Under the pieces are notes generated by a model, which had not been told where the DNA came from, did no database searches, and was given only the letters and a program-made list of their open reading frames with translations. From Verrucomicrobiales bacterium (GTDB taxonomy: Bacteria > Verrucomicrobiota > Verrucomicrobiia > Limisphaerales > UBA9464): a stretch of DNA of 33,545 nucleotides. A program made the translations under genes and the position numbers. Below, piece after piece: positions 1-33,545 of the stretch (the stretch's first letter is position 1; each line of letters begins with the position of its first letter). The stretch is taken from assembly GCA_027488845.1 (NCBI GenBank), contig JAIYBC010000008.1, forward strand, positions 1-33,545, in the 5' to 3' direction.

Positions 1-250
1 CCGCCCGCCTACCCGGCCAGACCTTCCCGAATCGGTAGTCTAGGGACGTGTCCCCAATCGGCCTTCTAACGCGGTCGCCGTTAGCGGGTCTACAGGGACG
101 TGTCCCCAAGGTGTGTGTCCCCAAGGTGTGGGGGCTTGTGTGGCTCGGGGTTGACTTCGGTATGTGGGGCTTGAATTGCACGGATACAGGCCGGCTTGTC
201 GGTTTCCCCTCGCCTGTGGTTGGTCGTCTGCCAACGTCCGGGTACTGCAG
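1..250. other. Intergenic leader upstream of the ABC transporter, with short palindromic repeats
   Basis: I see no convincing gene here. The segment holds two copies of the palindrome-like GGGACGTGTCCC (43-54 and 95-106), each preceded by a GTCTA-like stretch, and a perfect tandem duplication of TGTCCCCAAGGTGTG (101-115 and 116-130). Short palindromes of this kind often belong to REP-like dispersed repeats. Downstream, before the start at 251, there is no clear Shine-Dalgarno site. A weak sigma-54-like match (GG at 166-167, GC at 178-179) is the only promoter-like feature noted. Confidence 0.5.
101..130. repeat. Perfect 15-bp tandem duplication next to a GGGACGTGTCCC palindrome
   Basis: TGTCCCCAAGGTGTG is present twice head to tail (101-115, 116-130). 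The first unit overlaps the right half of the second GGGACGTGTCCC palindrome (95-106); the other palindrome copy is at 43-54. This looks like local duplication inside a REP-like element. Whether the element is repeated elsewhere in the genome cannot be seen from here. Confidence 0.7.
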
Positions 251-1024
251 ATGATCGAAGTCGAGGGATTGACCAAGGTTTACGGGGAGTTCGTCGCCGT
301 CTCTGGTCTGACCTTCACGGTCCGGCCAGGCGAGCTGCTGGGACTGGTCGGTCCCAATGGGGCCGGCAAGACCAGCACTCTCCGCTGTTGCGCCGGCATC
401 ATCCCGGCCACACGGGGTTCCATCCGGATCTGCGGCCATGACGTGGCCTCCGACCCGGTTTCGGCGAAGGGGCGCCTGGCGTTCTTCTCCGACGAACCCC
501 GCCTCTTCGAGTACCTCACGGTCCGACAACACCTGCTCTTCACCGGCCGGCTCTACCAGGTCCCGGACGCAGCGGAACGGATCCCGGGCCTGTTGGCGGA
601 ACTCGATCTCACGGCCAAGGCGGACCAGCTTCCGGCGGAGCTTTCGCGCGGGATGAAGCAGAAGGTGGCGATCGCCTGCGGCCTGCTGCATTCGCCTTCG
701 GTGATCTTCTTCGACGAGCCCCTGACCGGCCTGGACCCGCTCGCGATCCGCCGCATGAAGGACACGATCCGCCGGCTCGCCGCGGATGGCGCGGCCATCG
801 TGCTTTCCTCGCATCTCCTGCCGTTGCTTGAGGAGGTCTGCACGCATGTGCTCATGGTGAAGGAAGGCCGGAAGGTGGCCCACGGGACGCTCAACGAGGT
901 GAGGTCCCTGTTCGCCGGCTCAGGGCAGGGTGGGACGCTGGAGGAGGTGTTCCTGCGGATCGCGGAGGAATCCCCGGCTTCCGGTTCGAATCCTGCGGCG
1001 CCGCCTCCCCTGCCTCCGACATGA
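251..1024 (+). CDS. ABC transporter ATP-binding protein
   Basis: This is a 257-residue nucleotide-binding subunit that would power a membrane exporter at the cytoplasmic face. The ATPase signatures are in order: Walker A GPNGAGKT (residues 34-41), a Q-loop region with FFSDEP where a glutamine is more usual, an ABC signature LSRGMKQ (132-138), Walker B VIFFDEP (152-158) followed by the D-loop GLDP, and a switch histidine in SSHLL (about 189). The ATG at 251 is chosen because the protein then begins MIEVEGLTKVYG, the usual start for this family; an upstream in-frame start at 164 would add an unconserved tail. Its stop overlaps the start of the permease gene in ATGA, indicating translational coupling. 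The C-terminus is Pro/Ala rich. The class (ABC-2-like) is clear; the substrate is unknown. Confidence 0.93.
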   Translation: MIEVEGLTKVYGEFVAVSGLTFTVRPGELLGLVGPNGAGKTSTLRCCAGIIPATRGSIRICGHDVASDPVSAKGRLAFFSDEPRLFEYLTVRQHLLFTGRLYQVPDAAERIPGLLAELDLTAKADQLPAELSRGMKQKVAIACGLLHSPSVIFFDEPLTGLDPLAIRRMKDTIRRLAADGAAIVLSSHLLPLLEEVCTHVLMVKEGRKVAHGTLNEVRSLFAGSGQGGTLEEVFLRIAEESPASGSNPAAPPPLPPT

Positions 1025-2787
1025 AGCGCGCCCCGATCCTTCCGCTGGTGCAGGCGCTGACCTACCTGCAGCTCGTTTCGTTCGCCAACAACCTCAAGGT
1101 CCGGCTCCGTCGTCTGAAGCAGCCGAAGTACCTCGTCGGGGCGCTGGTGGGCGGCGCCTACGTGTCGTTGTACCTCGGCAACTCCCTGCTTTGGCGTTTC
1201 CGCACCGGAAGTCGTGCCGGGGAATCCGGATGGTTCGCCGATGCCGGCGGATTGATCACGTCGCTGGCCGCGGTCGGCGTGCTCTTCTGGATGCTCACGG
1301 AGTGGATCTTCCCGGCGAAGAAGGCGGCCTTGCAGTTCACGGAGACGGAACTGGCGTTCTTGCTTCCTGCGCCGATGACCCGGCGCATGCTCATCCAGTT
1401 CAAGCTGCTCAAGAGCCAGATCCCGCTACTCTTCACCTCGGGTCTCTTCACGCTGATCGGCGGGGCCGGTGGCAGCGGATGGCTCCACCGATGGATCGGA
1501 TGGTGGTTCGTGCTCTTCACGCTGAACCTGCATGGAATCGGCGCTTCCTTTGTGCTCACCCGACTTTGGGACCGCGGGCTCACGCCTTGGCCGCGTCGGG
1601 CGCTGGTCCTGTCGATCCTGGGCACCGTGGCCGGGATCCTCGGCTTCTGGGCTTGGAGCGGAGTCCCCGGGGCCCCGGGCGCCGAGGGTGACATGGAACA
1701 GTGGCGCGAGTGGGGACTGAGGGCGCTGACCACGGGCCCCATCCACGTGGTGCTGACCCCGTTCCGCTGGATCCTGGGACCGTGGGCCGCCGCGGGGACC
1801 GCCGATTTCCTGCGCGCCCTGCCCGGGGCCGCGCTGGTTCTCGGCCTTCACTACGTCTGGGTGTTGGCCTCCGAGGTGTCCTTCGAGGAGGCGTCCCTGG
1901 TGGCGGCGCGGAAGCGGGCGGAACTCGTCGCCGTGGCGCGTTCCGGACGGAATCCCCTCACCACCCAGGCCCGAAGTCCGATGCGGCCCCTGTTCCGGCT
2001 CGCGCCGACCGGGTTTCCGGCGGTGGCGTTGGTGTGGAAGAACCTGATCGCCACCGGTTCCAGCCTGAACAAGCGCCTGGTGATCGGCATCGTGACTTGG
2101 ATCGCCCTGATGGGTTGGGGGCTGGCCGGCGATTTCAGCGGGAAGGAAGGATGGAACCCAACCTGGTTCGTCGCCGGGTTCACCGGAATCGCGCTGGGTG
2201 CGTCCCTCTTCGTCGGTCCGCAGGTGCTGCGCGGCGACTTCCGCCAGGACTACGAGTCGATGGACGTGCTCAAGGCGCTGCCGTTGCCGGGTTGGCAGGT
2301 CGTGCTCGGGCAGTTGGTGGGACCGGCGTTTCTGCTCACGGCGGTGCAGTGGGCGATGATCGGGATCCTGGTGAGCACCGCGGAGGGGCTCGTGAGCCTG
2401 AACCTTCTCTCGCGATTCGTCCTAGGCGTCTCGGTGGGGCTGCTGCTGCCGGGATTCAACCTGATGTCGCTGGTGATCCCGAACGCCCTGGTGCTGCTCT
2501 TCCCGGCGTGGGTCCAGACCGGGAAGGAGGGGCCGATGGGAATCGAGGTGATGGGGCAACGCCTCGTGGTGGCGTTGGGCTCCTTCTTCGTCCTGGTGGT
2601 GGGACTGTTTCCCGCCGCGCTGCTGGTTGCCGCGGTGGTGTACCTCTTCCGGATGCTGTCGCTGCCCGCGGAACCGTCGTGGATCCTCGGCGGCTTGGGT
2701 GGCCTGTTGGTGTTCCTGTCCGAGTTCGCGGTGGCCGTGTGGCTGCTGGGCGGGGTGTTCGAGCGGTTCGACCTGAGCCGCGAGTGA
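1021..2787 (+). CDS. ABC transporter multi-pass membrane subunit (putative ABC exporter)
   Basis: This 588-residue protein is rich in hydrophobic segments of membrane-spanning length, for example around WRFRTGSRAG, GVLFWMLTEWIF, LVIGIVTWIALMGWG and LVVALGSFFVLVVGLFPAAL, and it has no ATPase motifs. Its start overlaps the stop of the ATP-binding gene by four bases (ATGA at 1021-1024), so the two almost certainly form one transporter. The size and pattern, with paired hydrophobic blocks and a long middle loop of basic residues (about 290-330), resemble putative ABC exporter subunits of about 500-600 residues. The substrate cannot be inferred from the sequence. The family assignment comes from context and topology rather than a diagnostic motif. 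Confidence 0.85.
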   Translation: MKRAPILPLVQALTYLQLVSFANNLKVRLRRLKQPKYLVGALVGGAYVSLYLGNSLLWRFRTGSRAGESGWFADAGGLITSLAAVGVLFWMLTEWIFPAKKAALQFTETELAFLLPAPMTRRMLIQFKLLKSQIPLLFTSGLFTLIGGAGGSGWLHRWIGWWFVLFTLNLHGIGASFVLTRLWDRGLTPWPRRALVLSILGTVAGILGFWAWSGVPGAPGAEGDMEQWREWGLRALTTGPIHVVLTPFRWILGPWAAAGTADFLRALPGAALVLGLHYVWVLASEVSFEEASLVAARKRAELVAVARSGRNPLTTQARSPMRPLFRLAPTGFPAVALVWKNLIATGSSLNKRLVIGIVTWIALMGWGLAGDFSGKEGWNPTWFVAGFTGIALGASLFVGPQVLRGDFRQDYESMDVLKALPLPGWQVVLGQLVGPAFLLTAVQWAMIGILVSTAEGLVSLNLLSRFVLGVSVGLLLPGFNLMSLVIPNALVLLFPAWVQTGKEGPMGIEVMGQRLVVALGSFFVLVVGLFPAALLVAAVVYLFRMLSLPAEPSWILGGLGGLLVFLSEFAVAVWLLGGVFERFDLSRE

Positions 2788-2843
2788 ACGTCGGAGCAAG
2801 GTGGCCCGCGGTGGCGGGGCACTCCGGATTCGGCGGACGGAAA

Positions 2844-3244
2844 GCGTCTTGGAAGGGCTGTAAGCCGAATTCTGTCTTCCCGGCTTGCGCCAGGGAGAGA
2901 GCCATTTGTCTGAGCAACCGATACCCGGAACCCGTCCCGCTTGCGCGGAATCGACGCGGGCCGCGCCAAGGGTTCCCTATTTGGTCTTGCACCCGGGGAG
3001 GTTTTCCATGCCCCGCTTCTTACGTTGCGGGCGGTGGTCTCTTAAACCGCCTTTTCACCCTTACCCGGACCTTGCGGCCCAGGCGGTATCTTCTCTGTGG
3101 CACTGTCTGTCGGCCATGGCTTTCGCCACGACTTCCCGCGTGTATCCCCGGCTGAACCGGGGTTACGCGGCCCCGCGCCCTGTGGTGTTCGGACTTTCCT
3201 CCCGCGACTTGCGCCGCGAGCGACCCTCCGCCCTTCCAAGACGC
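2844..3244 (-). ncRNA. rnpB: RNase P RNA (catalytic RNA of ribonuclease P, bacterial class A-like)
   Basis: The RNA matures tRNA 5' ends. The ends form a perfect 14-bp P1 helix: GCGTCTTGGAAGGG at 2844-2857 is the inverted match of 3231-3244. The P4 strands are both present, read on the minus strand: GGAGGAAAGTCCGAAC (3202-3187) near the 5' end and ACAGAATTCGGCTTAC (2875-2860) near the 3' end. The conserved core GGTGCAAGACCAAATAGGG lies at 2993-2975. The length of about 401 nt fits a class A RNA. A good promoter (TTGCAT, 17 bp, TACGGC) lies just upstream on the same strand. The exact ends are set from P1 and may be off by a few bases. Open frames crossing this region are not real genes. Confidence 0.97.
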
Positions 3245-3256
3245 CGCGACCGTGGG

Positions 3257-3285
3257 GCCGTAGGAAGCCGAAGGCGAGGATGCAA
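3257..3285 (-). promoter_or_regulatory. Predicted sigma-70-type promoter for rnpB
   Basis: Read on the minus strand, TTGCAT (3285-3280) and TACGGC (3262-3257) are separated by exactly 17 bp. The -10 element ends about 12 bases before the predicted 5' end of RNase P RNA. The same pattern, TTGCAC-17-TACGGT, is found upstream of the ctpA-type gene. Confidence 0.6.
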
Positions 3286-3337
3286 TTTGCCGGCCGGTGG
3301 TCCTGGCGCGGGGGCGGGCATCCGATTTCAATCCGTG

Positions 3338-3366
3338 TTCACTTCGGTCCGCCCCGCGCCTATCCT
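3338..3366 (+). promoter_or_regulatory. Predicted promoter for gltX with a very short leader
   Basis: TTCACT (3338-3343) and TATCCT (3361-3366) are spaced 17 bp apart, each matching the sigma-70 consensus at four of six positions. The -10 element ends 10 bases before the gltX ATG at 3377, so the transcript would have almost no leader and no Shine-Dalgarno site. Confidence 0.45.
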
Positions 3367-3376
3367 CCCGGCGCTC

Positions 3377-4732
<1,356 letters not shown>

Positions 4733-4793
4733 GGTCGTCCCGTTCCGGCCGGCTTGATGCCGTGCCGGGGACCGGGTTCACTCCCAACATCCA

Positions 4794-5291
4794 ATGAGCG
4801 CTCCCCTTGTCGGCATCATCATGGGATCCCAGTCGGACTGGGAGACGATGCAGCATGCCGCCAACCAGTTGGAGTCCCTCGGGGTTCCCTTCGAGGCCTC
4901 GGTGGTGAGCGCGCATCGCACTCCGGACCTGCTTTTCGAGTACGCCGCGTCCGCCGCGGGCCGCGGGCTGGAGGTGATCATCGCCGGCGCCGGTGGCGCG
5001 GCCCATCTGCCCGGAATGTGCGCCAGCAAGACGGCCCTTCCGGTGCTGGGAGTCCCCGTGCAGTCCAAGGCCCTCAACGGCATGGACTCGCTGCTGAGCA
5101 TCGTCCAGATGCCCGGCGGCGTGCCGGTGGGGACCATGGCAATCGGCAAGGCCGGGGCCATCAACGCCGCGTTGTTGGCGACGGCGATCCTGGGCAACAA
5201 GCATCCCCAATTCCGGGCCGCCTACGAGGCGTTCCGGACGCGGCAGACGGCGGCGGTGTTGGCGGACCGGACGCCGCGGGTGGCGGGATAG
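4794..5291 (+). CDS. purE: N5-carboxyaminoimidazole ribonucleotide mutase
   Basis: This 165-residue class I PurE converts N5-CAIR to CAIR in de novo purine synthesis. The family hallmarks are complete: [13 protein letters not shown] near the N-terminus (phosphate and nucleotide binding), [10 protein letters not shown] with the catalytic histidine, [14 protein letters not shown] with the second histidine, and [11 protein letters not shown] near the C-terminus. The length matches the octameric bacterial enzyme. It lies 61 bp downstream of gltX on the same strand and is probably co-transcribed. purK is not next to it. No clear Shine-Dalgarno site precedes the ATG. Confidence 0.97.
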
Positions 5292-5309
5292 GGCGTCCGG
5301 TTTCGGGAT

Positions 5310-5325
5310 GCGGTTCCACAACCGC
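5310..5325. repeat. Small palindrome between purE and the convergent glycosyltransferase
   Basis: GCGGTTCCACAACCGC forms a perfect 6-bp stem with a CCAC loop, 18 bases after the purE stop. It has no T-run, so it is not a canonical intrinsic terminator, but it could cap 3' ends of the two convergent transcripts. The rest of 5292-5375 shows nothing else. Confidence 0.45.
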
Positions 5326-5375
5326 GGCTACGAAGGGCGGGATCCGCAACCTGTTGGTCGCGGCCGCGGGAAGGG

Positions 5376-6104
5376 TCAGCGGCGGCCGTCGTACCAGAGG
5401 TGGCAGGCCTCCTTGTTGGTCAGGGTCGCCTTTGGACGGAAGATCGCCCCGAGGATGAGCCGATGGATCTCCCTGGGGGTGTAGAGCCGGAGTTTGCGGG
5501 CCGAGGTGACCAGGGGCGCCGCACTGAGGATGACGATCTTCCTCCGGGTCCGCCGGGCCAATGGGCGAAGGCGCTTCGTGAAGTCCAATTCCTCGGCGGC
5601 GTAGAGGGCTCCGCTGAACCCGCCGATCTCACGGAAGGCGGCCGCCTCGACGAAGATGTAGGAGCCGGCCATGAGTCCGCGCAGCCGGCTGATGGCGTTC
5701 CAGACCGCGCCACCCACCCGTGCCCGCCACTCGTCGGAATCCATCCGCACGGTGGATCCGCCGGCGAGCACGCGGCCGGACCGGATCGCCTCCACGGTCG
5801 CGGTGAAGAGTTCGCGGGAAGGCCGCGAGTCGGCGTCGATGAAAAGCAGCCAGTCGCCGTTCGCGACCGAGGCCCCCGCATTGCGAGCGCGGGCGATCTG
5901 GTTCACGGGCTCGAAGACCACCTTGTCCGCCCCATGCGCCTTGGCCACGGAGGCGGTGGCATCGGTGGAGTTGTTGTCGCACACGACCACCTCCGACTCC
6001 CAACCCGCCGCGGTCAGCGCGGTTCGCGAGGCGTGGACGGCTTCCAGGGTCGAGGGGAGCAGCTTCTCCTCGTTGAACGCCGGCAGGATGATCGAGAGTT
6101 TCAA
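5376..6104 (-). CDS. Family 2 glycosyltransferase
   Basis: This 242-residue GT-A enzyme would transfer a sugar from a nucleotide-sugar donor. The start IILPAFNEEKLL (5-16), the donor-site NNSTDAT (about 44-50) and the DAD motif (90-92, LLFIDADSRPS) define GT2. A central segment around GGFSGALYAAEELDFTKRLR carries the acceptor-side acidic residues. There is no clear transmembrane segment, so it is likely cytosolic or peripheral. The start is TTG at 6104; no ATG fits better because the conserved strand begins at residue 4. It follows tsaD on the same strand after 103 bp that contain a dispersed repeat, so co-transcription is uncertain. Acceptor and product are unknown. Confidence 0.88.
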   Translation of the reverse strand: MKLSIILPAFNEEKLLPSTLEAVHASRTALTAAGWESEVVVCDNNSTDATASVAKAHGADKVVFEPVNQIARARNAGASVANGDWLLFIDADSRPSRELFTATVEAIRSGRVLAGGSTVRMDSDEWRARVGGAVWNAISRLRGLMAGSYIFVEAAAFREIGGFSGALYAAEELDFTKRLRPLARRTRRKIVILSAAPLVTSARKLRLYTPREIHRLILGAIFRPKATLTNKEACHLWYDGRR

Positions 6105-6180
6105 TCGGTGAAGGGTGTTTGCCTCGGAGACAGGGAGGGCGCGGTGCTCAGACCGGACCTTCTCCGATGTGTTTCGGGAT

Positions 6181-6208
6181 CTCTCCGTGTCCTCCGTGCG
6201 TCCGTGGC
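6181..6208. repeat. Dispersed GCCACGGA-type repeat abutting the tsaD stop
   Basis: Read on the minus strand this is a run of CACGGA-like units starting inside the TAG stop codon of tsaD (6210-6208). Related copies lie at 17839-17863 and 28932-28960, also just downstream of genes. No coding potential. Confidence 0.6.
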
Positions 6209-7239
6209 TATTTCCCGGAAGCCAGTTCCCAGCCGGGATCGGTTTCGGTGTCGAACGGAGTCGGGCCGTCGACGCGCAGGCGGTGTTCGCCGAGAACCCC
6301 GATCATGGCTGCGTTGTCGGTGCAGTGGGTTGGTTCGGCGAGGCGCAGGTGCCATCCGCGACGGGCGGCGGCCGCGGTCAGGGCGCGGCGGAGTCCGCGG
6401 TTGCAGGTGACGCCGCCGCTCGCTGTGAGGGTGTCCACGCCGCAGCTGGCGGCCGCCTTCAGCAGCTTGCCGGAGAGCGTCTCGACGATCGCCGCGCGCA
6501 CGGAGGCGCAGACGTCCCGCAGGCCGGGGGGGTCGTCGGCGATCCCGGGATGCTTCTGGAGGAAGACGCGGACGCTGGTCTTGAGTCCGCTGAAGCTGAA
6601 GTCGTGGTTCGGTTCGTGGAGAAGGGGGCGGGGGAAGGCGAACCGTGCGGCATCGCCCTCCTCGGCGAGCCGGTCGAGCACCGGACCGCCAGGATACGGC
6701 AGCGCGAGCAGCTTGGCGGCCTTGTCGAAGCATTCGCCGGCGGCGTCGTCGAGCGTCCCGCCAAGGATCCGGTGGTCGAGAAGACCCCGTACATGGACGA
6801 GGAGGGTGTGTCCGCCGGAGACGATCAGGGAGACGTGGGGACGCAGTTCCGCCAATTGGGAGCGGGGTGGGTTGCCGGGACTGATCCAGGGCGAGTAGAG
6901 GTGGGCCTCGTGGTGGTGGATGCCGACGATCGGCAGCCTGAGGACGTAGGCGAGGGACTGGGCGGAGGTCCAGCCGGCCATGAGCGCGGCGGGAAGTCCC
7001 GGGCCCCGGGTGGCGGCGATCGCGTCGAGGTCGCCGAGCGCGACGCCGGCCTTCGCGAGGGCCTCTCGGACGACGGGGAGGAGGTTCCGCAGATGTTCCC
7101 GCGTGGCCAATTCGGGAACCACGCCGCCGTACTCCGCGTGCAGGGCGACCTGCGAGGAAACGACGCTCGAAAGAACGGCGCCTTCGTGGACGACGGCGGC
7201 GGCCGTTTCGTCGCAGGACGATTCGATGGCCAGCAGCAT
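6208..7239 (-). CDS. tsaD: tRNA N6-adenosine threonylcarbamoyltransferase
   Basis: TsaD transfers the threonylcarbamoyl group to A37 of ANN-decoding tRNAs, together with TsaB and TsaE. The 343-residue protein starts MLLAIESSCDETAAAVV, the classic N-terminal signature, and has GGVVPELATREH, the metal-binding HHHEAH segment (about 108-113, corresponding to the usual HxxxH), and LIVSGGHTLLV. The C-terminal region has SGGVTCNRGLR and DNAAMIG, as expected for the ASKHA fold. It starts 26 bp after the stop of the S41 protease gene on the same strand, so the two probably share a transcript. The neighbourhood contains other translation genes but not tsaB or tsaE. Confidence 0.97.
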   Translation of the reverse strand: MLLAIESSCDETAAAVVHEGAVLSSVVSSQVALHAEYGGVVPELATREHLRNLLPVVREALAKAGVALGDLDAIAATRGPGLPAALMAGWTSAQSLAYVLRLPIVGIHHHEAHLYSPWISPGNPPRSQLAELRPHVSLIVSGGHTLLVHVRGLLDHRILGGTLDDAAGECFDKAAKLLALPYPGGPVLDRLAEEGDAARFAFPRPLLHEPNHDFSFSGLKTSVRVFLQKHPGIADDPPGLRDVCASVRAAIVETLSGKLLKAAASCGVDTLTASGGVTCNRGLRRALTAAAARRGWHLRLAEPTHCTDNAAMIGVLGEHRLRVDGPTPFDTETDPGWELASGK

Positions 7240-7265
7240 CTCGGTGGGGATCCCGGTCGGTCGGG

Positions 7266-8621
7266 TCAGCGGACCGTGTCGGCGGCCTGGGCCTTGCGGG
7301 ACGACTTCTCGTCGTTGCGCTTGGACATGAGCCGCACCGCCTTGAGCAGGTCCATGGCGCGTTCGAGCTGGGGATCGGCGTCGGAAATCACCAGGTCCCG
7401 CAGGCGTCCGCGCTGGGAGGCCGGATAGTTCTGCAGCGCGTCGTCGAGGTTCGTGCGGCCGCCCGGGATGCGCCGGAGCTGGATGGCCATCTCCTCCTCC
7501 TCGGTGATCGGCACGACGATGTTGGGCGTGATGCCGTGTTCATGGATCACCTTGTGGGAGGGCGTGTAGTACTTGGCCGTGGTCAGGCGCAGGGCGGAGC
7601 CGTCGTCAAGGGGCAGGATGTTCTGGACGGAGCCCTTGCCGAAGGACTGTTCGCCCACGAGCACCGCGCGTTCGAGGTCCTGGAGGCAACCGGCCACAAT
7701 CTCCGAGGCGCTGGCGCTACCGCCGTTGACCAGCACCACCACCGGCAAGGTCCGGATCTTGCCGCGGCCCGAGGCCCGCTTCTGGGAGTCCGCGGCGCGG
7801 TTCCTTCCCTCGGTGGAGACGATCGGCTTGCCCTTGGGCAGGAATTTCTCGGCGACCGCGACCGCCTGGTCCAGGAGGCCGCCGGGGTTGCCGCGCAGGT
7901 CGAGGACCAATCCGTCCACGCCTTGGGATTCCATCCGGTTGAGGGCGTCCTCCAGTTCGTCCGCGGTCTTCTCGCCGAACTGGGTCAGGCGCACGTAGCC
8001 AAGACGGTCCGCGCCGACCGGGAATTCCCGGCGGTTGTTGATGTCCTTGACCGAGTACACCCGGATGTCCTGCCGGGTGAGGGTGATGTCCTTGGGTTCG
8101 GACATCGAGGGACGGAGGATGGAAACGACCAGCTTGGAACCGGGTTCGCCGCGCAGGACCTTCACGGCCTCGTTCATGCCGAGGCGTTCGGTGGAGCGGC
8201 CGTCGATCTTCACCAGCTGGTCGCCGGGCAGGATGCCGGCCTCGAACGCCGGGGTGTCCTCCATGGGGGCGATCACGGTCAGCACGCCGTCACGCACGTT
8301 GACCTGGAGCCCCACGCCGCCGTAGGAGCCGCCGGTGTCCTCGCGGAGCTCGGTGAACTTGGAGACGTCCATGAACTCGCTGTGCGGGTCCAAGGTGGAG
8401 AGCATGCCCTTCATCGCACCCTGGATGAGGTCCTTGTAGGTCAGCTTCTCGCCGTCGACGTAGTCCTTGCGGACCCGTTCGAGGACCCGGGTGAAGAGCT
8501 CCAGCTGCTCGTAGGGGTCGTCGCGGTCGTCCGCGGCGCTGAGCTGGAACATCCGCGCTCCCAGGAGCGTGTAGACCGCCAAGGCGGCCACGAAGACGGG
8601 ATAGAAGAGTCTCTTTTTCAT
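7266..8621 (-). CDS. ctpA: C-terminal processing protease (S41 family, PDZ-containing)
   Basis: This is a 451-residue periplasmic or membrane-anchored serine protease that trims protein C-termini. The first 28 residues (MKKRLFYPVFVAALAVYTLL...) form a signal or anchor segment. A PDZ domain covers about 95-180 (GGVGLQV, EAGILPGDQLVKI). The catalytic core has DLRGNPGGLL (241-250), the nucleophile box NGGSASASEIVAG (about 299-311) and the general-base lysine K329 in GEQSFGKGSVQ. The ATG at 8621 is preferred over one 17 codons upstream because it gives a proper signal peptide and lies just behind a good promoter. The symbol is by family similarity; substrates are unknown. tsaD follows after 26 bp. 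Confidence 0.93.
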   Translation of the reverse strand: MKKRLFYPVFVAALAVYTLLGARMFQLSAADDRDDPYEQLELFTRVLERVRKDYVDGEKLTYKDLIQGAMKGMLSTLDPHSEFMDVSKFTELREDTGGSYGGVGLQVNVRDGVLTVIAPMEDTPAFEAGILPGDQLVKIDGRSTERLGMNEAVKVLRGEPGSKLVVSILRPSMSEPKDITLTRQDIRVYSVKDINNRREFPVGADRLGYVRLTQFGEKTADELEDALNRMESQGVDGLVLDLRGNPGGLLDQAVAVAEKFLPKGKPIVSTEGRNRAADSQKRASGRGKIRTLPVVVLVNGGSASASEIVAGCLQDLERAVLVGEQSFGKGSVQNILPLDDGSALRLTTAKYYTPSHKVIHEHGITPNIVVPITEEEEMAIQLRRIPGGRTNLDDALQNYPASQRGRLRDLVISDADPQLERAMDLLKAVRLMSKRNDEKSSRKAQAADTVR

Positions 8622-8643
8622 TCCGGGACGCCGGCGCTGCTGG

Positions 8644-8672
8644 ACCGTAGGGAGCGACCGTCCGAGGTGCAA
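8644..8672 (-). promoter_or_regulatory. Predicted sigma-70-type promoter for the ctpA-tsaD transcript
   Basis: On the minus strand TTGCAC (8672-8667) and TACGGT (8649-8644) are 17 bp apart, and the -10 element ends 22 bases before the ctpA start. The motif pair closely matches the rnpB promoter in this window. Confidence 0.55.
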
Positions 8673-8744
8673 GTGGCTGCCGGCCCCACGACGGGAAGTC
8701 CTGGGGACAATGGGGCGGAACCGTTGCCGGCGGCCGTGTCGGGA

Positions 8745-9842
8745 TCAGAGCGCGTCGAGGATCCGGTCGAGGTTCACGTGCTTGGAGATGATCTCCTGGA
8801 TGAGCGAGATCTTCTGCACGTCGTCCGGCCGGGTCTTGATGATGAGGTCGTGGACCTCGGAGGCGGCCCGGTAGCTGTCCTGGCTGGCCTTGAGCACGGG
8901 GCATGGGAATCCGCGGAGCTGCTTGAGGACGGTGTCGGACGGCTTGACGTCGTCCGACAGCACGATGCCGGCGATGGGTTCCTTGGAGGACTTCAGCCAG
9001 TCGGCGGCGGCGGCGATGATGTCCTCGCGGTCGGCGGGGACGATGAGCAGGACGCCGGGCTTGAGGATCTCGCGGGCGCGGGCGGCGCCCATGGCCCCGA
9101 CGACGACGCGGCTGACGATCTGGGTGAGGGGCGGCTTGCCGGCGACGATCTCGGCCTGCAGTTCGTCGGCGATGGCGCCGAGGGTCGGCCGGGAGAGCAT
9201 CGGCTGGTAGGGGACCACGCCGAGCAGTTCGAGACCCTTGCGCTTGAGACCCCGTTGGGCGAACTCGGTGATGTAGTCGAGCTTCTCGGGGAGGACCTTG
9301 TTGATGATGACGCCGATGACCTGGGCGCCCTCCTGCTTGAAGAGGGCGTGGTTCATGACGGTCTCGTCGATGGGCTGTCCGATGCCGCCGCGGGTGACGA
9401 TGACGACCTTGGAGTTGAGCAGCTTGGCGACGGCGGCGTTGGAGAGGTCGAAGACGCTGCCGACGCCGGCGTGTCCGGTGCCCTCGCAGAGCACGAAGTC
9501 CTTTTCCCAGGCCACGCGGTCGAAGGCCTTGTGGATGCGTTTGACGAGCGCCTCGAGGTTGGCGGACTGCAGGTATTTCCGCGTGAAGTCCGGTTCGACC
9601 GCGATGGGCGACATGTCCACCAGCGGGCAGTTCAGGCGGAAGACGCGGTCCATGATGACGGCGTCCTCGTCGATCTTCTGCTCGTCGATCTCCACGAAGC
9701 GTTGGCCGACCGGCTTGATGTAGCCGACGCGGCCGTAGCGGCGCTGGAGCGCGGCGAGCAGGCCGAGCGAGGTGGTGGTCTTGCCGTCGTTCTGGCGGGT
9801 CGCCGCGATGAAGACGCGGGGGGTGAGGGAATTCTGGAGCAT
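8745..9842 (-). CDS. P-loop/DRTGG-domain protein, equivalent of the N-terminal part of long phosphotransacetylases
   Basis: This 365-residue protein has a BioD/cobyrinic-synthase-like P-loop domain (RQNDGKTTTSLGL, about residues 16-28) followed by a region resembling a DRTGG domain (about 215-320). In E. coli-type Pta these two domains precede the catalytic domain in one chain and are linked to allosteric control. Here they are a separate gene on the same strand as the catalytic pta, with three small genes between them. It starts 10 bp after the preceding stop, consistent with the last gene of one operon. The start MLQNSLTPRVFIAATRQNDGK is natural for the family. I infer a regulatory role toward Pta; an independent function cannot be excluded. 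Confidence 0.85.
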   Translation of the reverse strand: MLQNSLTPRVFIAATRQNDGKTTTSLGLLAALQRRYGRVGYIKPVGQRFVEIDEQKIDEDAVIMDRVFRLNCPLVDMSPIAVEPDFTRKYLQSANLEALVKRIHKAFDRVAWEKDFVLCEGTGHAGVGSVFDLSNAAVAKLLNSKVVIVTRGGIGQPIDETVMNHALFKQEGAQVIGVIINKVLPEKLDYITEFAQRGLKRKGLELLGVVPYQPMLSRPTLGAIADELQAEIVAGKPPLTQIVSRVVVGAMGAARAREILKPGVLLIVPADREDIIAAAADWLKSSKEPIAGIVLSDDVKPSDTVLKQLRGFPCPVLKASQDSYRAASEVHDLIIKTRPDDVQKISLIQEIISKHVNLDRILDAL

Positions 9843-9852
9843 TGGATGGGCT

Positions 9853-10200
9853 TCAGCGGCCGGGATTGGTGGTGGCAGGCTTCATTGCCGGCGTGGACCC
9901 AACTGAAGGATCCCTGTCCGGTCCGTTTCGGTGACCCCGGTCATTGGTGAGCGCAAGGCCAAGCCAGCAGGCAAGAAAGGCGAGGCCCACGACGCCATGC
10001 AGATATCTGCCCGCGCGGATCGTGATGAAGATCCCCAAAAAGGCTCCGGACACGATGATCGGGACCGACCAGGCGTCTGCGGACTGCACTTTGCAGGATA
10101 CCAGGACCTCCCGGATTCCAACTCCGCCCAACGCCAAGAACGTGGCCAGCGTTGGGAGTCGCCGGTCGTTGGAAGGTGAGGCAGATGGACGAAGGTTCAT
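9853..10200 (-). CDS. Small membrane protein of unknown function, third gene of the zeta-kinase cassette
   Basis: The 115-residue protein is not one I recognise. It has two convincing hydrophobic stretches, WSVPIIVSGAFLGIFITI (about 45-62) and LHGVVGLAFLACWLGLAL (about 67-84), and a possible third around LPTLATFLALGGVGI (15-29). The C-terminal 30 residues are polar and Pro/Arg rich. The start codon overlaps the stop of the 55-codon gene upstream in ATGA (10200-10197), and the next gene begins 10 bp after its stop. GC is lower than in flanking genes. The coupled organisation and hydrophobic pattern argue that it is real. Function is unknown; a membrane partner or effector of the neighbouring kinase is speculation. 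Confidence 0.6.
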   Translation of the reverse strand: MNLRPSASPSNDRRLPTLATFLALGGVGIREVLVSCKVQSADAWSVPIIVSGAFLGIFITIRAGRYLHGVVGLAFLACWLGLALTNDRGHRNGPDRDPSVGSTPAMKPATTNPGR

Positions 10201-10364
10201 CGCGGCTGAGCGTCTGGCTTGGGCGGCGTGGCGAAGGTTGGAGAGGTCGTGAGCAGCGGCAGTCCCAAGCGGGCATTTTCCTCGCGAAGCTTCCGTGCGA
10301 CCCGTTCAAACGCCCGCTGCGCCTTTTCGATCTCTTCAACGATGCGTCGGTCTTTTGTGCTCAT
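10197..10364 (-). CDS. Small basic helical protein (55 residues), candidate antitoxin or partner of the zeta-type kinase
   Basis: This short gene runs from ATG at 10364 to TGA ending at 10197. It is joined at both ends: its ATG overlaps the stop of the kinase gene (ATGA at 10364-10361), and its own stop overlaps the start of the membrane-protein gene (ATGA at 10200-10197). The product begins MSTKDRRIVEEIEKAQRAFE and continues with a charged helix through LREENARLGLPLL, then a Pro/Thr-rich tail. Small proteins with a helix followed by an LGxP-type turn are common beside zeta-like toxins, which suggests an antitoxin role, but I cannot confirm homology. The double overlap makes it very unlikely to be a chance frame. 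Confidence 0.65.
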   Translation of the reverse strand: MSTKDRRIVEEIEKAQRAFERVARKLREENARLGLPLLTTSPTFATPPKPDAQPR

Positions 10365-10951
10365 GGAATTCGGAGACCATTCCTGCGGAACAGTGGCATC
10401 AGGCCCGAAGGAGGCATCGAGCGTTGGTCGGCCAGATGTCCCGGAGGACTGGTTTGATTGTTCCAGACGAACCAGAGGTCGGCAATCGGCGCATAAAGGT
10501 TGGAGAAGTTCACAACACCTCGTTCAAAGCGCCGACGAACATCCAGCTCCGGAACGTGATGGCCGCCTTTGCTGACCCTTTCCCCAACCCGGGCAACCGC
10601 GAGGTCTGCATCCGGCAGGAAAAGAAAGTGGATGACCATTTCATACCCGGCTTTCGCCGCCCGGAAAAGTGGCAGGTAGGACTTCCCGCTCAGTGTCGAC
10701 TCGATCGCAAATCGAACCTGCCCTTGGATCATGGCATCGAACTCATCGAGGAAGATCCGGGCTGCCTTTCGCGCGGCAAGTTCCGGATTGAGCGGGGAAA
10801 CTCCGGCTGCAATCAGGTCTGCGTTGAGAAAGCGCTCTACCCGGGCCTCGTTCGGCAAGAATTCCTTCGCAAACGTGGTCTTTCCCGCGCCGTTGCACCC
10901 GGCGATGACGATCAGCCTGGGGCGTTCGGTTCCTTGGTTCGCGAGTCCCAC
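10361..10951 (-). CDS. Zeta-toxin-like P-loop kinase
   Basis: The 196-residue protein belongs to the zeta toxin/UDP-N-acetylglucosamine kinase-like group of P-loop kinases. It shows Walker A IAGCNGAGKTT (about residues 16-26), the substrate-side segment FLNADLIAAGVSP with its conserved aspartate, FAIESTLSGK, and the arginine-rich lid RVSKGGHHVPELDVRRRFERG. Zeta toxins phosphorylate UDP-GlcNAc and block cell-wall synthesis; many chromosomal relatives have untested substrates. The start is GTG at 10951: an in-frame stop lies two codons upstream, and AGGTGA is positioned just before it, overlapping the pta stop, so pta and this gene are coupled. GC is lower than in the flanking genes. The last 25 residues are unlike the family core. 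The two downstream small genes overlap in series. Confidence 0.88.
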   Translation of the reverse strand: MGLANQGTERPRLIVIAGCNGAGKTTFAKEFLPNEARVERFLNADLIAAGVSPLNPELAARKAARIFLDEFDAMIQGQVRFAIESTLSGKSYLPLFRAAKAGYEMVIHFLFLPDADLAVARVGERVSKGGHHVPELDVRRRFERGVVNFSNLYAPIADLWFVWNNQTSPPGHLADQRSMPPSGLMPLFRRNGLRIP

Positions 10952-10959
10952 CGTTCACC

Positions 10960-12015
10960 TCACAGGTCGCCGGGCAGGTTCACGCCGGAGCCGGGGTAGA
11001 GCTTCTGGTACTCGATGCTCTGGAGGCCGACGATGGCGGCCACGCCGAGGATGTCGTGGGCGCTGCTGCCGCGGGAGACGTCCGCGGCCGGACGGTCGAG
11101 TCCGAGCAGGATCTGGCCGTAGGCGTTGGCGCGGGCGACGTGCTGGATGAGCTTGCTGGCGATGTTGCCCGAGTTGAGGTCGGGGAAGATGAGCACGTTG
11201 GCGTGTCCGGCCACCTTGCTGTCGGGGAGCTTGCGGGACGCGATCTCTGGGATCAGCGCGGCGTCCACCTGGAGTTCCCCGTCGAAGTCGGCCTCGAAGC
11301 CTTCCTCCTGGGCCTTCTGCTGGGCGAGGCCGGTGGCCGCCTTGACCTTCATCAGGCTGGGCTGCGTGGCGCTGCCCTTGGTCGAGTAGCTGAGCAGGGC
11401 GACGCGCGGACGGACGCCGGAGATCTGGCGGGCGAGCTTGGCGGTGGACACCGCGATGTCGGCCAGCTGGTCGACGCTGGGTTCCGGGATGACGCCGCAA
11501 TCGCCCATGAACAGCACGCCCCGCTCACCGAAGCGGGTGTCCTCGACCTCCATGACCATGCAGGAGGAGGCGGTGGTGGTGCGGGGTGCGACCTTGATGA
11601 TCTGGAACAGCGGCCGGAGCACGCTGCCGGAGATCTCGTTGGTGCCGGAGACCATGCCGTCCGCCTGCTTCATCGCCACCATCATGGCTCCGAAGTAGTT
11701 CAGCTTCGTCATGGCTTCCCGTGCCTCCTGCTCCTCGATGCCCTTGCCGCGGCGGAGCAGCATGAAGCGCTTCACGAAGCTCTCGAGGTCCGGGCTCTCG
11801 GCCGGATTGATGAGCCGGATGCCTTCGAGCGAGACGTTGAGGCCGGCGGCGGCCTCCTTGATCTTCGCGCGGTCGCCCAGGAGGATCGGCACGCCGAGGC
11901 GCAGCGCGAAGAATTGCCGTGCGGCCTGGAGGACGCGCGGCTCGGTACCCTCGGGAAACACGATCCGCTTGGGATGCCGCTGGAGTTTTTCGATGACGCC
12001 TCCGATGAAACGCAT
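10960..12015 (-). CDS. pta: Phosphate acetyltransferase (catalytic domain form)
   Basis: Pta interconverts acetyl-CoA and acetyl phosphate. The 351-residue protein is the short form, comparable to the catalytic domain alone (about 330 residues). Typical features are FPEGTEPRVLQAA near the N-terminus, DGMVSGTNEISGSVLRP with the conserved substrate loop, GDCGVIPEPS, LSYSTKGSATQP, and LIFPDLNSGNIASKL with GQILLGLDRP near the C-terminus. The ATG at 12015 (MRFIGGVIEKL) is preferred; the frame continues 31 codons upstream without conserved sequence. The stop lies 8 bp from the GTG of the zeta-type kinase. Its usual regulatory half is encoded three genes downstream. No ackA is nearby. It is divergent from rpmB. 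Confidence 0.95.
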   Translation of the reverse strand: MRFIGGVIEKLQRHPKRIVFPEGTEPRVLQAARQFFALRLGVPILLGDRAKIKEAAAGLNVSLEGIRLINPAESPDLESFVKRFMLLRRGKGIEEQEAREAMTKLNYFGAMMVAMKQADGMVSGTNEISGSVLRPLFQIIKVAPRTTTASSCMVMEVEDTRFGERGVLFMGDCGVIPEPSVDQLADIAVSTAKLARQISGVRPRVALLSYSTKGSATQPSLMKVKAATGLAQQKAQEEGFEADFDGELQVDAALIPEIASRKLPDSKVAGHANVLIFPDLNSGNIASKLIQHVARANAYGQILLGLDRPAADVSRGSSAHDILGVAAIVGLQSIEYQKLYPGSGVNLPGDL

Positions 12016-12116
12016 GGACGCAGGTTGGAGCAGTCCGGGAAGCCGGACAAGGGTGTGGACGGCGTTTCGGAGGCCTTCACCGGGGGTCGTTCCCGGAGGT
12101 TGAACCAAAAAGGTTC

Positions 12117-12146
12117 TTGCGCCATCGGGTCGCGCACTGGTACTTC
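12117..12146 (+). promoter_or_regulatory. Possible promoter for rpmB
   Basis: TTGCGC (12117-12122) and TACTTC (12141-12146) are 18 bp apart, 33 bases upstream of the rpmB ATG. The match is modest but resembles the TTGCAY/TACGGN pattern seen for rnpB and ctpA. A small hairpin GAACC-AAAAA-GGTTC lies just upstream (12102-12116). Confidence 0.35.
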
Positions 12147-12178
12147 CACCGCTCCTTTAAACGAGAAAGTTCCGATTT

Positions 12179-12445
12179 ATGGCACGTATTTGTCCGCTGA
12201 CGGGTCGCCGCCCGGTGAAAGGCAATCACATCTGGCGCTCCGGTAAGGCGAAGAAGAAGGGTGGTATCGGTACGCACGTTACCGCCATCACCAAGCGCCG
12301 GTTCTTCCCGAACCTGCAGCGCGTGAAGGTCCTCCTGCCCTCGGGCGAGGTCCGTTTCATCCGCGTTTCCGCCAAGGCCCTGAAGGCCGGCATGGTCACC
12401 AAGGCGCCCAAGCGCACCTGGAAGAAGGCCGCTGTCGCGGCCTGA
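12179..12445 (+). CDS. rpmB: 50S ribosomal protein L28
   Basis: This 88-residue basic protein has the L28 hallmarks: MARICPLTGRRPVKGN at the N-terminus, then TKRRFFPNLQRVKVLL and a VSAKALKAGMV segment. It is a component of the large ribosomal subunit near the E site. The length is slightly above the common 63-80 residues, with an Ala/Lys tail. The gene stands alone, divergent from pta and closed by a strong terminator at 12471-12507; rpmG, a frequent neighbour elsewhere, is not here. Only a weak purine-rich stretch (GAGAAAG) precedes the ATG. Confidence 0.97.
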   Translation: MARICPLTGRRPVKGNHIWRSGKAKKKGGIGTHVTAITKRRFFPNLQRVKVLLPSGEVRFIRVSAKALKAGMVTKAPKRTWKKAAVAA

Positions 12446-12470
12446 ACGGCCGCTTCCGTCCCTTTTCGAC

Positions 12471-12507
12471 ACAACCTCGGGGTCAAAAGCCCCGGGGTTG
12501 TTTTGTT
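12471..12507 (+). terminator. Rho-independent terminator of rpmB
   Basis: ACAACCTCGGGGT (12471-12483) pairs with GCCCCGGGGTTGT (12489-12501) across a CAAAA loop, with G-U pairs the only deviations, and is followed by a T-rich tail (TTTTGTT). It starts 26 bases after the rpmB stop. Confidence 0.9.
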
Positions 12508-12527
12508 CTGCCTTGGGGGTTGGGTTC

Positions 12528-12586
12528 GTTGAGGGGTGAAAGGTTGATTGAGGGTGAAGGGTTGAACGGATGAAGGGTTGAACGGG
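12528..12586. repeat. Degenerate TTGAAGGG-type octamer array (left arm)
   Basis: Several imperfect copies of the octamer TTGAAGGG (variants TTGAGGGG, TTGATTGAGGG, TTGAACGG) run on the plus strand after the rpmB terminator. They are in the opposite orientation to the clean array at 12693-12756, so the two could pair. The spacer 12587-12692 holds no gene I can support. Confidence 0.6.
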
Positions 12587-12692
12587 GCTGGCGCCGTTGC
12601 TGGGGCCGTGAGCATGGCCTTGGTGCGTTTTGGTTTTGCGGTCATTCTTCTCCCACTCCATCCCTGCATCCCCAACCTCCCGAGCGCTTTCA

Positions 12693-12756
12693 CCCTTCGA
12701 CCCTTCGACCCTTCGACCCTTCAACCCTTCAACCCTTCAACCCTTCAACCCTTCAA
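12693..12756. repeat. Octamer array: three CCCTTCGA and five CCCTTCAA units directly upstream of hemL
   Basis: Eight exact 8-bp units occupy 12693-12756: three CCCTTCGA, then five CCCTTCAA. The array ends 11 bases before the hemL ATG and leaves no room for a Shine-Dalgarno site. The same octamer in the other orientation (TTGAAGGG) forms the array after ndh at the window end. This region (12446-12767) otherwise contains only the rpmB terminator and the degenerate left array. Confidence 0.95.
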
Positions 12757-12767
12757 CTCCCCCGCCC

Positions 12768-14048
12768 ATGCGCACCCAGTCCGAGTCGCTGTTCTCCGAG
12801 TCGCTGAAGCACATCCCAGGCGGGGTGAATTCGCCGGTGCGCGCCTTCCGTGCGGTGGGGGGCACGCCGTTCTTCGTCCAGTCGGCCCGTGGGGCCCGGA
12901 TCACCGACGTGGATGGCAACGAATACATCGACTACGTCGGCACCTGGGGACCGGCCATCCTCGGACATGCGGCCCCGGGGATCATCGAGGCGGTGAAGGC
13001 GGCGGCCGATCGCGGCACCAGCTTCGGCATTCCCAATCCGATGGAGCCGGCCCTGGCGAAGCGTGTGAAGTCGATGGTGCCTTCGGTGGAAAAGATCCGG
13101 TTCTGCAACTCCGGCACCGAGGCGACGATGTCGGCCATCCGATTGGCCCGCGGTTTCACCGGCCGTGACGCCATCCTCAAGTTCGACGGCTGCTACCATG
13201 GACATGCGGATTCGCTGCTGGTGAAGGCCGGGTCCGGCGCGCTGACGCTCGGGAACCCGGATTCCGCGGGGGTGCCGGCGGACTTCGCGCGCCACACGCT
13301 GGTCCTGCCCTTCAACGATCCCGAAGCGCTCCGGGCCGCCTTCGAGGAACACGGCTCCCGGCTCGCCGCGGTCATCCTTGAAGTCGTCCCCGCCAACGCC
13401 GGCCTGTACCTGCCCCGGCCCGGCTTCCTCGAACTGCTCCGGGAACTGACCCTCCAACACGGAACCCTGCTCATCGCCGACGAGGTCATGACCGGCTTCC
13501 GTCTGGGGCCTGCCGGCGCTCAGGGGGTGTTCGGGCTGACACCGGACCTCAGCTGCTTCGGCAAGATCATCGGCGGCGGCTTGCCGGTCGGGGCCTTCGG
13601 CGGCCGGGCCGACGTCATGGACCGCCTCGCTCCGTTGGGACCCGTCTACCAGGCCGGGACCCTGAGCGGAAACCCGTTGGCGATGGCCGCCGGGTTGGCC
13701 GCGCTCGACGGATTGGAGTCCTCGGACGCCTGGAATCGCCTGGAGACGCTCGGACTCCAGCTCGAGGCCGGGATGGTCGCGGCCGCGAGGTCGGCGGGGG
13801 TGGCGGTCACCTGGCAGCGGATCGGGTCGATGTTCTGCGGGTACTTTTGCGAAGGCCCGGTCTGGAACCTCGCCGACGCCATGAAGTCCGACCGCGCCCG
13901 GTTCGCGCGGTTCTTCCACGGCATGCTGGACCGCGGCGTCTATTTCGCCCCGTCGCAGTTCGAAGCCGGATTCATCTCGACGGCCCACGGCGACGCCGAG
14001 ATCGAGGCGACCGTCCGTGCCGCGTCCGAGGTGCTGAAGACACTCTGA
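12768..14048 (+). CDS. hemL: Glutamate-1-semialdehyde 2,1-aminomutase
   Basis: This PLP enzyme makes 5-aminolevulinate in the C5 tetrapyrrole pathway. The 426-residue length is standard. It starts MRTQSESLFSESLKHIPGG, with GGVNSPVRAFRAVGG typical of the family. The cofactor aspartate D238 lies in DEVMTGFR and the Schiff-base lysine K266 in GKIIGGGLPVGAFGG. FDGCYHGHAD is the expected active-site segment and AGTLSGNPLAMAAGL is also conserved. The ATG at 12768 follows octamer repeats closely, so its promoter must lie within or before the repeats. The PVC dehydrogenase gene follows after 94 bp; no other haem-synthesis gene is adjacent. Confidence 0.97.
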   Translation: MRTQSESLFSESLKHIPGGVNSPVRAFRAVGGTPFFVQSARGARITDVDGNEYIDYVGTWGPAILGHAAPGIIEAVKAAADRGTSFGIPNPMEPALAKRVKSMVPSVEKIRFCNSGTEATMSAIRLARGFTGRDAILKFDGCYHGHADSLLVKAGSGALTLGNPDSAGVPADFARHTLVLPFNDPEALRAAFEEHGSRLAAVILEVVPANAGLYLPRPGFLELLRELTLQHGTLLIADEVMTGFRLGPAGAQGVFGLTPDLSCFGKIIGGGLPVGAFGGRADVMDRLAPLGPVYQAGTLSGNPLAMAAGLAALDGLESSDAWNRLETLGLQLEAGMVAAARSAGVAVTWQRIGSMFCGYFCEGPVWNLADAMKSDRARFARFFHGMLDRGVYFAPSQFEAGFISTAHGDAEIEATVRAASEVLKTL

Positions 14049-14142
14049 CCCGGCCAAAGGCACGGAGCAGGGAGTCGGGAGCCGATACGGCTTCGGGAGA
14101 ATTGGTGATTACCGGTGCGTCGTGTCCGTCTAGGTTCGGACC

Positions 14143-17100
14143 ATGTGGCGGAGCTTGTTCCTGGGTGTTCTGACGGCGGTGGTCCTCCGGGCCCAACACG
14201 GCGGTGAACCGGCCTTCGATGCGGCCTCCGACGGGGCCCGTCGCTTCCAGTTGGCTCCCGGCCTGAGGCTGGACGTCTGGGCCGCGGAGCCCCAGCTCAG
14301 CAATGGCGTCGCGTTCAGCTTCGACGGCCGCGGCCGCGTGTACATCGCCGAGACCCACCGCTACGGGCCGTCCGTGTTCGACATCACCCAGAACACGAAC
14401 TGGCTGCTCGCCGACATGGCTTTCCGCTCGGTCGACGACCGTGCGCGGTTCCTCACCAACCAGTTCCGGACCAACCTCGCCATCCTGACCCGCGACCGCG
14501 AGAAGGTCCGTCGTGTCGAGGACCGCGATGGCGACGGCAGAGCGGACGTCTCCGAGGTGGTCGTGGACACCCCTTCGACGGTGGTGGATGGCACGGCGGC
14601 CGGCGTCCTGGCTGCCGCGGGCCGCGTCTACTTCGGCAACATCCCGGCGCTCCACTTCTTCAAGTTCTCCGACCCAGGTTCCCGCCAGTCCGAGACCCGG
14701 TCCGCAGCGGCCGCTCCCGCTGGAAACCTCAAGCTTGAAACCGAAGACTCCCTCCACGGCTTCGGCGTGCACATCGGCGTCACCGGCCACGACCTCCACG
14801 GGTTGATCCGCGGGCCGGATGGCCGCATCTACATGAGTTTCGGCGACCGCGGGGTCTGCGTGACCAACCGGGAGGGCGTGGTCATCCGGCTTCCGGACCG
14901 CGGAGGCGTCCTCCGGTGCGAGCCGGACGGATCGCGGTTGGAGGTCTTCTGCTCCGGCCTCCGCAATCCGCAGGAACTCGCCTTCGACGACCTCGGGAAC
15001 CTGTGGACCGTGGACAACGACACGGCGGGTCCCGACGACTGCCGGGTCCTGTATCTGGTGAAGGGTGGCGAGTACGGCTGGCGGACGGCCTTCCAGCATC
15101 AGGAAGGTTTTGGTCCATGGGTGCTCGAGGGGTTGTGGAAGGGTGGGCGGGACGCCATCCAACCGCTGGCCGGTGTGGTGAGCCAGGGGCCGAGCGGCTT
15201 GGCCTTCTACCCGGGGACCGGCTGGGGATCGCGCCTGGCAGGGAAGTTCGTCCACTGTGACTTCCCGGGCGGCGTCTGGGCCTTTTCCGTGAGGCCCCGC
15301 GGGGCCGGCTACGAGTTGGAGACGAAGGAAAAGCTGCTCTGGAACGCCTGGCCCACCGACGTGGACTTCGGCCCGGACGGCGCGCTCTACGTGCTCGACT
15401 GGATCCAGGGCTGGCAGATGCCGGGACGCGGACGGATCCACCGCCTCACCCCGACGGACGCCGTGCCGCTCACCGGGCTTCAGCGTCGGGAGATGGCCGA
15501 GGTGCGCCGGCTCCTCGCCGAGGGCATGGCTGGACGGAAGGACTCCGAACTCCTCGGACTGCTGGCGTCGCCGGACCGCCGTGTGCGTTTGGAAGCCCAG
15601 TGGGAACTTGCCGGCCGCGGGGCGAAGTCGTGGGATGGTTTCGTCCGGGTGGTGTCGAAGGGAAAGGGCCGACTGGAGCGGCTCCATGCGATGTGGGGGC
15701 TGGAGCAATCCACCCGCCAAGACGCCTCGAAGGCCGCCGGCCGGGCGATGGAGCGGTTGCTTCCGGTGGTGGACGACGCGGATCCGGAGGTCGCCGCGGC
15801 GGCGATGCTCACGATGGCCGATGCGCGGATCCGGAAGCTTCAGCCGCGTGTGGCCTCCCTGCTGGGGAGTCCGGATTCCCGGGTCCGTCGTGCTGCGTTC
15901 GCCGCCTTGGCGGCATTGAACGAAGGAACCTCCGCCGAGACGCCCACGTATCCGTGGAAGGAAGTCCGGGCCGCGATCCTGGATGGCGTCGCGGAGGATC
16001 CCTGGGTCGGTCAGGCGGTGGTTCGCGGTCTGCGGACCCAACGTTCAGGACGGACCGCCGGACGCGCCTTCCTCGACGGCCTTCTGAGCGATCCCGATCC
16101 GCGGGTGGTGTCGTTGGGCGTCGAGACGATCCGGCGCATCGCCGACGAGGAGGTACCGAACGGCGGGACCCAGGTGCCGTCGTTGGCGCCACTGCTGGCG
16201 CACCGGGATGCGTCGGTGGTCGACGCGGCGGCCCGGGCGATCCACGACATGCCGCTCGTGCGGGACCTTCCGTCCTTGGCTCAGTTCGTCACCCGGGTCG
16301 ACTGCCCGACGAACCTGATGACCCGGGTGGTGAACGCCGCGTTCCGGTTGGGCACCCCGCAGCACGCGTTGATGCTGGCCAACTTCGCCAAGCGCCGGGA
16401 CGTGCCCGACTTCGCACGCACGGCCGCCTTGGACGCCTTGGCGGATTGGGCGAAGCCGCCGGCTTTGGACAAGGTCGTGGGGCTTTGGAGGCCGGCCTTT
16501 GGAGGAGTGTCCGGTTTCCAGTCCTCGGCTTTCATCGGGGAAGGCGCGAGCGCGGCCACTGCAGGTGGAATGGAGCAGGCCTCGAAGCTTCCCGCGGCGT
16601 CGGCGACCGGAAGCCGGGAGCAGGAGGCCGGGAACCCGCGTCCGGGTTTCCTGGCGGCCGCGATGGAAGCGACCCGGGGTGGCGGGACGTCTCCGATGCG
16701 CCTGCCGGTTTTGCCGGAAGATCTCGGGCGTTCGATCGCGTTCGACGAGGCTTCCGGATTCAAGCGGAACGCCGAGCCGGCGAAGCGGGCGTTCCTGAAG
16801 GTGGCCGGCGAGATCCTCAACCCGATGGTCCCGGACGAATACGGGCTGCGCCTGGGAGGTCCCGGTGCCCCGGAGGCGGTGCAGAAGGCCGTCGTCGACG
16901 CGGCGTTGCGGCTTCGGGTGAAGGAGGCGGCCACGCATCTCTTCGCCCATTTCCAGTCGACCAACACGCCTTTGTCGGTGAAGGCGGCGATCGTCGACGC
17001 CTTGGCCGGCCTCAACTCCGCCCAGGCGGCCGACGCGGTGCGCCTCGCCCTCGACGATCCCCGTCTGCGGTCCGCGGCCGTGCCCCATCTCGACCGGTTG

Positions 17101-17826
17101 GAGGGCGGCGACACCGTCGGGGTGCTTTCGAACCTGGTCGTGGCCGCACGGCTCCCGGGGGACCTGCGCGCCGCCCAGTCGGCCTTGGCCGCGCTCGGCC
17201 GCATCGAGGGCCCCGTTGCCGTCCCGGTGCTGGACGCCTTCGTCACGAGGTTCCGTTCGGGAGGATGGCCGATGGCGCTTGAACTCGACCTCCGAGAGGC
17301 GGTCTTGCGCACCCCGCTTTCCAACAGCCTCGCGATTCCACGTCACCAACCGGGTGCACGGATGACCTTGGCCGGCTATTCCGACTGCCTTGAAGGCGGG
17401 GACTCCATCCGCGGGCGACAGGTCTTCCGCGAGAATCCCGCGGTCCAATGCCTGCGGTGCCACCAGGTGGCCGGAGAAGGCGGGATCGTGGGACCGAAGC
17501 TCGACGGGATCGGACGTCGTCAGGGCCGCGAGTACCTGCTGGAGAGCATCGTCTGGCCGAACCTCCGGATCGCGGCCGGGTCCGAGACGGTCGTGCTCAC
17601 ACGCAGGGACGGAACGGTCCTGAGCGGACTGCTTCGCGGCGAGGCGGAGGGCGTGCTGACTGTCGAGACCACCGGGGAAGATGGCTTGCCCGAGCTGGTG
17701 CGTGTGCCGGTGGCCGAAATCGGGCGCAGGGAACGGGGTCCGAGCGCGATGCCGGAGGGCTTGGCCGAGCAGTTGACGCCGTTCGACCTCCGCGACCTCG
17801 TGGAGTACCTGGCCGGACTGAAGTAG
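14143..17826 (+). CDS. PVC-type membrane-bound dehydrogenase with HEAT-like repeats and C-terminal haem-binding domain
   Basis: This 1,227-residue secreted protein begins with a signal peptide (MWRSLFLGVLTAVVLRA). About residues 35-450 form a beta-propeller dehydrogenase-like domain (GVAFSFDGRGRVYIAETHR, TGHDLHGLIRGPDGRIYMSF, GLRNPQELAFDDLGNLWTVD). A long alpha-helical HEAT-like region follows (about 460-1060). A c-type haem motif CLRCH sits at 1103-1107, followed by GGIVGPKLDGIGRR and LLESIVWPN, as in the PVC haem-binding domain. The substrate is probably a sugar or alcohol outside the cytoplasm, but this is not shown. Two segments look repeat-derived: residues about 180-203 (AGNLKLETEDS) and about 788-835. 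TAGGTT lies 6 bp before the ATG, allowing a leaderless transcript. Confidence 0.92.
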   Translation: MWRSLFLGVLTAVVLRAQHGGEPAFDAASDGARRFQLAPGLRLDVWAAEPQLSNGVAFSFDGRGRVYIAETHRYGPSVFDITQNTNWLLADMAFRSVDDRARFLTNQFRTNLAILTRDREKVRRVEDRDGDGRADVSEVVVDTPSTVVDGTAAGVLAAAGRVYFGNIPALHFFKFSDPGSRQSETRSAAAAPAGNLKLETEDSLHGFGVHIGVTGHDLHGLIRGPDGRIYMSFGDRGVCVTNREGVVIRLPDRGGVLRCEPDGSRLEVFCSGLRNPQELAFDDLGNLWTVDNDTAGPDDCRVLYLVKGGEYGWRTAFQHQEGFGPWVLEGLWKGGRDAIQPLAGVVSQGPSGLAFYPGTGWGSRLAGKFVHCDFPGGVWAFSVRPRGAGYELETKEKLLWNAWPTDVDFGPDGALYVLDWIQGWQMPGRGRIHRLTPTDAVPLTGLQRREMAEVRRLLAEGMAGRKDSELLGLLASPDRRVRLEAQWELAGRGAKSWDGFVRVVSKGKGRLERLHAMWGLEQSTRQDASKAAGRAMERLLPVVDDADPEVAAAAMLTMADARIRKLQPRVASLLGSPDSRVRRAAFAALAALNEGTSAETPTYPWKEVRAAILDGVAEDPWVGQAVVRGLRTQRSGRTAGRAFLDGLLSDPDPRVVSLGVETIRRIADEEVPNGGTQVPSLAPLLAHRDASVVDAAARAIHDMPLVRDLPSLAQFVTRVDCPTNLMTRVVNAAFRLGTPQHALMLANFAKRRDVPDFARTAALDALADWAKPPALDKVVGLWRPAFGGVSGFQSSAFIGEGASAATAGGMEQASKLPAASATGSREQEAGNPRPGFLAAAMEATRGGGTSPMRLPVLPEDLGRSIAFDEASGFKRNAEPAKRAFLKVAGEILNPMVPDEYGLRLGGPGAPEAVQKAVVDAALRLRVKEAATHLFAHFQSTNTPLSVKAAIVDALAGLNSAQAADAVRLALDDPRLRSAAVPHLDRLEGGDTVGVLSNLVVAARLPGDLRAAQSALAALGRIEGPVAVPVLDAFVTRFRSGGWPMALELDLREAVLRTPLSNSLAIPRHQPGARMTLAGYSDCLEGGDSIRGRQVFRENPAVQCLRCHQVAGEGGIVGPKLDGIGRRQGREYLLESIVWPNLRIAAGSETVVLTRRDGTVLSGLLRGEAEGVLTVETTGEDGLPELVRVPVAEIGRRERGPSAMPEGLAEQLTPFDLRDLVEYLAGLK

Positions 17827-17991
17827 GGAGAGGGACCCGCCACGGCGGCGCGGAGGGCACGGAACGCTCAGTTCGACACGGATTTCACCGAGAGAAAGGA
17901 GGGTTCCGGGCAGCCGATCACCCGATCCGTTTCGCCTCGGAATCCGTGGAATCCGTGTCGCGACTTCGAGGCCAGGCCCCCCCGCCGGCTT
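17827..17991. other. Convergent intergenic region with dispersed repeats
   Basis: No gene is seen between the dehydrogenase and the convergent ROK-type gene. It holds a copy of the GCCACGGAG-type repeat (17839-17863) and a pair of 15-base inverted arms built from CACGGATT units (17874-17888 and 17946-17960). Confidence 0.6.
17874..17960. repeat. Inverted repeat with 15-bp arms
   Basis: CGACACGGATTTCAC (17874-17888) is matched by GTGGAATCCGTGTCG (17946-17960), 14 of 15 positions complementary and the other a possible G-U pair, with a 57-base loop. It lies between two convergent genes and may stabilise or end both transcripts. There is no T-run. Confidence 0.65.
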
Positions 17992-19374
17992 TTAGCCGAC
18001 CTGGGCGAGGCTGGCGGCGGCGATGGCCTGGCCGTGGCGCTTGTCCTTCTCGTCGGGCATGTGGAACCGGATCTTCGCGGCGAGCGCGGGGAACTCCGCG
18101 GCGAGGACCTGCTTCGCGCCCTCGAGGATGACGTCACCGCCGGAACCGCTGGTGACGCGTCCGAGGATGAGCACATGGCGGAGGTCGTAGAAGTCGGCCC
18201 AGTGGGCGACGGCGTAGCCGAAGCAGGTTCCGATCGTGGCGTAGATCCGGGCGGCCCTGGGATCGCCGTCGGCCATGAGCTTCTGGACGTGCTTGAGCTT
18301 CTCCGGGAGCGGGAGCGACGCCTCGACCTCGATGCCGGCGAGGGGGATGAGACGTCCGACGGCCTGCTGGCTGAAGAACTGCACGCCGCAGCCCGGGTCG
18401 CCGCTCCACTCGTCCTTCGGCGCGTCCGGCCGGTAGTCCACCGGCGAGAAGGCCAGCTCGTTGAGCCACGAGGTGATGTTGCCTTCGGCGGTGACGAATC
18501 CGCCGGCGGTGCTGGTGCCCATGGAGACGCCGAGGACGGAGTTCACCCCGAGCGACATGGAGGCGGCCAAGGCGGTGACCTCGCCGTCGTTCACCACCTC
18601 GAAGGGGATGCCGTTCCACTCGCGGCGGAGGTCGAGGAAGATGTCCCGGACATGCTTCGCGAAATCCTCCTTGGAGACGCCGCGGAACAGGGAGGCGACC
18701 TTGACCCGGTTGTTCACGTACACGCCGGCGGCGCTGCCGCCGATGGCGTCGACCTTCGGCAGATGGGCCGCGGCGCGGCGGAGGGAATCCTGGATCCCGG
18801 AGATGTGGTACTGCGGGTCGGCCTGGAAGTAGGGGTCCCAGACGATCTCCTCGCTGAAGACCACCTTGCCGTCGAGCACGGCGGCCACCTTGCGGTCGGA
18901 GCCGCCGAGGTCGAATCCGATGCGGCAGCCGTCGAGGTGGCGTCCGAGCGGGGCCGAGGAGGACTTGGCGGGCGGCAGTTCCGCGGTGTGGACCACCTCG
19001 ATCGGGCCGTCGTAGATGCGTTCGCCGATGATCTCGGAGTCGAACCGGCCGGTCGGCGTGTCGCGGTAGTGGACGGCGAGGGCCTCGGCGAGGTCCTTGG
19101 GACCCTGGAACCAGATCCGGCGTCCACCCCAGGTCCAGAGGAGGAACTTGGCGAGGCGTTCGACGAAGAAGCCGTTCGCGGCGGCGTGGGGATGTTCCGG
19201 TGCGAGGACGGCGGTGTCGTGGTGGAACACCGAGCCGTCGGCCTGCTCGAGGGCGATGCGGACCGGGATGGTCGCCTCGCGGGCGAAAGCGTGGCGGGCG
19301 AGGACGGCGGGGCGGAAGCCGGGGTCGAGGACGGGGACGATCTTCGGAACCGGCAGCAGCGCGGCTGGAATCAT
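17992..19374 (-). CDS. ROK-type sugar kinase/ASKHA-fold protein with long N-terminal extension
   Basis: The 460-residue protein has an ROK-like ATP-binding core starting near residue 152: GFDLGGSDRKVAAVLDG (phosphate-1 motif), GGSAAGVYVNN, VVNDGEVTALA with the likely catalytic aspartate D263, and GVSMGTSTAGGFV. ROK kinases phosphorylate sugars such as glucose or N-acetylmannosamine. Two features are unusual: about 150 residues precede the core, and the zinc-binding CxCGxxGCxE signature is missing, with only DPGCGVQFFSQQ at that place. The ATG at 19374 (MIPAALLPVPK) is preferred to one 12 codons earlier. It lies 118 bp after the GH-GT fusion gene on the same strand and may share its transcript. 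The substrate is unknown. Confidence 0.82.
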   Translation of the reverse strand: MIPAALLPVPKIVPVLDPGFRPAVLARHAFAREATIPVRIALEQADGSVFHHDTAVLAPEHPHAAANGFFVERLAKFLLWTWGGRRIWFQGPKDLAEALAVHYRDTPTGRFDSEIIGERIYDGPIEVVHTAELPPAKSSSAPLGRHLDGCRIGFDLGGSDRKVAAVLDGKVVFSEEIVWDPYFQADPQYHISGIQDSLRRAAAHLPKVDAIGGSAAGVYVNNRVKVASLFRGVSKEDFAKHVRDIFLDLRREWNGIPFEVVNDGEVTALAASMSLGVNSVLGVSMGTSTAGGFVTAEGNITSWLNELAFSPVDYRPDAPKDEWSGDPGCGVQFFSQQAVGRLIPLAGIEVEASLPLPEKLKHVQKLMADGDPRAARIYATIGTCFGYAVAHWADFYDLRHVLILGRVTSGSGGDVILEGAKQVLAAEFPALAAKIRFHMPDEKDKRHGQAIAAASLAQVG

Positions 19375-19492
19375 GGAAGCAGCGTGCCGAGATCGGCGAC
19401 GGGTCGGCAAGGAATGTCGGAGATGGGTGAGGAGGCGTGGAGCAAGGAGCAGAGAGCCGGTAGCGGGGAGCGGAAATCGCCCGGCTCCGGCT

Positions 19493-22039
19493 TCATTCCG
19501 GCTTGGAAACGCGGACGAGGCGGAACTCCTTGGCGCAGTCGTCGAGGAAGGCGACGACGAGGCGGTGGAGTTCGCGTTGGGCGAGGTTGAGCCTCCAGGC
19601 GAGGGGCCACAGGGAGAGCAGCACCAGCCAGGGCCAGAACCGGTATGGGGTGCCCGACAGGGACTCGGGGAAGGGGAACCGGCTGGCGATGCCGATGAAG
19701 ACCAGCTCGGTTCCGGCGACGGTGGCGAAGACGACCCGTGCGAAGGAGCTCCATTCCGAGTGCACGCGGCAGCGGAGCATCTGGCGGTTCCAGGAGTGGA
19801 ACTCCACGGCGGTCAGCACCTGCAGGCGTGCCCAGCGTGAGCCGTAGATCTCGACGTCGAACGGGCTCCAACCCGCGTCGGGCTTGTTCTGCCATCCCAG
19901 GAGGTCCAGGCGTTCGAGCACGCGTCGGAGGAAGCCCATGCGGTCGACGCCCTTCTCGGCCCAGTAGAGGAGCACGCGGAGGGAGTCCTCGCGGTCCTCG
20001 AGGCTGAGGGACTCCAGGTTCTCGCGGGCGCTGAGGGGGCGCTGCCGGTCGAGCAGGTTGCCGCGATGGCGGGCCCAGCCGCGCACGATGGGCTGGAGGA
20101 AGAACAGCATGGCCACCAGCGGACGTGACCAGAATCGGCGGCGGCCCGACGGAAGGTCGGCCTGGCGTGCGGCCAGGATGCAGAGGCTCAGCGAGAAGAG
20201 GAGACTGGCCACGCCGAGCGTCCAGACGAACGGCGCCACGGCGCTGACCACCAGGAGCGGCGTGGTGACGAGGACGTGGTACTCCAGGCTGGTCACCACG
20301 ACCAACGTGAGGCTGGCGTCCCGGGTGTAGATGCTTTGGAACGGCGCGCTGCCGAACATGCCGTGGTAGATCACGGGACGCCGTGTCTCCACGCCGATCT
20401 TGGCCTGGGTGTAGATGCGTCCGTGCCACATCGAACCGCCGAAGTGGTTGAAGTTCTCCGGGTGCCGCCGTTCCAGCAGGGCCTCGGCCTCGCCGTAGCC
20501 GCCCTGCTGGCGGAGGTAGGCCCGGATGGTGTTCCGGCGGTAGTGCCAGACGAATCCGGCCGGACTGAACCCGATGCGGTAGCCGCGCTGCTGGAGCCGC
20601 CAGCAGATGTCCACGTCGTCGCCGGCGCGCCGGTAGATCGGGTCGAACCCGCCGATCTCCTTCAGCGACCAGCGGTAGAAGGCCATGTTGCAGCCCGGGA
20701 TGTGCTCGGCGACGCGGTCGTTGAGCATCACATGCGCCGGTCCGCCCGGGGAGACCATGACCGCCGCCGCGGTGGGGGAGTCGTCGGGCGGGAGGAAGTT
20801 GTGTCCGCCGATGCCGGCGAAACGGGAGCGCAGCAGGTCGCCGACGAGGTAGTGCAGCCAGTCCTCGTCCGCCCGGCAGTCGGAGTCGGTGAACGCCACG
20901 ATCTCGCCGGTGGCGGCGTCGATCCCGGTGTTGCGCGCGACGCCGAGCCCCTGGTTGCGCTCGTGCCGGATGTTGCGGACGCCGGGAAAGGTCGCGGCGA
21001 TGGACTGGGTGGCGTCGGTCGATCCGTCGTCGACGAGGATGACCTCGTAGTCGGGGTAGTTCAGCCGTTCGAGGGAATGGAGGCAGGACTTGAGGGTGGC
21101 CGCGCCGTTGTAGCTCGCGACGACGACGGAGACGCGTGGCGTCCCGGGCAGCGGGAACCACGGGGCCGTCTCGAACCGTTTTCGTACCGTCTCGAAAGCG
21201 GGCTTCGGCGACCGGTCGGCCCGGGTCAGTCCGAACGCCCAGTCCTCGACGAGCCGGCCTCCGTGGAACCATTCGTCGGTGAACGAATAGACCACCACGC
21301 CGGCGCATCCGCCGCGGAAGGCGCTCTCGACCTGCCACCCGAGGATCTCCGCCTGCGCCTCCTCGCCCTCGCGGATGGTGTCGATCCCGAACTCGCCGAT
21401 CATCAGCGGCTTCGTGTCGGCCAGCATCTGCAGCCGGGCGAGGTAGTTCTCGAAGGGCTGCCGTTCGTGCAGGTAGACGTTGAAGCAGTGGAAGTCGATC
21501 AGGTCCGGCCGGAGGAACTCGGTGGTCGGGAAGTTGCCGAAGGTGCAGAGCAGTTCGGCGTCCTCGGCCTTGGCCGTGGCCACCAGCCGGTCGATGAACG
21601 CCTCCACCGCCTGGGCGCCGCTCCAGCGCACGATGTCCGCCGGGATCTCGTTGACCACGCTCAGCGCGAACACCGCCGGATGCGCCGCGCAGACGCGGGC
21701 GGCCTCGCGCACGGTCCTGACGACCGCCTCCTGCGCCTCCTCGGTGTCGAGGAAGCAGACGTGCCGGTTCCAGGGGACGTCGATCAGAAGCCGCAATCCA
21801 TGTTCGAACGCGAGGTCCAGGAACCACCGTGGCGGCACGTGGTACACGCGGAGCAGGTTCGCCCCGAGCGAACGGACCTGCTGGAAGTCGCGACGTGTCG
21901 TCTCGGAGGAGGCGAAGTGCCCGCCTTCCGGATCCGGGGCCAGCGGTCCGTAGGTGATGCCCTTCGGATGGAACTTGCGGCCCGAGAGACGGAAGAACTT
22001 CCCGTCGACGGTCACGCGTTCGCGGTTCTGGCCTGGCAT
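19493..22039 (-). CDS. Glycoside hydrolase-like (TIM barrel) and family 2 glycosyltransferase fusion, membrane anchored
   Basis: This 848-residue protein combines two enzyme types. Residues about 10-290 resemble a clan GH-A barrel (KFHPKGITYGPLAPD at the start), with likely acid/base E131 in VVNEIPAD and nucleophile E216 in LMIGEFGID. From about 302 a GT2 domain begins: RVSVVVASYNGAATLKSCL, VDDGSTDAT, DSD (385-387), GCNMAFYRW and GDDVDICWRLQQRGYRI (about 473-488). The C-terminal third has four or so membrane segments (for example VTTPLLVVSAVAPFVW, WPWLVLLSLWPLAW). No signal peptide is seen. The start at 22039 is chosen because homologous-looking sequence begins directly after it; in-frame starts at 22090 and 22189 exist. 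Polysaccharide synthesis coupled to trimming is an inference. Confidence 0.85.
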   Translation of the reverse strand: MPGQNRERVTVDGKFFRLSGRKFHPKGITYGPLAPDPEGGHFASSETTRRDFQQVRSLGANLLRVYHVPPRWFLDLAFEHGLRLLIDVPWNRHVCFLDTEEAQEAVVRTVREAARVCAAHPAVFALSVVNEIPADIVRWSGAQAVEAFIDRLVATAKAEDAELLCTFGNFPTTEFLRPDLIDFHCFNVYLHERQPFENYLARLQMLADTKPLMIGEFGIDTIREGEEAQAEILGWQVESAFRGGCAGVVVYSFTDEWFHGGRLVEDWAFGLTRADRSPKPAFETVRKRFETAPWFPLPGTPRVSVVVASYNGAATLKSCLHSLERLNYPDYEVILVDDGSTDATQSIAATFPGVRNIRHERNQGLGVARNTGIDAATGEIVAFTDSDCRADEDWLHYLVGDLLRSRFAGIGGHNFLPPDDSPTAAAVMVSPGGPAHVMLNDRVAEHIPGCNMAFYRWSLKEIGGFDPIYRRAGDDVDICWRLQQRGYRIGFSPAGFVWHYRRNTIRAYLRQQGGYGEAEALLERRHPENFNHFGGSMWHGRIYTQAKIGVETRRPVIYHGMFGSAPFQSIYTRDASLTLVVVTSLEYHVLVTTPLLVVSAVAPFVWTLGVASLLFSLSLCILAARQADLPSGRRRFWSRPLVAMLFFLQPIVRGWARHRGNLLDRQRPLSARENLESLSLEDREDSLRVLLYWAEKGVDRMGFLRRVLERLDLLGWQNKPDAGWSPFDVEIYGSRWARLQVLTAVEFHSWNRQMLRCRVHSEWSSFARVVFATVAGTELVFIGIASRFPFPESLSGTPYRFWPWLVLLSLWPLAWRLNLAQRELHRLVVAFLDDCAKEFRLVRVSKPE

Positions 22040-22445
22040 CGGGTTCACAATCCCCGGCTCGGCCACGGCCGAACCGGCGGGCGGCACCATGGGGTCCGGG
22101 CCCGGCCGACGGAAGCCCCAAGCCGACGTTCCATCCGCCGGCGGGAGGCCGGTGACGGGAACCTGGACATGGAGGCGGGCGGGAGACATGGGGCGGTACG
22201 TTCGGCAGTTCGGACTGGAACCGTCCGGTACGAATTCACGGGGACACGCAACCGCCCGGAGAATCCCTGTCAGGACGCCTCCCAAGCTGGACCGTCAGGA
22301 CGCGGGCGAACCGGGAGGACTCCCTGGAAAGCGGGAGTGGGGAGCAGGATCCGGTTTCATTGGGCAGGTTGCCTTCACCGCTGAAAGCCGGCTCCCCATT
22401 GGCGCCTTTGTGTTTTCGCGTGAGTTCCGTCCCGTCTTGGACCGC
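22040..22445. other. Intergenic region between the GH-GT gene and the serine acetyltransferase gene
   Basis: No gene can be supported. It contains a 10-bp direct repeat GTCAGGACGC (22269-22278 and 22294-22303, start-to-start spacing 25 bp), a GGAGCAGG-rich stretch near 22335, and a degenerate copy of a common TTTGCGTCTTTGCG-like dispersed repeat near 22395-22430. The promoter for the minus-strand GH-GT gene should lie here but I could not assign one. Confidence 0.5.
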
Positions 22446-23366
22446 TCAGATCTGCCAGTCGATCGCGGCGGCGGCGCGGTCGCGCTTGGTGGTGACGGAC
22501 ACGCGCAGGTCGTCCATGAGCACCAACGAATCCGCCGGCACGCTGTGCATCAGGAACACGTTTGCGCCGACGGTCGTGCCCGCGCCGATCACGGTGTCGC
22601 CGCCGACGATGGTGGCGTTGGCGTAGATCGTGACGCGGTCCTCCAGGGTCGGATGGCGCTTCAGTCCGCGGAGGGCCTGTCCCGCGGCCAGGGAGCGGGC
22701 GACGAGCCCGACGCCCTGGTAGAGCTTCACGCGGTTGCCGATGACCGTGGTCTCGCCGATGACGGTGCCCGTGCAGTGGTCCACGAAGAAGTGGCTGCCG
22801 ATCCGTGCGCCCGGGTGGATGTCCATGCCGGTGCGGCTGTGGGACCATTCGGCCATGATGCGCGGCAGGAACGGGACGCCGCGGCGGTGGAGGTCGTGGG
22901 CCATCCGGTGGATCGTGATCGCCTCGACGAACGGGTAGGCGACGATGATCTCCTCGCGGTTGGCGGCGGCCGGGTCCCCGTTGAAGGCGGCCTCCACGTC
23001 GGTGGCGAGGATCTCGCGGATCGCGGGAAGTTCCCGCAGGAACTCGACCGTCAGGTCATGGGCCGCCCGCCGGGGATCGCGCTTCGACGCCTCCGGGCAT
23101 TCGAAGCAGCGCAGCGCCTTGTACATCTCGTCCTCGAGGTTGCCGGCCACCGTGTCCAGCAGCAGCGCCGTCTCCGCCTTCAGCTCCGAGCTGTGGATCA
23201 CCTGGCCGTCGAAGAACCCCGGGAACACGAGCCGCAGCAGGGCGCCGGAGATCTCGACCACGGCGCCCTTCGAAGGCAGGTTCGCCCCGTCCAGGTGGTT
23301 GATTCCCCCGTGTCGGGAGTAGCTTCCGAGCAGGGCGTCCGTGATTTCGGTGATCGGGAACGGCAC
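22446..23366 (-). CDS. Serine O-acetyltransferase (cysteine synthesis)
   Basis: The enzyme acetylates serine, the first step to cysteine. It is 306 residues from the GTG at 23366. The N-terminal helical domain (GGINHLDGANLPSKGAVVEI; FNGDPAAANREEIIVAYP) is followed by the left-handed beta-helix with hexapeptide repeats (GMDIHPGARIGSHFFVDH, GTVIGETTVIGNRVKLYQG, TIYANATIVGGDTVIGAG). The active-site DH pair is in FVDHCTG and the HR-type pair in ITIHRMAH. The family usually has YQGVTLGA where this protein has YQGVGLVA. The GTG start is preferred over an ATG at 23477 because the latter would add 37 residues read through the rpmI promoter. No cysK is adjacent. It is divergent from rpmI. Confidence 0.9.
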   Translation of the reverse strand: MPFPITEITDALLGSYSRHGGINHLDGANLPSKGAVVEISGALLRLVFPGFFDGQVIHSSELKAETALLLDTVAGNLEDEMYKALRCFECPEASKRDPRRAAHDLTVEFLRELPAIREILATDVEAAFNGDPAAANREEIIVAYPFVEAITIHRMAHDLHRRGVPFLPRIMAEWSHSRTGMDIHPGARIGSHFFVDHCTGTVIGETTVIGNRVKLYQGVGLVARSLAAGQALRGLKRHPTLEDRVTIYANATIVGGDTVIGAGTTVGANVFLMHSVPADSLVLMDDLRVSVTTKRDRAAAAIDWQI

Positions 23367-23430
23367 GTGGAAAAGGATGGGGCAGGGAGGCGTCCGTGGC
23401 GAGAACCTGTCACGTCGGAGAAAATACCCC

Positions 23431-23458
23431 TTGCCGGATGCCCTTTCATTCGTATGCT
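23431..23458 (+). promoter_or_regulatory. Predicted promoter of the rpmI-rplT operon
   Basis: TTGCCG (23431-23436) and TATGCT (23453-23458) are separated by 16 bp. Transcription would begin near 23465, at the base of the hairpin that holds the rpmI ribosome-binding site, giving a leader of roughly 27 nucleotides. Confidence 0.5.
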
Positions 23459-23462
23459 TCGC

Positions 23463-23486
23463 GGCCTTTCGTCTCATCGAAAGGTC
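23463..23486 (+). promoter_or_regulatory. Hairpin sequestering the rpmI Shine-Dalgarno site
   Basis: CCTTTCG (23465-23471) pairs perfectly with CGAAAGG (23478-23484) over a TCTCAT loop, extended by a G-U and a G-C pair to 9 bp. The AAAGG at 23480-23484, placed 7 bases before the rpmI ATG, is the ribosome-binding site and sits entirely in the stem. In other bacteria L20 represses its own operon by binding the leader; a similar role here is inference. Confidence 0.6.
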
Positions 23487-23491
23487 TGTTT

Positions 23492-23701
23492 ATGCGTCGT
23501 CCGAAGGGTATCAAGACCAAGAAGTCCGTCTCAAAGCGATTCAAGATCACTGCGAGCGGCAAGGTGGTTACGCAGCATTCCGGCAAGCGTCACTTGCTGT
23601 CCGGCAAGAACGCGAAGCGCCGCCGTCGCCTGGGGGCTGCCAAGATCGTCCACGAAACCGACGTGTACAAGATCAAGGCCAGCCTGCCGTTCTCGCACTG
23701 A
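23492..23701 (+). CDS. rpmI: 50S ribosomal protein L35
   Basis: The 69-residue basic protein shows L35 features: KTKKSVSKRFKITASGKV, then HLLSGKNAKRRRRL and a C-terminal IVHETDVYKIKASLPF. The ATG at 23492 is supported by AAAGG 7 bases upstream, one of the few clear Shine-Dalgarno sites in the window. rplT follows after 36 bp. infC, which usually precedes this pair, is replaced by a divergent serine acetyltransferase gene. Confidence 0.96.
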   Translation: MRRPKGIKTKKSVSKRFKITASGKVVTQHSGKRHLLSGKNAKRRRRLGAAKIVHETDVYKIKASLPFSH

Positions 23702-23737
23702 GGCTCGTAACCGCACCACCACCAACTCTCCCAGAAA

Positions 23738-24112
23738 ATGCGCGTCACCAACGCTCCCGCATCCCGCAAACGCCGTAAACGCATGCTGAAGATGGCGAAG
23801 GGCTTCCGCCTTCGCCGCAGCAGCCACTACCGGTACGCGAGCGATGCCGTCGACCACGGCCTCCAGTACTCCTACCGCGATCGCAAGGCCAAGAAGCGCA
23901 CCTTCCGTGCGTTGTGGCAGATCCGCATCAACGCCGCCGCCCGTGCGGCCGGCATGACCTACAGCCGCTTCATGGAAGGGCTGAAGGCCGCGAAGGTCGA
24001 GATGGACCGCAAGGTCCTCGCCGACCTCGCCGCCACCGACACCGTCGCCTTTGCCAAGCTTGTCGAGCTCGCCCAGGGCGCCTTGAACAGCAAGGCCACG
24101 GCTGCGGCCTGA
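23738..24112 (+). CDS. rplT: 50S ribosomal protein L20
   Basis: L20 is an early-assembly 23S rRNA-binding protein and in many bacteria a translational repressor of its own operon. The 124-residue product has the basic N-terminal extension (RVTNAPASRKRRKRMLKMAK), GFRLRRSSHYRYA, and the globular part with RTFRALWQIRINAAARAAGM and YSRFMEGLKAA. It follows rpmI directly and is followed by a hairpin with a T-run. The leader of rpmI has a ribosome-binding-site hairpin that could be its target. Confidence 0.97.
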   Translation: MRVTNAPASRKRRKRMLKMAKGFRLRRSSHYRYASDAVDHGLQYSYRDRKAKKRTFRALWQIRINAAARAAGMTYSRFMEGLKAAKVEMDRKVLADLAATDTVAFAKLVELAQGALNSKATAAA

Positions 24113-24134
24113 CCGCCCTTCAAACCGGTCACCT

Positions 24135-24180
24135 GGAGCGGGCGCCCTTCGCATGAGGGGCCGCCCGCTCCGTCGTTTTT
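24135..24180 (+). terminator. Rho-independent terminator-like hairpin after rplT
   Basis: GGAGCGGGCG (24135-24144) pairs with CGCCCGCTCC (24162-24171) and an inner CCC/GGG pair can extend the structure; GTCGTTTTT follows. It starts 23 bases after the rplT stop and 77 bases before the end of the pheS leader, so it may separate or attenuate expression between ribosomal-protein and pheS genes. Confidence 0.75.
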
Positions 24181-24220
24181 CGTCCCAGCGCCCCAACGCC
24201 CCCCTCGTCCGCCCGTTTCC

Positions 24221-25225
24221 ATGTCCCTCCACGACCGCATCTCCTCCATCAAGGAGGCCGCCGCCCAGGAACTCCGTGCCGCCAAGGAACTTCCATCGCT
24301 GGAGCGCGCCAAGGGCCAGTTCCTGGGTCCCGAAGGCAGCTTCACGGCCCTGATGAAGGAGTTGGGCACGCTGGCCAAGGAGGCCAGGCCGATCGCCGGA
24401 AAGGCGATCAACGCCGCCAAACAGGAACTCGAGTCCATCCTCGCCGAGAAGCGTTCCGAGCTGGAACTCCGCGCCGCCCTGCCCAAGGAACCGGCCGATT
24501 TCTCCCTGCCCGGCCGGCGTCGCCCCGTGGGTCGCCTCCACCCGCTGACCCAGGTCACCGACGACATCGTCCGCGCCTTCCGCAAGCTCGGCTTCGCGGT
24601 CGCCGACGGCCCGGAAATCGAGGACGAGTACCACTGCTTCGACGCCCTCAACACCCCGAAGGACCATCCGGCCCGGGATTCCCAGGACACCTTCTTCATC
24701 GACACCGAAGGCCGCCCGCTGCTGCGCACCCACACCAGCTCGGTGCAGATCCGGGTCATGGAGAAGACGCCGCCCCCGATCCGGATCGTCGTTCCCGGAC
24801 GGGTCTTCCGCCGCGACAACGCCGACGCCACCCACAATCCCACCTTCCACCAGATCGAAGGCCTCTACGTCGACAAGGGCGTCACCGTCAGCGACCTCAA
24901 GGGCACCGTGGAGGCGGTCTTCAAGGAGGTCCTGGGCGACGACGTGAAGCTCCGTTTCCGCCCCCACTATTTCAGCTACACCGAGCCCAGCCTCGAGATC
25001 GATTTCACCAACTCGCTGGTGAAGAAGCTGGGCAAGGACTGGCTCGAGATCGCCGGCTGCGGCATGGTGCATCCCAAGGTGTTCGAGACCGTCGGCTACG
25101 ATCCCGAGGTCTGGAGCGGCTGGGCGTTCGGCTTCGGCATCGAGCGCATCGCCATGCTCCGCTACGGCATCACCGACATCCGCCTTTTCTACGAGAACGA
25201 CGCCCGGTTCCTCCGCCAGTTCTAG
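24221..25225 (+). CDS. pheS: Phenylalanine--tRNA ligase alpha subunit
   Basis: This is the catalytic subunit of the heterotetrameric PheRS. The 334-residue length is standard. An N-terminal coiled coil (about 1-90, rich in Glu/Lys/Ala) is followed by the class II core: HPLTQVTDDIVRAFRKLGF, GPEIEDEYHCFDALN, HPARDSQDTFF (motif region), LRTHTSSVQIR, GRVFRRDNADATHNPTFHQ (motif 2), and GWAFGFGIERIAMLRYGI (motif 3). ATG at 24221 is the natural start. pheT lies on the same strand but is separated by a secreted phosphatase-like gene. Confidence 0.98.
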   Translation: MSLHDRISSIKEAAAQELRAAKELPSLERAKGQFLGPEGSFTALMKELGTLAKEARPIAGKAINAAKQELESILAEKRSELELRAALPKEPADFSLPGRRRPVGRLHPLTQVTDDIVRAFRKLGFAVADGPEIEDEYHCFDALNTPKDHPARDSQDTFFIDTEGRPLLRTHTSSVQIRVMEKTPPPIRIVVPGRVFRRDNADATHNPTFHQIEGLYVDKGVTVSDLKGTVEAVFKEVLGDDVKLRFRPHYFSYTEPSLEIDFTNSLVKKLGKDWLEIAGCGMVHPKVFETVGYDPEVWSGWAFGFGIERIAMLRYGITDIRLFYENDARFLRQF

Positions 25226-25310
25226 GCCCTGGGCGTCCAAACCGCGGTTTCGCCGGGATTCTCCACCGAAGCCGCCTGCCCGTGACCTGCCCGGAATCGG
25301 ATCCGAAGCC

Positions 25311-26411
25311 ATGAAACATCCCATCCTCCTTCTCGCGCTGCTCGTCTCGATGGGGGCCCGCCTCCTCCAGGCGGCTCCCGCCGAGAACGTGATCCTCGTC
25401 ACCGCGGACGGCCTGCGTTGGCAGGAGGTCTTCCGGGGCGCCGAGGACATCTCGTGGGAGAAGGCCTTCGGCAACCAGGGCAACAGCAACGCGGTCCGGA
25501 AGGAGTTCCTCCGGTCGACGCCCGGGCTGTCCCGCGCGGCCCTGATGCCGTTCCTGTGGGAAACGGTGGCCTCGAAGGGACAGATCTGGGGCAACCGCGA
25601 CCGGGGCAGCGAGGTCCGCGTCACCAACGGGCGCAACTTCTCCTACCCGGGCTACAACGAGTTCCTCACCGGAAAACCGGATCCGCGGATCGATTCCAAC
25701 GAGAAGGTCCTCAACCCGAACACCAACGTGTTCGAGTGGCTGCAGGGACGCCCGGGTTTCGGTGGGCGAGTCGCGGCGGCCATCAACTGGGACGTGCTGC
25801 CATGGATCCTCAACACCCCGCGTTCCCGCATCCCGGTGTGGAGCGGATTCGATGTCCCGGACGGCACCGAGCGACTTCCCGTGCCTTCCGCACTGACCGA
25901 GATCGTGGAGCGTGGACGCACCCCGTGGACCGGGGTCCTGCTCGACACCTACGTCGCCTACGCCGCCAAGCACACCCTCCGCACCCTCAGGCCGCGGGCG
26001 ATGTACGTCTCCTTCGGCGAGACCGACGACTGGGCCCACGAGGGGCACTACGAACGGTATCTCCGTGCGATCCGTGAGTTCGACCGCTTCCTCGGCGAAC
26101 TCTGGGCCCTCGTGCAGTCGATGCCCGAATACCGGGACAAGACCGCCCTGCTGGTCTCCGTGGACCACGGCCGTGGACCGACACCGGTGGCTTGGAAGAG
26201 CCACGGGAAGGAAATCGCCGAATCCGCCTCGATCTGGTTCGCGGCGATGGGCCCCGGGGTGGCCCCGCTCGGGGAACGGTCCAACACGCCCCCGGCCGTC
26301 CAGGCCCAGGTCGCCGCCACCGTCGCCGCCTTGGTCGGACACGACTTCGCCTCGGCGATTCCCGAGACCCGCCCGCCGTTCCCGATCCTCGAGGCGGCTC
26401 CGAAACCCTGA
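25311..26411 (+). CDS. Secreted alkaline-phosphatase-superfamily enzyme
   Basis: The 366-residue protein has a signal peptide (MKHPILLLALLVSMGARLLQA, cleavage near AAPA). It belongs to the alkaline phosphatase/phosphodiesterase superfamily by its metal-site pattern: VTADGLRW (D33), a nucleophile-region SYPGYNEFLTG (111-121), GETDDWAHEGH (D239/D240, H243), SVDHGRG (D285, H286) and SHGKE (H298). The spacing suits a two-metal phosphomonoesterase or phosphodiesterase acting outside the cytoplasm. The substrate is unknown. It sits 85 bp after pheS and 51 bp before pheT, an unexpected place because pheST are normally adjacent. The start is chosen for the signal peptide; no Shine-Dalgarno is seen. 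Confidence 0.85.
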   Translation: MKHPILLLALLVSMGARLLQAAPAENVILVTADGLRWQEVFRGAEDISWEKAFGNQGNSNAVRKEFLRSTPGLSRAALMPFLWETVASKGQIWGNRDRGSEVRVTNGRNFSYPGYNEFLTGKPDPRIDSNEKVLNPNTNVFEWLQGRPGFGGRVAAAINWDVLPWILNTPRSRIPVWSGFDVPDGTERLPVPSALTEIVERGRTPWTGVLLDTYVAYAAKHTLRTLRPRAMYVSFGETDDWAHEGHYERYLRAIREFDRFLGELWALVQSMPEYRDKTALLVSVDHGRGPTPVAWKSHGKEIAESASIWFAAMGPGVAPLGERSNTPPAVQAQVAATVAALVGHDFASAIPETRPPFPILEAAPKP

Positions 26412-26428
26412 TTCACGTCCCCTCGGCC

Positions 26429-26445
26429 GCCGGAAGCGTTCCGGC
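26429..26445 (+). promoter_or_regulatory. Perfect 7-bp hairpin just upstream of pheT
   Basis: GCCGGAA (26429-26435) pairs with TTCCGGC (26439-26445) across a GCG loop, 17 bases before the pheT ATG. It lacks a T-run. It might be a processing site or translation-tuning element between the phosphatase and pheT coding regions. Confidence 0.45.
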
Positions 26446-26462
26446 AAACCTGATCCCTCCGA

Positions 26463-28919
26463 ATGAAAGTCACCCTCAACTGGCTCAAGCAGTACGTGGA
26501 CTTCAACTGGACCCCCGAGGAGCTCACCGAGCGCCTCACCCTGCTCGGCCTCGAGGTCGAAGGGGTCCACAAGGTCGCCGGGGAGTTCGACGGCGTGGTC
26601 GTCGCCCAGGTGATCACCCGCGACAAGCATCCGAACGCCGACAAGCTCTCGGTCTGCCGCGTGGCCGACGGCAAGGGTGAACGCCAGATCGTCTGCGGCG
26701 CCCAGAACTTCCAGGCCGGCGACAAGGTGCCGTTGATCCTTCCCGGCGCCTCGCTGCCGATGAAGCCCGGCGACAAGGAGCCGTTCACCATCAAGGTCGG
26801 CAAGATCCGTGGCGTCGAATCCCACGGCATGATGTGCTCCCACGAGGAGCTCGGCATCGATCCCGAGGCCATCGGCCACCGGCGAGAGGATGGCCTGCTC
26901 CTCCTCAAGGCGGATGCCGTCGTCGGCCAGCCGCTCGCCACGTATCTCGGCCGTTCGGGCAGCGACGTCGTCTACGACCTCGAGACCACGCCGAACCGGC
27001 CCGACTGGAACTCCCTGATCGGCATCGCCCGGGAGATCGCGGCCCTGACCGGCAACCCGCTCCGCCTTCCCGCCGCCGGACTGCCTTCGGGCGGGAAGCC
27101 GACCGCCGCCGAACAGGTCTCCGTCCGCATCGGGGCCCCGGACCTCTGCCCGCGCTACACCGCCCGTGTCGTCCGCGGCGTGAAGGTCGGCCCCAGCCCC
27201 GCCTGGCTCCGCTCCGCGCTCGAGAAGGTCGGACTCCGCAGCATCAACAACGTCGTCGACGTCTCGAACTACGTCATGCTCGAGACCGGCCAGCCGTTGC
27301 ACACCTTCGACTACAACCTCGTCGGCCGCGGCGCCTCCGGCGTCCCCACCGTCGTCGTCCGCCGCGCGGCCGAAGGGGAGAAGTTCACCACCCTTGACGG
27401 ACGCGAGCACACGTTGTCCGCGGAGAACCTCCTCATCGCCGACGAACAGAAGGGCATCGCCCTCGCCGGCGTCATGGGCGGCCGCAACACCGAGATCCAG
27501 GACACGACCGTCGACGTGCTGATCGAGTCCGCCTACTTCACGCCGACCCAGGTCCGTCGGACGTCGAAGACCCTCGGGCTTCGGACCGACGCGAGCTACC
27601 GCTTCGAGCGCGGGGCCGACGTCGGGGCCGCCGATTTCGCCAGCCGCCGTTGCGCGCAGCTGATCCTCGAGACCGCCGGCGGGACCTTGGCGGACGGCGT
27701 CGTCGATGCCTTCCCGTCACCGGCCGAGAGCCGTCGCATTCGCCTGCGGCACGACCGCACCGACGCGCTGCTCGGCATCGCGATCCCGGCCGACGAACAG
27801 GCCCGCCATCTCGCGGGTCTCGGTCTCGTCGAGGTGTCCCCGTCTTCGCCGCGCGGCGCGGAGTCCGAATGGGAGATCCCGACGTGGCGCGTCGACCTGA
27901 AGCGCGAGGCGGACCTCATCGAGGAGGTGGCGCGACTCTTCGGCGTCGACCGCATTCCTTCCACGACCCCGCGTGGCGCGCAGGGTTCGCATCCTTTCGA
28001 CGCGCAGTTCGACCGGTTCATGGCGGTCCGCCGTGCGTTGTCCGGGCTCGGCCTGGACGAGGCCCAAGGCCAGACGCTGATCTCCGACGCCTCGGCCCGG
28101 TGGGTCACCGAGGACGTCGTCGCCCTGGCGAACCCGTTGAGCAGCGACATGAACGTGCTTCGGCCCTCGCTGTTGCCGGGCCTGCTCGACACGCTGCGCC
28201 ACAACCTCACCCGCCGGAACGGCGACGTGCAGGTGTACGAGATCGGCCGTGTGTTCACCCGAGTCGGCAACCAGGCGCGCGAAGGCTGGCGGGTGGCCAT
28301 CGCCATGACCGGCGCCCGGGCACCGCGCTTCTGGTCCGGGGCCGACCGCGAGGCGCTCTGCGACGTGTTCGACCTGAAGGGATTGGTCGAGGAACTGATC
28401 GAGCGCCTGGGGCTCCGGGGCGTGGCCTATGCCCGTCGTCCGGAGCCGACCGCGCTGTTCGTCGAATCCGCCACCGTCAGTCTCGGCGGGAAGTTGGCGT
28501 TGGGCCAGCTCGGCCAGCTGCAGCCGGTGCTCGGGAAGCGTCTCGACCTGCGGGACCCTGTCTTCCTCGCCGAACTCGACCTCGACCAGCTGCTCCAGCG
28601 CGGCAATTCCGCCAAGTCCTTCAAGGCCTTGGCGCAGTTCCCGTCGATCCAGCGGGACCTGGCCATGATCGTGGACGAGGCTCTCACCCACGACGCGGTC
28701 TTGGCTGCGGTGAAGCAGGCCAAGCCGGCGAACCTGGAGGCGGTCGAGCTGTTCGACATCTTCCGCGGCAAGCACGTGCCATCGGGCCAGAAGAGCCTGG
28801 CCTACTCGTTCACCTACCGCGCGGCCGACCGCACGCTGAAGGACGAGGAGGTCAACGCCGCCCACGCCAAGGTCGTGGAGACCTTCCGTTCCTCCCTCGG
28901 CGCCTCGATCCGGGAGTGA
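26463..28919 (+). CDS. pheT: Phenylalanine--tRNA ligase beta subunit
   Basis: This is the large subunit of PheRS (818 residues, usual size about 790-830). In order: an N-terminal [14 protein letters not shown], an EMAP-type tRNA-binding domain (about 40-155, [12 protein letters not shown] and [12 protein letters not shown]), the B3/B4 editing domain (about 210-400, [17 protein letters not shown] before it and [13 protein letters not shown]), the B5 domain, the catalytic-like core ([20 protein letters not shown]), and a C-terminal ferredoxin-fold anticodon-binding domain ([17 protein letters not shown] ... [14 protein letters not shown]). The frame is intact. It is probably the last gene of the rpmI-rplT-pheS-phosphatase-pheT group. 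Confidence 0.98.
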
Positions 28920-28931
28920 GGCCGTCGGCTT

Positions 28932-28960
28932 GCCACGGAGACCCGGAGGGCACGGAGAAG
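28932..28960. repeat. Dispersed GCCACGGAG-type repeat after pheT
   Basis: A run of CGGAG-containing units beginning GCCACGGAGACCCGGAGGG lies 13 bases after the pheT stop. It resembles the copies at 17839-17863 and, inverted, 6181-6208. Confidence 0.6.
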
Positions 28961-28997
28961 ACGGTTGTCCGTTGTTGGTTGAACGTGGCCGCGGCAG

Positions 28998-29023
28998 CCA
29001 AACAGCGGCGGTTCGCCGTTTGG
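28998..29023. terminator. Hairpin between convergent pheT and copper ATPase genes
   Basis: CCAAAC...GTTTGG forms the outer stem and GGCG/CGCC the inner stem with a three-base bulge; TTTCGGG follows. It could end the pheT transcript, but the T-run is short. The rest of 28961-29079 contains only a TGGAAACCTGAAAC-type repeat (29047-29071). Confidence 0.4.
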
Positions 29024-29079
29024 TTTCGGGTATCCCGGCTGAAAACTGGAAACCTGAAACTGAAGACTCCCCTCCCTTC

Positions 29080-31365
29080 TCAGTCCCGGTTCCGCAGACG
29101 TAGGGCGTTGCCGATGACCACGAGGTCCGACAGGCCCATGGTTGCGGCGCAGAGCACCGGGCTCATCAGGCCGCAGGCCGCGAGCGGCACGGCGGCGGCG
29201 TTGTAGAAGAACGCCCAGAAGAGGTTCTGCCGGATCACCCCCAGCGTCCGTTGGGAAAGCCCGATCGCCTCGGCAACGGAGTCGAGTCCGGGCCGGAGCA
29301 GGACGATGTCGGCCGCCTCGCGGGCGGCATCCGCGGCGCTTCCCACCGCGATCCCCAGGTCGGCCGCCGCCAAGGCCGGCGCGTCGTTGATGCCGTCACC
29401 CACGAAGGCCACACGGGCGCCTCCGCGGCGCAGCGATTCGAGGAGGGCGGCCTTCGAATCCGGCTTCTGCGCCCCGTGGATCCGTTCCGCCGGCAGGCCG
29501 GCCTCTCCGCCCACGGCCAGGCAGGCCGCCTGGGAGTCGCCGGACACGAGGTGTGCCTCGAGTCCCGAGGCCGCGAGCCGCCGAAGCAGCTCCGGGGTCT
29601 CGGGGCGCAACGGGTCGCCGACGAGGAACAGGGCCTTGGCCGTGTCCCCCTCGGCGAACACGACGGCGGCCCGACCCCGCCGGGCACCCTCCTCGATCGC
29701 GGTCGCGAAGACCGAGACGTCGCAACCCGATCCCGCGAGCCAGGCCGGTGATCCCAGCCGCAGGTTCCGGACGCGTCCCGTGGCTTCCGCCAGTTCGGCC
29801 TCGATGCCGGCGCCCGCCTTCTCCTCCCAGAGTCCTAGGTTGATTGATGAACCGGGGGGCGGGTTGACGAAATCCACGACCGCCCGGGAAAGCGGATGCC
29901 GTGAGCCTGCGGCGAGGGCTGCGGCGAGCGTTCGGTCCGCTCCGGCGGCGGAGCCTGGGGAGACTTCGGATGAGATCACGCGGGGGACGCCGGAGGTCAG
30001 GGTCCCGGTCTTGTCGAAGGCCACGACGGTGAGCCGACCGGACTTTTCCAGTGCCACGGCGTCGCGGATGAGAATACCCCGTCGGGCCGCCGCATTGATG
30101 CCCGCCATGAGGGCCACGGGCGTCGCCAGACCCATCGCGCACGGACAGGCGACGATGAGCACGGCGCAGAAGACCGTCACCGCCGCCGCCGCGGGCGAGG
30201 CGGGCGGATGGCTGCGCCAGAGCCAGGTGCCGAGTCCCTCCTGGATGCCCACCATGCGGTCGAACTGGAGGAACCACATCAGGGCCGCGGCGACCGCCAC
30301 GAAGACGACGACGGGCACGAAGACCGAGCTGATCCGGTCGGCGAGGCGTTGGACCGAAGCCCGTGTGGCCTGGGCCCGGCGCACGGCCGCGGCGATGTGG
30401 GCGAGCGCGGTCGACTCGCCCGTTGCCTGGACCCGGGCCACGAGGCGCCCCTGGCGGTTCAGGGTTCCGGCGAACAGGCGGCTGCCGGGTGACTTCGAGA
30501 CGGGAAGCGATTCGCCGGTGAGCATCGATTCCTCCACCGCGGAGGCGCCTTCCAGCACCTCGGCATCGACCGGGATGCGATCCCCGGGCCGGAGCACGAT
30601 CCGCTGGCCGGGCATCAACGCGGAGCAGGGCACCTCGGCCTCGACACCGTCGGGGTCCAATCGACGGGCGGTCTCCGGGGCGAGGTTCAACAGCGACTTG
30701 AGGGCGTCTCCGGCCCGTTCGCTCATGCGGCTCTCCATCCAGTGGCCGACGCTGATCAACGTCACGATGGCGACCGCCTCGGTGAAGAACAGGTGGGCCG
30801 ACGTGCCGGTGAGCAGGGCCCCGGTGCTGAAGGCCCAGGCGCTGCCGGCCCCGAGGGTCACCAGCGTGTCCATGTTGGATTCGCCCCGACGCAGCTGCCG
30901 CCAGGCGCCGACGGCGAAGTGGCGTCCCACCACCGCGAGGACCACCGTGGACAAGACGAAGGCGAACCACAGGAACCACGGCCGCATGCCGATGCCGAGG
31001 ATCCACTCGCAAGCCAACAGCAGCGCCGATGCCGGCACGCCGAGCCGCAGCGCGGAGGTCCAGGGCGAGGTGGGAGCGGAGGCCGTGCCATCGGAGCGGC
31101 GGGCGGGAACGGAGAAACCCGCGTCGACGACGGCCTTTTCCAAGGCTGCGGTGTCGGGTGACGTCCCGGGCTTCCAGACGACGCGCGCCATGGCCGCCGT
31201 GAGGTCGACTGGCGCCGCGAGCACGCCCGGCACCTTCTGCAGCGCCTCCGTCACATGACGGGCGCAGTTGCCGCAGGTCATGCCTTCCACGCGCAACGGC
31301 GTCGTTGCCCCGGCCGCAGGCGGCGGGGAACTGCGGGGACGGAACTGGATCCCGGTGGAGTCCAC
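29080..31365 (-). CDS. Copper-type P1B ATPase (heavy metal translocating)
   Basis: This metal-exporting P-type ATPase has all family elements: one N-terminal heavy-metal-associated domain with MTCGNC (29-34), transmembrane helices including the metal-site CPC (407-409, in CPCAMGLATP), the phosphorylation motif DKTGTLT (D451), the HP pair (490-491), and GDGINDAPAL (around D657). CPC with a GMTCGNC domain indicates Cu(I) or Ag(I). With the GTG at 31365 the protein is 761 residues. The start is uncertain: an alternative GTG at 31455 is in frame, and the frame stays open back through the divergent zinc-ribbon gene, which cannot be coding here. No copper regulator or chaperone gene is seen. Confidence 0.92.
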   Translation of the reverse strand: MDSTGIQFRPRSSPPPAAGATTPLRVEGMTCGNCARHVTEALQKVPGVLAAPVDLTAAMARVVWKPGTSPDTAALEKAVVDAGFSVPARRSDGTASAPTSPWTSALRLGVPASALLLACEWILGIGMRPWFLWFAFVLSTVVLAVVGRHFAVGAWRQLRRGESNMDTLVTLGAGSAWAFSTGALLTGTSAHLFFTEAVAIVTLISVGHWMESRMSERAGDALKSLLNLAPETARRLDPDGVEAEVPCSALMPGQRIVLRPGDRIPVDAEVLEGASAVEESMLTGESLPVSKSPGSRLFAGTLNRQGRLVARVQATGESTALAHIAAAVRRAQATRASVQRLADRISSVFVPVVVFVAVAAALMWFLQFDRMVGIQEGLGTWLWRSHPPASPAAAAVTVFCAVLIVACPCAMGLATPVALMAGINAAARRGILIRDAVALEKSGRLTVVAFDKTGTLTSGVPRVISSEVSPGSAAGADRTLAAALAAGSRHPLSRAVVDFVNPPPGSSINLGLWEEKAGAGIEAELAEATGRVRNLRLGSPAWLAGSGCDVSVFATAIEEGARRGRAAVVFAEGDTAKALFLVGDPLRPETPELLRRLAASGLEAHLVSGDSQAACLAVGGEAGLPAERIHGAQKPDSKAALLESLRRGGARVAFVGDGINDAPALAAADLGIAVGSAADAAREAADIVLLRPGLDSVAEAIGLSQRTLGVIRQNLFWAFFYNAAAVPLAACGLMSPVLCAATMGLSDLVVIGNALRLRNRD

Positions 31366-31521
31366 GGGGGCAACGTCGGTCCGCCATGTCGGGCGGACAA
31401 GCCCCGAAGCCGGCGTCGTCCACGGTTCGGCAAGATATGGTCGGAACGAGTCCACGGCTCGGAATCGAAGGGGTGAGATTCCGGTTGGGGCCGTCCGTCG
31501 GAATGCTTCCAATCGGCGTGC

Positions 31522-32088
31522 ATGGAAGGCGACCGCCCGTTGTGCCCGGTTTGTTCGGTGGCGATGACCCGCTCGTTCGACGACGTGGTCCGGTTCGCGC
31601 ACTGCCCCCGGTGCGGCGGCGAATGGGTGTGCCGCGCCAGGTTGGGGGCGGCTGTCGACTCGGAGCCCCCGCAGGTCGTACCGCCAGCCGGGGTGCCGGT
31701 TCTCGGGCGCGGACTCCAGCCGCACGAACTCAAGGTGGAGTACCGGCGTTGTCCGGAATGCCGTGAGCGCATGAACCGGCGTCAGTTCCTGCCCGGCTCC
31801 GGCGTGATCGTCGACGAGTGCCAGGCCCACGGCGTGTGGCTCGACCTGACGGAGCGGCAGCGCATCCTCGATTTTGCCCGGTCCGGAGGCGCTGCCCAGG
31901 CACTGCAACGGATGAAGGACGAGCGGGGCAAGGCCGGCGCCAAGGCTCCCGAACCGGAGTCGGGACTCTTCTCCTCGGACGGTCTCGGAGGGGAATGGAT
32001 TCCCCGCCCCCTCGATCTGCTCGGCCTCAATCCGCTGGACCACGCGGTCTGGTACGTGGCGCGCCTCATCTGGCGCCTCCTGGATTGA
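31522..32088 (+). CDS. Zinc-ribbon protein with two TFIIB-type zinc-finger modules
   Basis: The 188-residue protein carries two Cys-rich modules. The first has CPVC (8-11) and CPRCGGEWVC (about 28-37); the second has CPEC and DECQAHGVWLDLTE in the middle of the protein. In the second module the final ligand pair is CQAHG rather than CxxCG, as is common in the TF_Zn_ribbon family. The C-terminus (LDHAVWYVARLIWRLL) is amphipathic or hydrophobic and might bind membranes. Function is unknown; such proteins are often annotated as zf-TFIIB-domain proteins. It is transcribed divergently from the copper ATPase and is 60 bp upstream of ndh. Confidence 0.8.
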   Translation: MEGDRPLCPVCSVAMTRSFDDVVRFAHCPRCGGEWVCRARLGAAVDSEPPQVVPPAGVPVLGRGLQPHELKVEYRRCPECRERMNRRQFLPGSGVIVDECQAHGVWLDLTERQRILDFARSGGAAQALQRMKDERGKAGAKAPEPESGLFSSDGLGGEWIPRPLDLLGLNPLDHAVWYVARLIWRLLD

Positions 32089-32148
32089 TCCGGGGACGCC
32101 GGCGCATTCGCAGTTGAGACCGGGCCGGCGTTGGGTGGTAGTTCACCC

Positions 32149-33405
32149 ATGATGAATCGGCGTCCCAAGGTGGTTGTCCTCGGCGGCGGTTTCGCGGGAC
32201 TGGCGTTCTGCAAGGAGTTCGGCGACCCGGGGGCGGATGTGCTCCTTGTCGACCGTCAGAACCACCACCTGTTCCAGCCGCTGCTCTACCAGGTCGCGAC
32301 CGCAGGCCTTTCCGCTCCCGAGATCGCCCAGCCGCTGCGGAGCATCCTGAGCGACCGTCCCAACGTCCGCGTCCGCCTCGGTGAGGTCCAAGACATCCAA
32401 CCGGACCGCCGTGTGGTCCTCGTCGACGGCATCGAGGAGAGCTACGACTTCCTCGTCTTCGCCCTCGGCGGCCGTACCAGCTACTTCGGCCATCCCGCAT
32501 GGGAGGAGTTTGCGCCGGGATTGAAGTCCCTCGAGGACGCGCAGCGGATCCGCCGCGACGTGCTTCTGGCCTTCGAGCATGCCGAGAACTCGACGGACGA
32601 AGCCGAGCGTCGCCGGAACATGACCATTGCGGTGATCGGGGGCGGTCCGACCGGCGTGGAACTGGCCGGGGCCTTCGTGGAGCTGGCGCGCCACGTCCTG
32701 CGCGACGACTTCCGCAGCATCGACCCCCGGAAGGCGCGGGTGGTGTTGATCGAAGGCGGCACCCGTCTGCTGGGGCAGTTCCCGGCGGACCTCGGTGACA
32801 ATGCCCGCGAGACGCTCGAGACGATGGGAGTCGAGGTCCGCTGCGGCGTCCGGGTGAAGAACCTTTCGAGGAACCGCGTGGAACTCGAGGGCGGCGAGGT
32901 GATCGAGGCCGGCAACATCGTCTGGGCGGCGGGCGTCGCGGCCTCCGGGCTGACGTCGAAGCTCGGTGCCCCGCTCGACCGCGCCGGCCGGGTCCAGGTG
33001 GCGCCGGACCTGAGCGTGCCGGTACATCCCGAGATCTTCGTCGTCGGCGACGCCTGCGGGATCGTCGACCGCGACGGGCAGGTCGTCCCCGGCGTGTCGC
33101 CTGCGGCGATGCAGGCGGGCCGGCACGTGGCGTCGATCCTGAAGGCCGAGATCTCGGGCCATCCGGATCGGGAACCCTTCGACTACTGGGACAAGGGGAG
33201 CATGGCCACCATCGGTCGTTCCGCGGCCGTCGCGAACCTGGGGGGCCTGCACCTGACGGGCCTGCTCGCGTGGCTCGGATGGCTGTTCGTGCACCTCGTG
33301 TTCCTGATCGGCTTCCGCAACCGCGTGGCCGTGCTCTGGCAGTGGTTCTACAGCTACGTGACGTACAAGCGCGGGGCGCGGATCATTCTGGGGGTGAGGG
33401 AGTGA
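32149..33405 (+). CDS. ndh: Type II NADH dehydrogenase (NAD(P)/FAD-dependent)
   Basis: This single-subunit, non-proton-pumping enzyme oxidises NADH and reduces quinone at the membrane. At 418 residues it shows the FAD-binding VVVLGGGFAGLAF near the N-terminus, HHLFQPLLYQVATAGLS, the NADH-binding IAVIGGGPTGVELAG (about 163-177), and VFVVGDAC-type motif (IFVVGDACG). The C-terminal hydrophobic segment (LLAWLGWLFVHLVFLIGF) with FYSYVTYKRGARII is the usual membrane anchor. Start is ATG 32149 or the adjacent ATG 32152; a TTG upstream is unlikely. Its stop codon is the first three bases of the octamer array that follows. Confidence 0.95.
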   Translation: MMNRRPKVVVLGGGFAGLAFCKEFGDPGADVLLVDRQNHHLFQPLLYQVATAGLSAPEIAQPLRSILSDRPNVRVRLGEVQDIQPDRRVVLVDGIEESYDFLVFALGGRTSYFGHPAWEEFAPGLKSLEDAQRIRRDVLLAFEHAENSTDEAERRRNMTIAVIGGGPTGVELAGAFVELARHVLRDDFRSIDPRKARVVLIEGGTRLLGQFPADLGDNARETLETMGVEVRCGVRVKNLSRNRVELEGGEVIEAGNIVWAAGVAASGLTSKLGAPLDRAGRVQVAPDLSVPVHPEIFVVGDACGIVDRDGQVVPGVSPAAMQAGRHVASILKAEISGHPDREPFDYWDKGSMATIGRSAAVANLGGLHLTGLLAWLGWLFVHLVFLIGFRNRVAVLWQWFYSYVTYKRGARIILGVRE

Positions 33406-33545
33406 AGGGTTGAAGGGTTGAAGGGTTGAAGGGTTGAAGGGTTGAAGCGTTGAAGCGTTGAAGCGTTGAAGGGTTGAAGCGTTGAAGCGTTGAAGCGTTG
33501 AAGCGTTGAAGCGTTGAAGCGTTGAAGCGTTGAAGCGTTGAAGCG
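33403..33545. repeat. Octamer array TGAAGGGT/TGAAGCGT continuing past the window end
   Basis: From the ndh stop codon on, the sequence is an uninterrupted 8-bp period: five TGAAGGGT units, three TGAAGCGT, one TGAAGGGT, and eight TGAAGCGT, with a partial unit at the edge (17 full units). The same octamer (reverse complement CCCTTCAA) lies before hemL. The pattern of variants suggests duplication of blocks. The array continues outside the window, so its size is not known. Confidence 0.98.

Follow-up and report, generated by a model that had tools for sequence, protein, structure and literature searches.

The window, a 33,545-nucleotide stretch of a Verrucomicrobiales bacterium (contig JAIYBC010000008.1), encodes an 848-residue protein in which a clan GH-A glycoside hydrolase barrel (residues 5-292) stands ahead of a GT2 glycosyltransferase domain (residues 298-575); the C-terminal part is predicted to hold about four membrane helices, and a small soluble domain lies among them. 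The protein is read here, at slightly less than an even chance, as a synthase that is anchored in the membrane and makes a beta-linked oligosaccharide, soluble or lipid-linked and probably a beta-glucan, with a retaining transglycosylase barrel and MsbA-type export. A hydrolase barrel ahead of a membrane GT2 in one chain had been proposed in a first-pass annotation and was borne out by the profiles PF02836 and PF00535 and by an AlphaFold model; the C-terminal domain, the affinity to GH157 and the ABC-exporter partner are additions to that account.

Fusion gene and distribution

The fusion gene (19493..22039) lies on the minus strand and runs from an ATG at 22039 to a stop codon at 19493-19495. 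Its frame is open upstream of the ATG as far as 22285; the ATG at 22039 fits because conservation across the family begins at about residue 8 of the homologue alignment. Barrel and GT2 were spanned by matches in 50 of 59 related genomes, a count that includes two genomes cut by contig edges (G004 and G015) and one in which the match crosses a single TGA (G039). The GT2 domain shared the frame of the barrel in all 16 fetched loci that had a close barrel match, and dN/dS was low in both halves of the protein wherever it could be estimated. The fusion, which also occurs in Planctomycetota MAGs, is far beyond chance and, judged from its retention across Verrucomicrobiota and in those MAGs, is old. 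None of 913 matching plasmid records covered 80% of the query, and the best-scoring plasmid rows matched the GT2 part. A GH157/GH2-like barrel fused to a GT2 domain was not found described among the listed titles and abstract beginnings of open-licence PMC papers, nor in the available portion of PMC11340318.

The neighbours in the window, a serine acetyltransferase gene upstream and a gene for an unassigned protein downstream, were not counted as partners. Across the loci, genes named by eye as thymidylate-synthase-like (24 loci, not always adjacent), TolC-like (13 loci) and dihydrofolate-reductase-like (10 loci) recurred, in counts that include near-duplicates (L038 and L104 are identical, and L021-L040 may share genomes with L041-L120); by eye, these neighbours look housekeeping-like.

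Glycoside hydrolase barrel

A GH157/GH2-like (beta/alpha)8 barrel was assigned to 21164..22027 (minus strand) by Pfam, AlphaFold, fold search and HMMER against the PDB. The GH2 barrel profile PF02836 matched residues 36-225 with an E value of 1.9e-6, above the curated cut-off, and the AlphaFold model of the whole protein was confident (mean pLDDT 87.4, pTM 0.78). Both GH-A glutamates named in the first-pass annotation were confirmed: E131, the predicted acid/base in an NE motif (21647..21649, minus strand), and E216, the predicted nucleophile (21392..21394, minus strand), showed no variation among 40 of 40 homologues of full length, nor among 50 of 50 proteins of an overlapping set. In the latter set R64, N187 and W257 were also invariant, and N130 was kept in 49 of 50. 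That annotation had allowed for a barrel lacking a catalytic pocket; the predicted fold and the catalytic residues were present, and E131 and E216 aligned with E132 and E224 of the GH157 enzyme LaGH157 (PDB 9fz9/9g4n/9g5g), the latter being the residue mutated in 9g4n.

GH157 gave the best solved fold match of the barrel (VIA Z 32.6, rmsd 2.4 Å, 297 aligned residues, 18% identity); BcellWH2_01931 also belongs to this family. The profile match to LaGH157 reached an E value of 8e-20, and the single-sequence match to GH157 reached 2.9e-5, compared with 2.2e-65 for a GH157-type protein from the same phylum; the barrel is, on these sequence comparisons, best called a sister of GH157. Three GH157-type relatives (L136-L138) are stand-alone proteins with, by eye, lipoprotein-like N-termini, whereas the fusion protein bears no such signal. 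The Pfam family of GH72 glucanosyltransferases matched weakly (E up to 0.01) in 11 of 13 members, with the window protein below the cut-off. GH2 beta-glucuronidase and beta-galacturonidase share the barrel fold (Z about 29-31), and the Pfam GH2_C match was above its cut-off. In GH2 enzymes beta-sandwich domains precede the barrel, whereas the barrel of the fusion protein starts at residue 5-8. Glucuronidases recognise glucuronate through an N-x-K motif; that position, in the alignment to 6xxw, is occupied by W267-A-F269, with W267 invariant in 50 of 50 proteins, and a glucuronidase identity was rejected.

According to the available text of PMC10229575, one GH157 enzyme that has been studied acts as a beta-1,3-glucanase and cuts linear beta-1,3-glucan. 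GH157 enzymes being hydrolases, the barrel may simply hydrolyse, and by analogy this speaks against a transferase; with the pair E131/E216 intact, it could be a true hydrolase built into the synthase on the cytoplasmic side, trimming or editing the chain and so setting its length or freeing mis-primed product. We consider this a fairly unlikely alternative: a hydrolase fused to the synthase it serves, with both facing one side of the membrane, would be at risk of futile cycling, and yet retention of the fusion is widespread.

Glycosyltransferase domain

The GT2 domain (20315..21148, minus strand) was assigned by profiles and fold search, with PF00535 matching residues 304-423 at an E value of 2.2e-33, above the curated cut-off. 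It has the GT-A fold and both acidic motifs, the DxD motif D385-x-D387 (20879..20887, minus strand) and the probable catalytic-base region D474-D475 in GDDVD (20615..20620, minus strand), each invariant in 50 of 50 proteins; of the GT2 motif set claimed earlier, these acidic motifs were confirmed. Processive GT2 enzymes of the cellulose and hyaluronan synthase type are marked by a QxxRW motif, whereas the fusion protein has Q511-Q512-x-G-Y515-G at that place. Such enzymes form a channel from 6-8 membrane helices; about four are predicted here, and a dimer might form a channel. The fold match to a viral hyaluronan synthase (Z 22.4, 305 residues) ran as far as residue 367 in the second model, the fold-search rows for that model covering its residues 1-367.

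Among NCBIfam models, MftF (TIGR03965) matched the GT2 part best (193 bits, 8.9e-57, residues 293-618), with a score below its 280-bit cut-off, and the fusion protein additionally bears the barrel and continues C-terminally past the matched region. A mycofactocin role was rejected, the radical SAM protein MftC being above its cut-off in none of 39 genomes; 14 control genomes also gave none, so that this search had no positive control. MftF, the mycofactocin glycosyltransferase, is needed for a beta-1,4-glucose chain on a small molecule (PMC7491314, available part). The likeness to an enzyme of a glucose chain counts for a glucan synthase; by analogy, however, MftF (beta-1,4) and GH157 (beta-1,3) point to different linkages, which speaks against that reading. 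The likeness to MftF would also suit a barrel that serves mainly as a binding module, holding a lipid-linked or small-molecule glycoside as acceptor or primer and using its glutamates little or not at all, and the further invariant barrel residues outside the catalytic set (T173, E174 and W267 in the 50-protein alignment) could shape a special pocket for it. Hydrolase modules that serve binding only usually lose their catalytic residues; because these are kept here, with E131, E216, R64, N187 and W257 invariant and N130 nearly so, a binding module is disfavoured and was judged distinctly unlikely.

Membrane part and topology

Membrane helices were predicted at residues 577-598 (20246..20311), 603-626 (20162..20233), 765-787 (19679..19747) and 798-820 (19580..19648), all on the minus strand. 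Between the second and third lie a helix of the AlphaFold model at residues 638-662 (20054..20128, minus strand), for which we infer a position at the membrane interface, and a small alpha/beta domain at residues 684-763 (19751..19990, minus strand), predicted to be cytoplasmic. The density of K and R was 0.25 and 0.19 per residue in two predicted inner stretches and 0.03 and 0.07 in both predicted outer loops; residues 560-576, predicted to be inner, are poor in K and R (0.03 per residue) and are unhelpful to the topology. The loop charges mostly favour a cytoplasmic side for both the barrel and the GT2 domain, which probably share it, as the first-pass annotation had proposed. Its claim that the protein lacks a signal peptide also held: a hydrophobic stretch before the barrel was absent in 113 of 114 members, and no overlooked hydrophobic export signal was found. 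There is no membrane helix between the barrel and GT2, the family-mean hydropathy staying at or below 0.92 across residues 1-295; that of the window protein peaks at 1.33 at residues 116-134, within the barrel.

An exported barrel or an inverted topology, as predicted for the GH17-GT2 protein of Pseudomonas, would agree with the missing inner charge at residues 560-576 and has a precedent in a proposed architecture (PMC10237404, available part), yet with no helix to separate the two domains and no hydrophobic stretch ahead of the barrel in nearly all members it was regarded as very improbable. The first-pass annotation had named trimming, transferring or measuring the nascent chain as roles the barrel might have; the built-in barrel is best read as a cytoplasmic retaining transglycosylase or trimmer.

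Linked ABC exporters

The main gene was present in 117 loci, 6 of which had 700 bases or fewer downstream. An ABC exporter lay directly downstream of the fusion gene in 11 of 111 loci and near by in 3 more; no adjacent exporter was present in 100 of the 111, the window locus among them. Near-duplicate loci are included in these counts too. In the exporter tree all 16 linked exporters fell in one group of 18 rows (support 100/99), and 18 of 20 other exporters, selected from 40 listed places, fell outside it; the tree omits L117, which has a broken frame, and L078, L092 and L102 contribute two exporters each. One of the two unlinked members of this clade belongs to the window's genome, where it lies elsewhere from the fusion gene; for the other (G051, L162), no GH-GT2 gene was present within the 18 kb fetched. 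The linked loci were scattered over several branches of the fusion tree, which was built from 57 chosen rows including all linked loci, so that the labels counted in it were not sampled at random.

ChvA/NdvA-type ABC exporters export the product of the rhizobial cyclic glucan synthase. Models of the MsbA type gave the linked exporters better scores than chvA did. The cargo of such exporters may be lipid and not sugar, which weighs against the favoured reading. The fusion protein might instead make the saccharide portion of a glycolipid, either LPS-like or a lipoglycan, for the ABC partner to flip, with the barrel swapping a sugar onto the lipid or another acceptor. In one linked genome (G136) the linked exporter was the best MsbA match of the genome, and the clade member in the window's genome adjoins a cytidylyltransferase gene and genes of export type, a setting that might point to a different envelope glycan. 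In four of the five linked genomes compared (G042, G051, G100, G130), however, another exporter was the better MsbA match, and in the window a lipid enzyme is neither fused nor adjacent; a glycolipid product was considered highly doubtful.

Proposed mechanism

In the favoured reading, a beta-oligosaccharide synthase with a transglycosylase barrel, the GT2 domain would add sugars from a nucleotide-sugar on the cytoplasmic side. The retaining, GH157-like barrel would face that side too, acting on the growing chain and forming a covalent sugar-enzyme intermediate on E216. The bound sugar would be passed to another sugar hydroxyl rather than mainly to water, so cyclising, branching or ending the chain, and the finished product would leave by a dedicated MsbA-type ABC transporter, whose gene adjoins the fusion in several lineages but lies at a separate place in the genome of the window. 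A single machine may in this way let the cell both assemble a sugar chain and rework it before export. Such a synthase would be a candidate for how Verrucomicrobiota come by an exported glucan; in a comparison of 39 genomes, 37 gave no member of the OpgG family (MdoG, PF04349), the genome of the window included.

Comparison with known synthases

Cyclic glucans play a part in osmotic adaptation and in contact with hosts, and two kinds of synthase with built-in glycosidase-fold domains have been linked to them, the GH17-GT2 proteins and the rhizobial GT-GH189-GH94 enzymes. The Pseudomonas GH17-GT2 protein (BcsA-like orphan, or NdvB) is a proposed cyclic beta-glucan synthase with a GH17 barrel predicted to be periplasmic and joined through a transmembrane region, as given in the available part of the same source (PMC10237404). 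The fusion protein likewise carries a hydrolase TIM barrel ahead of GT2 in one chain; it differs in that its barrel matches GH157/GH2 best and in that no helix lies between its domains.

The first-pass annotation had called the cytoplasmic face an odd location for a hydrolase. It appears less odd beside the rhizobial cyclic glucan synthase, whose single chain combines a GT2-type domain, the transglycosylase GH189 and GH94 and whose primer site can be reached from the cytoplasm (PMC11842490, available part). That enzyme resembles the fusion protein in uniting a synthase with a retaining transglycosylase, here the proposed role of the barrel, in a single chain. The rhizobial synthase is a far larger protein, with GH94, and its GH189 has an (alpha/alpha)6 fold, whereas the hydrolase part here is a (beta/alpha)8 barrel. 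In some lineages one exporter clade accompanies the fusion and may be a counterpart of the rhizobial exporter. Among known glucan routes, PF10091 matched in 22 of the 39 genomes, for the most part in frames shorter than 800 aa, and frames longer than 2,900 aa occurred in 2. A third, independently built synthase of cyclic or closed glucans, a small single-chain machine in which a cytoplasmic GH157-like barrel turns the GT2-made chain into a ring or capped oligosaccharide that its own ABC exporter delivers as a periplasmic glucan in Verrucomicrobiota and some Planctomycetota, is an unlikely extension. If barrel and transferase do share one side, this widespread family with its different barrel would provide a compact, testable model of how a cell controls the size or closure of the chain. 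On the best reading, the fusion protein would work like the rhizobial cyclic glucan synthase without belonging to it.

Domain architecture

The GH-GT2 fusion gene lies on the minus strand from 22039 (ATG) to 19493 (stop) and encodes 848 amino acids. Pfam matches above cut-off were obtained for PF02836 (GH2 TIM-barrel family; residues 36–225, 1.9e-6) and PF00535 (GT2; residues 304–423, 2.2e-33), while a GH72 glucanosyltransferase match fell under its cut-off, and the top NCBIfam model, MftF, scored 193 bits, short of its 280-bit cut-off. An AlphaFold model built from 50 aligned proteins (mean pLDDT 87.4, pTM 0.78) placed the barrel at residues 5–292 and the start of the GT-A domain at about residue 300, bearing out the first-pass annotation of a GH barrel and a GT2 in one chain. 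Helices were modelled at about residues 577–598, 603–626, 638–662, 765–787 and 798–838, with a small alpha/beta domain at residues 684–763. Four of the five helices were read as membrane-spanning, and helix 638–662 probably lies at the membrane interface.

Barrel and GT2 domain

Residues R64, E131, N187, E216, W257 and W267 were identical in all 50 aligned proteins and N130 in 49; R64, N130, E131, E216 and W257 were identical in 40/40 full-length homologues, a set overlapping the first. Both GH-A glutamates, E131 and E216, were thus present as annotated, and the barrel keeps its catalytic set. The top solved fold was the GH157 of Labilibaculum antarcticum (LaGH157; Z 32.6, rmsd 2.4 Å over 297 residues), followed less than 2 Z units behind by a GH2 beta-galacturonidase. 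Profile alignment paired E131 with GH157 E132 and E216 with GH157 E224, the residue replaced by alanine in the mutant structure 9g4n. Glucuronidases recognise glucuronate through a residue pair; in the fusion barrel this pair is replaced, and W267 there is invariant. Because L136, a stand-alone GH157-type protein of the same phylum, matched LaGH157 far better (2.2e-65) than the barrel did (2.9e-5 as a single sequence, 8e-20 as a profile), the barrel is best called a putative sister of GH157 and not a proven member. According to PMC10229575, the GH157 enzyme BcellWH2_01931 cleaves linear beta-1,3-glucan and its activity on pustulan is undetectable.

In the GT2 part, D338, D385, D387, D474 and D475 were identical in 50/50 proteins. 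Processive synthases carry QxxRW, whereas the fusion family has Q-Q-x-G-Y-G at that place. The top folds were those of soluble GT2 enzymes, among them 6p61 at Z 24.2 and the chondroitin polymerase 2z86 at Z 23.7; a viral hyaluronan synthase matched at Z 22.4 over 305 residues. Channel-forming synthases have 6–8 membrane helices, but only four are predicted per chain of the fusion, so a separate exporter would make sense; a dimer of the fusion might also form a channel.

Membrane side

Of 114 members, 113 lacked any hydrophobic 15-residue stretch in the 60 residues preceding the barrel, untrimmed frames included (L098 being the sole exception), which upholds the earlier reading that a signal peptide is absent. 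No membrane helix was found between barrel and GT2, either in the AlphaFold model or across the 50 aligned proteins. In these proteins the two short inter-helix loops held few K+R (0.03 and 0.07 per residue), whereas the stretch past helix 2 reached 0.25, the C-tail 0.19 and the alpha/beta domain 0.14. On these grounds, and because GT2 enzymes draw on cytoplasmic nucleotide-sugars, a cytoplasmic location is predicted for the barrel, GT2 and alpha/beta domain; residues 560–576, ahead of helix 1 and predicted to be inner, count against this with a K+R of only 0.03 per residue. The three stand-alone GH157-type proteins found in Verrucomicrobiota (L136:5206-6885, L137:6625-8121, L138:7207-9105; 54–63% identical in the pairs listed) have N-termini that, read by eye, resemble lipoprotein signals: a hydrophobic run closes with G-C or A-C. 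The unexported location thus looks like a trait of the fusion.

Distribution and conservation

All 59 related genomes gave some match to the fusion, and by our own count 50 had a match covering barrel and GT2, including two that end at a contig edge (G004, G015) and one that crosses a TGA (G039). Barrel and GT2 pieces were split over two contigs in G011 and G028; G044 held the barrel and the beginning of GT2, G050 a C-terminal piece, and the remaining five genomes weaker matches only. In the named genome collection at least 530 relatives were confirmed among at least 590 candidate stretches. The best 80 of these were MAGs almost throughout and were labelled Verrucomicrobia or Planctomycetes, apart from a handful with another label or no name; certain labels, Akkermansia muciniphila among them, look wrong. 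In a phylum-wide sample the barrel was matched at 1e-10 in 75 of 240 genomes and at 1e-70 in 19 (the window's included), and all 16 loci fetched from these 19 had a same-frame GT2. The Phycisphaerae locus belongs to a phylum in which 3 of 294 genomes, its own included, matched the barrel at 1e-25.

Against L047, a locus retaining the downstream gene described below, dN/dS was 0.21 for both the barrel and the C-terminal part and 0.13 for GT2; against L041 and L048 it was 0 to 0.15. Against L042 synonymous sites were saturated outside GT2, for which dN/dS was 0.03. Both halves are under purifying substitution, and the fusion is real and old.

Three genomes carried two GH-GT2 copies each (L032/L037 in G042, L023/L036 in G051, L030/L031 in G048); of the pairs in G042 and G051, it was the diverged copy that adjoined an ABC exporter. 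Loci L129, L130 and L131 (G236, G273, G295) form a branch with shortened frames of 692–714 aa, in which no match to the C-terminal part was detected, and would be useful for probing its role.

ABC exporter and neighbouring genes

Downstream sequence of more than 700 bases was available at 111 loci; in 11 of them an MsbA-type ABC exporter was the next same-strand gene (spacing −104 to +6 bases as frames were drawn), and in the other 100, the window's among them, it was not. Two tandem exporter genes lay upstream in L078, L092 and L102, on the opposite strand and divergent from the GH-GT2 gene. Acyltransferase-like genes stood beside these pairs, in L102 together with a PF13524 protein.

In a midpoint-rooted tree with 20 other exporters of related genomes, all 16 linked exporters tested fell in one 18-member group (support 100/99). 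The other two members of this group, one in G051 and one in the window's own genome (G000:C65:5309-7009), are unlinked. On a fusion tree of 57 rows picked by us, linked loci stood on several branches across Verrucomicrobiota and Planctomycetota, with 7 changes of the linked label against a mean of 12.5 when shuffled. The single exporter group and the several fusion branches support an old partnership, split later in the window's lineage; repeated gain of the linkage is a possible alternative.

MsbA-type models gave the linked exporters tested their highest scores and chvA gave lower ones, every score being below cut-off; for L078, of which one gene was the sole representative of the three divergent pairs, another ABC family came first and MsbA-type models next. 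A different exporter matched MsbA better in four of five linked genomes compared, the linked one being best in G136. At L164 in the window's genome (G000:C65, 4497–11716) the exporter-clade member comes after a cytidylyltransferase (PF02348). It is followed by a 597-aa frame that matched nothing in Pfam, a protein with a sub-cut-off Poly_export match and a ParA/AAA_31-type protein.

A family of about 390 aa recurred in several linked loci (12 members, 7 loci); two of five members tested matched glycosyltransferase family PF13524 and three matched nothing. Of another family (6 members, 4 loci), the two tested L102 members resembled hexapeptide acyltransferases. Directly downstream of the fusion, a 460-aa protein (17995–19374, minus strand) had no Pfam or NCBIfam match, and its only PDB match was to a hypothetical sugar kinase (E 0.51); it has a DLGGS stretch that by eye is actin-fold sugar-kinase-like. 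Loci L041, L046, L047 and L048 also keep this protein downstream of their fusion gene, and in L138 a homologue is encoded 3 kb away from a GH157-type gene. At 14143–17826 the plus strand encodes a large PVC-type heme-binding CxxCH protein that has HEAT repeats and ends in a cytochrome c part (TIGR02604 and TIGR02603 above cut-off).

Proposed mechanism and comparison with known systems

In the mechanism proposed, GT2 would add a sugar taken from a nucleotide-sugar, the barrel, on the same membrane side, would cut and rejoin the chain with retention via E216, and an exporter would carry the product out. The GH157 affinity of the barrel points to a beta-1,3 linkage, and the MftF affinity of GT2 to a beta-1,4 linkage. 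We infer that the barrel performs transfer and not hydrolysis, since a hydrolase joined to its own synthase would oppose it and since the nearest parallels are transglycosylases: GH189 of the rhizobial cyclic glucan synthase by experiment (PMC11842490), and GH17 of the Pseudomonas GH17-GT2 protein according to enzyme work cited in PMC10237404. The combination of a GH157-like barrel with an MftF-like GT2, no membrane segment between them, its own C-terminal part and, in some lineages, an ABC partner was not found in the literature searched. A synthase and a glycosidase-fold remodeller in one chain is an already known principle, and each of the two nearest working parallels misses a defining feature.
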